Below are positions 1-64,000 of a stretch of 64,000 bases of DNA, one piece after another. The position numbers were made by a program, and so were the translations under genes. The notes beneath the pieces are model-generated. The model did not search any database, had not been told where the DNA came from, and saw only the letters and a program-made list of their open reading frames with translations. The stretch's first letter is position 1; each line of letters starts with the position of its first letter. Where the stretch lies: NCBI GenBank assembly GCA_017643365.1, contig JAEPNO010000002.1:95849-159848 (forward strand). Reading direction: 5' to 3'. This DNA is from Balneolaceae bacterium (GTDB taxonomy: Bacteria; Bacteroidota; Rhodothermia; Balneolales; Balneolaceae).

Positions 1-3
1 ACC

Positions 4-204
4 ATGAAAAACGTTAAGTCTCTATTCGCCCTACTTACTCTTGTTGCTGTTTCTTTTGCTTGCGCTCCGGTTGCAGAATCTCCGATTACCGAAGCCCCAA
101 CTCCTGCTGTTGAAGTGAGCACCGACGATGCCGCCTTCCCTTGGATCGATGATGCCAACAATTGCTGCGAAGGCAAGCCAATTCTTACTCGACCTAAAAT
201 CTAA
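4..204 (+). CDS. small exported peptide/lipoprotein, tandem copy 1
   Basis: A 66-residue protein of unknown function. Residues 1-19 form an export signal (KNVK then a hydrophobic stretch), ending at VSFAC, where Cys20 could be lipidated although the lipobox is weak. The mature part is a Pro/Glu/Thr/Ala-rich linker (about 21-43) followed by a tail with WIDD, a CC pair and a basic end (LTRPKI). The next gene, 251 bp downstream, encodes the identical protein, and the two coding sequences differ at only one silent position (base 150 T versus base 401 C). The three bases before this ATG match those before copy 2, so an array may extend left of the window. No Shine-Dalgarno is visible. I do not recognise the family; it could be a lipoprotein, a signalling propeptide or a modified-peptide precursor. 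Confidence 0.7.
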   Translation: MKNVKSLFALLTLVAVSFACAPVAESPITEAPTPAVEVSTDDAAFPWIDDANNCCEGKPILTRPKI

Positions 205-254
205 GACCTCCCTTTTTAACAACTAATAACCAATACCAAAATTTATACCAAACC

Positions 255-455
255 ATGAAAAACGTTAAGTCTCTATTCGCCCTACTTACTCTTGTTGCTG
301 TTTCTTTTGCTTGCGCTCCGGTTGCAGAATCTCCGATTACCGAAGCCCCAACTCCTGCTGTTGAAGTGAGCACCGACGATGCCGCCTTCCCTTGGATCGA
401 CGATGCCAACAATTGCTGCGAAGGCAAGCCAATTCTTACTCGACCTAAAATCTAA
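255..455 (+). CDS. small exported peptide/lipoprotein, tandem copy 2
   Basis: Second copy of the 66-residue exported peptide, protein-identical to the first. It has an N-terminal signal to about residue 19, a candidate lipidated Cys20, an acidic Pro-rich linker and a C-terminal tail with vicinal cysteines. Homology between the copies stops right after the stop codon, where the 3' flanks differ completely. The CHAT/TPR gene starts 45 bp downstream with no hairpin between, so co-transcription is likely. Near-perfect identity at the DNA level means a recent duplication or ongoing gene conversion. Function unknown. Confidence 0.7.
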   Translation: MKNVKSLFALLTLVAVSFACAPVAESPITEAPTPAVEVSTDDAAFPWIDDANNCCEGKPILTRPKI

Positions 456-500
456 TCTAATTTGTCGTGGTAATTGTAGCTATGGTGGATATATTCTTGT

Positions 501-3500
501 ATGATTCTTTTCATATTTATACTGTTTCAATTTAATCCACCAATTGATTTAACGAATAAAGTATCAGAGCAAATTGAACTCTATACTAGTGCAATTACTA
601 ATAATGAAAATGAAGCTTTAAATTACTGGGCATTATTAAAGCTTCACTATTCTTCCTGTAAAACTAGTTCACTAGTTAAACGTCACGTTTCCACATCTCA
701 GTCAATTAATTTAAAACGATACTTTAGTAAAGGAACGTGCAAAAACGATCTTTTCGAGATTGAATTAAAAGAATTAGTCTTGGAAATTTCATTAAAAGAA
801 GATCTACCTGGATTAGTTGCTACTCATTCGATTTTCGCAGGTGATTCAACAATAATATCTTCTTTTTTAGAACAATTAGGTTCTAACTCGAAATCAATAA
901 ATAGCCAAAGTGAATTACTGCTGACTAAACTTTCGACTGGTTCGAAAATTGAAGTTACAGATATACCACACTCCTATAGATCTATTTTTCTTTTTGAGAT
1001 TGTATTTAACTATCAGGAAGAAAAATACATACAAGAAGAATCAACTTTAAATTCGGAGTTATTTGCACAATTCACTAAAGAAGCTCAAATGTTGTCGCTT
1101 GAGAGATCAATCTATGATGCCCTATTTGCTTTCACTTTATTTAATGAATACAAATACCAGTCGTTAAGCTTATTGTCGTCTGCTTCAGTTGAAGATAATT
1201 TTTTCCCCTTTACTCAAGATCGAATTCGATTCTCAAAAGCCACAGCTTACGCAAGTTATGCAATTGGTAGATATGATCGGTCGTTAAAAATTCAGCGAAA
1301 TATAATTCAGCCAATTTCAGAATTTTATGAAATCGAAACCGAATTAGATGAATCCAAATTTACCGAAGCAGTTAATCTACTTTCTCTGGGTAAATTTAAT
1401 GATGCAAAAATAATTTTTGAAGAGCTTAAAAATCAAGGGGATGCACAAGTAAGTAGTGCGCAATTATTTAATAATTTAAGCATCTGTTATTTTAGATTAG
1501 GTGAAAAGAATAAATATATAAATTACTTGCTTGAGGCTTATGATGAGGCCGAAGCAAAAGAAGACTATAGTGTCAAACTTACAATCTTAAGCAACTTATT
1601 CTTCTACTATACTAGTATTGGAGACAAGAACACCGCTTTAGAGTATTTAGATCTTGCCGAACAGCTAGCAATAGAGAATAATGATCAATACCAAATTGCC
1701 AGAATTCAAGCTTTTACGGGAATATTTTATTGGCAAACTGAAAATGATGCGAGCAGAGCTCTTAAAGAATTAGAAATTGCTTCACAAGTGTTTAATCCCG
1801 TTCAAGATTTCTTTGATTATTCCAGAACGAAAAAAAGTATCGCTCAGATATATATTGAATTAGATTCTTTAAACATGGCTAGAGAATCATTAATAGAGTT
1901 AAAAGATGCCTCTTCACTAAATTCGAATACGAATGCATATATAGAATCTTTGATTGGACTTTTAGAAATCGCCCTAATAAGAAGAGATTTAAAAAAAGCA
2001 GAAGAGCTATTTGATGAAATTGAACTTTACTCACTAACCGAACTTGAATTCAAATCGATAGTTAAACTCAATACACTAACTGCTGATTATTTATTTATAA
2101 AAGGAGAGCAAAGACTCGCATACCATAAAATAAATCCAGTAGTGAATCAAGTCCTTGAAAGAGCCAGAACCACTATTGACACACAAACCGGGTTTTGGAG
2201 ACAAGAGAGAGAATATATCTCAGCTTTCAATGTAGCTTTAGATATTTATATCAATTCGGGTAATTATTTTGAAGCACTTCAGTTACTGGATGAAATAAAA
2301 ACCATTAACGATGTTGCACTTTATAACAGCCCAATCTTACGAGCGAATAATTTGAGCGAAGAAGATTTAGCTAAAGATCGTTTACTAAATGAGCAGATTC
2401 AAGATATAAGAAGCAAGTTTCTGAATGCAACTACTTCGGGTGATCAATTGAATTTAAAAACCCAAATAGATCAACTATCTGCGCAGAGGGAAGAAATACT
2501 AAATAAAATTCGAAGTACCGATCAAATTCAAAGTTATCCGATTTGGAAGGTTATTCAATCAGTTAATAATGATCAGCAATTAATACACTTTACTGAAGTA
2601 GGTGATTTATTATATATCACCTCAGTGAAAGATCAAAAATTTGATATCCGAACCATAGAATTCAGAAGTGCAGAAAAAGCCTTATTTGATAATGTGGCCA
2701 ATAAAATTGCTATGTCTGAAACAGATTTGTTTGATTTATATCAGATTTATCAAATGCTGGAAATTGAAGATATTGTTGATAACAGTAAAAGCACTTTAGT
2801 TGTTATACCCGACAACTACCTGTATCGTATACCATTAGATATTCTCCCAACAAAGCAACCTGCAAACAGTACTAGTTATGGTTCTGCAGAATACCTTATT
2901 GAAAATTTTGACATAGAATATTTCGGATCCTTACATGAATACACTGAGAACTCCAGATATAATTCTATTGCTTTCGAAGTTGATCTTTCAGTTTTTGCAA
3001 TTTCCGATTTCAGTGACTTTTTAAATTCATCATTACCTTCGCTGCCATTTGCAACTCAGGAAGCACGTAAGATAAGTGATGCCCTCTATTCCTTTAAGGA
3101 TAAATCTATCTTTCTTGAAAATGAGGCTACCAAAGAGAATTTCATTGATAAAGTAAGCGAAAGTAAGATTGTTCATATTGCAACTCATAGCGAAGTATCT
3201 GAACAGGACCCTCTCTTTTCTACTATCTACCTGATTAGTGATAATGATGATGCTACCTCCACAAATGCATTATACGCCTACGAGCTATTTGATAAGAAAT
3301 TAAATAGCGAGTTAATTATGCTTAATTCATGTAGCTCCGGATCTGGCGAGTATTTGCAAGGCAGCGGAATAATGGGCATAAACAGAGCTTTACGATATGC
3401 AGGTGCTAAAAGTCTAGCTTTAAATTTGTGGGCTGTAAACGATAAAGTTGCTTATGAATTTGCCGGAGAGTTTTATCAGGCAATTAACGACGGCAAATCA

Positions 3501-3701
3501 AAAGCGCAAGCGATGAAGCAGGCAAAAATGTACTTACTTGAATCTGGGAATGCTAACCCACATTATTGGGGTGCTTTTATGCTTTCAGGCAACCAAAGTC
3601 CAATCACAAAAAAACCGACTAATGCCGGTCTTTTGTATCCAATCTTGATTCTGATTATTGGATATATATCCTATTATTTGCGTCGTAGTTATACTATCTA
3701 A
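501..3701 (+). CDS. CHAT-domain TPR protein, caspase-like peptidase, membrane-anchored
   Basis: 1066 residues. A short hydrophobic N terminus (1-13) may be a signal or anchor. A long helical TPR region follows (about 180-620, with motifs such as SNLFFYYTSIGDKNTALEYL), then a CHAT domain (about 690-1030). The expected CHAT catalytic dyad is present: His896 in HIATHSE and Cys944 in LNSCSSG. A C-terminal membrane helix (about 1040-1058) is followed by RRSYTI, which by the positive-inside rule puts the TPR and CHAT parts on the periplasmic side. CHAT domains are C14/caspase-like (separase-related) cysteine peptidases, usually gated by TPRs. Substrate is unknown. It lies just downstream of the tandem exported-peptide genes and overlaps the convergent anti-sigma-like gene by 8 bp. 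Family assignment is firm; protease activity and topology are inferred. Confidence 0.85.
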   Translation: MILFIFILFQFNPPIDLTNKVSEQIELYTSAITNNENEALNYWALLKLHYSSCKTSSLVKRHVSTSQSINLKRYFSKGTCKNDLFEIELKELVLEISLKEDLPGLVATHSIFAGDSTIISSFLEQLGSNSKSINSQSELLLTKLSTGSKIEVTDIPHSYRSIFLFEIVFNYQEEKYIQEESTLNSELFAQFTKEAQMLSLERSIYDALFAFTLFNEYKYQSLSLLSSASVEDNFFPFTQDRIRFSKATAYASYAIGRYDRSLKIQRNIIQPISEFYEIETELDESKFTEAVNLLSLGKFNDAKIIFEELKNQGDAQVSSAQLFNNLSICYFRLGEKNKYINYLLEAYDEAEAKEDYSVKLTILSNLFFYYTSIGDKNTALEYLDLAEQLAIENNDQYQIARIQAFTGIFYWQTENDASRALKELEIASQVFNPVQDFFDYSRTKKSIAQIYIELDSLNMARESLIELKDASSLNSNTNAYIESLIGLLEIALIRRDLKKAEELFDEIELYSLTELEFKSIVKLNTLTADYLFIKGEQRLAYHKINPVVNQVLERARTTIDTQTGFWRQEREYISAFNVALDIYINSGNYFEALQLLDEIKTINDVALYNSPILRANNLSEEDLAKDRLLNEQIQDIRSKFLNATTSGDQLNLKTQIDQLSAQREEILNKIRSTDQIQSYPIWKVIQSVNNDQQLIHFTEVGDLLYITSVKDQKFDIRTIEFRSAEKALFDNVANKIAMSETDLFDLYQIYQMLEIEDIVDNSKSTLVVIPDNYLYRIPLDILPTKQPANSTSYGSAEYLIENFDIEYFGSLHEYTENSRYNSIAFEVDLSVFAISDFSDFLNSSLPSLPFATQEARKISDALYSFKDKSIFLENEATKENFIDKVSESKIVHIATHSEVSEQDPLFSTIYLISDNDDATSTNALYAYELFDKKLNSELIMLNSCSSGSGEYLQGSGIMGINRALRYAGAKSLALNLWAVNDKVAYEFAGEFYQAINDGKSKAQAMKQAKMYLLESGNANPHYWGAFMLSGNQSPITKKPTNAGLLYPILILIIGYISYYLRRSYTI

Positions 3702-4437
3702 CTTTATTTATAGCACTTAAGTAGCTTTCTGCAACGCGGCTATACTGTCCATCTAAATCCAAAGTTTTCTGCAATGCATCTTCGGCTTCAGCTAAACGGT
3801 CTAACTGAACATATGTGTTAGCTAGATACCAATACCCTTTTTCCAATATCAGAGTGTTGATTTCATTTTTATCTACCACATTTTGAAAACTAACGAGTGC
3901 ATCAGAATAATTTCCGTAATTATAATGAATCGAGCCTAAGCTCAACGAGAGTAACGCTAACTCTTCGGTATCAGTTACTATAGTAATCTCATTTTCGAGT
4001 AACTCGATAGCTTCTTCGGTGTTACCATCATTGGCTAAACGAATTGCTGTTTTAATCACTTCGTTATTGGTAATGGCTGGCGAATCATTTGAACTTCGGT
4101 AGGTATCGTATTCGATCCAGGCAATAGTATCTAATTCTGCCGGGTTATTCGAAGCTGTATAATTAAGCACTCCAATTACACCAATTATTATAGCTATAGC
4201 TGCTGCAACTCCATAAGAGGCAACTTTGCGTAACTGATAAGTGGGTGTAAGGTTTTGAGATTTGCGCCCCTCTTTGATTACTTCTTTTAGATTAGCAACG
4301 CTTTTGGCGTAATCTAAATAGTATTCGTTTTGGATAAGCTCTGCCCAAAGAGCATCAATTTGCTCTTCGTTTAGTTTTCCATTTATGTAAAGATCAATTT
4401 TCCTCTCTAGATCTTTATCAAAATTACTTTCGATCAT
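3694..4437 (-). CDS. anti-sigma-factor-like membrane protein with periplasmic TPRs
   Basis: 247 residues. The N-terminal cytoplasmic part (1-68: DLERKIDLYINGKLNEEQ...) resembles the short helical anti-sigma head seen in Bacteroidota, without a zinc-binding HxxxCxxC. A single membrane helix (about 70-90, VAAAIAIIIGVIGVLNY) follows, then TPR-like repeats (about 130-245) that should be periplasmic. The 3' end overlaps the stop of the CHAT gene by 8 bp, tail to tail. Upstream is a 300-bp divergent region with several TGTAAC motifs. No sigma factor gene is in the window. It is probably a sensor or regulator working with the CHAT/TPR protein; the anti-sigma role is inferred from architecture only. 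Confidence 0.6.
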   Translation of the reverse strand: MIESNFDKDLERKIDLYINGKLNEEQIDALWAELIQNEYYLDYAKSVANLKEVIKEGRKSQNLTPTYQLRKVASYGVAAAIAIIIGVIGVLNYTASNNPAELDTIAWIEYDTYRSSNDSPAITNNEVIKTAIRLANDGNTEEAIELLENEITIVTDTEELALLSLSLGSIHYNYGNYSDALVSFQNVVDKNEINTLILEKGYWYLANTYVQLDRLAEAEDALQKTLDLDGQYSRVAESYLSAINKVR

Positions 4438-4490
4438 GATATTTATCGTTCAAGTGATGATTACTACAATTTATTTTATTTGAAAGGAAT

Positions 4491-4701
4491 TGTAACGGTG
4501 AGCTTTATACCTTGAACTACTCTGCACGGCTCTACTCTATACCCTTATTCTGCAATTCCAACAACTGTAACAGGAAACTCTCAGCTACTTTTGTTGTTAC
4601 CGTATAATAAGAGCATTCTTTTATGCTTTTGTTACAACCTGTTCAAAAAAAAATTCAAATATTTCGCACATTCAAATGTACGTCTGTAACTGCTTGTTAC
4701 A
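4491..4701. promoter_or_regulatory. divergent promoter region with repeated TGTAAC/GTTACA motifs
   Basis: Between the anti-sigma-like gene and the TlpA-like gene the hexamer TGTAAC occurs at 4491, 4566 and 4685, and its complement GTTACA at 4631 and 4696 (plus GTTACC at 4596). The last pair forms a perfect 17-bp inverted repeat, TGTAAC-N5-GTTACA (4685-4701), 39 bp before the probable start of the TlpA-like gene. This could be an operator, or -35-type elements for an ECF sigma factor (AAC-containing -35 boxes are typical of that class). No function is proven. Confidence 0.45.
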
Positions 4702-4740
4702 CATATAAGAGTGATCAACTCTCAATTAATTTCATTAGAA

Positions 4741-6201
4741 ATGACTAATAATAAAATCAGTAATTCAGCCCTAATTATCTGCACCATTTTACTTTTGTGT
4801 GCGTGCAGTAATTCTACACCAACAACAATCCATGGTACTATTGATTACTTAGGTGATGCTGACTTCTACCTAGAATTTAAACCGTTGCACTATAAATATT
4901 CTGAAAAAAATCAGATTCCTATAGAAATTGAAGGCACAACTTTTAGAACTATTCTTGAATTAGATGAGCCTCAAATTGTATATCTGGGTATTCAAGATGA
5001 GAAATACCCCATATTTATTACACCCGGTGAGGAACTTACATTAGAAATTCTTAGAGCCGATTTTCCGGAAAATGTAGTTGTTGAAGGCACAGGGAAAGAA
5101 GCTAATCAGGCTTACCAACAATTTCTTGCTGCAACAAATGGGCTCGAATCTGAGATCAAAGCAGAAATGGACAAATTTAAAGTTGGCGAACAGAATACCG
5201 CTCTCGAACTTAGTTCAAAGAAAGTTGAACTGGCAGAGACCCATTTAAAGGACACCGATTTTAACGATCTATATCTGAAAACTTTAGGCGAAGATCTGGT
5301 CATCAGGTTACGAGCCATTGAATATTCAGGCCGCCATTTTCCCGACTTTGATGAAGATGGGGCACGAGCTGAGCTTTTCGAATATGCGAAATCAATTCAG
5401 TTTTTTACGCTTCCCGTGCTTGAAGCTCAACGCGCCGGTATCCGTGATTTCACTCATTATTTCTCACGAACTTTCGGGATATATGATTCTGTAAATCAAG
5501 CTTATGGCACAACATTAGCCGAATACGACATCAAACAAGTTGCATACAAAGAACTCAATGCGAAGCGAATGCAAGTAATTGAGCATATTGAGAATGAAGA
5601 TGCCCGTGCATACGCAGAGCTTTTTCTGGTTGCAGAACGCATTGGGGAAATTCCACTAGACAATGCCACACCATCTTATCAAAAATATCTCAATGATTAC
5701 GCTGATTATACCGAGTACACCTCCTTTATAACTTGGTTTTACGAGGAGATAAAAAGTGTGTCACCCGGGCAACCCGCAGTTCCATTTTCTCTACCTGATA
5801 GAAATGGCACGTTCTATACTATGAATAACTTTGCCGGAAAATATGTGCTATTGGATTTTTGGGCAGGATGGTGCCAACCTTGTCTTGAAGAGTTTTCTCA
5901 TATGAATGAGATCTACGATACTTATTCAAGAGATCAGCTAGAAATTGTAGGGATTTCTACTGAAGTGGATAGCTTAGTATGGATTTACGACATCGAGCGT
6001 TTTGATAATCCATGGCCTCAACTCTATGGCGGCAAGGGTTTCGATCAAGAAACGTTTAAAGGGTATAAAGGAGGCGGTATTCCTTTCTATATTTTAATTG
6101 ATCCATCCGGTAATATTGTACGATATAATGATATGCGACCGTCCTTTAACTTCACTGAGGTTTTGGATAGTTTACTCATTCATCATCAACCCCCAAATTA
6201 G
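4741..6201 (+). CDS. TlpA-like thioredoxin-fold lipoprotein
   Basis: 486 residues from the chosen ATG. A GTG 30 bp upstream (4711) is in frame, but the ATG at 4741 gives a standard lipoprotein signal, MTNNKISNSALIICTILLLCAC, with Cys22 at the lipobox. The N-terminal part (about 25-320) resembles the beta-rich and helical region in front of TlpA domains in Bacteroidota. The C-terminal AhpC/TSA-thioredoxin domain (about 345-480) has the redox motif W377-C378-Q-P-C381 and the cis-Pro region GGIPF. It is likely a periplasmic, membrane-anchored thiol-disulfide reductase. First gene of a tight operon; the GH3 gene starts 7 bp after its stop. Confidence 0.8.
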   Translation: MTNNKISNSALIICTILLLCACSNSTPTTIHGTIDYLGDADFYLEFKPLHYKYSEKNQIPIEIEGTTFRTILELDEPQIVYLGIQDEKYPIFITPGEELTLEILRADFPENVVVEGTGKEANQAYQQFLAATNGLESEIKAEMDKFKVGEQNTALELSSKKVELAETHLKDTDFNDLYLKTLGEDLVIRLRAIEYSGRHFPDFDEDGARAELFEYAKSIQFFTLPVLEAQRAGIRDFTHYFSRTFGIYDSVNQAYGTTLAEYDIKQVAYKELNAKRMQVIEHIENEDARAYAELFLVAERIGEIPLDNATPSYQKYLNDYADYTEYTSFITWFYEEIKSVSPGQPAVPFSLPDRNGTFYTMNNFAGKYVLLDFWAGWCQPCLEEFSHMNEIYDTYSRDQLEIVGISTEVDSLVWIYDIERFDNPWPQLYGGKGFDQETFKGYKGGGIPFYILIDPSGNIVRYNDMRPSFNFTEVLDSLLIHHQPPN

Positions 6202-6208
6202 TCACCGA

Positions 6209-7348
6209 ATGATACGAATTGCAGTATTTGTTCTGATCATCTGCAACTTTGCCTGCTCAGCTCCATCAACACAAAAGAATTACGAAACAAAATATACCAA
6301 TCAAGAACTTGGTCAACTATTAGTGGTGGGATTTCGAGGAGCTGAAATAAACACTGAAAGTGCGATAGTAAAAGACATAAAGGAATATAACTTAGGGGGA
6401 GTAATCCTTCACGATTTTGACGCTGAAACCGGAGAATTCGGCCGAAATATTGTTGATGCGAATCAGCTACTCAAACTTTCTTCAGCCTTGGTAGCATACA
6501 GCCAAAATCCACCAATCATCGCTATCGATCAGGAAGGCGGAATGGTATCACGTTTGAAACAAGAGTATGGCTTCCCACCTACCAAAAGTGCCGAATATTT
6601 GGGTTCTGTTGATAAAGAAGACACTACCCGGCATTATGCACGAAGTATTGCACAAGAATTTATGGTGGTAGGTGTAAATACCAACTTTGCACCTGTTGTT
6701 GATGTAAATAAAAACGCGGAAAGTCCTGAAATTGGATCGAAAGAACGAAGCTTCTCATCAAAGCCTGACAAAGTTATTGAACATGTTGGGTATGTGCTTG
6801 ACGAATTCGACAAAGAAGGGATTTTATCAGTAATCAAGCACTTTCCGGGACACGGGAGCTCATCAAACACAATGCATAATGGTTTTGAAGATATCACCGA
6901 AACATGGTCGCCCGAAGAGCTCGAGCCCTTCAAAAAATTAACCGAGAATCGAACCATCCACGCGATAATGGCCGCACATTTGTATAATGCCAACATCGAT
7001 TCGGTTTGGCCGGCAACCTTATCCGAACAAACCATTCAAGGACTGCTACGAGATTCACTTGGTTTCGGAGGTGTTGTTTTTGCAAACGATATGCAGGATG
7101 AAGCCATCATCGAACAATTCGGATTAGACACTGCCATCGAGCAGGCGTTAAATGCCGGAGTAGATATTTTAGTGTTTAGAAATAACGCTGAGTTTGATGA
7201 AGATATCGCCGAACGTGCTATCACAATCATGCAAAAAGGGATTGCTGAAGGTCGTATAAACGAAACCAGGGTAGATAGTGCACTTGCACGTGTTGGCCGC
7301 CTAAAAAAGAATGTGATTGAGGATTTATGCACTTGCCTGACATTCTAG
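6209..7348 (+). CDS. glycoside hydrolase family 3, NagZ-like exported lipoprotein
   Basis: 379 residues from ATG 6209. The frame is open further upstream, but those starts lie inside the TlpA-like gene, and 6209 begins a lipoprotein signal (MIRIAVFVLIICNFAC). Family 3 signatures: DQEGG at Asp107 (substrate contact), KHFPGHG at 210-216, then SSSNTMH with His223 in the loop that carries the NagZ acid/base His, and FANDM with Asp294 as the predicted nucleophile. NagZ enzymes cleave beta-N-acetylglucosaminides from peptidoglycan fragments. A lipidated form would act in the periplasm or at the cell surface, unlike cytoplasmic E. coli NagZ. Its last 22 bp overlap the HD-domain gene. Confidence 0.8.
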   Translation: MIRIAVFVLIICNFACSAPSTQKNYETKYTNQELGQLLVVGFRGAEINTESAIVKDIKEYNLGGVILHDFDAETGEFGRNIVDANQLLKLSSALVAYSQNPPIIAIDQEGGMVSRLKQEYGFPPTKSAEYLGSVDKEDTTRHYARSIAQEFMVVGVNTNFAPVVDVNKNAESPEIGSKERSFSSKPDKVIEHVGYVLDEFDKEGILSVIKHFPGHGSSSNTMHNGFEDITETWSPEELEPFKKLTENRTIHAIMAAHLYNANIDSVWPATLSEQTIQGLLRDSLGFGGVVFANDMQDEAIIEQFGLDTAIEQALNAGVDILVFRNNAEFDEDIAERAITIMQKGIAEGRINETRVDSALARVGRLKKNVIEDLCTCLTF

Positions 7349-7992
7349 CCTCTATTATCACTAAAACCGAAAATTTCGTCCGAAATGAACTTGAAGGCGA
7401 AGGAAGTGGACATGATTGGTGGCACATTCACCGTGTTAGAAACACGGCTCTTATGCTTGCAGAAAAAGAAGCTGCCGATTTATTTGTGGTTGAATTAGCG
7501 GCCTTACTTCACGATATCGCCGACCATAAATTCCATAATGGCGATGATACTGTAGGACCAAAAGTAGCAGGAGAGTGGCTTGAAGGTTTATCTGTTGAAG
7601 CAGAAATCATCAAACACGTACAGGAAATAATTCGTGATTTATCTTTCAAAGGAGCCAAAGTAGCAACTCCCATGCGTACAATTGAAGGAAAAGTTGTACA
7701 AGATGCCGACCGATTAGATGCCATCGGTGCTATTGGGATCGCTCGAGCTTTTGCTTATGGTGGACACAAAAACCGCGAACTGTATAATCCAGAAAAATCA
7801 CCCACTCAGCACACTAGTTTCGATGCTTATAAAAATGATGCCGGTCCGACTGTGAATCACTTTTATGAAAAACTATTCCTCTTAAAAGATCGAATGAATA
7901 CCGAAACAGGAAAAAGCATTGCACAAGAGCGTCATGAATATATGAAAGCGTATATTGATCGCTTCAATGCCGAATGGGATGGCAAAGCATAA
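7327..7992 (+). CDS. HD-domain phosphohydrolase (YpgQ/YedJ-type)
   Basis: 221 residues, a typical length. Metal-binding HD set: His33/His35 in HDWWHIHRV, His62-Asp63 in LLHDIAD, and a distal Asp (126/128) in VVQDADRLDAIGAIG, followed by the ARAFAYGG stretch common in this subfamily. Such enzymes hydrolyse phosphate esters or nucleotides; the substrate here is unknown. The start is supported by GAGG 5 bp before ATG 7327. Translation is probably coupled to the GH3 gene through the 22-bp overlap. Cytoplasmic; no signal peptide. Confidence 0.8.
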   Translation: MHLPDILASIITKTENFVRNELEGEGSGHDWWHIHRVRNTALMLAEKEAADLFVVELAALLHDIADHKFHNGDDTVGPKVAGEWLEGLSVEAEIIKHVQEIIRDLSFKGAKVATPMRTIEGKVVQDADRLDAIGAIGIARAFAYGGHKNRELYNPEKSPTQHTSFDAYKNDAGPTVNHFYEKLFLLKDRMNTETGKSIAQERHEYMKAYIDRFNAEWDGKA

Positions 7993-8004
7993 TATTTCGC
8001 TCTT

Positions 8005-8030
8005 GAGTATCAAGCTCGGATTCAATACTC
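8005..8030. other. inverted repeat upstream of oxyR
   Basis: GAGTAT and ATACTC (8005-8010 and 8025-8030) form a 6-bp inverted repeat with a 14-bp spacer, between the HD gene stop and the oxyR start. It may be a weak terminator or an operator; there is no U-tract. Confidence 0.25.
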
Positions 8031-8058
8031 TCTAACGTAACTTCAGATTTCTCTTACA

Positions 8059-8991
8059 ATGACTTTAACACAGCTCTCTTACATCGTTGCCGTTGATAAA
8101 TACCGCCATTTTGCAACCGCGGCTCAAAAGATTTACATCACACAGCCAACTTTAAGTATGCAGATCCAAAAACTCGAAGACGAACTAGGTGTACTTATCT
8201 TCGACCGATCAAAATCGCCGGTTATCCCTACCGATGTTGGTACAAAAATCATTGATCAGGCAAAAGTAATTTTAAGTGGAGCCAAACACATTGAAGATAT
8301 TGCCGCTGTTGAAGATGGCGACTTAAAAGGATCTTTTAAAGTTGGAATAATTCCGACGATTGCGCCTTATCTAGTCCCTTTATTTTTAAAAGCTTTTGTG
8401 GATGCTTACCCACAAATTGAGCTTACTTTTGAAGAAGCTCTAACGGCCGATGTGTTAGAGGGCTTACACGACGATGAGCTGGATGTTGGGATTATTGCTA
8501 CCTCAACCAACAACAATTTGTTTGAAACCGAATTATTTCAGGAACCATTTTTAGGTTACGTTTCTGCAGGGCATAAATTTGCCGGCAAAGAGTTGCTTAG
8601 ACTTGAAGATCTTTACGAAGAAAATCTCTGGTTGCTAAACGAAGGGCATTGTTTTAGAGATCAGGTTATGAAATTATGCCGCAAAGAAAATCAAAAACTT
8701 AATCAAGGTAATGTGGTTTTTGAAAGTGGAAATCTTGAGACGTTAAAGCGCCTCGTTGAACAAGACTTCGGTGTTACTTTGATGCCGTTTTTAGCAATGG
8801 AAGATCACGACACCCGATGTGCAACCGGAGTGATAAAGAAGTTTACAGATCCTATTCCTACTCGAAAAATCCGCATGGTGTACAGTCGCGAATATCTGAA
8901 AAATAACTTGATTGGCGCTTTAGCTTCTACCATTATGAACACCATTCCAAGCTCGCTAAAAGATCAAAACTCTGAGTTATTATTAGATTGA
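8059..8991 (+). CDS. oxyR: peroxide-sensing LysR-family regulator OxyR
   Basis: 310 residues. The N-terminal winged helix-turn-helix (1-60) has the LysR signature (HFATAAQKIYITQPTLSMQI). The C-terminal sensor domain keeps both OxyR redox cysteines, Cys198 in NEGHCFRDQ and Cys207 in MKLC, at the same spacing (nine residues) as Cys199/Cys208 of E. coli OxyR, within the same GHC-RDQ-M-C context. It should form a disulfide on peroxide exposure and activate antioxidant genes. It is followed, one base after its stop, by a small membrane-protein gene. No catalase or peroxiredoxin gene is adjacent. Confidence 0.9.
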   Translation: MTLTQLSYIVAVDKYRHFATAAQKIYITQPTLSMQIQKLEDELGVLIFDRSKSPVIPTDVGTKIIDQAKVILSGAKHIEDIAAVEDGDLKGSFKVGIIPTIAPYLVPLFLKAFVDAYPQIELTFEEALTADVLEGLHDDELDVGIIATSTNNNLFETELFQEPFLGYVSAGHKFAGKELLRLEDLYEENLWLLNEGHCFRDQVMKLCRKENQKLNQGNVVFESGNLETLKRLVEQDFGVTLMPFLAMEDHDTRCATGVIKKFTDPIPTRKIRMVYSREYLKNNLIGALASTIMNTIPSSLKDQNSELLLD

Positions 8992-8992
8992 A

Positions 8993-9772
8993 ATGAGCCG
9001 AATAAAAAAGTCGTTTGATATTTTTTCGAGACAGGGTATTAAGTTTCTGTTGCTGGAACTAATTATTGTGTTTTTAGGTGTATATCTGGCTTTTTTGTTT
9101 CAAAATTATACCGCAAAACAACACATTGAATCGGAACAAAATAAAGTGTTGATAGGACTAAAAGCAGACTTAGAATATTTCCGATTATTCTTCCCAGGCT
9201 TTTCAACTAATGCCGAACGTTTAGTTCAAAACTGGAACGAAGTCTATTCTAATGATGGCCACGAAAATTTTTCGAATTGGCGATTTATTCAACCTCAATA
9301 CAATTATACAGCCATCGAATATGCCTTAAATGTTGATGCCAACATTGTTGATTATGAATTGAATTCGAGTGTGGCCGAAGTTTACCAAGAGTTGTTAAAA
9401 TTGCGGCATGCGGAACAACTGATCACAGAAATTGCCATGAGTTATCAAAGCCTTCCTAAAGGTACCATCAGCCAAGAACAACGAGCATTAATTAATGCTC
9501 ACAATCTCCAAAAATTTAGGCTGTTCATCGACCGCAGCGTTGATCGGCATCGAATACTAAGACGTATAGCAGAAATCTCAGATAAAATCATGCCGGTAAT
9601 TAACGATCGTTTTGATCCGGATGAACTCAAATCTATCGAATTAGAGTTAATTGCTAAACAATTTTCTATCTCGAATTCGCGTCAAATTGATGATTACTTA
9701 CCATTGTTATTACAATACTTTCCTACCCTCAGCGAAGATGAAATTCGTTCAGCTTTAACTAGCCAAGAATAG
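8993..9772 (+). CDS. single-pass membrane protein of unknown function (DUF6090-like)
   Basis: 259 residues. A basic N terminus is followed by one membrane helix (about 18-38, LLLELIIVFLGVYLAFLFQN) and then a helical, charged soluble domain with conserved-looking leucines (EQNKVLIGLKADLEYF). The helix-then-QN junction and the LKADLE segment recall the DUF6090 family of Bacteroidota, from memory only. The start lies one base after the oxyR stop, so the two are probably co-transcribed. No enzymatic motif is seen. Confidence 0.55.
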   Translation: MSRIKKSFDIFSRQGIKFLLLELIIVFLGVYLAFLFQNYTAKQHIESEQNKVLIGLKADLEYFRLFFPGFSTNAERLVQNWNEVYSNDGHENFSNWRFIQPQYNYTAIEYALNVDANIVDYELNSSVAEVYQELLKLRHAEQLITEIAMSYQSLPKGTISQEQRALINAHNLQKFRLFIDRSVDRHRILRRIAEISDKIMPVINDRFDPDELKSIELELIAKQFSISNSRQIDDYLPLLLQYFPTLSEDEIRSALTSQE

Positions 9773-9787
9773 GCTCAGTTTTAATAA

Positions 9788-10988
9788 CTAAGGCAGATAA
9801 GAAAGACCTCTGCGTATTTTCCACATAAAGTACTTTTCGAGGAATACTTTAAAGAAATCGAAAATTACATTCGGAATCATTAGTGCGAAAACTCTTGGTT
9901 TAAACAAGGAGTTGCTTACAATAATTACTTCTTTTTCGCCGGCATCCATAACACATAATCCTGGAATTTCACCCCAAGCTTTTTCTTCTAGTTTTCCTGT
10001 GCCTTTAATCGTTTTTATCACATTATTTGCTACAATTTTGCCTGTTACATCACTTGGATAACCGGTTTTTGGTACGCTAAACGGTACTTCACCTTGTTCT
10101 AAGGGTGGTGCAACATTTACTGCCAAACCGGCTGCCCAAACGTTAGTTAATGTTTCATGCCGATAGGTTGGCAACGTTGGTATAAATTGATTTGCTGGGC
10201 AATTCAAACCGGGCGAATTTTCTATAAAATCAACGCCAGTAAAAGGTGGCATTAGCATCTTAAATTCGGAATCAATAACAGTTCCATCACTTAAAATTAC
10301 TGAAGTTGCAGTCACTTCATTAACCCCAACTCCCGTATGATAGGTTATATTAAACATATCCATGAATTTTGTAAGCATGGCTTCGCCAAGTGGCATACCA
10401 TCAATACCGAAATGACCTAAATATGGCTCAGGTGTAACCCAATGTAATTCAACTTTTTTGCGAATTTTCTGATCTCTTAACCATTTTTCGAGGTTGAAAA
10501 GAAACTCGTAAGCGGCCCCCATACATCCTGCCCCTTGAGTTGCGCCAATTACTATCGGGCCGGGTTTTTTCTTGAATTCTTCCAATTTTGCACGAGTACT
10601 CATTGCACCAGTTGGTGTTCCAATGTACATAGTGTGTTCTTTCAAACCGGGAACTGCGTCGAAGCGAACTTTGGGACCGGTAGCAATAATTAGATGGTCG
10701 TAATTGTATTTCCCTTTTTCGGTATAAACTACCTGAGCATCGGTATCTACATTTGTAGCCGTATCAAGTACAAAATGTACGCCTTTTTTTTGCGAGTACT
10801 TTATCGCGGGGTACTACAATATCATCAATTTCTCTTCTTCCGATGGGCACCCAAATTAAAGAAGGAATGTAAATGAAGTCGGGGTTTCTATCGATTAACA
10901 TAACTTCAACTGCTTTCCCGAGTTTTCTTTTTATTTCCATGGCTGCTGTAGATCCAGCAAAATTTCCACCAACAACTAATACTTTCAT
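9788..10988 (-). pseudogene. sulfide:quinone oxidoreductase-like flavoprotein, frameshifted
   Basis: The two pieces join into one 399-residue protein if one base is removed from a run of eight T (10784-10791). The N-terminal piece has the FAD-binding GGNFAG at residues 6-11 and runs to DKVLAKK; the next frame continues GVHFVLDTATNVD...YDHLIIATGPKVRFDAVPGL into the 9788-10645 reading frame. Features of the sulfide:quinone oxidoreductase family follow: QGAGCMGAAYEFLFN, EPYLGHFGIDG, WAAGLAVNVAPP and GLCVMDAG, with candidate redox cysteines in QGAGC and GLC. Start 10988 is chosen because GGTGAGG precedes it. The flavoprotein would oxidise sulfide and pass electrons to quinone at the membrane. The shift may be a real mutation, slippage or a sequencing error in the homopolymer. 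Confidence 0.75.
10784..10791 (-). other. homopolymer frameshift site (A8 on the coding strand)
   Basis: The coding strand reads GCA then eight A then GC context. With seven A the reading frame continues from LAKK into GVHFVLD and matches the family. With eight, the upstream frame terminates shortly after, at RRTFCT. Confidence 0.8.
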
Positions 10989-11059
10989 GATTAACCTCAC
11001 CAATTAATGTTGTAACACTAATTAAATGATAACTTGTGAAGTTTTGATGAAATCGGGTA

Positions 11060-11911
11060 TCAATAATCTCTGATAAGACGAAGACTTAGCATATTTCTAT
11101 TCGCACACTGCGATTCTTCGAACGAGATTTTATTATTCAACTTATTCAATTGAAGATACTTTCTGCTAAGCGGTCTATCAGTTTCATCAGAGTATTTTGT
11201 TATTTCTGAAGTCCAATAAAACCCGCCATTAAATACTCTTAGAGCTTTATTCTGCTCTAAAAATTTATCTAGCAAATCGTCTTTAAGCCGTTTACTTCTA
11301 AATCCACTCATTAAAAATTGCATGTTTTGGGTTAATTCCTTCCATGCTCTTGGAGCTAAAAACGAAAACAACTCTAAATAATCTTGTTCGGTTGGAACCC
11401 GCCATTTTTTATACAACGCATTTACTTGTTCAACGCCTTCGTAAGTATAAAGTCTTCCAAAAGAAGTAACTTTATTTCCTTTCAATAATGGATATGCACA
11501 TTCAGCTCCAATATCGATATTTATATTCTGATCGCACCATATTTGGTTTCCAACTTTAATCCCCTTTAGATTGGTCTGATGCATATCTAAACTCCTTTTT
11601 GTTTGAGCTATTTGATCAACAACTTGCTTTAATTCGTCGGCTTGATTGAAGGATAAATTGTTAAATATGGTGGGTTCCCGCCACAACCATGCACATTCTA
11701 AAGTGTATAAATCGTTATTCGTTTTCGATACTTCAACCAACACATCTTTTTCAACCCGAAATGTGCGTGACTGAAGCATATTCGAGTGGTTTTGAAGCTT
11801 CCTGGATACAGTCACAAAGTCTTTATGAACTTCGATATCGAAATCTTTACGAAGAGATCGCTCCTGATTTTCTTCTGTACCTTTGTATGTTTCTAACTTG
11901 TGTGAAAGCAT
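11060..11911 (-). CDS. FISUMP-like domain protein, no signal peptide
   Basis: 283 residues. The C-terminal part (about 113-283) matches the order of motifs in the Fibrobacter succinogenes major paralogous (FISUMP) domain: KVGNQIWCDQNIN (usually IGTQTWMAENLN), GRLYTYEGV (about 150), WRVPTEQDYLEL (about 170), GGFYWTSE (about 229) and a closing SLRLIRDY (usually SVRCVKD). The N-terminal 110 residues are helical and not recognised. FISUMP proteins are normally secreted lipoproteins, yet no signal peptide or membrane helix is seen here and no in-frame upstream start supplies one. Function unknown. It stands alone between the frameshifted oxidoreductase and the exonuclease gene. Confidence 0.6.
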   Translation of the reverse strand: MLSHKLETYKGTEENQERSLRKDFDIEVHKDFVTVSRKLQNHSNMLQSRTFRVEKDVLVEVSKTNNDLYTLECAWLWREPTIFNNLSFNQADELKQVVDQIAQTKRSLDMHQTNLKGIKVGNQIWCDQNINIDIGAECAYPLLKGNKVTSFGRLYTYEGVEQVNALYKKWRVPTEQDYLELFSFLAPRAWKELTQNMQFLMSGFRSKRLKDDLLDKFLEQNKALRVFNGGFYWTSEITKYSDETDRPLSRKYLQLNKLNNKISFEESQCANRNMLSLRLIRDY

Positions 11912-12095
11912 CTGATTTTTTCTTCTACTTCTTATTCTCGACCAAACCCCACATAAATCTTAATAATTAGCCCAAAATCTAATCTATGGTGATTTATTCC
12001 ATCATCGATGACCTAATCTGTCACCCCTTTCCAGTATTTTTGATATAGTTTAAATCAGCAATGAATTTTTTGCGCTCAAAAGCTATTCTCCTTTT

Positions 12096-13085
12096 ATGAT
12101 CAGAATCCAAAAAGCAGGACATCACGGCATCTTATTACCCGATTTAAACATCGGATTAGATTACAGCGGCACTAAAGCTGATCACATTTTTATATCACAC
12201 GCTCATGCCGATCACATGCCACGAAATCGAAAGTTAACGGTGTATTGCACACGCCCTACGGCTCGTTTTATGAAATTGCGCGGCTTTTCGGGGAAGATGA
12301 TTGAAATGGAGTTTGAACAACCATTGGAAACTGATTTTGCTCGAATCACCCTATATCCGGCCGGACATATACTCGGCTCCGCCATAACTTTCATCGAATC
12401 GGATGACGGTTCTGTTTTGTATACCGGCGATTATCGAACCCCACCATCACCTGCTTCAGAAGGGTTCAAACTTCCGGATGCACCCGTTGATCAATTCATC
12501 ACCGAAGCCACCTTCAGCCTTCCGATTTATAAGTGGAAATCGCATGAAGAACTAGCGAAACAGGTATGCAATTTTGCGAAAACCTCTTTAAGTGATGGCT
12601 ATACTCCTATATTTCTAGCCTATAACCTCGGCAAGGCACAAGAATTAATGTATATGCTGAAGGGACTCAATCACCCTATGCAAATTCACGGCGCAGGATT
12701 CAAACTTTGTGGAGTCTATGTGGATGAGGGTTTTGATTTAGGTGATTTCGAAACCTATAATCGAGAAACCTGTGAGGGAAAGATTTTGATAGCTCCCAGC
12801 TCAGCACCTGACACAGGTTTTGCCAGCAACTTGAAAAAAGTGCGAACCGCCTACTGCAGTGGTTGGGCAAGCAACGAAGCTCGGCGAACCCAATTAACTG
12901 CCGATGAACTTATCCCTCTCTCCGACCATCTCGATTTCTTTGAGTTGATTAATTTATGTGAGAAGTTGAAGCCTAAAAAAGTGTGGATTACGCACACTCC
13001 AAATCCAAAAGTGGTAGAACATTTCCTGCAGAAAAAGGGAATCTCATCCGGGTTTCTTGATGTGGAGGCGCTTGGAAATGACTAA
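12096..13085 (+). CDS. ligase-associated metallo-beta-lactamase-fold DNA exonuclease
   Basis: 329 residues. The metallo-beta-lactamase/beta-CASP metal motif is H35-A-H37-A-D39-H40 (ISHAHADH), with further metal ligands likely at the GHILGSA and YTGDYRTPP segments, and SDHLDFFEL near the end. Members of this family sit beside a bacterial ATP-dependent DNA ligase and are annotated as ligase-associated DNA exonucleases. The adjacent gene is exactly such a ligase and overlaps this one by 8 bp. The usual other partners of the cluster, an Lhr-type helicase and a PdeM-type phosphoesterase, are not in this window. Cytoplasmic, presumably in end processing during repair. Confidence 0.85.
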   Translation: MIRIQKAGHHGILLPDLNIGLDYSGTKADHIFISHAHADHMPRNRKLTVYCTRPTARFMKLRGFSGKMIEMEFEQPLETDFARITLYPAGHILGSAITFIESDDGSVLYTGDYRTPPSPASEGFKLPDAPVDQFITEATFSLPIYKWKSHEELAKQVCNFAKTSLSDGYTPIFLAYNLGKAQELMYMLKGLNHPMQIHGAGFKLCGVYVDEGFDLGDFETYNRETCEGKILIAPSSAPDTGFASNLKKVRTAYCSGWASNEARRTQLTADELIPLSDHLDFFELINLCEKLKPKKVWITHTPNPKVVEHFLQKKGISSGFLDVEALGND

Positions 13086-14802
13086 GCCTGATCCAACCAA
13101 TAGCTTCAAACGACTATCGAATATTGCACAAACCATTTTCGAAACACGAGGAAACAACGCTAAAATCAAGCTAGCTGCCGATTACTTTCAAAGCCTTGAT
13201 GACGACAACGATCTACTGATCGCCGCTCAGTTTTTGGGCGAAGGTGCTTTTTCTGATGTTTCTGGGAAACGAGCTTCGGTTGGGCACCGAACCATAGCCG
13301 TGTTAGCATCCGAGTTTTGCGAAATTGATTATGATTTGGTCTTTAAACCATGCCGAACGGTTACCGGCTCCTCATCCGAAACCATCCAAAAACTGTTCAA
13401 TAATTTACCTGAGGCCCGAGCAAAATGGAGCAATGGAAAACTCACATTACAAGAAACATCTGATATTTACGAACAGCTTTATATCACTTCGAAAAGGGAT
13501 TTAAAGCAACAGATCATCAAAGAAAGCTGGACAAAAATGTCCCCACTCGAAGTGAAATACTTCATACGGATTATGGGGCAAGGATCGCTACGCATCGGAT
13601 TTGAGACGCGGAGTGTGGTTTCAGCAATTGCCAAAGCGTTTGGGAAAGATGCCGAGAAAGTGCGCTACGCTCACATGATCACCGGTAGTTTAGGTGAAAC
13701 GGCGGTGCTGGCAAAAACGAATCGTTTAGAAGACGCCACATTCGAACTTTTTCATCCACTTTCGTTTATGCTGGCAAGCCCCATCGAAAGTCGATCTATA
13801 GAAAACTTTTCGGAGTACATCGCCGAAGAAAAGTTTGATGGAATGCGCTGCCAGGCTCATATATCCGGAAAGAAAGTAAAACTCTTCTCCCGCGATCTGA
13901 ATGAAATAACGGGTAGCTTTCCTGAGATTATCGATTTTTTTGCGACTAAAAATCTGTCCGAAATAGTACTGGATGGTGAGATTTGTGTATTCAAAAACGA
14001 TACCATCATGCCATTTCAGCATCTTCAAAAACGAATGGGCGTTAAGAAACCATCGCAAGCTTTGTTGAAAGAATATCCGGTGCTGTTTGTAGCCTACGAT
14101 TTGATTTACAATAATGGGCAGCCTCTTTTTGATGAAGCACTATCGCAACGGCGACATCAACTTGAGAAAATCTCGCAAGCATATCACCTACCTATAACTT
14201 CGCAGATGGAAGTTTCAAGTTTGAGTGATGTAGAAGCATTATTCAAGCAAGCTTTGAATCACGGTAACGAGGGGCTGATGCTAAAACGCAAAGATTCGAG
14301 CTACGAATACGGTCAGCGAAAGAAATCATGGTTGAAGGTGAAAAAACCGAGTGGTTCCCTGGATGTGGTAATTTTATATGCTCATGCCGGAAGCGGCAAA
14401 CGCGGTGGAACCTATTCAGATTTCACCCTGGGTATTTCGGTAAAAGACGACGATCGCTACGAGGAAGAATTCATCCCCATTGGCAAAGCTTATGGAGGCT
14501 ATTCGAACGAAGAACTGGTAGAGTTAAACAAACGCATCAAACAGTTGACGCTTGAGCGATTTGGTCCAACTGTGTTGCTTAAACCTGAATTAATGGTGGA
14601 ATTAGAATTCGAAGACATCCAGATTAACAAACGAACCAAAGCCAAATACACGCTACGATTTCCACGCTTCAAAGCTATACGATGGGATTTATCCCCGAAC
14701 GATGCCGACACTCTAAAAGATGTGGAACGAATGTATCAGCAGAAAATCGATAAAGAGCGAACTTCGCAGACGAAAAACCCAAGTTTTATCATGAACGATT
14801 AG
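13078..14802 (+). CDS. ATP-dependent DNA ligase
   Basis: 574 residues from ATG 13078, chosen because GGAGG (13064-13068) precedes it; an ATG at 13057 in the same frame is less likely. The N-terminal helical DNA-binding domain (1-200) includes GSLRIGFETRSVV. The adenylation domain follows, with motif I EEKFDGMR and the AMP-accepting lysine Lys252, then LDGEI, FVAYDLIY, EGLMLKRKDSSYEYG and SWLKVKK. The C-terminal OB domain has the RFPRFKAIRWD ending. It seals nicks using ATP and belongs to the bacterial ligase type paired with an MBL exonuclease, separate from replicative NAD+-dependent LigA. Its end is 4 bp from the convergent porin gene, with no room for a terminator. Confidence 0.9.
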   Translation: MTKPDPTNSFKRLSNIAQTIFETRGNNAKIKLAADYFQSLDDDNDLLIAAQFLGEGAFSDVSGKRASVGHRTIAVLASEFCEIDYDLVFKPCRTVTGSSSETIQKLFNNLPEARAKWSNGKLTLQETSDIYEQLYITSKRDLKQQIIKESWTKMSPLEVKYFIRIMGQGSLRIGFETRSVVSAIAKAFGKDAEKVRYAHMITGSLGETAVLAKTNRLEDATFELFHPLSFMLASPIESRSIENFSEYIAEEKFDGMRCQAHISGKKVKLFSRDLNEITGSFPEIIDFFATKNLSEIVLDGEICVFKNDTIMPFQHLQKRMGVKKPSQALLKEYPVLFVAYDLIYNNGQPLFDEALSQRRHQLEKISQAYHLPITSQMEVSSLSDVEALFKQALNHGNEGLMLKRKDSSYEYGQRKKSWLKVKKPSGSLDVVILYAHAGSGKRGGTYSDFTLGISVKDDDRYEEEFIPIGKAYGGYSNEELVELNKRIKQLTLERFGPTVLLKPELMVELEFEDIQINKRTKAKYTLRFPRFKAIRWDLSPNDADTLKDVERMYQQKIDKERTSQTKNPSFIMND

Positions 14803-14806
14803 CCAT

Positions 14807-15988
14807 TCAAAAACCAATAATCGTTCGCAATCCTACTACTAAAGCATCATCTAAACCCGGTGCTTTATTTGGGTTTTTGATGTATTGGGCGTCCATCTGT
14901 AATTTGAATGCACTTGAAACAACGATTTGATAAGTGAATTCGGTGATTAATTCGTCGGCTAAGTCTTGGTTCGTTGACTCCAGATAGGCTTCGCTGTTCA
15001 TCGGTAAACTAAACGCGATGCCCATCTTATCGGCATCGCGATCCGGGAAAATGCCTTCGTACACAATACCTGCACCAAGATAGCCCTCATAACGACTGAT
15101 CTGCTTGTTGGTGAGTCCATATCTCGCAAACACCGACAATCCCTGATTATCCTCCCCATTTTCTTTGAACGGCTTAGCTTCCACCATCGCGTACACCCCG
15201 GCATCCAGCTGTGATTCCACTTCCCAACCGATTCGTTCTTCCGAATATTTCCAGATACCAAGAATGATCCTAAACGGAGAGTTGGTTACTACATTCCTTC
15301 CCGTTGAAGCAATACTTCTGGGGCTGAATAATTCGATTTCACCCACCATCAAACTACCGTCGGAAGAACGAAGTCGAACTTTTGTGCCTGACGGATCAGC
15401 CGGATCGGAAGGGATTCCATCAAACACCGCGCCTTTCAACGAAACGCCGGGAATGAGATTCACTTTTAAGCGAGCAGCCAGCGATGTGTACGGAAATATT
15501 GAAGGACCAAAGCGACCCGAACTTGCAAATTCTGCTCCAATGCCATGCGAACTATTGATGAACAAACTACCGGTATTTGTGATATCGAATTCAGTATTGA
15601 GGTCGTATAAACCAATCAATAATGAGCTTTTTAGCGGTTTGATGGGGAAATTGGCCCACGCTTCGTACAAACGAAATGAATTGGGTGCTTCAATGTTCGA
15701 TACCGTTTGAAGATCGCCCGTCAATTCCGATAAATTCCCTCCTTGATTCGCCAATCCGTACAGAAAGAGCGATACAAAATCCCATTCGCCCTTTACCAAA
15801 ACATCCAAATTATCCATAAAACGAACACCGGTATCAAAGCCTCCGGTAGTGTTGGCGAATATATCTGCGGTATAGAACACTTTCGCCGATAAACGATTTT
15901 CTAAGCCATCGCTTTCCTGTGCAGAAAGCGGGTTACTCCAAAAAAGCGCACAGGCAATAATCCCGAAACACAAAGATCTTTTACTCAT
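14807..15988 (-). CDS. OprB-like carbohydrate-selective porin
   Basis: 393 residues. A cleavable signal (about 1-23, ending SNPLSAQ) is followed by a beta-rich barrel: many alternating strands, a GLYDLNTEFD segment, a SHGIGAEFASSGRFGPSIFPYTSLAARLK segment typical of OprB, and a C-terminal aromatic residue (VGLRTIIGF) as in outer-membrane barrels. OprB porins pass monosaccharides or disaccharides across the outer membrane. No transporter or sugar enzyme is adjacent, so the substrate is unknown. Convergent with the DNA ligase gene. Confidence 0.75.
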   Translation of the reverse strand: MSKRSLCFGIIACALFWSNPLSAQESDGLENRLSAKVFYTADIFANTTGGFDTGVRFMDNLDVLVKGEWDFVSLFLYGLANQGGNLSELTGDLQTVSNIEAPNSFRLYEAWANFPIKPLKSSLLIGLYDLNTEFDITNTGSLFINSSHGIGAEFASSGRFGPSIFPYTSLAARLKVNLIPGVSLKGAVFDGIPSDPADPSGTKVRLRSSDGSLMVGEIELFSPRSIASTGRNVVTNSPFRIILGIWKYSEERIGWEVESQLDAGVYAMVEAKPFKENGEDNQGLSVFARYGLTNKQISRYEGYLGAGIVYEGIFPDRDADKMGIAFSLPMNSEAYLESTNQDLADELITEFTYQIVVSSAFKLQMDAQYIKNPNKAPGLDDALVVGLRTIIGF

Positions 15989-16077
15989 ATAGTGAACGAT
16001 TCATCTGTAGTTGTTTTTAAGTGTGCGTATAATAAAGCGAACCGAAGCTAGAAACATTCCAAATCTAACTTTTTGAT

Positions 16078-17034
16078 ATGAGTAACTGGACGCTCTCCTC
16101 TACCCCACCCCACGACTGGTATTTATGCCTCGATGTTGAATCGTATTTCGATCACGAACATGAACCTGAAACAATGTTTGAAGACGGATTTACACGTCCT
16201 GTTTCTGTGGGTGATCGAGATGTGATTGTCACCGCATTTTTTAATGGGGATGTGGATGCACCTGAGTTTAATATTGAGTGCAAGGAGTCTTTATCAAAAG
16301 AGGAAATCGAGATTGCTAACAAAAGCTTGGTTAAGATTCTGGGTACCGAGATGGATAATCGTCCGCTGTACGATCAGGCAGCAAACGATCCTGTTTTAGG
16401 AGATAAACTTTCTGCGCTATATGGATTGAAGCGAATGACCCGAGCCAATCTGTTCGAAGACATCCAAAACCGGATTGTTGAGATGCAGATGAATCATAAA
16501 CCCACGGCAAAAAAGATGATGTACGCCATCAGGGAAACGTACGGCAATGCTATTGAATATAAAGGCGGAACACTTGCCGGCTGGCCTAAACCTCATCAGT
16601 TGATGAAAGCAGATCCGGCTAACATCAGAAAACTTGGCCCAACCCTGCGAAAAGGGCAATATTTGGTGGAATTATCCCAACGTATAGTTGGTGGTGAAAT
16701 CGACATGAACTTTTTGACGACCACCGACCCTGAAACGTGCTACAACACCATGGTAAAGATCAAAGGCATCGGACCAACCGCTGCCCAAGATCTAATTATG
16801 ATGCGAGGACGAAATGATGCGGTGTTTCCATCCAACAAACAAAAAGGACAAGAAAAAGGATTACGGCGATGGATTTTATGGAGCTATGGGTTAGATCCTG
16901 ATAACAGCACCGATTCAGATTTTGCTGCGATCACAAAAAACTGGCAAGGCTATGAATCGTCTGCCCTGGAGTTTTTGTATGTGAATTACATTTTGCGCGA
17001 AAAAGAAGAACGAGCAAAGAAAAAGAAGAAATAA
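16078..17034 (+). CDS. HhH-GPD superfamily DNA glycosylase-like protein
   Basis: 318 residues in the AlkA/OGG style: an N-terminal alpha/beta part (about 1-95), then a helical domain with ANLFEDIQNRIVEMQMNHK, LGPTLRKGQYLVELSQRI and a helix-hairpin-helix (IKGIGPTAAQDL, 228-238). After DAVFPS (247-252) the family normally has a catalytic Asp just before GLRR. Here there is a lysine-rich insertion and GLRR (261-264) is preceded by Glu259-Lys260, so the usual Asp seems replaced by Glu or displaced. The lysine-rich tail (ERAKKKKK) may bind DNA. It is probably a base-excision-repair glycosylase or an inactive relative. A terminator follows directly. Confidence 0.7.
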   Translation: MSNWTLSSTPPHDWYLCLDVESYFDHEHEPETMFEDGFTRPVSVGDRDVIVTAFFNGDVDAPEFNIECKESLSKEEIEIANKSLVKILGTEMDNRPLYDQAANDPVLGDKLSALYGLKRMTRANLFEDIQNRIVEMQMNHKPTAKKMMYAIRETYGNAIEYKGGTLAGWPKPHQLMKADPANIRKLGPTLRKGQYLVELSQRIVGGEIDMNFLTTTDPETCYNTMVKIKGIGPTAAQDLIMMRGRNDAVFPSNKQKGQEKGLRRWILWSYGLDPDNSTDSDFAAITKNWQGYESSALEFLYVNYILREKEERAKKKKK

Positions 17035-17038
17035 AAAA

Positions 17039-17059
17039 AGCTCTTCGGGTTGAAGAGCT
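17039..17059. terminator. bidirectional terminator between glycosylase and nhaA
   Basis: AGCTCTTC-gggtt-GAAGAGCT makes an 8-bp stem with a 5-base loop. An A-run precedes it (17032-17038) and TT follows. Placed between convergent genes, it best serves nhaA transcripts on the minus strand, where the A-run becomes a U-tract. Confidence 0.75.
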
Positions 17060-17069
17060 TTGAATCTGA

Positions 17070-18389
17070 TTAAGTATTTGCCGGATCGGGTGATAATCGG
17101 CTTCGAAGGAAAAAGAAGCCAAGCAAGCCACTAAAGAGAGAGCCTACGAAAATTCCAACTTTCGAATATTCAATCGCCTGTGCATCTGAGAATGCTAGTC
17201 CACTTATAAAAAGCGACATCGTAAAACCTATTCCAGTTAGGCACGCAATGCCGTAAAAGATGGTCCACACTTTTTCTGAATCGGGCAATTTGATAATTCC
17301 CAATTTACTGGAAATGAATACCGACAGCATGATGCCTACTTGTTTACCGATAAATAGACCAAATAGTATTCCAAGCGTTAATGTGCTTGAAAACGCTGCA
17401 CTAAATTGCTCTGCTGAAAGGGCTACACCGGCATTGGCGAAAGCAAAAACAGGCATAATAAAATAAGCTACTAAAGGATGGAGCTTGTGCTCTAACTTGT
17501 GCAAGGGTGACTCCATTTTTTCTACACTATCTTCGATCATGTGCATGGCTGTTTCCTTGTCTTCTTTATCCGTGAAATTGATTGCATTTCGTAGTAAATC
17601 TACGCCATATTGCATTTTTAACAGATACTGATCTTTGTTTTTATGTGGGCTAGCTGGAACCAGAAACCCTAGTACTACCCCCGCAATTGTAGCATGTATT
17701 CCAGATTTTAAAACGGCAATCCAAAGTATTAATCCCACAAAAAGATAGAGTGCAATTGAACGCACATTAGTAATATTCATCGCAATTAAAATCACCAATG
17801 TTACTCCGGCAACACCAAGAGCTGCCATCGAAATTTTACTCGTATAAAACAAAGCAATTACCAATACGGCAATTAAATCATCGACCACAGCTACCGCAGT
17901 TAAAAATACTTTTGCCCAAATAGGGATTCGGCTGCCCAACAGTGCAAGTACACCAATCGCAAAGGCGATATCAGTTGCAATGGCAATTGCCCAACCATCA
18001 ACATATTCGGTGCCCATATTAAATCCGAAGAAAATTAGTCCGGGTATAATTGCACCTCCAAATGCGGCAATTACGGGTAATAGTGCAGATTGAAAGGTCG
18101 ATAGTTCTCCGTATTTGAGCTCACGTTTAATCTCAAGTCCGATTAAGAGAAAGAAAATAGCCATGAGTCCATCGTTAATCCAAAGGATGATGGGCTTCGA
18201 AATATTTGCATCCGGCAAGCCCACGGTGAACTTTGTTTGCAACGATTGCATGTAAAAGTCGGCCAAAGGTGAATTAGCAACAATCAAAGCCAATACGGCC
18301 GCAAACATTAGTAGTAAACCCGAAAACGACTCGGTTTTTATAAACTCCTTAATTGGAGACATAGGAGAAGTTGTACCATTAGAATTCAT
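17070..18389 (-). CDS. nhaA: Na+/H+ antiporter NhaA
   Basis: 439 residues with about twelve membrane helices. NhaA signatures: FFLLIGLEIKREL, GGAIIPGLIFF, ATDIAFAIGVLALLG and the ion-binding Asp pair Asp170-Asp171 in AVAVVDDLIAV (equivalent to Asp163/Asp164 of E. coli NhaA). It exchanges internal Na+ for external H+ at the inner membrane, fitting a saline habitat. An inserted hydrophilic stretch (about 265-300, HKNKDQYLLKMQYGVDLL...) lies in the middle cytoplasmic loop, as in many Bacteroidota forms. Monocistronic, with the terminator just downstream. Confidence 0.92.
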   Translation of the reverse strand: MNSNGTTSPMSPIKEFIKTESFSGLLLMFAAVLALIVANSPLADFYMQSLQTKFTVGLPDANISKPIILWINDGLMAIFFLLIGLEIKRELKYGELSTFQSALLPVIAAFGGAIIPGLIFFGFNMGTEYVDGWAIAIATDIAFAIGVLALLGSRIPIWAKVFLTAVAVVDDLIAVLVIALFYTSKISMAALGVAGVTLVILIAMNITNVRSIALYLFVGLILWIAVLKSGIHATIAGVVLGFLVPASPHKNKDQYLLKMQYGVDLLRNAINFTDKEDKETAMHMIEDSVEKMESPLHKLEHKLHPLVAYFIMPVFAFANAGVALSAEQFSAAFSSTLTLGILFGLFIGKQVGIMLSVFISSKLGIIKLPDSEKVWTIFYGIACLTGIGFTMSLFISGLAFSDAQAIEYSKVGIFVGSLFSGLLGFFFLRSRLSPDPANT

Positions 18390-18485
18390 CGTAGTAATTT
18401 TTTAAAAAGACGGTTTGAAGTGTAGAAATGCGTAAATATTTAATCTTATTGAAAATTCTACCGTTCACCAAAATGATGGTGATAA

Positions 18486-18534
18486 CATCCCAATGATGGG
18501 ATGAACAAAATCGAGCGACAAACCGACTGCTCGA
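18486..18534. other. two small hairpins in the nhaA / Ca2+ exchanger intergenic region
   Basis: CATCCCA-atga-TGGGATG (18486-18503) and TCGAGC-N12-GCTCGA (18511-18534) are adjacent inverted repeats in the 250-bp gap. They may end the transcript coming from the right or regulate nhaA; no clear U-tract on either strand. Confidence 0.3.
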
Positions 18535-18642
18535 GGTATTTTGTGAGATTTATATGTTGAGGTACTTGATTAAACACAAGTATAAGATATAAGATTAATA
18601 ACTGATTCTGATACGTATCGGCATCGATTACCGGAATTTAAA

Positions 18643-19731
18643 TTACAGTGCTTCTAGAATCGATTTTCGATACTCGATAATTCGCCAAATCATGTAAATA
18701 ATTGTACCGGGGATGATTACATAAAACATTGAGTTTTGTAGAATGGGTACAAAGCTTGAATTCATAGCGTCGAGCACCAGATAAGAAAGATATGTTGAAT
18801 AGTAGATTAAGAATAGTGCACCATCGCGACGGGTAAGGTTAAATCCAGCGATGAAAATTGGGATACAGGCTATACTAACGGCAACCATAAATGGTAAATC
18901 GAGCCTAATGGCATCTGCAGAAACGGCCAACACATTGGGAGCGATTATAAGTGTTAAGCCCAGAGTGAGCAATATATTGTAAAGATTTGACCCCATTACG
19001 TTTGCCACCGCAATATCTGCTTTTCCTTTTCTGGCTGCTGATAACGAAGTTGCGACTTCGGGAAGTGAGGTGCCAATAGAAACGATGGTTAAGCCTATAA
19101 CTAACTCCGACATCCCTAAAATGGTTGCAATAGTAACAGCGCTATCAACCATCCAATTTGAGCCAACTACAATCATCACTAAACCAATAAGTAATAACCC
19201 GATATTTTTGATGTAGAAGTACGCACCTTTTGCTAGCTGATCTGGAGTGGTTTCATATTCGAACACCTCCTCTACTTCTTCATTTGCGTCTTTCTTAATC
19301 TGGACGAACATATAGAACGAGTACCCAATTAAACCCAACAACAAAATTAGCCCATCTGTTGTGGTTAATTCCCCATCATAAGCTAAAAAATAGACCGTTG
19401 CACTTGCAACAATAACTATGGGCACATCTACTTTAACAACTCGGCGAGTAATATTTAGTGGAGCAATAAGTGCGGTAATCCCTAAGATTAGAAGGATATT
19501 GGCAATGTTACTCCCGATAATATTGCCCAATACCAGATCCGCACTACCCGACATGGCCGCTTTAATACTTATGGCAAGCTCAGGTGCACCGGTTGCAAAG
19601 GCAACCACGGTAAGTCCCATAATGAGTGGAGATACTCCCCATTTAAGGCCAAAATGATCTACCGCTTTTAAAAAAAGTTCGGCGCCGGCTATAAGGGCTA
19701 TAAGTCCAAGTACAAATAAAACGATCGTCAT
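18643..19731 (-). CDS. Na+/Ca2+ exchanger, CaxA/YrbG type
   Basis: 362 residues, about ten membrane helices in two inverted halves. Each half carries the exchanger alpha-repeat: half one has AFATGAPELAIS with Glu51, then GNIIGSNIANILLILG; half two has SIGTSLPEVATS with Glu225, then ANVMGSNLYNILLTLG. A hydrophilic loop with acidic residues (about 150-165, DANEEVEEVFEYE) joins them. It exports Ca2+ in exchange for Na+ at the inner membrane. With nhaA next door, both contribute to ion homeostasis in a salty environment. Downstream of its start lies repeat block A. Confidence 0.88.
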   Translation of the reverse strand: MTIVLFVLGLIALIAGAELFLKAVDHFGLKWGVSPLIMGLTVVAFATGAPELAISIKAAMSGSADLVLGNIIGSNIANILLILGITALIAPLNITRRVVKVDVPIVIVASATVYFLAYDGELTTTDGLILLLGLIGYSFYMFVQIKKDANEEVEEVFEYETTPDQLAKGAYFYIKNIGLLLIGLVMIVVGSNWMVDSAVTIATILGMSELVIGLTIVSIGTSLPEVATSLSAARKGKADIAVANVMGSNLYNILLTLGLTLIIAPNVLAVSADAIRLDLPFMVAVSIACIPIFIAGFNLTRRDGALFLIYYSTYLSYLVLDAMNSSFVPILQNSMFYVIIPGTIIYMIWRIIEYRKSILEAL

Positions 19732-19821
19732 TTCTGCTGATTAAGTGAGCCCGTTAAGGTACGGAACCGATCGTCAACAGAAAAAGATTGTGGCCATAGT
19801 TTCTTCGTTTTTTATTGTTAA

Positions 19822-20290
19822 GCCCGTCTCCTCGGGCGAAGACCCGAGGTCTCCTTGATTAAGCCCCAGGCGTTGTTCGGGAGACTACGGGTCAAGTATG
19901 CCCGCAGTGACCAAGTGGTAACAAGCGATGACGAAGAAAATATAACATCATCAATGCCCGTCTCCTCGGGCGAAGACCCGAGGTCTCCTTGAATAAGCCC
20001 CGGGCGTTGTTTGGGAGATCGCGGATCAGGTATGTCCGCGATGACGTGGTGGTAATAGGAGACTGCGGGTCAAGTATGCCCGCAGTGACAAAATGGTAAC
20101 AAGCGATGACGAAGAAAATATAACATCATCAATGCCCGTCTCCTCGGGCGGAGACCCGAGGTCTCCTTGAATATGCCCCAAGCGTTGGTCGGGAGATCGC
20201 GGATCAGGTTTGCCCGCGATGACGGGTGATAAAGGGAGACTGCGGGACAAGTATGCCCGCAGTGAGGAAGTGGTGACAAGCGATGACGAT
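19822..20290. repeat. REPIN-like repeat block A, three tandem macro-units
   Basis: This 560-bp gene-free stretch holds three near-identical 86-bp elements (19826-19911, 19960-20045, 20138-20223) and two extra right halves (20058-20089 and from 20235). Each element is two inverted hairpins: a left one with stem CCTCGGG and loop CGAAGA, then TCTCC, a short spacer, GGAGA, and a right hairpin (stems such as ACTGCGGG or TCGCGGA around a loop like TCAAGTATG), ending TGAC. A conserved connector (AACAAGCGATGACGAAGAAA and on) joins units. Reading frames inside are not genes. Confidence 0.9.
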
Positions 20291-20292
20291 GT

Positions 20293-20706
20293 TTACTCTA
20301 AACTGTCTTCTCCGCCTCTCTTATCTCGTAACTTCTTAATGGCATAAGCGCCACCTGCAGCGGCTAGCAAGCTAAGTCCCCCGTCGATGGGGGCATCTGC
20401 TGGATCGCTTGGAAAACCGGGAGGTCCCGGTATGCCTTGGGCTTCTACAACAATTGTGCAGATCAAAACCATTAATAGCATTCCAAAAATACTGCGTAAT
20501 AACAGTTTGAATCTTTTTTTCATAGATGGTTTCATGATAATTGGTGTTTGAGTGTTAGAATCTTTAATCGCCTTTCTGTAGCAGCCTTGGCATACTGTAA
20601 AAATGAATCCATTTAGTTCTTTCTTAGTCAGTTTGACCACATAATTTCCAACTGGTCGTACTTTGCCTTCTTCGGAGTTACAGATGTCGCAATGATTTTT
20701 TTTCAT
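20293..20706 (-). CDS. zinc-ribbon protein with PID-CTERM-like sorting tail (paralogue 1)
   Basis: 137 residues in three parts. The N-terminal domain (1-50) has a CxxC pair (C-D-I-C at 6-9) and a second one (C-Q-G-C near 40), a likely zinc ribbon, with VRPVGNYVV between. From Met59 (MKPSMKKRF) a basic stretch and hydrophobic helix (about 66-90) look like a signal peptide or anchor ending VVEAQ. The tail has a Pro/Gly segment, then PIDGGLSLLAAAGGAYA and basic IKKLRDK, the motif-helix-basic order of the PID-CTERM sorting signal. It lies 70 bp downstream of the giant T9SS gene. Internal initiation at Met59 would give a standard short exported PID-CTERM protein. Function unknown. Confidence 0.7.
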   Translation of the reverse strand: MKKNHCDICNSEEGKVRPVGNYVVKLTKKELNGFIFTVCQGCYRKAIKDSNTQTPIIMKPSMKKRFKLLLRSIFGMLLMVLICTIVVEAQGIPGPPGFPSDPADAPIDGGLSLLAAAGGAYAIKKLRDKRGGEDSLE

Positions 20707-20776
20707 GATTTTGAATGAGATAATTAGGGGAAGTGAAAGCCCAGCTAAGGGCTCCCACTCATTCCCCCGAAATTCA

Positions 20777-23700
20777 CTATTTAATGAGCATCATTTTCTT
20801 GGTAAGTACTTTCTGGCCAATCACTAGGCGATATACGTACATACCAGATGCCAAATCACGAGCATTAAACGAGATGTTATAGCGTCCCGGTTGCTTCATA
20901 TCGCCATCAACCAGCGTCATTACTTTTCTACCCAACACATCGAATACTTCGAGTTGTACTCTGGCTTGTTCAGGGACACCAAATCGAATTACCGAAGATG
21001 GGTTAAACGGATTCGGATAGTTTTGATACAACTCAACCTCACGTGGAATACCTAAATCATCTTCGTTGCTTACTGCTGTTCCACTAACCCGTAGTACAAA
21101 TACCGGCTCAATGGTTTGCTTTGCTTTAGACTGTGCCAGCACGGTATTAAAAGGCAGCTTAAACGAATTCTTTGTTTTCGTACCTAGTGTAAATGCCGCA
21201 GAATTCTCTTTTTTGAGGTCGATTTCTTCACCGGTTTGTTGATTCACCAACGTGAAGTTCATCTGTTCCGGCAAGGCCTCACGATCCCAATTCAATGTGA
21301 ACGCACCTGATTCGGTTGAATGCAGGTAGATTGGGTATTCCATCTCGCCTGCAAAATTCATTGGCAGGTTGTTGATCGAAAGACCCTGATCGCCCACCAT
21401 TGTGTACAGATTGGCAAACTGTGAAGCATAGCTACCTAAATAGTATCCATCGTATGGATCGATTTCAGTGCTACCATTTTCGTCGAAACGAAGTGCCATT
21501 TCTGATTCTATATCGCCCTCTTTTTGGGTTAACAATAGCTTGAATGGTTCTTCAGCAACTTTTTTGATGTTGATAGATCCATCCGCATCTGCAAAATCAA
21601 AGCTTAGCGAAGAAGAAGTTCCTGATCCAATAACTCGTATGAATACCGACTCATAAGGTTGGATTGCACCAGTGCTTTTGATCTCATACGTCTTTGCGGT
21701 AGGATTCCATCTGTACACATAACTATTGGCTAATTCATCGGCTCTTTTCAAAGTAGCAATTACTGAATCAGCAGCTAATGGCCAGCCGTATGGGTTTCCA
21801 AAAAGTACAAAACCTTCGCTCCCCGATGTACCGGAAACACCATCATAATCCACGTTTTTAACCGGAACGCTGATATCCACACCAAATGGATTGCCATAGT
21901 TCTGTAGTGTTTTTGGCCAGCCGCCATCCACATCACTTTGCCCATCAAGTAAGTCGTCGTCTTCCCAAAGGTAAACCAGTAATCCTTCACCGGCGTCTAG
22001 TTTTGTAGTATCTAAGTCGGTAGTTACAGCCAGATACTGAGCGCTATCCTGAACGAAAGTATAAATGGATACGTCTGCGCTTGGTGCACTTGAATTCACT
22101 GCACCTTGGGTCCACACTTGATCTAACAGATCACCGATGGTGCTTGTAAATGGATTCGCAAGCAAGTACCACCCATTTTCGCCTGAGTTACCGGCTATCG
22201 TTGGATTTCCTTCAACGGTAAAGAACTCAAGAGAAACGGAATCGGCAACTTCACCTAGTTCAAGTTTTACCGTTGTGGTATCCCAAGCATATCCGGCAGG
22301 TTCGTAACCAAGTTTGTTACTTCCTGATGGAATGTATGTTTGAGATTGCGATGCAGTAACTAGTAAATCTGTTCCGCTATCGTAGGTTTCGTTGCTATTC
22401 TGGTCGATAAACAAGTTTCCAGATAAATTTTGAGACACTGAAATAGTTAAAGTTGAATCTGCAAAATCACCCGACAGATCGAAGAAACTTGAACCGAAGA
22501 TATAGGTGCTATCTTTGTAGGCAACAACATCTGATCCATTGGAAAGTTGGATATCGAACTCAATTTCATCCAATACACCCATGAACTGGCTGAATGCAGT
22601 TATTCCACTCCATGTTACTGCTCCTGTACTTGTATTTACCGAAGTTGCTGCGCTTGCTACTTCAGTCCATGCACCGGTAGAGTTTGAGCCACGCTTGTAC
22701 AGTTTGTACTCAGATAAGTTTGAAGACGTTAGCACTCCAGGACCATAGGTAAGTGTAAGACTTGTATTAAATGTTCCTGGACTACCGAACAAGTTAATCA
22801 CAAAATATTTACCACCCAGACCACTTGTAAATCCAGCCGGGTATACATTTGGGCTGCCTGTAACTTCAGTTACTTGGATATCCACAGGATTGTCGAAATC
22901 ATCCGCCATACTTAAAGAAGCATTTCCAACCGTTACTGACCCACTCTGGAAGTTAGTTGTTGAACTAGGAGCTCCTCCACCCATAGGCACGCCAGAGGTA
23001 ACCCAGGTTGGTCCTTCCAATGTAAGATCTTTAAAGTTTGCCAGATCATCGACTGTGGTTCCAGAACCTTCATTCATCTGCCAGTAGGCATAAATTTCAG
23101 TTCTATCTGCATCCAAATTACTTGTAAACATACCTGCTCTGATCGCTGAATCGGAACGGACTTCTTGCCAAATTCTGAATTCATCCATCATTCCGTCGAA
23201 GAAATGATAACCTCCAGATTCCAAATATCTAGATTTACCCAAGTAGTAGGAATCAAAACCAGTTGTAAGTGCAGCAATTGCTACTGAATCTTCCAATACA
23301 CCATTAATATATAATCGTACATAATCGTTGCTCGAAAGACTTGCTGCTAAATGGAACCATTGATCTTTGACAGCAGAAGTTGTACTTGTTGCACGACGCC
23401 ATGCCCCAACCGTTCCTTCGCGAAATGTTGCATAGAAGTTATCAGTACTATCAATACCTATTTGAAACTGGGTCCCATAAGAAGCTGCCAACACCATTTT
23501 TCCATCTGTCAATGTATCTGGGTTCACCCACATTTCGAATGTAACAGGGTCCGGCATATCTTCCATTCTATCATCAAGTGGCTCGAAATAGTTATCAAAT
23601 AGAGCATAATCATCTACTCCATCGAATTCTAAAGCATAACCCGCTGTTGATTCGAAGTTTATAGGTGAAGGGTCAGATATATTTGCCTCAGATCTGACGT

Positions 23701-26700
23701 ATGAGAAACCACCACCATTACCGTTTGAGGTCCATGAAGTGAAGGTAATATCTAAATAAGTATCATGTTCATATAGCCAGAGAACCATCTCTTTACCCAC
23801 TGATCCTGGAGGGTTACTACTAACAGCATCTCTCCATGGTTCGAACGTCAGAGATTCAACATCGCTGGTATTTCCAAACGACCATAATGTTCCAATAGGA
23901 GAATTACTACCTCTATTAAAGCTAGATTCTCGATTGGCATTAAATATCCCCTGATCATCGCCGCGAGTTAACCAAATATTGTATGCAATTCTATCCTGAT
24001 TAGCTTCTTGTGTTGCATCTGCATAGTTCGCTTTAGTGAAAGTAACACTTGCAGGTGCATTATTACTTGTATCAACTGCAGCAAATTGGCTAAACGAAGT
24101 AATTCCATTCCAGATTGCGGTACCGGCAGAAGAGTTTACTGCATCAGCTCCGCCTAGGGAAGTCCAAGTACTTTCTGACCCTGAGTTTCTAGTGAATAGT
24201 TTCAAACTATCCGGAGTTGAGTCATAACCGGAAGGAATAGTACTTGACCCAAAATCTAAGGTCATATCAGCAGAGAAAGTACCCGGTGTACCAAATACAT
24301 TGATTATAAATCTTGAGTCACCAAATAGTGAATTGTACGAAGAAGGATAGAATTCTTCATTTTCAAAAATACTGGATGAAGATTCGATTTCGAATGCGTA
24401 AACATCTACTGCATTATCAAATCCATTGGTCATATTTAATGAAACATTCCCTAAAGACAATGTGCCAGTTTGTACAGCAGTTGCTACATTAAGTGTTCCA
24501 TTTCCTAAAGGTGCTGTTGATTGAACCCAACCATTTTCATCATAAAAATCAGCAGAGTAATCATTCAATTCATCATTGGAATCGCCGGTTCCTTCATTGA
24601 ATTGCCAGTAACCACCAAGATTTGTAGTTAGACCTCTATATGGCTGATGCATGAACGTTCTGATTTCAGATTCAGACCGAACATCCGACCAAATTCGAAG
24701 TTCATCAACCGTTCCATAGAAGTAGTTGTTTTCGGCATATTCAGAACCTAAATACCAGTAATCATCGGAATCATCATCACCCGATACATCAGTAATTGCT
24801 GCAGTAGCTTCTGCAACACCGTTTACGTAAAGTGTGAGATTGCCACCGGACTCACCAGTTAATGCAACGTGATACCACTCATCTGTTGACACGGTTGTTG
24901 TACCCGTTACTGTTACAGTACTGCCACCGGTACCTTGTTGGGTATGGAAACCAAATAATTGGTTTGAGCTGTTTATACCAAGTACAAGCTGCTCTTCATA
25001 CCAGGATAGGATATACTGTTGTTGATTCTGAAGATCAGGTTTTATCCATAATTCGGTAGTGAAGGCATCGTCAATTATTACTGTGCCTTCAGTATATAAT
25101 TCAGCAAAGGAATCCAGACTGTTACCACCATCAAAACGGTAAGCATACCCTGCTGTTGTGTCGAACTCAACCCCTTCAAAACTCTGAGTAGTTTCTGTAA
25201 TAGTTCCAATAGAACTTGTTAAATATCTCTCAGATCCTGAATTCCCATTATACTCAAACACAGAGATATAATAGGTAGTTGATAAACTTAATCCAGAAAC
25301 TATTACAGAACCGGAATTATCGTTACTTACAACTTTAGTACCATCACCTAAATCAGTAGCACTGCTAAAAACTGAATCCGCTGTATAGGTAGTACTATCC
25401 TCAGGTGTCCATGTTATTGCTGCCCCTTCGCGTATAGCAACTAATTGATTAGCACCGTCGCCACCACTCCAGGATAAATTCAAAATAGTACCTTGATCCT
25501 GATCTACAGAAACTGTTGAAGCAGTAGTAGGATAAAGTTTAGTTGTAGTTGAAGCGGTTGCAGGTGAAGTAGTTCGATACTTTATTTCTGAATTTCCAGC
25601 ATTATACTCAAATACTGCAAAATGATAGGTACTATCTGGAGTTAGACCTGAAATTGAAGCTGTATTTGAAGAACCACTATACACAACAAAGTTGCCTGAA
25701 CCTAAATCAGAACCTGATCCAAAGTCTCCGGCGGTGTAGAATATATCATCGGTTGGTGTAACATCAACAGCACTTCCTTGCTTTGCAACTATTAACCTAC
25801 CGGTTCCATTACCATTAGTCCAAGAAGCACTTAATGAAGAACTAAATACATTGCTAAGAGTTAAATTTGTAACAGCTGTTGATGGTGTAGCTGGTGTTTC
25901 ATTTGTTAGATAATAAACATTCGGGAAATTCGGATTCAGGATGTCTAAATCATTATCACCATCATAATCGAATATAGCAGCACCAATATTAGAACCATTT
26001 GTTGTATAAACAACAGGGTCACCGATACCTCCGGAACCATCGTTATACGCAATGGTTACACGGTTAGAACGACCTACTATAACATCAAGGTCACTATCCC
26101 CATCCATATCCGCGGTTTCAACCCAAAATCCATCAAAAGCTATTGCAGTGCTTGTACCGCTTCCAAAAGATCCATCACCATTATTCAAATATACAGTGAA
26201 GCTACTTCCCCCGGTGGCATAAGGGTTAGAAACAATCAAATCTTTATAACCATCGCCGTCAAGATCGCTGGCAATTGCCCTTGTAGTGGAGCCTGATGGT
26301 GCAGAAAAACTGGTTTCTGACCCTAAAGTACCATCGCCATTGTTCAACATGATATCGAATGACTCATATCTATCTGATAATACAAAATCTAAATAGCCAT
26401 CATTGTTAAGATCAGCAATATCAATATTGGCATTTTCTGTTAAATCATTACTCTGATAAAATTGAGTAAAATTCATCGCACCATCATTGGTGTACACATA
26501 GATTGCACGATTTGCTCCATTTGCATCTACAAGAATTACATCGACATTGCCGTCATTATCGTAATCTGCTATACCCCATTTGCCACTTGGGATTACAGCA
26601 TTAGTAACTATACTATCTGCTCTTGTAAATACTCCACTTCCGTTGTTCTCTAAGAACACTAAGTATTTTGAATTACCGCGCATCACCAATATATCAACAT

Positions 26701-29700
26701 CACCATCATTGTCTAAATCAGCATGTTGAAATGATGCCCCACCTCCAGGCATATTGTATTCAGTAGTAGAACCGAACCCGAAAGTTCCTGAGCCATCATT
26801 AAATCTTATCGAAATTTTGTCATTATAAGTCCCAACTTGATCTAAATCGCCATCACCATCCAGATCCATTCCTTCAAGTTGGCTTACATAGTTTGGAAAA
26901 ACACTAAACTCACCTGAATAGCTAAAATATCCGGCACCCTCTGCCTTAGCAGAAAAACTGTATGTTTTCGGATAGGTTAAAGAGCTTCCTGTGCTATTTT
27001 CAACTCCGGTAGTAATAGTTACAGTGATGATCTCTCCTGCTCTGAACGAACTATCCGGGTCAAATGTCATAGTTTTTGAAGGGGAATCATAAGATATAGT
27101 ACCGGTTAATTTACCTCTCTGTGAACCATGAACTAATACTGTAGAGCTAGTTAAAGTTGAAGAATTTATATCGTCATTAAATGTAGCAGTGATATTATCA
27201 GTAATTGCTACTCCAACAGAGTTTACTGTAGGAGAAACTTCGGTTACTTCTACAAATTCTACCCCATAATTAACAGATAGATTATTACTACCTCGGTTAG
27301 CTGTTACAAAGTCTAGTTGCCCATCTTCATTTAAATCAGCAATCATTACGTTTTCTGGCCAGGTTCCTACATCGATAGTTTGCCCAAGGCTAAATGTGCC
27401 ACTGCCACCGTTTATTAATACTTGTGCTCCTGTACCATCAAAATTAACAGCTAATATATCCATATCGCCGTCATTGTTGTAGTCGAAGATGGCAACATCC
27501 TGGGCATTACTTACTGTATAATCTGTAGCAGCACCGAAACTACCGTTACCATTATTCAAATGTACACTAACTTCATTACCTGCATCGTATGATACCACCA
27601 GATCTAAGTAACCATCACCGTTTAAGTCAACAAATTCTGCATCTCTGGAATTGATGGAGGTATTTGTTGCCGTTGCAAAGGTACCGTCGCCATTATTTAA
27701 TGCGATGTATAAGAACATATCAGCACCCCCAGAGATAATATCAATATCGTCGTCATTATCCAGATCGGCAGCAAAAATACGATCCATATTTGTTGAGGTT
27801 GATACTGTACCTGAAGAGGTGAACGTACCGTCGCCGTCATTTAAAAAGATCTGTTCATTTCCAGCATTTCTGTTATGTACAATAATATCTAAGTACCCAT
27901 CGCCATTTACATCAGCCACAACAGCGTCAACAGCTCCTGAACCTGCAGTGTAATCAGTAGTTGTAAAAGTTCCGCTTCCATTATTTAGATAAACTCTGAT
28001 ATCACCATCTGTGAAGTTCGTGACAACAAAATCTACTCCATTTTGATTGTCAAAATCGCCGGTTGCAACACTTGTTGGTAAATCACCTGTTGCTAATTGG
28101 CTTAATGTTGAAAATCCACCGCTACCGTCGCTTAGTATTATACTTACGCTATCAACATTTCCATTAACCGTAATAAGATCTAGGTTCCCATCTACGTTTA
28201 AATCTGCTATATCAACATCGTATGGAGTTGTTCCAGCTGTTAACTCAACATCAGATTGAGTTATAAATTCACTTGCCCCGTCTACAGTAAATTGAAATAC
28301 GTTTGGGTTATCCATTGCCACATTACTGCTATTTTCAATTGCAGTTGTCGCAATTACTGTTATTAATTCACCTGCTAAAAAATCATTTGTTGGATTAAAT
28401 GTTGCAGTGTTTCCGGAAATAGAAATTGAACCTGCAATTTTCCCACTCAGTGAACCAAATACTAAAATATTACTTGTAGTTAGAGTGGTGTTGTCCATAG
28501 AATCATTGAATGTGATATCGATATCACTATTAGCAGAAACACCATAGGCATTTGCAGTAGGACTGATACTCTGTACATTAACACCTTCTATATCAAAAAT
28601 AGATACTGAACTTGATGTAATTGCTACATCCGCATCGCTAGTTACGTTGGTAGAAACTGTAACTGTGATCTGATCACCCAAAATGAAGTCGGAAGTGGGA
28701 TCAATTGTTAACGTACTATCTCCAGAATTATAGGTATAGGTTCCACTAATTGTACCCGCAGTACTCCCAACAACTGTTACATTTGTTGAATTTAAAGTTG
28801 ATGACTTCATAGCCTCGTTAAATGCAACAACAATGTTGCTGTTTGTAGCAATGTCAGTAGAACCATTCGCAGGTGTAATTGAAGTTACAGCTGGGCCCGA
28901 AAAGTTCTTTGAAATTGATACCGTACCATCCTGATTACCCATCACGATATCTAAATCGCCATCATTGTCGACATCCGCTAAAGAGATATAATTTGCATAG
29001 GTAGAACCAGTTGAATAATTACTTTCTGTAAAAGAAGCGGAACCATTGTTAGTTAAAATCGAAAGGTTTGTGTCTAGTGCATTAGAAACAACCACATCTA
29101 TATGTCCATCTCCGTCCAAATCGCCTGAGGCAATTGCAACGGGAGTATCTCCAACCATGATAGTGGATTGAGATCCTACAAATGCTTTAAAACCATCAGT
29201 AAGATGTCTAATCTGATCATCACTCTGATCCACAGTAAGTGCTTCGATCAATGAAGACGACGAAACAAAATTATTTAACGTAAACTGGTAAGATGATGAC
29301 GTTGCTGTATGAGTACCATCTAATGTAAAAGACCCACTACCATCATTTAAGTAGGTTACTAATTGACCTAAACCTGAGCTTATACCAACTAAGTCTAAGT
29401 CTTCATCCCCGTCTATGTCCCAAAGTTTAATTTGCTCAAATTGATCTGTCGTAGAAATACCGTCGTTTACTGTAAATGTACCATCACCATCATTTAAAAA
29501 AACTTGTACACTATCAACAGTACCTCCAACTATAATATCAACTAATACATCTTCATAACCATCGTTATTGATATCTCCGGTTGTTAATGCCTTGCCATTC
29601 CAGCTAGAACCATTTGCGTAATCAGCTTTGGAAGCAAACGTTCCGGAACCACTACCATTATTGATGAATACTGACATCATATTGGCATTATTATTTGATG

Positions 29701-30322
29701 TCACCAAATCTATAGCACCATCGTTATTCACATCTTTTGCTTCTACTTGAAATGAATTCGCTGTGGTGTAATTTGTTGGGCCAGAAAAAGTACCATCTCC
29801 ATCATTTGTAAATACAGACAATTTATTTTGACTTGGAACAAGTGTAATGATATCTACATAGCCATCTTCATTGATATCTGCTGTGATAGTCCAGTCTGTA
29901 AAATTTGAGCCATCCGCAGTGTAGGATTCTCCTACTGAAAACTCACCATCACCCGATGCAGCAACTGTAAACGTTGTTCTGTAAGGTGCTGTTAGTGGAT
30001 CACCACCTGAATCCTGAACTCCGGTAGTAACTACAACATTAATAATTTCTCCAGCAAAAAAAGCTGAATCCGGATCGAAAGTAGCAGATGTAGCTCCAAA
30101 TGAAAAAGAACCACTATAAACTCCCCTTTGTGAGCCGCTCACTATTACATTCAATGATGTTATAGTGGCATTATCCATGGCCTCACTAAAATTAATAGTA
30201 ACATTTGAAGTATTGGACACATCGTCACTATTTAAAAAGGGCGAAATTGAGGTAACTGTTTGCGCAGTAGCCACCCCGCCTAATATTAATATGATTGAAA
30301 CGATTTGTAACAGCTGTTTCAT
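20777..30322 (-). CDS. giant T9SS-secreted FG-GAP/VCBS and LamG repeat protein
   Basis: 3181 residues. Signal peptide 1-20. Ig-like Big_5/SbsA-type domains at about 22-118, 476-575, 581-680 and 1022-1120, each with FNEAM- or FxDxM-like and AGEIITV-like motifs. Between and after them are three blocks of FG-GAP/VCBS repeats (about 125-470, 690-1015, 1125-1475) with dozens of DxDxDG-type calcium-binding loops such as DLDGDGHID. Two fibronectin-III-like domains (about 1480-1700) and two LamG/concanavalin-like domains (about 1715-1910 and 2222-2425) follow. A C-terminal module (about 2715-3095) precedes the T9SS type A sorting domain (about 3096-3181, YPNPFNPSSVIRFG...MMLIK). It is likely a cell-surface or secreted adhesin or matrix protein. 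It follows the regulator cluster by 19 bp. Confidence 0.85.
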   Translation of the reverse strand: MKQLLQIVSIILILGGVATAQTVTSISPFLNSDDVSNTSNVTINFSEAMDNATITSLNVIVSGSQRGVYSGSFSFGATSATFDPDSAFFAGEIINVVVTTGVQDSGGDPLTAPYRTTFTVAASGDGEFSVGESYTADGSNFTDWTITADINEDGYVDIITLVPSQNKLSVFTNDGDGTFSGPTNYTTANSFQVEAKDVNNDGAIDLVTSNNNANMMSVFINNGSGSGTFASKADYANGSSWNGKALTTGDINNDGYEDVLVDIIVGGTVDSVQVFLNDGDGTFTVNDGISTTDQFEQIKLWDIDGDEDLDLVGISSGLGQLVTYLNDGSGSFTLDGTHTATSSSYQFTLNNFVSSSSLIEALTVDQSDDQIRHLTDGFKAFVGSQSTIMVGDTPVAIASGDLDGDGHIDVVVSNALDTNLSILTNNGSASFTESNYSTGSTYANYISLADVDNDGDLDIVMGNQDGTVSISKNFSGPAVTSITPANGSTDIATNSNIVVAFNEAMKSSTLNSTNVTVVGSTAGTISGTYTYNSGDSTLTIDPTSDFILGDQITVTVSTNVTSDADVAITSSSVSIFDIEGVNVQSISPTANAYGVSANSDIDITFNDSMDNTTLTTSNILVFGSLSGKIAGSISISGNTATFNPTNDFLAGELITVIATTAIENSSNVAMDNPNVFQFTVDGASEFITQSDVELTAGTTPYDVDIADLNVDGNLDLITVNGNVDSVSIILSDGSGGFSTLSQLATGDLPTSVATGDFDNQNGVDFVVTNFTDGDIRVYLNNGSGTFTTTDYTAGSGAVDAVVADVNGDGYLDIIVHNRNAGNEQIFLNDGDGTFTSSGTVSTSTNMDRIFAADLDNDDDIDIISGGADMFLYIALNNGDGTFATATNTSINSRDAEFVDLNGDGYLDLVVSYDAGNEVSVHLNNGNGSFGAATDYTVSNAQDVAIFDYNNDGDMDILAVNFDGTGAQVLINGGSGTFSLGQTIDVGTWPENVMIADLNEDGQLDFVTANRGSNNLSVNYGVEFVEVTEVSPTVNSVGVAITDNITATFNDDINSSTLTSSTVLVHGSQRGKLTGTISYDSPSKTMTFDPDSSFRAGEIITVTITTGVENSTGSSLTYPKTYSFSAKAEGAGYFSYSGEFSVFPNYVSQLEGMDLDGDGDLDQVGTYNDKISIRFNDGSGTFGFGSTTEYNMPGGGASFQHADLDNDGDVDILVMRGNSKYLVFLENNGSGVFTRADSIVTNAVIPSGKWGIADYDNDGNVDVILVDANGANRAIYVYTNDGAMNFTQFYQSNDLTENANIDIADLNNDGYLDFVLSDRYESFDIMLNNGDGTLGSETSFSAPSGSTTRAIASDLDGDGYKDLIVSNPYATGGSSFTVYLNNGDGSFGSGTSTAIAFDGFWVETADMDGDSDLDVIVGRSNRVTIAYNDGSGGIGDPVVYTTNGSNIGAAIFDYDGDNDLDILNPNFPNVYYLTNETPATPSTAVTNLTLSNVFSSSLSASWTNGNGTGRLIVAKQGSAVDVTPTDDIFYTAGDFGSGSDLGSGNFVVYSGSSNTASISGLTPDSTYHFAVFEYNAGNSEIKYRTTSPATASTTTKLYPTTASTVSVDQDQGTILNLSWSGGDGANQLVAIREGAAITWTPEDSTTYTADSVFSSATDLGDGTKVVSNDNSGSVIVSGLSLSTTYYISVFEYNGNSGSERYLTSSIGTITETTQSFEGVEFDTTAGYAYRFDGGNSLDSFAELYTEGTVIIDDAFTTELWIKPDLQNQQQYILSWYEEQLVLGINSSNQLFGFHTQQGTGGSTVTVTGTTTVSTDEWYHVALTGESGGNLTLYVNGVAEATAAITDVSGDDDSDDYWYLGSEYAENNYFYGTVDELRIWSDVRSESEIRTFMHQPYRGLTTNLGGYWQFNEGTGDSNDELNDYSADFYDENGWVQSTAPLGNGTLNVATAVQTGTLSLGNVSLNMTNGFDNAVDVYAFEIESSSSIFENEEFYPSSYNSLFGDSRFIINVFGTPGTFSADMTLDFGSSTIPSGYDSTPDSLKLFTRNSGSESTWTSLGGADAVNSSAGTAIWNGITSFSQFAAVDTSNNAPASVTFTKANYADATQEANQDRIAYNIWLTRGDDQGIFNANRESSFNRGSNSPIGTLWSFGNTSDVESLTFEPWRDAVSSNPPGSVGKEMVLWLYEHDTYLDITFTSWTSNGNGGGFSYVRSEANISDPSPINFESTAGYALEFDGVDDYALFDNYFEPLDDRMEDMPDPVTFEMWVNPDTLTDGKMVLAASYGTQFQIGIDSTDNFYATFREGTVGAWRRATSTTSAVKDQWFHLAASLSSNDYVRLYINGVLEDSVAIAALTTGFDSYYLGKSRYLESGGYHFFDGMMDEFRIWQEVRSDSAIRAGMFTSNLDADRTEIYAYWQMNEGSGTTVDDLANFKDLTLEGPTWVTSGVPMGGGAPSSTTNFQSGSVTVGNASLSMADDFDNPVDIQVTEVTGSPNVYPAGFTSGLGGKYFVINLFGSPGTFNTSLTLTYGPGVLTSSNLSEYKLYKRGSNSTGAWTEVASAATSVNTSTGAVTWSGITAFSQFMGVLDEIEFDIQLSNGSDVVAYKDSTYIFGSSFFDLSGDFADSTLTISVSQNLSGNLFIDQNSNETYDSGTDLLVTASQSQTYIPSGSNKLGYEPAGYAWDTTTVKLELGEVADSVSLEFFTVEGNPTIAGNSGENGWYLLANPFTSTIGDLLDQVWTQGAVNSSAPSADVSIYTFVQDSAQYLAVTTDLDTTKLDAGEGLLVYLWEDDDLLDGQSDVDGGWPKTLQNYGNPFGVDISVPVKNVDYDGVSGTSGSEGFVLFGNPYGWPLAADSVIATLKRADELANSYVYRWNPTAKTYEIKSTGAIQPYESVFIRVIGSGTSSSLSFDFADADGSINIKKVAEEPFKLLLTQKEGDIESEMALRFDENGSTEIDPYDGYYLGSYASQFANLYTMVGDQGLSINNLPMNFAGEMEYPIYLHSTESGAFTLNWDREALPEQMNFTLVNQQTGEEIDLKKENSAAFTLGTKTKNSFKLPFNTVLAQSKAKQTIEPVFVLRVSGTAVSNEDDLGIPREVELYQNYPNPFNPSSVIRFGVPEQARVQLEVFDVLGRKVMTLVDGDMKQPGRYNISFNARDLASGMYVYRLVIGQKVLTKKMMLIK

Positions 30323-30341
30323 GATAATGATGGTTGGTTGA

Positions 30342-30692
30342 TTAAGTAATAATGTATTGGTGTACCTGGCTCAGATCGTCTTTCGAGATAAACCCTCTTA
30401 CCGGAAGTTCTGAGGCCTTTTTTCGAATGGAGGGAGAATCATGACTGGATACAAAAAGCACATTCGCTTCTTTATCTGTATTAAGAATAAATGTAGCAGC
30501 TTCGAACCCATTCATTTTCCCAAGTTCAATGTCCATGAGCACTAAATCTGGCCTTTGGGTGGCGTATTGCTCTATAGCCTCTTCACCACTTTCACAATCG
30601 ATAAATTCTAATGAGTTTTTATGACCAACGCTTAGAATGGTTTTTAAAAGCCTACGAATGTCGATATGATCTTCTACAATCATAATTTTCAT
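30342..30692 (-). CDS. receiver-only response regulator
   Basis: 116 residues forming one CheY-like receiver domain: acidic pocket Glu7-Asp8, phospho-acceptor Asp54 in LVLMDIELG, the Ser in FVSSHDSP, and Lys in FISKDD. There is no output domain. It starts after a 130-bp gap behind the NarL-type regulator and ends 19 bp before the giant surface-protein gene, so it probably shares that transcript. It could act as a phosphate sink or a partner for the upstream histidine kinase; the cognate kinase is inferred from position. Confidence 0.85.
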   Translation of the reverse strand: MKIMIVEDHIDIRRLLKTILSVGHKNSLEFIDCESGEEAIEQYATQRPDLVLMDIELGKMNGFEAATFILNTDKEANVLFVSSHDSPSIRKKASELPVRGFISKDDLSQVHQYIIT

Positions 30693-30708
30693 GTATTCTA
30701 TTTCCCGA

Positions 30709-30745
30709 TTGTAACCAGATTAATTGATACCTCAATTAGTTACAA
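30709..30745. promoter_or_regulatory. nested palindrome upstream of the receiver-only gene
   Basis: TTGTAAC (30709-30715) pairs with GTTACAA (30739-30745), and inside them AATTGA-tacc-TCAATT (30722-30737) is a second inverted repeat. It lies 17 bp upstream of the receiver-only start. The outer half-site contains the same TGTAAC hexamer repeated at 4491-4701. It may be an operator or promoter element; no U-tract, so not an ordinary terminator. Confidence 0.4.
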
Positions 30746-30822
30746 CATCATGAAATACATACCGGAGCTCAATAGGCAGTGCTCCTTAATCGTATAGGTA
30801 CTTCTACCTACAAAGGCACAGT

Positions 30823-31473
30823 TTAGATATAATTAGCGTGTTCAATAGCGAACTTAAGGAGGGCATGATGTCCGCTTATTCCAAGTTTAGAGCAAATATT
30901 TGAACGGTGATTTTGAACAGTTTTTATGCTTACTCCAAAATGATCGGCTATCTCTTGACTTGTTTTCATAGTTGCGAGTTCAATTAACACTTTTTTCTCT
31001 GTAGCTGTTAATTGGGAAATCCCTTTTTGGTCGCTGGCATTTGCCATCAACATAGAATTACGACGAATTAAAAACTCTGAAATTTCAGGACTTAAGTAGT
31101 GCTTACCGGCCAGTACCGTTTCTATACAACGCGTAATTTCTGTTACAGTATTTTCTTTAAGCACAAATCCCATTACTCCGATATTCATTGCTTTATTAAA
31201 CAACTGTTCATCGCGATGCATGGTTAAAAAAATAACCGACGTATTTATCCCTTCTCTATGAATTCTTTCTGCAACTTCAAAACCGGTATAATGTGGCATT
31301 TGAATATCAAGAATAGTGATTTCAGCAGGAGAATGCCGAACAGACTCTAGAGCTTCTTTCCCATCAACTGCTTCTTGCACATCAAATTGTTGCTCAATCT
31401 CTAAAACCTGGCGCAGTCCCTTTCTAATTAATGCATGATCATCTGCAATTAAAACACTTATACGGTCAACCAT
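30823..31473 (-). CDS. NarL/FixJ-family response regulator
   Basis: 216 residues. A receiver domain (1-120) has Asp11-Asp12, phospho-acceptor Asp56 (ITILDIQMP), Thr in FLTMH and Lys in VLKENT. A LuxR-type helix-turn-helix (about 150-212) has LTATEKKVLIELA and SQEIADHFGVSIKTVQNHR. It starts 2 bp after the stop of the Reg_prop histidine kinase and is surely its partner: HisKA_3 kinases typically pair with NarL-type regulators. Likely targets are the following giant surface-protein gene and its own cluster (inference). Confidence 0.92.
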   Translation of the reverse strand: MVDRISVLIADDHALIRKGLRQVLEIEQQFDVQEAVDGKEALESVRHSPAEITILDIQMPHYTGFEVAERIHREGINTSVIFLTMHRDEQLFNKAMNIGVMGFVLKENTVTEITRCIETVLAGKHYLSPEISEFLIRRNSMLMANASDQKGISQLTATEKKVLIELATMKTSQEIADHFGVSIKTVQNHRSNICSKLGISGHHALLKFAIEHANYI

Positions 31474-31475
31474 TA

Positions 31476-34472
31476 TTATGCTCTGCTAGCAATCCTTAAA
31501 GTTAAAATTGTGCCTTTTCCTGGATGGCTAATAACCGACAATGAACCACCTAAACTTTCAAGTCGTTCTTTCATTCCAAGAAAACCCAAATTACTAATTT
31601 CACCTATTTTATCGGCATTAAAACCTTTTCCATTATCGGCGATACTAACTATGGCTTTTTCTGGGAGTATGGAAATTTTTATAGATGCTTCAGTCGCTTC
31701 CGAGTGTTTCAGTATATTATTAAAAGCCTCTTGTATCACCCTGTAAAATGTAATTTCTTTGTCTTTTGGGATTATTGAATCAATATTTTCAAGCTGAAAT
31801 GCCCAATCAATATTCGTAGATCTTTGCATCTCCATACAAAGAGATTCAATAGCTTCAGTAAGCCCAAATTTTTCGAGATGCACAGGGCGTAAATTGTGCG
31901 AAATCGCACGTACACTATCAATCGATGACTTTGCAGACATTACAATTTCATCTAATTGATCAACCAGTCCTTCGGTATTTTTATAACTAATTTTTGCGAG
32001 TTCTGCTCTGTTTTTAATTACTAAAATCTGTTGACCTAAACTATCATGCAATTCAGAAGCAATACGTCTACGTTCGGCTTCTTGACTGTTTATTAATTCT
32101 TCTGAAAAACGTTTTTGGCGTTCATTTTCCTCCCTCAACTGTTTAGTACGTAAATAAAACGATACCGGTACAACCGCTATAAAAAGGATTACAAGAAATG
32201 AATAAAACCAAATCGTTTGCCAAAATGGGGGCGAAATTGAAATCGCAATAGAGTCTCCAATTTCATTCCATATTCCATTTCCTAAGCTTGCGCTTACTGT
32301 AAATGAATAGTTACCTGGTGTGATTTTACTAAAAATAGCTTGACGATTATTGCCAACTTCAATCCAATCGTTATGAAAACCATCAATTTTGTAACGAAAA
32401 ACAACTTTCTCCGGGTTGGTTAGATTAATTGCCGTGTAGTCGATTTGTAAAAATGATTCGTTATAAGGTAGTTCTATATTTTTAGCGTTTGTTAACACTT
32501 CACTACTTGTTTGAATCTGTTCAATGATTACTTTTGGGGCATCATTGCTTTTATTTACTTTATCTGTATCTAGTACAGCAACACCTTCTACTGTGGGAAA
32601 ATAGATTTTCCCCTCCTCATCGTAAATCACATTGGGCTGAAAGCCTCCATTTGTTTCGGCAGAGTTCATTCCATCAGCTATTCCAAATGAGTATGTTGGT
32701 ACCGTTTCAATTTCATTTCTAGCAAGCGCATTTAAATCATGTTTTTGAACACTAAAAACACCTCTATTCGATCCTATCCAAAAATTACCTTTTTCATCCT
32801 CTATGATATGTGACACGATATTATCGAACAATCCATCTTCTTCGGTAATATTTAAAATTGAATTATTCTCAATTCGATAAATTCCATTACCATAAGTTCC
32901 TATCCACATAATGCCATCAGCATCTTTGTGAATCGCTCTCACATAGGGTTCAACTTTGTCTGAGTTTGAATCAGCTTTATTTGATATTAGATTGAACTGC
33001 CTAACTGTTCCGGATTTGTCAATCGTGCTTAACCCAGAAGATGATCCAAGCCACATTGTTTGATTTTCATCTTCATAAAAATACCTTGTATCGTTATAGG
33101 CAAGTCCGTTATCGGTGTTATATCTAGTAAAAGTGCCGTTTTCATACACATGAACACCATTAAAACTACCAATCCAAATTCTACCAAACGAATCTTCTGT
33201 GATGGCATACACATCGAATCCATAAAAACCGTCACCTTCCCCAATTATACGGCCAGGTTCATCCAACGAGTTAGTTTTATATAGTTCAAATGACCCAAAC
33301 CAATAGTTGCCTTTTGAATCCTTAAAAACCGACCATATACAATTGTTCTCTAGATATTTATTGATGTTAGATGGAGAGGCTTTGTTGTTTTCCCATTCAT
33401 AGACGCCATCGCAATTGGTGCCAAAAAGAAATTGATCGTCTTGTGTTTTATGCAGCGATAGCATTTTGGTAAAGTTAAGGCCATTATCAGCGTCTATATT
33501 TTGAAATAACGATCGGCGTGCTCTAATTAGCCCATTACCAACGGTACCGAACCAAAAATTTCCATTATTGTCTTCCTTAATAATTTTGGGTTCATACTTA
33601 TCATGGATTCCATCGATGTTAGCAATCTCAAAATGGTCACCGACCCAAATACTTTGCCCGTTACTAGCCGTAACCCAAAGCATATTATTCGAATCAACAT
33701 ATAGTTGCCAAATAAACCCGGATGGTAAACCGTGATTTTCGTTATAGAACTGAAAGTCATCTCCTTTCAAACGAACAATTCCATCATTCCAGGTTGCCAT
33801 AAAAAGCACTCCTGAACCTTTTGGGTATTCAACTACATCATATAGTTTCGAGCCAATCTGCTGCTGAAAATCCTTAATCAAATATACTTCGCCCTCAAAG
33901 GTTTTTGCCACTTTTTTGCCCAGTACCATCCAAATACCACGATCATCGGCTATAATAGTTTCCAAGTTCTCACTCGAGGTGATGGGTTGCATCTTTACAA
34001 ATTCATCTTCTACCAATCGATAAGGATCAGAATCAACCATTACCCACAGGTCGTTAAATTCATCGTTTTTTATAAATAAGGGGGGATATACTTGGCCATT
34101 TCGAATGATGCTGAAATCCAACACTTTATCGCCTTCGAATCTATAAAAACCATCTTCTGTACTTACCCAAAGTTTAGCATTTTTATCTTCGTACAGGCTT
34201 ATGATGCGATCAGATCGTAACCCCGGCGTATTTGATCGATCAAAGGTTTTAAAAGTATGTCCATCAAATCGAACTAATCCCCCAAACGTAGCCAGCCAAA
34301 GGTATCCATCTTCTGTTTGCTGGATGTTATTCACAGAACTTTGGGGCAAACCCTCTTCCATTCCCCAACGTTTAATTACAAAATTATCAGGGTTAAAGGT
34401 TTGTGCATTGGCTTGATCAGTTCCCAGAATTATGCAACCAAGTAAGAGAAGTATTATGTGTCCTTTTAACAT
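31476..34472 (-). CDS. Reg_prop/Y_Y_Y sensor histidine kinase (HisKA_3)
   Basis: 998 residues. Signal peptide 1-23 (ending QANA). A periplasmic two-component-regulator propeller (about 30-640) is built of Reg_prop repeats of the form GYLWLATFGGLVRFDG and NFWIGSNRGV. A Y_Y_Y domain (about 665-740) with YKIDGFHNDWIEVG follows, then one membrane helix (about 748-770), a HisKA_3 domain with phospho-accepting His809 in SELHDSLGQQ, and an HATPase with DNGKGF and GFLGMKERLESLGG. The stimulus is unknown. It lacks the receiver and AraC domains of HTCS proteins, so phosphate should go to the NarL regulator 2 bp downstream. Confidence 0.9.
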   Translation of the reverse strand: MLKGHIILLLLGCIILGTDQANAQTFNPDNFVIKRWGMEEGLPQSSVNNIQQTEDGYLWLATFGGLVRFDGHTFKTFDRSNTPGLRSDRIISLYEDKNAKLWVSTEDGFYRFEGDKVLDFSIIRNGQVYPPLFIKNDEFNDLWVMVDSDPYRLVEDEFVKMQPITSSENLETIIADDRGIWMVLGKKVAKTFEGEVYLIKDFQQQIGSKLYDVVEYPKGSGVLFMATWNDGIVRLKGDDFQFYNENHGLPSGFIWQLYVDSNNMLWVTASNGQSIWVGDHFEIANIDGIHDKYEPKIIKEDNNGNFWFGTVGNGLIRARRSLFQNIDADNGLNFTKMLSLHKTQDDQFLFGTNCDGVYEWENNKASPSNINKYLENNCIWSVFKDSKGNYWFGSFELYKTNSLDEPGRIIGEGDGFYGFDVYAITEDSFGRIWIGSFNGVHVYENGTFTRYNTDNGLAYNDTRYFYEDENQTMWLGSSSGLSTIDKSGTVRQFNLISNKADSNSDKVEPYVRAIHKDADGIMWIGTYGNGIYRIENNSILNITEEDGLFDNIVSHIIEDEKGNFWIGSNRGVFSVQKHDLNALARNEIETVPTYSFGIADGMNSAETNGGFQPNVIYDEEGKIYFPTVEGVAVLDTDKVNKSNDAPKVIIEQIQTSSEVLTNAKNIELPYNESFLQIDYTAINLTNPEKVVFRYKIDGFHNDWIEVGNNRQAIFSKITPGNYSFTVSASLGNGIWNEIGDSIAISISPPFWQTIWFYSFLVILFIAVVPVSFYLRTKQLREENERQKRFSEELINSQEAERRRIASELHDSLGQQILVIKNRAELAKISYKNTEGLVDQLDEIVMSAKSSIDSVRAISHNLRPVHLEKFGLTEAIESLCMEMQRSTNIDWAFQLENIDSIIPKDKEITFYRVIQEAFNNILKHSEATEASIKISILPEKAIVSIADNGKGFNADKIGEISNLGFLGMKERLESLGGSLSVISHPGKGTILTLRIASRA

Positions 34473-34707
34473 TCAATAAGAAATAACAGCGAACCTAAAA
34501 ATAGTAGAGTATTTCCCTTTTTCAAATATCTACGCATTCACAATAACAAATATTTTTTTAAGACATTTATTTAGACTTTTCGTTATACATCGCTTCTTTT
34601 AGTTATTGATTTATTTGACCTTAACTAATACAAAATCAACTATTCATTAATTATTCACATTTCGATGTTACACTGACTAGGTAATACTCACTAACTTGGG
34701 GAATATC

Positions 34708-37700
34708 ATGTGTGCAAAAGTGTATAAAACCATGGATGGCAACGAGGCTGCTGCTCATATTGCCTTTAAAACCAACGAAGTAATCGCCATCTATCCTATC
34801 ACGCCGGCCTCCCCAATGGGCGAATGGGCTGATGCCTGGAGCGTTCAAAAACAAAAAAATATCTGGGGTGATATTCCGAAAATAATTGAAATGCAGAGTG
34901 AAGGTGGTGCTGCCGGTGCCGTACATGGTTCGTTGCAGGCCGGAGCCTTAACTACCACCTTTACAGCCAGCCAAGGTTTACTTTTGATGCTCCCCAACAT
35001 GTACAAAATAGCCGGTGAGCTTACACCTGCTGTTTTTCATATTGCAGCCCGTTCGGTTGCTACTCAGGCACTTTCCATTTTTGGTGATCACTCGGATGTG
35101 ATGAGCGCACGCCAAACCGGCTGGGGATTTCTATTCTCGAATAATGTGCAGGAAGCCATGGATATGGCACTTATTTCGCAGGCAGTTACTCTCGATTCAC
35201 GAATCCCATTTCTGCATATTTTTGACGGATTTAGAACTTCGCATGAGATTTCAAAAATTGAAGTCATACCCGATACTGTAATTAGTGAGTTGATTGATGA
35301 TAAGCTTGTTAAAGCTCACCGCGATCGAGGCATGGATCCAAACAATCCATTTATTCGGGGAACGGCTCAAAATCCGGATGTCTTTTTTCAAGGACGAGAA
35401 TCTTCGAATCCCTTTTACTTAGCCACTCCGGAAATTGTGGATTCGGTGATGCGCAAATTTGAAAGCTTAACCGGTCGCTCTTACCATTTGTTCGAATATG
35501 TCGGACATCCTGAGGCAGAAAAAGTAATCATTGTAATGGGCTCGGGCGCCGATACAGCTGAACAAACCGCTCAATTTTTGAATAATAAAGGTGAGAAAAC
35601 CGGTGTACTTAAAGTGCGACTATTCCGACCATTTTCACTTCAACATTTTATCGATGCATTGCCCGAAACTGTTAAATCGGTTGCAATTCTTGATCGTACT
35701 AAAGAACCCGGAAGCTTAGGCGAGCCACTTTATCAGGATGTGATTACTGCCGTTAACGAAGATCGATTTAGTGATAATCCAAAGTTCTCGCCATTGTTGA
35801 ATCTGATCGGTGGTCGGTATGGCTTGTCATCCAAAGAATTTACGCCGGCAATGGTTAAAGCCATTTACGATGAGCTAAGTAAAACTCATCCAAAAAATCA
35901 CTTTACCATCGGAATAAACGACGATGTTACCCACACTTCGCTCGGCTACGATTCTACATTCGATATCGAAGAGAAAAGCACTACTCGTGCCGTTTTCTGG
36001 GGTTTAGGATCAGATGGAACGGTTGGTGCGAATAAGAACTCCATCAAAATAATTGGTGAAGAAACGGAGCTTAATGCACAAGGGTATTTTGTGTACGATT
36101 CAAAGAAATCGGGTGCCCGAACGATCTCGCATTTGCGGTTTGGACCTGATGATCTCAAGCGACCCTATCTTATTTCAAAAGCCAATTTCGTTGGAGTTCA
36201 TCAATTTGGATTCCTTGAACGATTCGACACACTCGCCTTAGCCGATAAAAACGCCACAGTGCTTATAAACAGTCCGTTTGGAGCAGATACAGTTTGGGAA
36301 AATATTCCAACTCAGGTACGCAAACAGATACAGGAAAAGAAACTCAAACTATTTGTAGTTGATGCCTACAAAGTGGCCAAAGAAGCCCATTTGGGGATTC
36401 GCATCAACACCGTTATGCAAACCTGTTTCTTTGCCCTTTCGGGGGTATTGCCTAAAGATCAGGCGATTCTTAAGATCAAAGAATACATCGAAAAAACGTA
36501 CGGAAAACGCGGTAAAGCCGTGGTTCAGATGAACTACAATGCCGTAGATATCTCACTAGATCACCTCGAAGAGGTAGCTATCCCTTCAACTAAATCGGCT
36601 GTAATCCCCAAAGATAGAACTAGACTAAGCGAGGCTCCGGAGTTCGTCCAAAATGTGATTAACGAAATCATAAATGGAAATGGCGATGAACTGCCTGTGA
36701 GTGCCCTCCCTTGTGATGGCACTTATCCAAGTGGTACTACTAAATGGGAAAAACGCGACATCGCCATGGAAATCCCTGTTTGGGATCCGGATATCTGCAT
36801 ACAGTGTGGTAAATGTGTGATGGTTTGTCCGCATTCTGTGATTCGTGCGAAAGTAGCCGAACCCGAGGCATTCGACAACGCTCCGGAGGGATTTCAACAT
36901 ACCAAAGCAAAATTCAGAGAATTAAAAGGCTACGATTATACCCTTCAGGTTTCTGCTGATGACTGTACCGGATGCACCTTGTGTGTGGAAGTTTGCCCTG
37001 TGAAGAACAAAAGCAATGTGAGCCTCAAGGCCATTAATATGACCCCAAAAGAAGAGGTTAAAGAAAAAGCGAATCGCGATTGGAATTTCTTCCTCGACTT
37101 GCCAACTACCTCGGTTTCCAATCAACCGGAAATAGCCTTTAATAAAGCCAAGGAAACTCAGTTGCTCGATCCATATTTCGAGTTTTCGGGAGCATGTGCT
37201 GGCTGTGGCGAAACTCCATATCTGAGTTTACTTACCCGTTTATTTGGGGATCGAATGGTTGTTGCAAATGCAACCGGTTGTTCATCCATTTATGGGGGCA
37301 ACTTACCAACTACCCCATGGACAACTGACGCCAATGGGTGCGGGCCGGCCTGGAATAACTCACTATTCGAAGACAATGCCGAGTTTGGACTTGGTATGCG
37401 ATTAGCAATGGATAAACGCGTAGAAATTGCTCAGGATTTACTCTGGCAATGCCGTGGAAAATCTCTCCCTGAATTATTGGTTGATGACTTGAAAAACGCT
37501 GATCAAAGCACTCCTGATGGTATTGAAAAACAGCGCCATCGCGTAGAAGAGCTGGAAAAACGATTAGCAACTAAAGCAGACAAAGCATCGAGAAGATTGC
37601 AACAGTATACACAGGATCTGATTCGAAAATCACTTTGGATAATTGGCGGTGATGGCTGGGCTTACGACATCGGTTTCGGCGGGCTTGATCACGTAATTGC

Positions 37701-38307
37701 CACCGGAAAAAATGTAAATATTTTGGTGATGGACACCGAAGTTTATTCTAATACCGGTGGACAAGCATCGAAAGCTACCAGTTTGGGTGCTATTGCTAAG
37801 TTCGCCTCAGGTGGAAAGGCAACACCTAAAAAAGATCTGGGCAAAATCGCCATGGATTATGGCTACGTGTACGTTGCCCAGGTTGCTATGGGTGCTAACG
37901 AGAATCAGTTGATCAAAGCATTTCAGGAAGCTGAGGCCTACGATGGTCCATCTCTAATAATAGCTTACAGCCATTGTATTGCACACGGCATCGATATGTC
38001 GAAAGGGATGCATCAACAAAAACTTGCAACCGAAACCGGGCATTGGCCGGTATATCGCTTTGATCCACGTAGAAAAGAGCAAGGGTTAACTCCATTGCAA
38101 CTGGATTCAAAAGCTCCCAAAAAGCCACTTCGCGATTACATTTACAATGAGCAACGTTATCGCTTACTCACGCAATTGAATCCACGCAAAGCTCGAGATT
38201 ACGAGCAAGCTGCTCAGGATTGGGTAAACAATCGCTGGCAAAATCTGGAAATACAGGCCAGAGAACCTGAGAAGGAAACTGCCACGGATTCGCCCGAAAC
38301 TAATTAA
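34708..38307 (+). CDS. nifJ: pyruvate:ferredoxin (flavodoxin) oxidoreductase
   Basis: 1199 residues, the usual length for a single-chain enzyme. Start ATG 34708 is preceded by GGGG; a TTG at 34696 is less likely. Domains in order: pyrimidine-binding domain I ([25 protein letters not shown]), domain II (about 260-420), gamma-type domain III (about 430-640), ferredoxin domain with two [4Fe-4S] motifs (C697[11 protein letters not shown] and C753[11 protein letters not shown]), and the thiamine-diphosphate domain with CAGCGETPY and [12 protein letters not shown]. It converts pyruvate and CoA to acetyl-CoA, CO2 and reduced ferredoxin or flavodoxin. The DHOD-like gene follows 14 bp later. Confidence 0.95.
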
Positions 38308-38321
38308 GTACAGGAGCCATC

Positions 38322-39338
38322 ATGAAACTAACTACATCATACCTCGGCCTTACCTTAGAACACCCAATAGTGGCTTCTGCATCGCCACTCACAAAAACAC
38401 TGGAGGGCATCAAACACCTAGCCGATGCCCAACCGGGTGCAATAGTAATGCATTCTTTGTTTGAGGAACAGTTAAATGAAACCAGCAGTGAACTAGATCA
38501 TTATATGAGTTATGGCACCGAGAGCTTTGGTGAAGCACTCACCTATTTTCCTGAAATCGACTCGTTTGATGTAGGTCCGGATTTATATCTCGAACATATT
38601 ATGAAGGCAAAACAATACACCGATGTACCAATTATAGGTAGCTTAAACGGTTCATCAACAGGTGGCTGGATTCGCTTTGCAAAATGGATTGCCGGAGCAG
38701 GTGCCGATGCACTGGAATTGAACATCTATCATATCCCAACTGATCTGGATATAAATGGAGCTGCTATCGAAAAAAGATATCTCGATACGGTTAAACAGGT
38801 AGTTGATGCCGTTGATATTCCGGTTGCCGTAAAAATCGGACCTTTCTTCTCATCACTTCCAAATATGTGTACCAAATTGGTTGATATTGGTGTTAAAGGC
38901 ATAGTGATGTTCAACCGCTTCTATCAGCCGGATATCGATATCGATAAGCTGGAAGTAGCTCCGAATCTCACACTCAGTACTTCCGACGATTTACGACTTC
39001 CTTTACGTTGGGTCGCAATACTTAGTGGTAAAATCGATACTGATTTTGCTATTACTTCCGGTGTGCATAATGGAAGAGATGTACTTAAAGGATTACTTGC
39101 AGGGGCTAGTGTTTGTATGACAACCGCTGAACTGTTGCTTCATGGTACGGGTCGCATCGGGCAGATGAGAACCGAAATGATAGAATGGATGGAAGCCAAC
39201 GAATATGATTCAGTAAAGCAACTACAAGGTTCTATGAGTCAACAACATGTTGTAGATCCTGCTGCCTTTGAGAGATCTAACTATATGAAAATATTGAATT
39301 CCTATAAACAAGATCCAACCGGAAAGTTGATTTGGTAG
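38322..39338 (+). CDS. dihydroorotate-dehydrogenase-like TIM-barrel flavoprotein
   Basis: 338 residues. FMN-binding TIM barrel of the DHOD family: [24 protein letters not shown] at the start, [37 protein letters not shown] (a catalytic-side Lys), [20 protein letters not shown] (phosphate-binding). Genuine PyrD enzymes show NxSSPNT at the ELN position; here it is [10 protein letters not shown], so this is the DHOD-like subfamily that commonly accompanies nifJ, with an unknown substrate. The start is supported by AGGAG six bases upstream. Same operon as nifJ; perhaps an electron acceptor or donor partner (inference). Confidence 0.85.
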
Positions 39339-39366
39339 TTAGGTAACCCCAAACTCTTTCAAAGCC

Positions 39367-39524
39367 GTCACCCCGGACTTGATCCGGGGTCTCCTTGGAC
39401 ATGCTCCAGGCTTTAATCTGGAGATCGCGAGCAAAGCAGTCACCTCGGGCAAAGACCCGAGGTCTCCATAAAGTTGCTCCGGGCGTTGTTTAGGAGATCG
39501 CGGGTCAAGTATGCCCGCGATGAC
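39367..39524. repeat. REPIN-like repeat block B
   Basis: One degenerate element (from GTCA 39367, hairpin CCCCGGA-cttga-TCCGGGG, TCTCC, spacer, GGAGA, broken right hairpin) is followed by an intact 86-bp element (39439-39524: GTCA, CCTCGGG hairpin, TCTCC, spacer, GGAGA, TCGCGGG hairpin, TGAC). It lies between nifJ/DHOD and the RCC1 protein gene. Nothing else is seen in this 340-bp gap except the hairpin at 39613. Confidence 0.9.
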
Positions 39525-39612
39525 AAATTAGACCGTCATGCCTGTAGAAGTTAGATAATTCTTTGACAAAAGTGGCATATTCGTGATTCTGTATTCAAAG
39601 CAACATAGATTT

Positions 39613-39679
39613 GAGCCGTGAGTTGTGAGCTATGAGAGGAGTTCTTTGACTCACTTCTCACAGCTCAAAGCTCACAGCT
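39613..39679. repeat. long imperfect inverted repeat at the 3' end of the RCC1 gene
   Basis: The left arm (39613-39636, GAGCCGTGAGTTGTGAGC...) and right arm (39650-39679, ...CTCACAGCTCAAAGCTCACAGCT) are complementary runs of GTGAG/CTCAC with a short loop. The right arm reaches into the stop codon of the RCC1-repeat gene. It may act as terminator or mRNA 3'-end protection, and has the look of a dispersed repeat of its own. Confidence 0.65.
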
Positions 39680-42600
39680 ATTTTATCAGCGTCATTTTCT
39701 TAGTGAGTACCTTATCCGCTACTTGTAGACGATAAATGTACATCCCCGATGCCAAGCTCGATCCATCAAATCGAATGGCATGATAGCCGGCCTCCATGGT
39801 TTGTTGATTGATCAGCTCCGCGACTTTACGTCCCAGCACATCGAACACTTGCAGGCTGACTAACGCATTTTGTGGCAGGCCAAATTCTATCACCGAACTT
39901 GGGTTGAATGGATTCGGATAATTCTGGCTAAGCTCCAACACGGTTGGCAGATCGATGATCGCTTCGTTTGCAACAGCGGAGCTTGGCGTGATGACGAGTA
40001 CAAAACGTTCATCGCCCGAGGCATCGTTTTGCACTTGCTTGAGTCGAGGCGTATGCAGCAGACTCACTTCCTGCGTTGCACGTTTTTGCTTCGATCCGAT
40101 TTCGAAGCTGTAGGATTCCGATAAATCCGTGGTGATGTCGAGCTGGGTATCATGCAAAGATATTTCCCATCCTTCGGGCATATCAAGACCTGATAATTGT
40201 ATGGTATGTTCACCCGAGTTTGTGCTTTCAATATGCAGTGGTAGGCGGATTTCGTTTTCGGTAAACGGCAACGCGTTAATATCAAGCAGTACGCTGTCTG
40301 TTTTGGTGGCAAGCAGCACATATTCGGCACTGAGTGGTTGTAATTTCAGCGCATCTAGATTATCGATTCCGGTTTCAGCTTCGTCAGAAAACATGACCCA
40401 GAGTTCGTTGGCTAATTCTGAATTGTTCAGCTTTAGTGATAGCCACGGCGTTTGAGTTTGTTGAACTTGCTTTCCTAAAAATCGGGTTTTATTCCCGGTT
40501 TTGGCTGCCTGGGGCACTTGCAGCGTCGGATCAGCGCCCGTGGTTTGCACAAAGAAACCGTTGAAAGCCCCGATTTCACCATCGCTTAAATCGCCGAGTG
40601 AGCCGTTCCACGTCTTCCAATCGCTGGAGTTATTATCCCACACATACACCGAGTTCGAAAGATTTGTTTTTGTGAAACTGTCCCAATCCACATCTTGCTT
40701 AAATGGATTTCCGAGCAGCGTCCAGCCATTTACGTTGGTGTTGAGCAGACTGGTTAGCGTCTGATCGCTTTGTGGTTCGATGCCTTCCACATTCATGGTT
40801 TTCGGGAAGCCCGCATCACCCGCCACATCAGGGCCGTTGTCATCGCTGAATACGTAAGCCAGCACGCCGGATCCGGGTGTGTACGCCGTGTTCAAATCAC
40901 TAAGAGCATTCCAGTTCGAGGCTTCAGACGTTGCCGTAGCCGTGCTCCACGTGTACACATTCGGTGTTCCATTTGAGACCGAAGCGCCGGCCATCCCTTG
41001 CGTCCATCGCCCTTTAAACAGTGTGGAGTACGAAGAATCCGCCACCGGGCTCGACATAAATCTCCAGCCTTGGCTTCCGGTTAGACTCTGGTCCACTTCC
41101 CCATAATTCTGGATGGCGTATTTTTTCATCAAATAGCTTTCAACTTCATTTCGGTCGTTTTCGCTGAGGATAGAATTGTAGATTATCACTTCAGCTATGT
41201 CTCCATCAAACTGATACGAGTTATCAAATCGAATGCCCAGATACAGATTTCCGGAATATGAGCTATGTGCATTGGAACTGTCGATGGTTGAGATCGAGCG
41301 ATTCACTTTTACCTTTCCGAATGTACTTGTGGCTTCTACATTGTAAAGATGAGCTTCGGCATCGGAATAATCCCCAATACTTCCTGCATCGATGTAGTTA
41401 CCGGAGTTTGGGATGAATCTCGCTCCGGCAGATCCGTTTATGTGAAGCTCAAAGTTTTCGATGCTACCGGCCATCAAAAAGGCAGTACTGGAGTTAATGG
41501 TTCTGGTTTTGGCTACAATAAACGCCTCATAATCGTTGTTTTGGATTCCTAAATCTGCTGCAGTCGGTAGTGTGATGTAATTCAACCCACTTCGGATACG
41601 CAGCCCTGTCTGGCCGTTGATGGCACTATCCTGTACTACAGGGCGGCGCAACAGATTATCCTGCGTGGCATCGTGATCGTTACCGCTAAGATCTGCCCAT
41701 ACCGAAATGGAATCGTTGCTGGTGGTAAAGCCACGACCGGCATCGAGGTGGAGAGCTAAATTATTTGATGGAAGTGGTGAAGTTAGCCAGTTGAAATTTG
41801 CAATGGGTTGAGGGGTTTCATCGCCCGATTCAGGCAAGCCATTGCCTAGTGCTCCTAACCTTTTTAAAGTAAGCTCATCTGATCCAAAGCTTAATAACGT
41901 ACCCTCATCCAAAATAGCTAATCCATGTTCCTCGTGTGAACTTACTGCAATGGCCTTTTTTCCTAAAATCTCGCTGTTATCTAACAGGGTTGGTTCGGTT
42001 TTGTCGGTAAATCTTGAGCCTTCAATGCCAACTCTATATGTATTACCAAAACTGTATACAGTGCCATCTTCCATTAACAACATAGTTGATTTAATTCCTG
42101 CACTTACGGCGATGGGTTTTTTACCGGAAATATTAGCACTCGTGATTTTTGTAGGGGTGTAATTGTCTGTTTTGTTGCCAAGACCTAACTGACCTTCGTT
42201 ATTTTCCCCAAATGCATACGCCGAGGAATCGGAAGCGATAAGTATAAAATGTGCACCTACACTCGAAACTTGGCCAATATCACCCGCAATAAATTGTTTT
42301 CCCAGCGCTGTAACATGAGAAGCTTCGGTTGGAACATTCACATTGTTTGTGTTGCCATAGCCCATTTCACCATTCCCACCATTGCCCCAAATATATACAG
42401 TGCCATCGGTGGTTATAAGCATGCTATTCTGAGCTCCGGCGGCAATCTTGGAGATGGTTTTACCGGATAAATTTGGATGAGATATTTCGGTTGCGATCAT
42501 TCTGTTGTTGAAATCACCGAGCCCGAGTTGTCCGGTACTATTATCTCCAAACCCAAAAAGAGTGCCGTCTTCGGCAAGTAATAATGTATGCGAGATAGCA

Positions 42601-44207
42601 CCAGTACCACTTTGATTATTCGAAGTAGTACTGATCTCTACAATTTTTTTGCTTCCAATATTGGTGTGATCGATTAAGGTTGGAACATGAACATTTAAGC
42701 TGTCGCCGGTTCCTAAATATCCATTAATCCCTAACCCAAAAGCATATACTTTACCCTCATCAGAAAGTAGAAACGTACGCTCTCCTGCTGCAGCCACCTT
42801 CGTAAAAGTTTTGCCACTAATGTTAGAATGCTCAAGTAAGGTTGGTCGAGAAATGGTTCGCTTAGCAGTACGGCCTAAATAGCTAATCGTTGAGTCGGAA
42901 TATGAACCGCCGAAACTATATACCTTTCCGCTATTACTTAATAAGAAGCTAACTTCATCACCTGCAAACACATTGTTTATTCTGTCTCCTGCATAGTTGG
43001 TAGAATCAACCTTCATAACCTTTTTAGAGATTGCGTTATATTTAGAACCCAATTCACCATCTCCACCATCTCCTACACTGAATACTGTACCATCTTCAGA
43101 TAAAAACAGTGTGTGTAATGGCGCAGCATATAGTTTAGCGATAGGTTTGCCCCCGAAGTATGAGGTATCAATTTCTGTTGGATTTAAAACAGTGGATGTT
43201 GCTTCTAAACCCAAGGCATAAAATGTTTCTCCAAAAGCAAATACCACCCCATCTTTATCTATTAAAAAACCATTTTCCTCACTTTTTGAAATATCAACAA
43301 ATTTTCTACCTGAAATATTAGCATGGGTGAGCTGTGTTGGGTTTACAATGGCGGCACTTAAAGTTCCTTGACCTAAACCGGCTAGGTGATTTCCCCAGCT
43401 AAACACCGTACTATCTGCCATTAAAAATAAACTAGAATCATAACCTCCAATCATTTTCAAAATTTGTTTACCTCCAAATTGGGAGCTAGAAATTAATGTA
43501 GGTTCGATCTTTGTGCTTGTAGATCCATCTCCTAGTTGTCCACTTCCATTCCCGCCAAACGCGAACAAAGAATCGTTATTAGCTAAAAGAAAAGTGTGAT
43601 TAGCCCCTGTTGCAATTTGAGCAATAGAATAGCCATTTAGATTACTATGGGTGAGCTTAGTGGGTACCAATATTTGTGATGGCGTTGTCGAACCAATTCC
43701 AAGATACCCATTGTGATTATTACCCATCACAAATACTTCTCCCGAATCTGAAAGTAGAACACTGAAGTCTTCACCAGCTTGAATATCGATAATTTTCACC
43801 CCGGCTAAACTATCATGGGTAATTGGAGTCGGTTCAAACCGTTCAACCATATCGCCTAATCCCAGCTGACCATAGGTATTGTCGCCAAATCCAAAAACGG
43901 TACCATCGTCAGCTAGTAATAATGCAAATGTTCTTGTAGTCTCATTACTAACTGCCACATCAATAATGGTATAGCCATTCAAATTTGAATGGGTAAGTGC
44001 CGTAGCAATTTCGTTATGCGTCAGTGATGATTGCCCCAGGCTACCATAGCTACCTGACCCAAAGGTATAGACTTTACCCTGATCAGTTAAAATTACACTT
44101 TGGGACCTACCCACTGCAATTTGGGGCTCTATATCTTGCGCATATGCACCAGTTATTGTTAATGAGATTAGAATTATCCCGAATAAGCTTGCCTGAAATG
44201 ATTTCAT
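39678..44207 (-). CDS. T9SS-secreted RCC1-repeat protein
   Basis: 1509 residues. Signal peptide 1-23 (ending GAYA). About 25-800 is a long series of RCC1-type repeats with the unit VFGFGDNTYGQLGLGD...EPTPI and ...LSDSGEV between, enough for two seven-bladed propellers. A LamG-like domain follows (about 816-1030, LHLDAGRGFTTSNDSISVWADLSGNDHDA). A C-terminal module (about 1045-1420, GRWTQGM, WTLLGNPF) precedes the T9SS type A sorting domain (about 1422-1509, YPNPFNPSSVIEFG...MTLIK). It is likely exposed at the surface or released; RCC1 propellers bind proteins, but the ligand is unknown. Not adjacent to a sensor, unlike the two FG-GAP giants. Confidence 0.88.
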   Translation of the reverse strand: MKSFQASLFGIILISLTITGAYAQDIEPQIAVGRSQSVILTDQGKVYTFGSGSYGSLGQSSLTHNEIATALTHSNLNGYTIIDVAVSNETTRTFALLLADDGTVFGFGDNTYGQLGLGDMVERFEPTPITHDSLAGVKIIDIQAGEDFSVLLSDSGEVFVMGNNHNGYLGIGSTTPSQILVPTKLTHSNLNGYSIAQIATGANHTFLLANNDSLFAFGGNGSGQLGDGSTSTKIEPTLISSSQFGGKQILKMIGGYDSSLFLMADSTVFSWGNHLAGLGQGTLSAAIVNPTQLTHANISGRKFVDISKSEENGFLIDKDGVVFAFGETFYALGLEATSTVLNPTEIDTSYFGGKPIAKLYAAPLHTLFLSEDGTVFSVGDGGDGELGSKYNAISKKVMKVDSTNYAGDRINNVFAGDEVSFLLSNSGKVYSFGGSYSDSTISYLGRTAKRTISRPTLLEHSNISGKTFTKVAAAGERTFLLSDEGKVYAFGLGINGYLGTGDSLNVHVPTLIDHTNIGSKKIVEISTTSNNQSGTGAISHTLLLAEDGTLFGFGDNSTGQLGLGDFNNRMIATEISHPNLSGKTISKIAAGAQNSMLITTDGTVYIWGNGGNGEMGYGNTNNVNVPTEASHVTALGKQFIAGDIGQVSSVGAHFILIASDSSAYAFGENNEGQLGLGNKTDNYTPTKITSANISGKKPIAVSAGIKSTMLLMEDGTVYSFGNTYRVGIEGSRFTDKTEPTLLDNSEILGKKAIAVSSHEEHGLAILDEGTLLSFGSDELTLKRLGALGNGLPESGDETPQPIANFNWLTSPLPSNNLALHLDAGRGFTTSNDSISVWADLSGNDHDATQDNLLRRPVVQDSAINGQTGLRIRSGLNYITLPTAADLGIQNNDYEAFIVAKTRTINSSTAFLMAGSIENFELHINGSAGARFIPNSGNYIDAGSIGDYSDAEAHLYNVEATSTFGKVKVNRSISTIDSSNAHSSYSGNLYLGIRFDNSYQFDGDIAEVIIYNSILSENDRNEVESYLMKKYAIQNYGEVDQSLTGSQGWRFMSSPVADSSYSTLFKGRWTQGMAGASVSNGTPNVYTWSTATATSEASNWNALSDLNTAYTPGSGVLAYVFSDDNGPDVAGDAGFPKTMNVEGIEPQSDQTLTSLLNTNVNGWTLLGNPFKQDVDWDSFTKTNLSNSVYVWDNNSSDWKTWNGSLGDLSDGEIGAFNGFFVQTTGADPTLQVPQAAKTGNKTRFLGKQVQQTQTPWLSLKLNNSELANELWVMFSDEAETGIDNLDALKLQPLSAEYVLLATKTDSVLLDINALPFTENEIRLPLHIESTNSGEHTIQLSGLDMPEGWEISLHDTQLDITTDLSESYSFEIGSKQKRATQEVSLLHTPRLKQVQNDASGDERFVLVITPSSAVANEAIIDLPTVLELSQNYPNPFNPSSVIEFGLPQNALVSLQVFDVLGRKVAELINQQTMEAGYHAIRFDGSSLASGMYIYRLQVADKVLTKKMTLIK

Positions 44208-44324
44208 AACTTTGAATGATATATGATTACTCTGTACTCAAAAAATATATAAAACTTCAGGTTTTGTAGATGTGCCAATTATCTGTGCAGATGTGCCAAA
44301 TTCACTCTGGACACCGTTTTAGCC

Positions 44325-44714
44325 GTCACCCCAGACTTGATTAAAACAGTCACCCCGTGCCCTTTTAAAGCCCGTCACCCCGGACTTGATCCGGGGTCTC
44401 CTTGAACCTGCTCGAGGCCTCAATCAGGAGATCGCGGATCAGGTATGTCCGCGATGACGAAATAGATATTTGGAGACTGCGGGTCAAGTATGCCCGCAGT
44501 GACAATTTAGACCGTCATGCCGTGCTTGACACGGCATCTCCAATACATACCCAGGCGGTGTTCGGGAGATCACGGGTCACCAAAGCCGGTCACCCCGGAC
44601 TTGATCCGGGGTCTCCTTGAACATGCACCGGGCTTTAATCAGGAGATCGCGGATCAGGTTTGTCCGCGATGACGGGGTGGTAAAAGGAGATCGCGGGTCT
44701 TTGCCCGTGATGAC
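44325..44714. repeat. REPIN-like repeat block C, 3' side of the GIY-YIG gene
   Basis: Left-half fragments at 44325 and 44349, intact 85-bp elements at 44374-44458 and 44589-44673, a right half at 44472-44503, an element starting GTCA 44514 with stem GCCGTG and a broken right side, and a right half at 44686-44714. The last ends with TGAC 2 bp before the GIY-YIG stop codon. Stems differ between copies but stay paired. Peptides read from it (such as GLDPGSP-like strings) are not genes. Confidence 0.9.
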
Positions 44715-44716
44715 AA

Positions 44717-45007
44717 TTAGATATAAATATCTTCCCAGAGGTCTTTCATCTCCGGGTTTATAGTCTTGATCAGTTCAATTTTCCATGCTCGCTTCCACTT
44801 CTTCACTCTCTTTTCTGCGGCAATGGCTTCGTACATTGATGGGAACTCTGTGTAGTACATCAAATCATGAACATTATATTTGCTGGTGAACTTTGATCCT
44901 TTCTCGAATTTATGTTGATAAATTCGATTGATTAAAGCCGATGTTACACCTGTGTAAAATACAGTTCGGTGTTTGTTTGCGAGTATGTACATGTATCCGG
45001 GTTTCAT
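44717..45007 (-). CDS. small GIY-YIG nuclease-family protein
   Basis: 96 residues, the usual size of stand-alone UvrC/YhbQ-type GIY-YIG domains. The motif is MYIL (6-9) with FYTG (17-20), catalytic Arg28 in INRIYQHK, and Glu65 in AAEKRVKKWKR. Such domains cut DNA by metal-dependent hydrolysis, though many stand-alone members have unproven activity. It is isolated, on the same strand as its neighbours, and boxed in by REPIN-like elements: one half-element ends 2 bp from its stop codon and another begins 48 bp before its start. This suggests it may travel with, or act on, the repeats (inference). Confidence 0.85.
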   Translation of the reverse strand: MKPGYMYILANKHRTVFYTGVTSALINRIYQHKFEKGSKFTSKYNVHDLMYYTEFPSMYEAIAAEKRVKKWKRAWKIELIKTINPEMKDLWEDIYI

Positions 45008-45054
45008 ACTATGTAAGACTCTTTGGAAGGGAAGTCCTTACAGTTTTTTTTTGC

Positions 45055-45376
45055 AGTCACCCCGGGCGTTGATAAGGAGACTGCGGGTCAAGTATGCCCG
45101 CAGTGACGATTAAAACACAAAATAAGAAAGCCCGTCACCCCGGACTCTTTCAAAGAAGTCACCCCGTGCTCGACACGGGGTCTCCATAAAGTTGCCCCGG
45201 GCCTCAATCAGGAGATCGCGGATCAGGTATGTCCGCGATGACAATTTAGAACGTCATGCCGTGCTTGACACGGCATCTCCAATACATGCCCAGGCGGTGA
45301 TTGGGAGATCGCGGGTCTTCGCCCACGATGACGAGATTGTAAATAGAGATCGCGGGTCAAGTATGCCCGCAGTGAC
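45055..45376. repeat. REPIN-like repeat block D, 5' side of the GIY-YIG gene
   Basis: A short element lacking its left hairpin (45055-45107), a left fragment (45134), intact elements at 45158-45242 (85 bp) and 45253-45332 (80 bp, stem GCCGTG on the left), and a right half ending TGAC 45376. It fills the gap between the GIY-YIG gene and the 7TMR-DISM hybrid kinase. Confidence 0.9.
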
Positions 45377-45405
45377 GAGGTAGATAACGGGAGATGACGA
45401 GTTAA

Positions 45406-48183
45406 TTAATTCAGCGGATGCTCACCGAAGCGTTGTTCGTAGGCTTTACGGAAGCTGGTGGCACTTTTATAACCAACGGCTGCAGCTAGTTCTTCCAGGC
45501 GAAGGCTGTCATTCCCGGCAACCATCGTTCGTGCTGTAGTAAGGCGTACTTCACGGATGAATTCGGCTGGAGTCATGCCCGTTTCAGATTGAATGTTTCT
45601 GTAAAACGAACGCCTGCTTTGCGCAAATTCGTTGGCAATAAAATCGACCGTAAGATTGCTATTTTGCAAATTATCTGAGACAAATTGAGCTACTTTTTCT
45701 GCAAAATTACTGTCTGCTTCTACGCTTTCTGCTTCCATCGAAAGTCGAATGGTTTTACGCCGATTATAGTAGTTAAGCAGGTTTTTAATCTTGAGCACTA
45801 AATGGTCGGGCACGAAGGGTTTTGTAATATAATCCACAACTCCAATTCGTAATAAATGCAGCTTATCATCTTCCAAAGCTTTTGCCGTAAGAACCAATAT
45901 CGGGACATCCTTCCATTTCGGATTCTTTTTCAGTTCTTCAACTAATTCAAGCCCGCCCATTACCGGCATCATTAAATCGGTTACAATAATATCGGGTGTG
46001 AATGCATCGAGAACCTCCAGCGCATGCTTCCCGTTTTTTGCTTGTTTGATGGTGCCCACATCCGATAAAATCCCGCTCACATAATCCATCATATCGGCGT
46101 TATCTTCTACCAACAGAATGTTGAATGATTTGGGAGCCTCTGCACGGTTGATTTCTTTAATAACCGGTTCCTCTTCATCTATTGTGTCATTTTCTAGCAC
46201 AATCACATCAGTACTTGGCACATCAGAAATTGGTAATTCGAGCTTAAAACACGCCCCTAATCCAGTATTTGGCTCTAGCATCAAATCACCACCATGTAAG
46301 CGAGCTAAAGAGCGGCTGAGCTCTAATCCAACTCCCATCCCCTCCACATATTCTTCATCTTGTTTTTTGATTCGATGGAATCGCTCGAAAATTTGTTCTT
46401 TCTCGCTTTCGGGGATTCCCGGTCCGGTATCCTGAACACTTACATAAAACATTTGATCTTTTACTCCGGTACTTACCGTGATTTTACCACCATCGTGAGT
46501 GAATTTAATGGCGTTGGAAATCAGATTGTTGATCATCACTTCCACTTTTGTCCGATCAGCATAAAGCACTGCATTTTGTGCCTCGGGATGCAGGTAAAGT
46601 TCGTGACCGTGGTTTTCTGCAAGCGATCGAAACGATTCCACGGATATCTTGACCAAATTATCCGCATCGTAATATTTTTGATTCAAGCTGAGGTGATTTT
46701 TATCTGCCTTAGTGAGATCAATAATTTGATTCACCATATCATGAAGTCGATTCATGTTTCGATTCATCACCCTTAGGTCTTTTTTTGCCTCCTCGCTTAC
46801 ATATCCGTTGTTATTAATCACTTTATTTAACAGACCTTTGCTTATGGTAAGTGGGGTTCTGAATTCGTGCGAAATATTGGCGAAAAATCGATTTTGGAAC
46901 TCGTTTGCAGTTTCTAAATCTGCAGTTCGATCACGTACTTTTTTCTCCAACGTGGTTATCAAATTCGCATAACTCGCAGCAATGTTAAAGGTTAGCGAGA
47001 TAGGAATGCCGGTATAGGCCATCAATACAATCACCAAGAAAAACCAAATATTTAGATACCCAAGTGCTACATAAAATGTAACATACAGTACAGCGCCGCC
47101 TATGGTTAGTACCAAGCCGGTAACTATAGTACCAATTTTTGCTGCCGGATTATTTTTCTTTGCTTCGAAAAGCGAATAGATGCCATAAATGAGGGTGAGA
47201 ATGGCCATCACCGGATGAAGAATATTTAAAAAAGTTGGGGAAAATGTGGCTGCATATAACCCAAGGATTACAGAAATAATTAAAGCAGAAGTAAGTGACT
47301 TCCAAGGGATCGGTATCTCGAAAATTTTGCGGATTGCAATCAAAAAGAAATACACTACAAACAGAAAGGAGATCGCGTAGGAATATTGATAAAAGTACAC
47401 ATAGGAATACGACCAATTGATGATGGTATCGCTCATCGAAGTAAGCGCATGGAACAGCATAAAAAAGGTGGTAAGGCTAATGTATTTGTGGTATTGCTCC
47501 CGAAATTGATATGCTAAATAACTTTGCATTACCAAAAGAAGAAGCAACAACATACAAGCACCGCCAAAAATGAAGGCTCTGTATCGTCGTAAATCTAAAA
47601 TTTCATTACTGTTTAGATAAACCCAGACTCCATGTTCGGAGAGTCGGTAGGGCTTAAAAAGCTCTGGATAGGTGTGCTCAGAATATTCTATGAGCAAATA
47701 ATTAATACCCTCGCGTAGAATAATCCCTTCACTAAATCCATTTACAAACAGGGAAAGCGTTTCATCATCTGGAGTTGGAGAGGGATTTCCGGCGGTTAAA
47801 ATAAGATGCCCATTTAGCCAGATTCTAGCAGGCTCCGGATTTGAATACATGAGCTCCCATTGTCGTCCGGCAAGTGATGCATCTACATGAAACTCTAGTT
47901 CGAACCAGCCATAATCATTCCACTCAGGAAGAGCTTTAAGTTCGCGCATGTCGTTTACCGAACCGGGGATGGTATTTTCTAAATTCTTTCGATCTGCAAT
48001 GGTGTCCGGCTTAGAAAAAGAAAACTGCCATGCGTCCAATTGATAAAGCAGAATGTTACCTGCACTATTGGTATCTGCTAAAGACAAATACAATGCTGAA
48101 TCGGATTGAGCAAAAGCGCCATGTCCCAATGGCAAGAACCAAAGTGTGGCAAAGATCAACCATCGAAAAAGCTTTGTTAGCAT
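45406..48183 (-). CDS. 7TMR-DISM hybrid histidine kinase with receiver and AraC output
   Basis: 925 residues. Signal peptide 1-25. An extracytoplasmic 7TMR-DISM-type domain (about 30-195, jelly-roll-like, WNDYGWFELEFHVDASLAGRQWEL) is followed by seven membrane helices (about 205-405). Then a HisKA with His439 (ANISHEFRTPLT), an HATPase (NLISNAIKF, DTGPGIPESEKEQIFERF, GMGVGLELSRSLA), a receiver with Asp736 (IIVTDLMMPVMGG) and Lys in FVP context, and an AraC-type HTH (about 820-925, SRRSFYRNIQSETGMTPAEFIREVRL, VGYKSATSFRKAYEQRFGEHP). It senses a signal and regulates DNA in one protein. It ends the second surface-protein module. Confidence 0.9.
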   Translation of the reverse strand: MLTKLFRWLIFATLWFLPLGHGAFAQSDSALYLSLADTNSAGNILLYQLDAWQFSFSKPDTIADRKNLENTIPGSVNDMRELKALPEWNDYGWFELEFHVDASLAGRQWELMYSNPEPARIWLNGHLILTAGNPSPTPDDETLSLFVNGFSEGIILREGINYLLIEYSEHTYPELFKPYRLSEHGVWVYLNSNEILDLRRYRAFIFGGACMLLLLLLVMQSYLAYQFREQYHKYISLTTFFMLFHALTSMSDTIINWSYSYVYFYQYSYAISFLFVVYFFLIAIRKIFEIPIPWKSLTSALIISVILGLYAATFSPTFLNILHPVMAILTLIYGIYSLFEAKKNNPAAKIGTIVTGLVLTIGGAVLYVTFYVALGYLNIWFFLVIVLMAYTGIPISLTFNIAASYANLITTLEKKVRDRTADLETANEFQNRFFANISHEFRTPLTISKGLLNKVINNNGYVSEEAKKDLRVMNRNMNRLHDMVNQIIDLTKADKNHLSLNQKYYDADNLVKISVESFRSLAENHGHELYLHPEAQNAVLYADRTKVEVMINNLISNAIKFTHDGGKITVSTGVKDQMFYVSVQDTGPGIPESEKEQIFERFHRIKKQDEEYVEGMGVGLELSRSLARLHGGDLMLEPNTGLGACFKLELPISDVPSTDVIVLENDTIDEEEPVIKEINRAEAPKSFNILLVEDNADMMDYVSGILSDVGTIKQAKNGKHALEVLDAFTPDIIVTDLMMPVMGGLELVEELKKNPKWKDVPILVLTAKALEDDKLHLLRIGVVDYITKPFVPDHLVLKIKNLLNYYNRRKTIRLSMEAESVEADSNFAEKVAQFVSDNLQNSNLTVDFIANEFAQSRRSFYRNIQSETGMTPAEFIREVRLTTARTMVAGNDSLRLEELAAAVGYKSATSFRKAYEQRFGEHPLN

Positions 48184-48269
48184 GTTTAGTTATCTAATAA
48201 AATTCTTATCAACAAACATACTAATTAATATATGATTTACCTTTAAAAATGGTCCTTTATCGGAAGAAT

Positions 48270-48680
48270 TTATTCAGCTTTCTTATCCCGCAACTTCTTT
48301 ATGGCATAGGCTCCACCCGCAGCGGCAAGCAAGCTCAGTCCACCATCAATTGGGGCGGCTGCCGGGTCATCGGGAAACATGGGTAAACCCGGTGCACCTT
48401 GGGCATACAACATGGCTGAGGTGAAAAGTAGCATCATAAATAAGCCTGCAATTCGAAGTGCAAATTGATGCATTTTTTGAAATAATGATGGTTTCATAAT
48501 AGCTTGTTCTTTTTGTTGTTCAAGTTCTAAGAGTCGTTTGGTTTTGCGATAACAACTTTGGCAGGCATGCTTTTCGCTACCCATTACCGATATCACTTTT
48601 AGCTCCACAATGTAGTTTCCCACTGGTCGTGGCTTGCCTTCTTCCGATTTGCAAAAACTGCAGCATGTTGGTGTTTTCAT
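48270..48680 (-). CDS. zinc-ribbon protein with PID-CTERM-like sorting tail (paralogue 2)
   Basis: 136 residues, a clear paralogue of the protein at 20293-20706. The N-terminal ribbon has CCSFC (6-10), KPRPVGNYIVEL and CQSC (near 40). The internal Met (IMKPS, about 61) again precedes a basic region and hydrophobic helix ending SAMLYAQ, followed by GAPGLPMFPDDPA, PIDGGLSLLAAAGGAYA and IKKLRDKKAE. The most conserved parts are the ribbon, MKPS and the C-terminal 25 residues; the linker and helix sequences differ. It sits downstream of the second FG-GAP giant just as paralogue 1 sits downstream of the first. Function unknown. Confidence 0.7.
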   Translation of the reverse strand: MKTPTCCSFCKSEEGKPRPVGNYIVELKVISVMGSEKHACQSCYRKTKRLLELEQQKEQAIMKPSLFQKMHQFALRIAGLFMMLLFTSAMLYAQGAPGLPMFPDDPAAAPIDGGLSLLAAAGGAYAIKKLRDKKAE

Positions 48681-48700
48681 AGTTCTATGTTTTTTTAATT

Positions 48701-48855
48701 GTCTTCGCGGACTTGATCCGCGATCTCCTTACTTCCGCCCATCGTCTTCGCGGACTTGATCCGCGATCTCCTAATCAAAGCCCGAGGCATGTACAAGGAG
48801 ACCTCGGGTCTACGCCCGAGGTGACTGTTTTGTATTAGCCCGAGGTGACAGTGCT
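48701..48855. repeat. REPIN-like repeat block E
   Basis: A left half (48701-48728, stem TCGCGGA-cttga-TCCGCGA, TCTCC), an intact 82-bp element (48744-48825, same left hairpin, right hairpin CCTCGGG), and a fragment of the right hairpin to about 48850. Located between the second FG-GAP giant and its zinc-ribbon partner. Confidence 0.85.
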
Positions 48856-48864
48856 TTGTTTCCA

Positions 48865-51800
48865 TTATTTTATAAGCGTCATTTTTTTGGTTAGCACCTT
48901 ATCGCCGATTACAAGACGATAGATGTACATGCCCGAGGCCAGTGCTCGACCATCGAAGGTGATGTTGTACCTGCCTGCTTGCTTCACTTCGCCATTCAAC
49001 AGCGTCATCACTTTTCTACCCAGAATGTCGAATACTTCCAGACGAACCGGCGCTTGTTCGGGTACCCCAAATCGAATAATCGAAGATGGATTGAACGGAT
49101 TCGGGTAGTTTTGATACAGCTCTACTTCGCGAGGGATGCCGAGGTCGTTTTCGGAGCTTACTGCGTTACCGGTATTTACTTTTAAAATAAATACGGGGGA
49201 TGTCGAGCGTTTTGCTTTGGCTAGTCCAAACGTATAAAAATCAGTAGGTAAATTCGGCTTCACTTTAACTTTGTTTGAATAGTTAAACTCAAAGAAATTT
49301 TGGTCACGAACATCGATTACATTTCCACTTTCAACATCTTCCAGTTCTACTGTCCAGCCTTCCGGCAAACTTTCACTGTCCCAGCTTAGGTTGAATTCCC
49401 CAGTTAAAGAGGCATCTATATAAATTGGAATCGAAAATAGTTCTTCGGATTGATTAGGTAAGTTATTGATGACCAAAGGTTGATCATCTACCCAGGAATA
49501 CAGATTTGCATAGGTGCTTGAATAGGAGCCTAAATAGAATCCATCGTAAGGATCAATTCCTGCAAGTGCATCTTCAGAAGTTTTCAGTTTCCAACTGCTT
49601 TCCTGTTCCGTTGCATTATGAGCTAAAGTAAATTCGAATTCAATTTCCGGAACTTTTTTAGGAGCTACGGGAGCAAAATAATCTGAATATTTAAGATCTA
49701 TATCCCCAGATTTGCCCGTTTGAATGGTACGTACAAAGAATGAAGTGTACGATTCTATGGATCCACCAATTTGGAGTTCGTAGCGTTTGTTGATCGGATC
49801 CCACAGATACACGTAGTTATTCGCGTATTCGTCCACTTCCTTCAGTTCGGCGATGAGCGAATCAACTGAAACCGGGAAGCTATATGGGTTTCCAATCAGA
49901 GAAAAGCCTTCTGAACCAGTAGTAGAATTCGAATTGTCTACATCTACATTGCGAACGGGAATCTGCACTGTTTCACCAAAGGGATTTCCATAGTTGGCAA
50001 GCTCTTTCGGCCAGCCTCCGTCAACCGGACCTTCAGCATCGTCATAGTTGTCATCTGGGAAAAGGTATGCTAGTAAGCCTGTTCCGGCTGCTAATTTGGT
50101 GGTATCCAAGTCGGTTGTTAAAGGAATATACTTAGCACTGTCTTGGCTGAATGTATATAAATTAGGTGTACCCGATTCGGTATCTGCGTTTATGGCACCT
50201 TGCGTCCAAATGTTTTCGAACAACTTACCTAATGTTGTTTGCAAGGGATTGGCCATCAAATACCATCCACTTTGATCTGCGGTACCACTGATTGATGGTG
50301 CAGACTCAAACATAGCGAGTTGTATAGTTGCACTATCCACTACCATTCCACTTGGAGTTTCTATCTTAAGAATGATGTCTTCAAACCCGGTGGCATCAGA
50401 GTAAATTCTAAGCGAATCGCTTGCTAGCAACGAAAGATTGAATCCGGTGCTGTCGAGCTTAACTTCGCCTGCATCCATGATGTAATCGTTATTTGCATCA
50501 ATAAACAACTGTGCATTAGGCGCTGATCGCAGCGAAAGCGTAAGCGTTGAATCGTTTAGAAATGAATGCTTTTGAAAGGTACTTAGAGGAATGGTAGTAA
50601 CGGTATCTTTCAGCGCTGATATCCCCAAAGGGTTGAAATAAGTACGAATTGGTATTTGTTCGATGGCAAATTCGCCAGCCAAACCGGTGGCATCGATTGC
50701 CTGCACACCAATGGTGTAAAAACCGCGTTCCAGACTTGCTACATCTAAGGTTATAAAGTTGTTGTAACCGGCATTACCCAATGCGGCAACTTGGCGAAAG
50801 TCTGTACTTGTGTCACTTTTGGCATAAAATACAGGTGTTTTATCCGGCTTTAATACAAAGGCTTCGTAATGCAGCGGACCACCATTCGCATCGGTGGCAG
50901 CATCCCAGGTTATACTTACTTCTTCCTGTTTTACAACAAGACTAAAGTTTGATGGCTTACCCGGTGCAGTTCCGGCAGTAGAGGCTGTATTTTCGTAAAT
51001 ACTAAATTTAATACCACCTGAATATCTACCATTCATTGCCAAATCCAGATCCCCATCGCCATCATAATCCCCAAATACTAAGTTACCTCTGCCTAGTCCT
51101 GTTAAGGTTGATCCTGTAAGCTCTATAAAGGTATTTGATCCGGAAAGATCATTCGAAAAAACTTTATTCCCTGCCGTGCTATAATCGGTGTTACTGGTAT
51201 TGGTTAAGCCTGAAATTACTAAATCAAGATCTCCATCATTATCGATGTCACCTAAAGCAATATCCCCTCTGCGATACCCATCCAGCGTGCTGTGCAGACT
51301 TAGAGTCCCTGTTCCATCATTTAGATAGATTTCAGTTTTTAAAACACTGTTACCGGAATCAAAGCCCATTAACACTAAATCCGGATCACCATCGGCATCC
51401 AAATCGCCCCATTCTAATGATGAACCCAACATATAAGTGAGAGAATTACCAGAATCGGTAAACTGATTGTCTTTCGAATTGAATGAAATACCGGAGAATG
51501 GAAAGCCAATAACAATGCCACCTGTCCCTGAAACATCTACATATCCATCACCATTAATGTCGATTAGATCAATTTCACCTTCATCTATTGCAAGATTTAG
51601 ATTGGATGAATTGTATAATGTATTGAAGGATAAACTAGCGTCAGCAAATGAATCATCCCCATTATTTAAATACACATAAGAATAGGCAGCTGAATTAAAG
51701 CCATTGTAAAAAATATCTAAGTCACCATCGTTGTCGATGTCTACCCATTTTACAAATAGATCTCTTCTGTCTTTTCGCAATACTATTTTAATAGCAATTA

Positions 51801-54800
51801 CTTCTGTGAAAACTCCGCTTCCATTGTTTTTGTAAACAGTGGAAATATTTTCTGAAGTAAGCTGATTGTATCCGGCTACTACAAAATCTAAGTCGCCATC
51901 ATTATCATAATCTCCCCAATCAGCCTCCCCATAATCCAATATGATATCTTCGGCTACGAAATTTTCATCGCGTGTAAATCCGGTAGAAGAATCGTATTTA
52001 TAGAGCACCATTAAGCCGAAAAAATTGAGAAAGCTTTCACCAATTATACTCAGATCAAGATCACCGTCATTATCGTAATCCACCCAATCGATGTCACTTT
52101 TATGTCGATTTGTACTCCCCCCTGATGCAATCTCAACAATTTGATTTGAATGGGTTGTATGCAATTGGAAATTAAACGGGTTCTCAATTTCTACATAGTT
52201 ACTTGCCACACTTTCAATAGAATTACTGTCTATCACTTTTACCGAATAGTAAATAGTTAAGCCCGGGAAGATATTACCGGAATAGGTGGTATCGGTAGTG
52301 GTTGCAATAAATGTACTTTGTGCGGTGGTATCGGTAGTGAAGTACACTTTGTAACTAGTTGCCACAGGTACAGGATCCCAAGTTAAGGTATAAGTATCAT
52401 TCACTCGTTCACCACGCAGACTGTCAACCGGATCAGGCAGCACTACTTGGACGGTTGTTTTTGCAAACACACTGGGCTTTCCGGCCGCATCAATGGCTTG
52501 TACGCCAAATTTATACGTGCCATTTTCTAGATTTACTCTTTTCTTGTTCGTTAATTCGGCATTCCCTAATCCTATGGTTCTTACAAAGCCAGAAGCTGTA
52601 TCGGCTTGAGCAGCCAACGTGCTTCCTTGCCCTCCAACTTCATACACATAGGTGTTATAACTTATCGGGCCTCCATCAGAATCAGTCGAGACATCCCAAG
52701 TAAAAGTTGTAGTACCGAGGTTATATGCTACAGACAAATTTGTTGGTGTAGTTGGTGATGCCCCTCCTAAGTTCGACTCGTTTTTATATAAAAATGAATT
52801 CAAACTAGAAGATGGGTCGCTTCCATGTGTGAATAAGTCCAGATCACCATCGTTATCCACATCTACCCATTGTACTTTTCCTTGGTTTTGTCCGGTAAGA
52901 TTTAGAGAAGTGTCTTCACTAAACGTGCTATTCCCATTGTTTTTAAAAATTTTGGTGATTTTTGTACTTCCTGTATATCCCGAAAGGGCAATATCCAAAT
53001 CGCCATCATTATCGTAATCGCCCCAACTACCCGATGATTGTGATAGTGCCCCAAACGAGATACCTGAGTCAGTCATGGAACCATTTCCATTATTTCGGAT
53101 AATTTTTGAGCTTCCCCCGCCGGCATTCAATAAATCCAGGTCTCCATCATCATCGTAATCACCCCATACCATTACAGTTCCTGCACTTTCAATTAAAAGA
53201 TTGCTTATGGAAGTATTCTCGGAATATACTCCCCCATTGTTTATATAAAATTTTGCAATCTGGCCGGAGTTGTCGGAAAAACCGGAAAATGCAACGTCCA
53301 TATCCCCATCGTTATCATAATCTGCAAACATAAAATCTCCATCAGCGGTACCCGTAAGCCCGGTATTTGAATCGGTAAAAGTGCCATCGCCATTATTTTT
53401 ATAGATCGCATTTATTCTATTGCCCGAATTCGGCAAACCTGCCAAAAGAAGATCCAGGTCTCCATCATTGTCGTAATCCATCCAGTTTGTTACTGCGTAA
53501 CCCACATTTTCGAAACCGGTATTATTTACTTCTGTAAAGGATCCACTCCCATCATTTTTATAGAGTTTAGTGGAGGGGCTGTTTGAGGAATTATACCCAG
53601 CGATTATCAAATCCAAATATCCATCATTGGTATAATCTCCGAATGCTACTCCGCCTCTATAGACACCTGTAAGCATATTTGAAATCGTACTATTTTTAGT
53701 AAATATTCCCGAGCCATCGTTGTCATATATTTCTGCGATGGCCCCACTTTGGCCCCCATTCGTGGTTCCTATAAGCACCAGATCAAGATCACCGTCGTTA
53801 TCATAATCACCCCAATCTGAATCGCTTAAATGTATTCCTGTAACCGAAAATGATGCGTCATTTTGTAGTATTTCGGGTGTGGTGTAAGAAACCGCGCTTG
53901 TTTGCAAGCCCTCGAAATTGGATGAATTTATTTGAGAGACCTTAAAATAGTACGTAACCCCGCGTTCTAGGCTTAGAAAGCTAAGTGTGGTATCGGTTAC
54001 AGATTGAGTTGAAATTGGACTGCCATTCAAATCAGTGTATTGATACACCTTGTATGATTGAAAATCAGGGTCTGTGCTAGCATTCCAAACAAGTGTAACA
54101 TCAGCAATAACACCTGAAACCATCAGATTTGCAGGCGCTGTAGGCGGTGAATAGCTGAGTGTTTGTTTAACAAAAGCACTTGGTTTCCCGGCTGCATCTA
54201 TGGCTTGTACTCCCCAGCGATAATTCCCGGTTGTTAAATTGGCTGTGTATATCGTATCGCTGGTTGCATTTCCAACTCCAATAATTTTTCTGAATCCGGA
54301 TGTAGTGTCACTTTGAGAAGACACTCTTGTAGAGTTATTATCCAAATTCTGAATAAACAAGTTGTATTGAATAGGGCCGCCTTCGGCATCACTTGTAGTA
54401 TCCCATTTAAAGTTTACATCAGAACCAGCCCCTGTAACTCTCGTATTTGTTACCAGATTGGGTGACGTATTAGTAGTTAATTCATTATTTCTATATAAAC
54501 TACTGTTTCGAAACCCTCCGCTATTATAACCGGTAATAAATAAATCGAGATCACCGTCATTATCAATATCAACCCAATCTGTTGTACTTGCTTCCGCACC
54601 GGTAAAGGTAAAATCGGTATTTAGGGTGAACGTGCCATCTCCATCATTTTGATATAGATATGCTTTTGAACCTGACAAATTCCCCACATACATTAAATCT
54701 AAATCACCATCTAAATCATAATCCCCCCAATCTGCCGAGCTTCCATAAACTCCCTGGAAGGTTAATCCACTACTTGATAGCCCTCCATTCCCATCGTTGA

Positions 54801-55683
54801 TATATATATTTGCGGTACCATTTCCCGAATTAAATAAATCAAGATCTCCATCATTATCAAAATCTGCCCATTCAATGGCCGATCCTTCAGAGGTAACAAG
54901 TAAGTTGCTAATAGCCGTTACTTCTATGAATACTCCATCATCATTTCTATGAAATTTGGAAATAAAACCACTCGAATTACTATAACCATTATAAGCAACA
55001 TCTAAATCACCATCCTTGTCATAATCAAATGCCTCGAAGATTTGACCCGCCGTTCCGGTTAGGCCCGCATTAATATTAGTAAAGGTCCCATCACCATCAT
55101 TACTATAGATATTGTTTACTCGAACTCCATTTGATGGTAATCCGCCAAGAAAGACATCTAAATCTCCATCTGCGTCATAATCACCAAAAGAAACGTCAGC
55201 CCATGCCACATTGGTAAATCCGGTTCCGGAGATTACAGAGAAGCTTCCATTCCCATTGTTTTCGTACAATGTTGATGTTGGAGTATTGGAAGTATTATAG
55301 CCAACTATTAGTAAATCAATATCTCCATCATTATCAAAATCTCCAAAATCTGCTCCGCTTCTGTAGGCTCCAATCAAAGTTGTAGAGACAGATGTATTTT
55401 TGGTAAAAGTCCCTGACCCATCGTTGTCGAATAGCTCAGCAATAGCGCCGGAATTACCTCCATTCGTAGTTCCGGTAATTACTAAATCAAGATCGCCGTC
55501 ATTATCGTAATCGCCCCATGCCGTGGCGCCAAGATTAACCCCTGTTAACGTAGTGTCGATGACTAGCGAATCTACCTGAAATGCCAATATCGATCCCGGC
55601 ATAAGAAAAATTAATAGTACCCCGAAAAGCCCCCCCGAGAAAACCTGTCGTAATTTTTGTGTACATAAAGTTGTGATCTGCAT
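48865..55683 (-). CDS. giant T9SS-secreted FG-GAP/VCBS repeat protein
   Basis: 2272 residues from ATG 55683, chosen because it yields a signal peptide (about 1-36, ending SILAFQ); the frame is open 81 bp further up. Three blocks of FG-GAP/VCBS repeats (about 40-420, 600-970, 1190-1565), each with many DYDNDGDLDL calcium loops and WGDYD-type spacing, alternate with fibronectin-III-like domains (about 430-600, 975-1180, 1570-1700, with repeated GVQAIDAAGKPS). A C-terminal module (about 1800-2180, WYLMANPL, WTQGAI, GNPFG) precedes the T9SS type A sorting domain (about 2185-2272). Likely a Ca2+-dependent surface or secreted adhesin. It follows the HTCS sensor gene and is followed by the zinc-ribbon PID-CTERM gene. 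Confidence 0.85.
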   Translation of the reverse strand: MQITTLCTQKLRQVFSGGLFGVLLIFLMPGSILAFQVDSLVIDTTLTGVNLGATAWGDYDNDGDLDLVITGTTNGGNSGAIAELFDNDGSGTFTKNTSVSTTLIGAYRSGADFGDFDNDGDIDLLIVGYNTSNTPTSTLYENNGNGSFSVISGTGFTNVAWADVSFGDYDADGDLDVFLGGLPSNGVRVNNIYSNDGDGTFTNINAGLTGTAGQIFEAFDYDKDGDLDVAYNGYSNSSGFISKFHRNDDGVFIEVTAISNLLVTSEGSAIEWADFDNDGDLDLFNSGNGTANIYINDGNGGLSSSGLTFQGVYGSSADWGDYDLDGDLDLMYVGNLSGSKAYLYQNDGDGTFTLNTDFTFTGAEASTTDWVDIDNDGDLDLFITGYNSGGFRNSSLYRNNELTTNTSPNLVTNTRVTGAGSDVNFKWDTTSDAEGGPIQYNLFIQNLDNNSTRVSSQSDTTSGFRKIIGVGNATSDTIYTANLTTGNYRWGVQAIDAAGKPSAFVKQTLSYSPPTAPANLMVSGVIADVTLVWNASTDPDFQSYKVYQYTDLNGSPISTQSVTDTTLSFLSLERGVTYYFKVSQINSSNFEGLQTSAVSYTTPEILQNDASFSVTGIHLSDSDWGDYDNDGDLDLVLIGTTNGGQSGAIAEIYDNDGSGIFTKNSTISNMLTGVYRGGVAFGDYTNDGYLDLIIAGYNSSNSPSTKLYKNDGSGSFTEVNNTGFENVGYAVTNWMDYDNDGDLDLLLAGLPNSGNRINAIYKNNGDGTFTDSNTGLTGTADGDFMFADYDNDGDMDVAFSGFSDNSGQIAKFYINNGGVYSENTSISNLLIESAGTVMVWGDYDDDGDLDLLNAGGGSSKIIRNNGNGSMTDSGISFGALSQSSGSWGDYDNDGDLDIALSGYTGSTKITKIFKNNGNSTFSEDTSLNLTGQNQGKVQWVDVDNDGDLDLFTHGSDPSSSLNSFLYKNESNLGGASPTTPTNLSVAYNLGTTTFTWDVSTDSDGGPISYNTYVYEVGGQGSTLAAQADTASGFVRTIGLGNAELTNKKRVNLENGTYKFGVQAIDAAGKPSVFAKTTVQVVLPDPVDSLRGERVNDTYTLTWDPVPVATSYKVYFTTDTTAQSTFIATTTDTTYSGNIFPGLTIYYSVKVIDSNSIESVASNYVEIENPFNFQLHTTHSNQIVEIASGGSTNRHKSDIDWVDYDNDGDLDLSIIGESFLNFFGLMVLYKYDSSTGFTRDENFVAEDIILDYGEADWGDYDNDGDLDFVVAGYNQLTSENISTVYKNNGSGVFTEVIAIKIVLRKDRRDLFVKWVDIDNDGDLDIFYNGFNSAAYSYVYLNNGDDSFADASLSFNTLYNSSNLNLAIDEGEIDLIDINGDGYVDVSGTGGIVIGFPFSGISFNSKDNQFTDSGNSLTYMLGSSLEWGDLDADGDPDLVLMGFDSGNSVLKTEIYLNDGTGTLSLHSTLDGYRRGDIALGDIDNDGDLDLVISGLTNTSNTDYSTAGNKVFSNDLSGSNTFIELTGSTLTGLGRGNLVFGDYDGDGDLDLAMNGRYSGGIKFSIYENTASTAGTAPGKPSNFSLVVKQEEVSITWDAATDANGGPLHYEAFVLKPDKTPVFYAKSDTSTDFRQVAALGNAGYNNFITLDVASLERGFYTIGVQAIDATGLAGEFAIEQIPIRTYFNPLGISALKDTVTTIPLSTFQKHSFLNDSTLTLSLRSAPNAQLFIDANNDYIMDAGEVKLDSTGFNLSLLASDSLRIYSDATGFEDIILKIETPSGMVVDSATIQLAMFESAPSISGTADQSGWYLMANPLQTTLGKLFENIWTQGAINADTESGTPNLYTFSQDSAKYIPLTTDLDTTKLAAGTGLLAYLFPDDNYDDAEGPVDGGWPKELANYGNPFGETVQIPVRNVDVDNSNSTTGSEGFSLIGNPYSFPVSVDSLIAELKEVDEYANNYVYLWDPINKRYELQIGGSIESYTSFFVRTIQTGKSGDIDLKYSDYFAPVAPKKVPEIEFEFTLAHNATEQESSWKLKTSEDALAGIDPYDGFYLGSYSSTYANLYSWVDDQPLVINNLPNQSEELFSIPIYIDASLTGEFNLSWDSESLPEGWTVELEDVESGNVIDVRDQNFFEFNYSNKVKVKPNLPTDFYTFGLAKAKRSTSPVFILKVNTGNAVSSENDLGIPREVELYQNYPNPFNPSSIIRFGVPEQAPVRLEVFDILGRKVMTLLNGEVKQAGRYNITFDGRALASGMYIYRLVIGDKVLTKKMTLIK

Positions 55684-55814
55684 TCCTCTAGCCAATTTTT
55701 TAATTGATGATTGAAAGAAAATTAGCATACAAAGTTCGAACACATGCGACAAAAACATGAACAAATCCGACGAAACAGCTTAAACAACACTCCCACCTTA
55801 CCCAAACAAGGGCA

Positions 55815-55892
55815 GTCACCTCGGGCGGAGACCCGAGGTCTCCTTGAAGATGCCTTGGGCGAAGATCAGGAGATCGCGGATTAAGTCCGGTT
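55815..55892. repeat. REPIN-like repeat block F (degenerate)
   Basis: GTCA 55815, hairpin CCTCGGG-cggaga-CCCGAGG, TCTCC, spacer, GGAGA, then a right hairpin that has decayed (TCGCGGATTAAGTCCGG) without the terminal TGAC. Lies between the HTCS gene and the second FG-GAP giant. Confidence 0.75.
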
Positions 55893-55903
55893 TGTCGGGC
55901 TGC

Positions 55904-58900
55904 TTAAAAATAGCTGGAAGGAGAAGCTCCAAAACGTTTTTTGTATTGCTTGGTGAAATAAGCCGGAGTAGAAAATCCTACCGCATAGGCAACTTCTGAA
56001 ATGGATCGTTTTTGCTTGGTTTCGAATAAATCCCGGGCGGCAAATAGTCGGATTTCTCGAATAAATTCATTGGGCGTAAAACCGGTAATCTCTTTCAACA
56101 AACGTTGAAGGTTACGCACACTCATTGCTACATGATTGGCAAGTTCGTCAACAGAAATTTTGGACTGATGCAGATGCCCTTCCACGTATTCCTGAAGTTG
56201 TTGAACCAATTCTGAATCAGCACTCGATGGTTCTTCTGCTTCATTCGATTGGGAAACGGCTTCTTCACGTTCTTTTTTGAGGACTAGCAAATTATCTACC
56301 CGTGCCTGTAATTCCTGTGCGTTAAATGGTTTGGTAAGATAATCGCTTATCCCAATCTGAAAGCCATGCACTTTGTCTTCCACTTCAGATCGGGCTGAAA
56401 GTAAGATGATAGGCACTTGTTTGTACTCGGGCACTGATCGCATCCACTCTGCAAATTCAAAGCCATTCATTTCAGGCATCATAATGTCTGAAATTACAAT
56501 ATCGGGCTTCTGTAGCGACATCGATTTCTTGCCTTCAACTCCATTTTGCGCTTTCTCAACTCGGATGTTTAGTTGCTCCAACAATTCTGCAACATACTCC
56601 CGCATATCGGGAATATCCTCAACCACTAATGCGGAATATTCTTTCCCATTTACTGATAGATGATGATGAATTGATGCTGTATCATGATCCGAATCTTCCA
56701 CACCGGGAGAGAACTCACTCAGATTCTCATAGTGTTTAAAAGGTAAGTGAACCACAAATGTAGATCCGTTGCCCAATTCGCTGGTTACTTCAATGCTTCC
56801 TTCGTGAATTTCCACAAACTCTTTTGTGATGGATAGTCCCACACCGATTCCTTGTCCGCCGCCTTCTAACTGATCGCTGGTAGAATGAAAACGATCAAAA
56901 ATGACCTCTAAATCTTCTTGGGAAATTCCACGTCCACTATCCTGAACTTTGATTTCAACTTGATCGCCTCGATTGATCACCTCGACCTTAACTTCGCCCT
57001 TTTCGGATGTAAATTTGATGGCGTTCGATATAAGGTTAACCAGAATCTTTTCGAGTTTGTCGGCATCGGCTTGAAATAGAATTTCTGAGTCCGGCACTTC
57101 AACCTCAACCTTCAATGCTTTCATTTCGATTGCTGTTTCGAACGATTGAACCACTTGTTGTACAAAAGCATTGAGTGGGATTTCAACCGGAGTAAACTGC
57201 ATGATGTTTGAATCCAACCGGCTCAAATCGAGCACTTGTTCCACCAAATCGTGCAAGCGCCTACCATTTCTGTGCGCAATTTGAAGTTTTCTCAACAGAA
57301 AACCATCCTCCACTTTTCCGGAATCCAGCAACTGCTTTACAGGACCGGTTACTAAAGTTAGCGGAGTTCTAAGTTCGTGTGATATATTGATGAGCAGTTT
57401 GGTTTTTAGTTCATCCAATTCCAGAATACGTTCAATTTCCCGGATTTTGATGGCGTTCATTTGTTGACGAATGCGGTAGTTTGAAATACTACGAACCACT
57501 AAACCTATCAACACTCCAAAAATCAGTATATACACCAGATAGGCCACATTTGATAAATACCAGGGAGCCAGTATGGTAATTGATAGAAGTTTTGGTTCCG
57601 ATTCCACCATCATTAAATCCCGAGTTTGTATGCTCAGGTGTTTCTTTCCCGGCAAAAACGGATTGATGGTTATTTCAGATTTTTGTCTCCATTCCGACCA
57701 CTCAGCATCCTCATATTTAAAATGGAATTCATTTTTTTCAGTTTGATGAAAAGAACTCGATACTACATTGATTTGAATACTTTTTTGGTCGTAGGCTATT
57801 TCCGGAAGCTCAGAACTACTGTAAGCAAGCATTTCCTGATCAAAGGTAGATTGGATGCTCCAAATTCTTACCTCAGGCTTTGCATGAATATATTCTTCAT
57901 CAATTTTCAACTGCAATACCGATTCGGTGGAACCCACCCAAAGAATTGAATCTTCAATTTCTACAAAATCGCCAAAGTGATCGGGTGAAATCTCGAACGG
58001 TGTAAAATTAGCATTCCATTCAATTTCGTCATCAGGTGTAATATGAATAACGCCATTGTAGCCTTCGATGTTAGCGTATTGAGTCCATAAAGCACCATAT
58101 TTATCCTGTCGCAGATATTCGCCCCAGTTCCCTAATTGATCGTTAATACTTTCCATTGGTGAAAAAGTCTCTGAATCATCATCATACAAATAGAAGCCAT
58201 ATTTCGTGTTTACAATGATCTTATCACCGTTTACGGTCGGTTCAAGCATATCAGTTTCGGGTAATCCATCTTCAACACCGAATCTTTTGATTACAAAATC
58301 CTGACTTTTTTCATCAAATCTCCCTCGGAATATATAACCGGATACACCACCTGCCCAGAATTCTTTGCCCGGCACAACAGCTAATTCTAGAATGTGCTCG
58401 GGCACGGTTTCCAAAGTTCCCTTGTAATTCCAGGAATTGTTCTCTTTTAGCAACCAATCCAGGCCGTTATAAGTAACAATTAGAATAACATGTTCGGTAA
58501 GCTGCCGTAGTTGCCGGCCTTCAATTTCAGGGACTATAAGATTTAAATTATCGTCAATAATTTTAAAAACACCCGCTTGTGAGGCTACCCAAAGTTCCCC
58601 TTCTACATCTAGTGTATTCCAGAAAATATCTTTAACCGGGTATTCATAAAATATATCATCCGGTTGCTTATATACTAAGTTCGTAATTGGCTCATCTAAT
58701 TGGTACATCCCTTCCATGGCCGGGATATACAAGCGATCATTGTATTGCCGAATATGAAGTGCATCCCCAAACCCAAGCGCTTCGCCGGGTAAATGTCTGA
58801 CGGGATTACTCATGTATACTTTTGTAACTGTCGAAGGACCAAGAATCCATAGATCGCCCTCTTCATCGATCAGGAGCCCACTTACATCATTTTCCGGAAA

Positions 58901-59809
58901 GCCTATTTTTTCGTTAAAGACATATTTTAGCTCACCATACTCATCAAGAATTACAACACCATCGTCACTAGATATCGCAATATCTCCATTTTCAAAAATC
59001 TTGAAATCTGTAGGAGTGCTTGATTCAAAATGTCCATTCAGTTGCTCTGCAATAGGGCGAAAGGATGTACCATCAAAAGTGAATAAACCTTCTTGATTAT
59101 CAATAATATAAAGCTTGTTTTCTGTTCCTAGAACAGTAAGAAATTCTTTTGGGCGATGTTCTCCCTCGATTTGAATCTGCTGCCAATTACTCCCTGTTTT
59201 GGTAACGACATCACCATTCGCCTGAAAAAAATACTCTTTGCCTTGCCAAACAGTGAAATGTAGTGGTCTCGATTTTTTGCCGTTGTACTCAATGTGTTCT
59301 ATTACTGCTAGAGTTGAGTCAAGTTTGTCGAAACTGAACAAGTACAAATCGCTAAAAAAGAGTACTTCATCTTCCGACTCTTGTATCGAGTATACATCAC
59401 TAAAATCAGAATAGCCTTCAGGTATTAAGTGTGACAATGAAACGTAATCGAACGCCCCAAGTTCGTCCTGAACGAAATATCCCATATTCGAGTAGTTGCC
59501 TGACCACACCAGATTTTGCTCGTATTCACTGGCTTTTAGATGTGATATAAAGGTGGCATCAAAACGGGCAAAAATGCGCCATTCATCATCGGCATGTTGA
59601 ACTAAGCCTCCCGCATTGGCAAATAATATGGAACCATCGTGCCATTGGGTGGCGTCGAACATTTGTTGTTCACCCGGATAATCGCGCGTAAAGTACGTAT
59701 GGAAATAGGGTATTCCATCTGTCAATGATGTTTGCCCAAAAAGTGATTGCGCAAACCAAAGCGATCCCCAAATAACGAGAATTAATCTAAACCCCGAGAA
59801 TTTTTGCAC
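55904..59809 (-). CDS. Reg_prop/Y_Y_Y hybrid histidine kinase with AraC output (HTCS type)
   Basis: 1301 residues. Signal peptide 1-25 (ending QSLFGQ). A periplasmic propeller of degenerate Reg_prop repeats (about 30-660), a Y_Y_Y-like domain (about 665-745) and a membrane helix (about 748-775). Cytoplasmic HisKA with His811 (INISHELRTPLT), HATPase (NLISNAIKFTSEKG, DSGRGISQEDLEVIFDRF, GIGVGLSITKEF), receiver with Asp1108 (IVISDIMMPEMNG) and AraC-type HTH (about 1200-1301, VRNLQRLLKEITGFTPNEF, AVGFSTPAYFTKQYKKRF). Relatives usually control polysaccharide loci with SusC/SusD, but none is near; the adjacent gene is the FG-GAP giant, a probable target. Confidence 0.9.
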   Translation of the reverse strand: MQKFSGFRLILVIWGSLWFAQSLFGQTSLTDGIPYFHTYFTRDYPGEQQMFDATQWHDGSILFANAGGLVQHADDEWRIFARFDATFISHLKASEYEQNLVWSGNYSNMGYFVQDELGAFDYVSLSHLIPEGYSDFSDVYSIQESEDEVLFFSDLYLFSFDKLDSTLAVIEHIEYNGKKSRPLHFTVWQGKEYFFQANGDVVTKTGSNWQQIQIEGEHRPKEFLTVLGTENKLYIIDNQEGLFTFDGTSFRPIAEQLNGHFESSTPTDFKIFENGDIAISSDDGVVILDEYGELKYVFNEKIGFPENDVSGLLIDEEGDLWILGPSTVTKVYMSNPVRHLPGEALGFGDALHIRQYNDRLYIPAMEGMYQLDEPITNLVYKQPDDIFYEYPVKDIFWNTLDVEGELWVASQAGVFKIIDDNLNLIVPEIEGRQLRQLTEHVILIVTYNGLDWLLKENNSWNYKGTLETVPEHILELAVVPGKEFWAGGVSGYIFRGRFDEKSQDFVIKRFGVEDGLPETDMLEPTVNGDKIIVNTKYGFYLYDDDSETFSPMESINDQLGNWGEYLRQDKYGALWTQYANIEGYNGVIHITPDDEIEWNANFTPFEISPDHFGDFVEIEDSILWVGSTESVLQLKIDEEYIHAKPEVRIWSIQSTFDQEMLAYSSSELPEIAYDQKSIQINVVSSSFHQTEKNEFHFKYEDAEWSEWRQKSEITINPFLPGKKHLSIQTRDLMMVESEPKLLSITILAPWYLSNVAYLVYILIFGVLIGLVVRSISNYRIRQQMNAIKIREIERILELDELKTKLLINISHELRTPLTLVTGPVKQLLDSGKVEDGFLLRKLQIAHRNGRRLHDLVEQVLDLSRLDSNIMQFTPVEIPLNAFVQQVVQSFETAIEMKALKVEVEVPDSEILFQADADKLEKILVNLISNAIKFTSEKGEVKVEVINRGDQVEIKVQDSGRGISQEDLEVIFDRFHSTSDQLEGGGQGIGVGLSITKEFVEIHEGSIEVTSELGNGSTFVVHLPFKHYENLSEFSPGVEDSDHDTASIHHHLSVNGKEYSALVVEDIPDMREYVAELLEQLNIRVEKAQNGVEGKKSMSLQKPDIVISDIMMPEMNGFEFAEWMRSVPEYKQVPIILLSARSEVEDKVHGFQIGISDYLTKPFNAQELQARVDNLLVLKKEREEAVSQSNEAEEPSSADSELVQQLQEYVEGHLHQSKISVDELANHVAMSVRNLQRLLKEITGFTPNEFIREIRLFAARDLFETKQKRSISEVAYAVGFSTPAYFTKQYKKRFGASPSSYF

Positions 59810-59867
59810 AACGTTAACTTTAGTGAGTAATAATCCTAAAGAACATTACTTTTTATTAAAGAGCAAC

Positions 59868-59904
59868 AAAAAACCCCGATCCACATGGTGAACCGGGGTT
59901 TTTT
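59868..59904 (-). terminator. strong intrinsic terminator downstream of groEL
   Basis: AAAAAACCCCG (59868-59878) and CGGGGTTTTTT (59894-59904) are perfect inverted arms around a 15-base loop. On the minus strand this is a GC stem with a U6 tail placed 53 bp after the groEL stop. It also works in the other direction. Confidence 0.9.
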
Positions 59905-59956
59905 AAATACTTGTTGCGAACATGAATTCGCAACAGGGCTTGGTGGATGATCTAAA

Positions 59957-61600
59957 TTACATCATGCCTGGCATTCCGCCGCCCATTCCGCCCATGTCTG
60001 GCATAGCCGGACCTGAACCTTTTTCTTCTGGTTTTTCTGAAATTACTGCTTCAGTTGTAAGCAATAATCCGGCAACAGAAGCTGCATTTTGTAATGCAGT
60101 ACGGGTAACTTTAGTTGGGTCGATAACACCAGCTTTGATCAAGTCTTCGTACACTTCGGTACGTGCGTTGTAACCGAAAGCACCTTCGCCTTCAAGTACA
60201 CGTTGTACTACAATCGCGCCTTCAATTCCGGCATTGTTGCTGATGGTTCTTAGCGGAGCCTGAACTGCGCGACGAACAATATCGAAACCTACTTTTTCGT
60301 CAGCGTTTTCAGCTTCAAGGCTGTCAACAGCAGACACCGTGCGAAGTAATGCTACTCCACCACCAGGTACGATACCTTCTTCAACAGCAGCGCGGGTTGC
60401 GTGTAATGCATCTTCAACACGAGCTTTCTTCTCTTTCATCTCAACTTCAGAAGCAGCACCGATGTAAAGCACAGCAACACCGCCACTCAACTTAGCAAGA
60501 CGCTCTTGAAGCTTCTCACGGTCGTAATCAGAAGTGGTTGATTCGATTTGAGATTTGATTTGGTTTACACGAGCAACGATATCGTCACCTTTTCCGGCAC
60601 CGTCAACAATAGTAGTATTGTCTTTGTCGATAGTTACGCTCGCAGCCTGACCTAAGAAGTCAAGAGTTGCGTTTTCAAGCTTGTAGCCACGCTCTTCAGA
60701 AATTACAGTACCACCGGTTAGGATAGCGATATCTTCGAGCATTGCTTTACGACGATCACCAAAACCTGGAGCTTTTACAGCTGCGATTTTAAGCGAACCA
60801 CGTAGTTTGTTAACAACCAAAGTAGCAAGTGCTTCGCCTTCAACATCTTCAGCAATGATTAGCAATGGGTTACCGCTTTGAACTACTTTTTCAAGAACAG
60901 GAAGGAGATCCTTCATGTTCGAAATCTTCTTGTCGAAGATTAAGATGTATGGATTCTCTAACTCAGCAACCATTTTCTCAGAATCGGTTACGAAGTAAGG
61001 AGAAAGATAACCACGATCGAACTGCATACCTTCTACAGTTTCAAGATGCGTATCAGTTCCTTTGGCTTCTTCAACAGTGATAACACCGTCTTTGCCCACT
61101 TTTTCCATCGCATCTGCAATCAGGTTACCGATGAACTCGTCGTTGTTGGCAGAAATAGTACCAACCTGAGCGATTTCATTTTTGTCGTCGATTTCCTGGC
61201 TTAGCTCAGCAAGAGCAGCAACAATAGCATCAACAGCTTTGTCGATACCGCGCTTAAGATCCATTGGGTTTGCACCTGCAGTTACGTTTTTCAAGCCTGC
61301 AGAAACAATTGCCTGAGCAAGTACAGTTGCGGTTGTAGTACCGTCACCTGCATTGTCAGAGGTTTTGGAAGCAACTTCCTTCACCATCTGAGCACCCATA
61401 TTTTCTACTTTATCATCGAGTTCGATTTCTTTGGCTACAGTAACACCATCTTTGGTTACAGTTGGGCCGCCGAATGATTTCTCGATTACTACATTGCGTC
61501 CACGAGGGCCGAGCGTTACTTTTACCGCGTCAGCAAGCTTATCAACACCGCGTTTTAGGGCGTCGCGTGCTTCAATATCGTAGTGAACTAGTTTAGACAT
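59957..61600 (-). CDS. groEL: chaperonin GroEL
   Basis: 547 residues, full length. Signatures: [31 protein letters not shown], the ATP-binding DGTTT (in [14 protein letters not shown]), [17 protein letters not shown], and the Gly/Met-rich tail [12 protein letters not shown]. It forms the 14-subunit cytoplasmic folding chamber with GroES, whose gene lies 57 bp upstream in the same operon. Transcription ends at the strong hairpin at 59868-59904. Confidence 0.98.
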
Positions 61601-61657
61601 AGTTTTATATCCGTTAATTAGTTTAGTTTTTAATTATAAAATGTGTGTGAGATAGAA

Positions 61658-61945
61658 TTAGGCAAGAATACCTACGATGTCAGATTCTCTCATGATCATG
61701 AATTCCTCACCATCGAGAGTTACTTCTGTTCCGGCGTACTTCCCATAAAGTACTTTGTCCCCTTCTTTTACGGACATATCGATTTTGTTTCCGTTTTCAA
61801 CTTTGCCGGGACCTACCGCTACAACTGTACCTTGTTGCGGTTTTTCTTTAGCTGTATCAGGGATGTACAGACCAGAGCTGGTTTTTTCTTCAGCTACGTC
61901 CGCTTTTACTAGTACACGGTCGCCTAAAGGTTTAATGCTAGCCAT
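61658..61945 (-). CDS. groES: co-chaperonin GroES
   Basis: 95 residues, standard length. Motifs: [11 protein letters not shown], the mobile loop around [29 protein letters not shown], and YGKYAGTEV near the end. It caps GroEL. The start is supported by GGAG 8-9 bp upstream. The 100 bp upstream toward ksgA carries no CIRCE element (TTAGCACTC-N9-GAGTGCTAA), so heat control must be by something other than HrcA at this site. Confidence 0.97.
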
Positions 61946-61995
61946 ATGAATGACTCCTATTTTTTTAGATTGATTGTTATTGGTTAAGAACTTTC

Positions 61996-62007
61996 GGGCA
62001 ATTGCCC
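61996..62007. promoter_or_regulatory. 12-bp perfect palindrome upstream of groES
   Basis: GGGCAATTGCCC sits 51 bp upstream of the groES start. It may be an operator half of the groESL promoter region. As a hairpin it would have only a 4-bp stem, with TTTTATTTT following on the plus strand, so a terminator role for ksgA (minus strand) is unlikely. Confidence 0.3.
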
Positions 62008-62047
62008 TTTTATTTTCTGCACCTTCAAATGCAAAGTCCGTACCAAC

Positions 62048-62821
62048 TCAATCTGTACTGCTAGAGCGTTGCAACCATTCTGCCAAGTCTGCATAAATGA
62101 CAGGCTCCCAGTCTTCCGCTCGTTTGTCGAAATCAAATCCGTCAGGTTTGTAGTCGCCCAACACGGGTTTTAGCGCATTCGACAATTTTTTTCGGCGCTG
62201 ATTAAAAGCCGTTCGAACTACCGATTTTAACATCTTGTCAGTGCAAGGGAGTGCAGGTTTGTCAAAACGTAAGCGGATGACCGAGCTCATCACTTTTGGA
62301 GGTGGGCTAAATGAATTTGGCGACACATCGAACAGCATCTCGGGCGAGCTCATTAATTGAGTTTGCACGCTCAATATGCCATACTCTTTACTATGGGGAT
62401 CGGCCACCAGCCGTTGAGCAACTTCTTTCTGCATCATAAAAATGGCTTCCCTAAAAAGATGCCGAAACTCGAGCACACTAAACAGAATGGGCGATGTTAT
62501 ATAATAAGGTAGATTTCCGATGATGATATTTTGCTTATCAGGGTCAATCAACTCCACCCAATTCGCTTTCAACACATCCATCGCGTGGATGGTTAAATCC
62601 GGCAGTGTTTCTTCGAGAACTTTGATTGCTCGCTGATCTACCTCGATGGCGTGCACATCATCAAACTGCTGCACCAGCCATTTTGTTAGAGCACCCGTAC
62701 CCGGGCCGATTTCGATGATTCGGGCATTGGTTCCCGCTTCCACCGAATTTAGAATTTTGGTGATGATGTTATTATCGGTAAGGAAATGTTGCCCGAGGCT
62801 TTTCTTAGTTCTAAACGACAA
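62048..62821 (-). CDS. ksgA: 16S rRNA (adenine1518-N6/adenine1519-N6)-dimethyltransferase KsgA
   Basis: 257 residues. KsgA/RsmA signatures: KSLGQHFLTD at the start, the SAM-binding IEIGPGTGALT, the catalytic NLPYYITSPI and RTAFNQRRKKLSNAL in the C-terminal helical domain. It dimethylates two adjacent adenines in helix 45 of 16S rRNA during 30S assembly. It lies about 100 bp upstream of groES on the same strand; whether they share a transcript cannot be told. Confidence 0.95.
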   Translation of the reverse strand: MSFRTKKSLGQHFLTDNNIITKILNSVEAGTNARIIEIGPGTGALTKWLVQQFDDVHAIEVDQRAIKVLEETLPDLTIHAMDVLKANWVELIDPDKQNIIIGNLPYYITSPILFSVLEFRHLFREAIFMMQKEVAQRLVADPHSKEYGILSVQTQLMSSPEMLFDVSPNSFSPPPKVMSSVIRLRFDKPALPCTDKMLKSVVRTAFNQRRKKLSNALKPVLGDYKPDGFDFDKRAEDWEPVIYADLAEWLQRSSSTD

Positions 62822-62930
62822 AGTGTTCTTTTTTTGAACAAAGATAAGGATTTCGATATTCGTTAATCGTTATTTGTTCAAGAAAGGATTTGACACATAA
62901 GCACTAAACCACTGAACTTTATTTTGGTTT

Positions 62931-63017
62931 GTCATTTCGAACGAAGTAAGAAATCTACAAATCGAAGCAATGGCCAGCTCCTTAGATCTCTCTCCCGATG
63001 AATCGGGATCGAGATGA
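62931..63017. repeat. dispersed repeat family 2, copy 1
   Basis: An 87-bp element with GTCA at the left end (GTCATTTCGAACGAAGTAAG, then AAATCT), a middle spacer, AGATCT, and a right hairpin (TCCCGAT-ga-ATCGGGA) ending GAGATGAC. The layout GTCA / AGATTT-type inner motif / TGAC is the same as the REPIN-like elements of blocks A-F, with different sequence. Confidence 0.75.
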
Positions 63018-63060
63018 CAAAAAGTGAATTAGTGATGATTTCCCAAGCGAAGTACTTTTA

Positions 63061-63118
63061 CTGTAAGGACGTCTAGCAAAATCTGTCGGACGGACTTTAG
63101 CCGTCAGACAGATTACAG
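63061..63118. repeat. strong hairpin repeat (CTGTAA ... TTACAG)
   Basis: AATCTGTCGGACGG (63080-63093) pairs with CCGTCAGACAGATT (63101-63114), with one mismatch and a 7-base loop, and CTGTAA/TTACAG (63061 and 63113) lies outside. It looks like another dispersed palindromic repeat. Nothing coding is seen here. Confidence 0.7.
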
Positions 63119-63269
63119 CACCTTTCTCCTGACCCCTTTCTCCTATTATCCGCCACGGAAGCACGAAACCACGAAAAGAGATTTACCAAGCGAAGTACTT
63201 CTCCCATAGGGATGCCCCTGACAAGTGCTTCGCGATAAAGCAACGATATTACGAAAAGAGAAAATGTTT

Positions 63270-63357
63270 GCCATTTCGAACGGAGTGAGAAATCTAAAGA
63301 GTCATCCACCAACACTCCCTCTAGATTTCTCAATCACATCCGCTCTTTCGAAATGAT
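63270..63357. repeat. dispersed repeat family 2, copy 2
   Basis: An 88-bp inverted-repeat element: CATTTCGAACGGAGTGAG with AAATCT on the left and AGATTTCTCAATCACATCCG...TTCGAAATGA on the right. It is a symmetrical form of the element at 62931. Together with the hairpin at 63061 it accounts for most of the 600-bp gap between ksgA and the stress-protein gene. Confidence 0.75.
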
Positions 63358-63418
63358 AAAAAGTGATTAATCCAGATAGATCATTCTTAATTGAATAATT
63401 CTTAATTGATAATTGAAA

Positions 63419-64000
63419 TCACTCCACCGGTTCTTCCAAAAACTGAGGTCGTACGGTAAGCAAAGGAACCTGTAGATGTCTCGAAACTTGTTCTGCGGTT
63501 GAGCCAATCAATACTCGAGCTAATCCGGTTCGTCCATGCGTGCTCATCACCACCAAGTCTGCTTCATCATTAGCGAAGTCAGTAATTTCGCGATGGGCAG
63601 AAATGCCTTTAACAATATTGGATTCCAATTCAACCGAAACCACATGATCACCCTCAGTAGAAACCAATACATCTTTATAGGTTACACCGGTTCGGTGAAT
63701 ACTCAAACCATAGGAATCATGCTCTTCTAAGTACTCGATTAAGCGAGTAATTAAGCCTTCGTAAATTGCATCCTCTTCGATAGAAGTTGGCACATATGGC
63801 ACCATATCGCTACCGGTTGTGTACAATTCGATTACATTAAACAGCACGATTTTGGCTTCGTATTCTTTCGCTAATTCAAAAGCAGGAATAATTGAAAAGA
63901 ATGAACCTTCCGAGAAATCAATAGGTACCATTATGGTGTGAATATTCTTCTCTGAAATTGCTTCGTTTACTGATAGAACAGGAACATGGCTATGCCGGAT
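63419..64000 (-). CDS. universal stress protein, tandem UspA domains (partial, runs off the window)
   Basis: The frame is open from the stop at 63419 to the window edge at 64000, so the true start is outside. The visible 193 residues begin with the end of one UspA domain (HSHVPVLSVNE), followed by a complete second domain starting IHTIMVPIDFSEG. That domain includes the ATP-binding-type end STHGRTGLARVLIGSTAEQVSRHLQVPLLTV, close to the GxGx9GS-VS signature. The ATG at 63931 is therefore internal, not the start. A double-domain cytoplasmic stress protein is likely; role inferred from family. Confidence 0.85.
   Translation of the reverse strand: MRHSHVPVLSVNEAISEKNIHTIMVPIDFSEGSFFSIIPAFELAKEYEAKIVLFNVIELYTTGSDMVPYVPTSIEEDAIYEGLITRLIEYLEEHDSYGLSIHRTGVTYKDVLVSTEGDHVVSVELESNIVKGISAHREITDFANDEADLVVMSTHGRTGLARVLIGSTAEQVSRHLQVPLLTVRPQFLEEPVE

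Follow-up and report, generated by a model that had tools for sequence, protein, structure and literature searches.

Two superfamilies of REPs are distinguished in bacteria, the GTAG superfamily, to which the RAYT enzymes belong, and the CGTC-tagged superfamily, known from Bacteroidetes, Chlorobi and Proteobacteria, for which its authors did not find a dedicated enzyme (Di Nocera, De Gregorio, Rocco 2013, PMC3733652). A CGTC REP bears an unpaired CGTC tag, or its variants TGTC and CCTC, at one end of a stem–loop with a stem of 8–9 bp whose first pair is A-T, and most of the published families, though not all, have a loop of 4–5 and the tail CCA (PMC3733652). In the RAYT/TnpA-REP systems and REPINs, the enzyme gene lies between inverted REPs, gene-less pairs are dispersed, and enzyme and repeats are coupled (PMC3116915, PMC8266576). 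GIY-YIG enzymes are represented on the one hand by selfishly spreading homing endonucleases such as I-TevI and its free-standing phage relatives, and on the other by stand-alone proteins of the UPF0213 and bacterial Slx1-like kind. Slx1 works together with Slx4 in repair, and we know of no flanking repeats at Slx1 genes.

The window analyzed here is a stretch of 64,000 nucleotides from the 3.77-Mb draft genome of a Balneolaceae bacterium, in which about 1 kb of palindromes surrounds a small GIY-YIG gene. The palindromes share one half-element plan, consisting of GTC, an 8-bp stem with A first and T last, a loop of 5, 6 or 9, the second stem arm and CTCC, and although the stem sequences vary between copies, their pairing is kept. 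At a stem score of at least 6.5 the window holds 22 half-elements in five clusters, nearly all with stems of 7.5–8 bp, while shuffled windows yielded only 2–8 matches, all types included and all weak, when the cut-off was relaxed to 6. GTC is present in all 22 halves, mostly as CGTC or TGTC and in some as GGTC or AGTC, and nearly all have both the A-T closing pair and the 8-bp stem of the CGTC superfamily; the head-to-head pairs in multiple copies that mark this superfamily are also present. The window palindromes are thus CGTC-tagged REPs, sharing with the published ones the GTC tag, the A-T-closed 8-bp stem, the head-to-head pairs and the mosaic intergenic clusters, and differing from them in that a GIY-YIG gene sits inside a head-to-head pair (PMC3733652). 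We file them in the superfamily and in none of its four families, as the CTCC tails and loop-9 halves do not match the four published consensus families cleanly (PMC3733652), and the loops of 5, 6 and 9 with tail CTCC differ from the loop of 4 and CCA of the Proteobacteria relatives. The original prediction, which called these elements REPIN-like, was therefore right in seeing palindromic repeats and wrong about their kind, since they are CGTC-tagged REPs in head-to-head pairs and not of the REPIN/GTAG kind.

Thirteen of the 22 half-elements lie within 44374–45376. On the side of the gene's 3′-end, a half with an 8-bp stem and loop 5 (44374–44401, plus strand) stands head to head with a loop-9 half (44427–44458, minus), followed by a second loop-9 half (44472–44503, minus), a second loop-5 half (44514–44541, plus), the nearest left half whose tag points away from the gene (44589–44616, plus), and two further halves at 44642–44673 and 44686–44714 (both minus), the latter only 2 bp from the GIY-YIG stop codon. 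On the other side, direct reading finds a truncated left half (GTCACCCCGGGCGTTGATAA; 45056–45075, plus) 48 bp before the start codon, then a half with its tag pointing away from the gene (45076–45107, minus), which together with the half at 44589 bounds about 519 bp, and then halves at 45158–45185 (plus), 45211–45242 (minus), 45253–45280 (plus), 45304–45332 (minus) and 45345–45376 (minus). The predicted placement of half-elements on both sides of the gene is thereby borne out, with GATGAC ending at 44714 and GTCA beginning at 45056, and the two distances given for them, 2 bp from the stop and 48 bp before the start, are correct by direct reading. The locus is nevertheless a repeat array and not a clean REP–gene–REP unit.

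Elsewhere in the window, halves of the same type are clustered with no gene at 19880–20223 (four, minus strand) and 39367–39524 (three), and single halves occur at 48797–48825 (minus) and 55815–55843 (plus). The description of the element as dispersed holds only for its halves: single halves of this class occur elsewhere in the source genome, with 24 matches to R1, a covariance model built for halves with loop 5, while good matches to the full element cluster in 36 kb around the gene and show no wide scatter. That REPs with the stem type of the window are concentrated in these 36 kb (19880–55843) suggests local spread or a young family. A search of Rfam returned no family, and phage records contained no match to the window locus.

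The gene itself encodes a stand-alone GIY-YIG nuclease (44717–45007, minus strand) in an intact ORF of 96 codons, for which PF01541 is the sole Pfam match (57 bits, E = 1.8e-15). Seven residues of active-site type, Y7, Y18, G20, R28, H32, E65 and N84, are invariant across 34 relatives, so that the protein combines PF01541 with the conserved Y, Y, G, R, H, E and N of the GIY-YIG superfamily. Its predicted structure (pLDDT 91.9) matches Slx1, UvrC and I-TevI, with the best fold matches to UPF0213 and Slx1 (Foldseek E 5.8e-4; VIA Z 7.5 to Slx1, 6sei), and a PDB sequence search returned only the UPF0213 entries 1zg2 and 1ywl, at E 9.7e-10 to 1zg2. A search of NCBIfam gave no informative name. The gene's neighbour on one side is a large gene of RCC1-repeat-like type and on the other a gene for a hybrid sensor kinase. 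With the homing endonucleases the protein shares its fold, its active-site residues and selfish spread; in contrast to them, it is a single domain of 96 aa with no NUMOD or other targeting domain, its gene is intergenic with no intron or intein found around it, and it has its own palindromic ends and dispersed gene-less copies. A targeting domain, or an intron or intein, is characteristic of the GIY-YIG homing endonuclease class, to which the protein therefore probably does not belong.

The source genome holds other small GIY-YIG genes with surroundings of their own. The two others of the window gene's subfamily (L004, G000:C4:38.7 kb; L005, G000:C7:53.5 kb) are flanked by two further types of GTC-tagged repeat. 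Two of a different subfamily (L003:1444–1842, G000:C8; L008:1357–1891, G000:C3) lie immediately 3′ of tRNA genes. Direct repeats enclose each of the two and reproduce the tRNA terminator, at L008 together with part of the tRNA 3′-end, an arrangement that suggests another kind of targeted insertion. At a further locus (L002:849–1996, G000:C1:77.4–78.6 kb), near-identical small GIY-YIG genes stand in tandem with a 413-bp period, with palindromic terminator-like sequence between the copies.

To see the gene in its wider setting, we took the best 80 of at least 570 loci encoding relatives in 84,980 species genomes, from about 18 phyla and with flanks of up to 10 kb, scanned them for perfect hairpins with no tag assumed, and ranked the 64 possible 3-base tags. 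GTC came first, with 123 hairpins within 250 bp of the 80 genes (3.12/kb), and was 50-fold sparser on those contigs at distances above 1 kb (0.062/kb). A strict GTC hairpin lay within 250 bp of 53 of the 80 genes, compared with 50 of 895 control ORFs (5.6%; Fisher 1.8e-38) and 10 of 220 small control ORFs, while nine other tags in a looser test were found at 2–13 of the 80, at or near the control level. Because the loose hairpin test, with 6 outer pairs, missed long imperfect palindromes, a folding-based test that allows imperfect stems was added, and it was positive at 71 of 80 loci against 28 of 228 controls; at most of the remaining loci, long imperfect GTC palindromes of the GTCATTGCGAGGAGC...GCAATCTC kind are visible by eye. 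Both flanks carry strict hairpins at 39 loci, and at 25 of these the nearest two hairpins point their tags outward. Covariation in the REP alignment looks perfect, but its rows had been preselected as perfect hairpins, and for that reason the covariation counts are not used as evidence.

Individual loci illustrate the range. In Novosphingobium aromaticivorans, a clean inverted CGTC REP pair brackets the GIY-YIG gene, and in Azospirillum lipoferum (AZO_p3, L266) a REP-flanked gene lies within the suf operon, between sufB and sufC. In Neisseria gonorrhoeae (L264) the gene, which is 68% identical to its Methylomonas query and unannotated in NZ_CP119140.1, lies within a dense array of GTCATTCCCGC...GCGGGAAT repeats, which are CGTC REPs. 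We take these intergenic repeats to be dRS3/NIME, and we found no paper linking Neisseria repeats of the dRS3/NIME type with a GIY-YIG nuclease. The record NZ_CP119140.1, of 2.17 Mb, is chromosome-sized and listed as a plasmid. In Planktothrix agardhii (p1, L268), a GIY-YIG gene accompanied by GTCATTCTGAG-type palindromes has a MmeI-type restriction enzyme gene on one side and DISARM drmA on the other, and thus stands within a defence island.

Comparison of relatives for insertions, which the original prediction had called for, demonstrates that the REP–gene–REP unit is mobile as a module. The unit of Chryseobacterium oranimense measures 393 bp from REP tag to REP tag (GTCATTGCGAGG ... CCTCGCAATGAC) and lies, at what we call site A, in the gap from an RNase stop codon to the start codon of a barstar-like gene, both genes being named from sequence reading. 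Among 88 Chryseobacterium species, site A is occupied in about ten, with precisely the ends GTCATTGCG...CAATGAC, and is empty in others, in which the RNase and barstar genes are joined within −5 to +4 bp; in some species all that it holds is one REP hairpin, or a short pair of REPs from which the gene is deleted. Ten further Chryseobacterium genomes carry a copy of the unit at site B, about 7 kb away, and its homology with the site A unit begins and ends exactly at the two REP tags. No target-site duplication or strand-transfer signature is recognisable at site A. For the window's own site, no homologous region was found in G001 or G002, and next to the G014 counterpart of the neighbouring kinase gene there is no unit and no REP, the flanks being too diverged to place a junction. 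G057/G036 and G018 also differ by the insertion of a REP pair, but its junction was unclean and the case was dropped.

Within the Balneolaceae, one genus has five copies of the unit in one genome, mostly 93–96% alike and in unrelated places, together with internal-deletion derivatives in which the middle of the gene is lost and both REP ends are kept. The copy at L143 is bounded exactly by GGTC...GACC; as an empty-site test it was dropped, since its siblings differ over 1.6 kb. Other copies in that genus, of about 545 bp, have outer terminal repeats and 5-bp target duplications, so that in this genus an unrelated MITE carried the REP–nuclease–REP unit. The empty sites for L141, L144 and L140 accordingly reflect real insertions, but were set aside as evidence of REP-bounded movement because the insertion ends belong to the outer element with its terminal inverted repeats. 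These copies are a warning that not every dispersal is REP-driven. The outer element of this genus (g17; L140–L142, L144 and L146) has the terminal repeats TTGTAGATGT...ACATCTACAA together with target duplications of 5 bp. Some of its copies contain REP–nuclease–REP, and in another genome it contains a different REP pair, an instance of nested small mobile elements. The unit itself was rejected as a DDE-type insertion sequence or MITE: it has no transposase, no duplication is recognisable at site A of Chryseobacterium, and the 5-bp duplications are those of the outer MITE.

What drives the REPs was addressed in 97 related genomes, which were searched for GIY-YIG and Y1 genes and scanned with R1, a model built from REPs beside GIY-YIG genes that counts one REP class and gives at least 77 per genome at the highest counts. 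REP number follows GIY-YIG number with a Spearman correlation of 0.79 across genomes, ignoring kinship among them, and of 0.77 for genus means. A competing explanation is that a RAYT-like Y1 enzyme or another transposase of the genome mobilises the REPs and the GIY-YIG gene is a frequent passenger. The statement that no RAYT is seen holds for the window and fails for the genome, which has 4 matches to the Y1 transposase (PF01797), including one at 7.5 kb to the left of the window; Y1 genes occur in 56 of the 97 relatives, their number alone correlates with REP number at rho 0.59, and the MITE of the one Balneolaceae genus is a case of an unrelated element that does carry the unit. Yet the partial correlation of Y1 with REP number drops to 0.15 when GIY-YIG is controlled for, whereas that of GIY-YIG given Y1 is 0.66. 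Genomes reach five or more REPs in all 5 cases with GIY-YIG and no Y1, in 4 of 20 with Y1 only, and in none of the 36 that lack both a clear GIY-YIG gene and a RAYT-like gene. In the window's own family, CGTC hairpins stand beside 24 of 28 GIY-YIG loci and 0 of 20 Y1-transposase loci, the latter in agreement with Di Nocera 2013 (PMC3733652). A passenger would also not track the class of its REPs across phyla, as the nuclease does, and we regard this explanation as highly improbable. Membership of the RAYT/REP (REPtron) class is ruled out by the GIY-YIG gene, the GTC tag and the lack of CGTC hairpins at the Y1 loci: the system works like RAYT-REP and is no member of that class, having a GIY-YIG enzyme instead of an HUH/Y1 tyrosine transposase, GTC instead of GTAG, and a much smaller unit of about 390–430 bp.

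The tracking of REP class is seen in a protein tree of 106 GIY-YIG sequences, on which the flanking REP class (loop 4, loop 5 or long imperfect) needs 11 changes, compared with a mean of 24 when class labels are shuffled within phyla and 11 or fewer in 0 of 500 shuffles. One branch of 22 rows has long-type or unclassified REPs almost throughout and spans Bacteroidota, Planctomycetota, Omnitrophota, Chloroflexota and candidate phyla. Since the tree has few columns and relatives were treated as independent, we take the apparent tendency of REP class to follow nuclease clade across phyla as support and not as proof. Overall, the proposed link between nuclease and repeats is well supported, because the two patterns that would speak against it, many elements in relatives lacking the gene and genes lacking flanking elements, are both rare. 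Only four of the 97 genomes have REPs but no clear GIY-YIG gene, three of them with weak GIY-YIG matches and one only 74% complete, a count that we hold against our own reading, and at nearly all of the 80 loci flanking elements are found when inspection by eye is included. Fewer than five loop-5 REPs were found in 9 of 41 genomes with a GIY-YIG gene, in a count limited to the loop-5 class, and this too we hold against our reading.

Two further explanations leave the nuclease near the REPs while denying it a role in moving them. The nuclease could be a guest, a free-standing homing-type endonuclease landing in pre-existing CGTC REP pairs, which it would cut and into which it would be copied by recombination through the REP arms, the REPs themselves spreading otherwise. 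Other GIY-YIG enzymes are indeed homing endonucleases (PMC1564403), and gene invasion of a REP pair would give the same REP-only and REP-plus-gene states that are seen at one Chryseobacterium site. That site, though, also exists with no REP at all, none of the 36 genomes lacking both genes has REPs in number, REP count follows the gene, and the 96 aa include no NUMOD or other targeting domain; we consider a guest unlikely, if the most credible of the alternatives. Alternatively, the protein could be a host structure-specific nuclease of the Slx1 type, kept near REPs to resolve their cruciforms or limit their damage; its fold, closest to UPF0213 and to Slx1, which acts on branched DNA, speaks for this. 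Against such a housekeeping role stand the patchy distribution of the gene, with 0–12 copies per genome, the movement of copies with their REPs as a unit, and the frequency of copies degraded by stops or deletions, which is the behaviour of a selfish element, and we give this explanation very little weight.

In our preferred reading, which we consider probable, the small GIY-YIG gene and the surrounding CGTC palindromes form one minimal mobile element, in which the GIY-YIG protein is the dedicated nuclease of its REPs and scattered REPs are gene-less derivatives. Five observations are brought together by it, namely the gene–REP association, the co-variation of copy numbers, the coupling of class and clade, the REP-to-REP boundaries and the internal-deletion derivatives. 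The clean unit would be REP, nuclease gene and inverted REP over about 390–430 bp, with outward GTC tags as its exact ends, and scattered gene-less CGTC REP pairs would be non-autonomous derivatives, either units with the gene deleted or ends alone. We infer that the nuclease recognises the REP hairpin of its own class, single-stranded or extruded, and nicks its base at or by the GTC tag; the nick would set off the process by which the unit, or a REP pair, is copied or joined into a new intergenic site. A freed or copied unit would join such a site with no recognisable duplication, gene-less pairs could act as substrates in trans, and the window unit may have decayed, or grown, into the REP array around the gene. 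Cutting at the hairpin base is plausible for a structure-selective fold with an intact active site, because the predicted model is closest to UPF0213 and Slx1, a branched-DNA nuclease. To our knowledge the GIY-YIG fold does not join DNA on its own, and this, the missing duplication and strand-transfer signature at site A and the array-like state of the window locus count against the preferred reading; the nuclease is a candidate agent by which the REPs would be mobilised or maintained. More broadly, lone GIY-YIG nucleases of fewer than 110 residues may be transposase-like enzymes with hairpin REPs as ends, the whole CGTC-REP superfamily, including the Neisseria and rhizobial REPs, being their non-autonomous progeny and the system an independently evolved counterpart of RAYT-REP; on this wider proposal we are evenly divided.

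The link between nuclease and REPs is real and reaches wider than the window alone could show, and the evidence points to a small movable unit, in which gene and palindromes go together, that is found again in many bacterial phyla. We found no earlier report of a GIY-YIG–REP link in the open-access literature, subscription journals and preprints lying outside the search. Among bacterial palindromic repeats, the CGTC REPs make up one of the two large superfamilies, and the published account gives them no dedicated transposase; a candidate enzyme, together with its predicted substrate, can now be named for them, and the filled and empty sites in culturable Chryseobacterium make their origin directly testable. 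If our reading is true, it would add a GIY-YIG-based mobile element, with a very small autonomous unit, to the known REP systems, and would assign a function to a large protein family whose members now carry no annotation beyond 'GIY-YIG nuclease family protein'.
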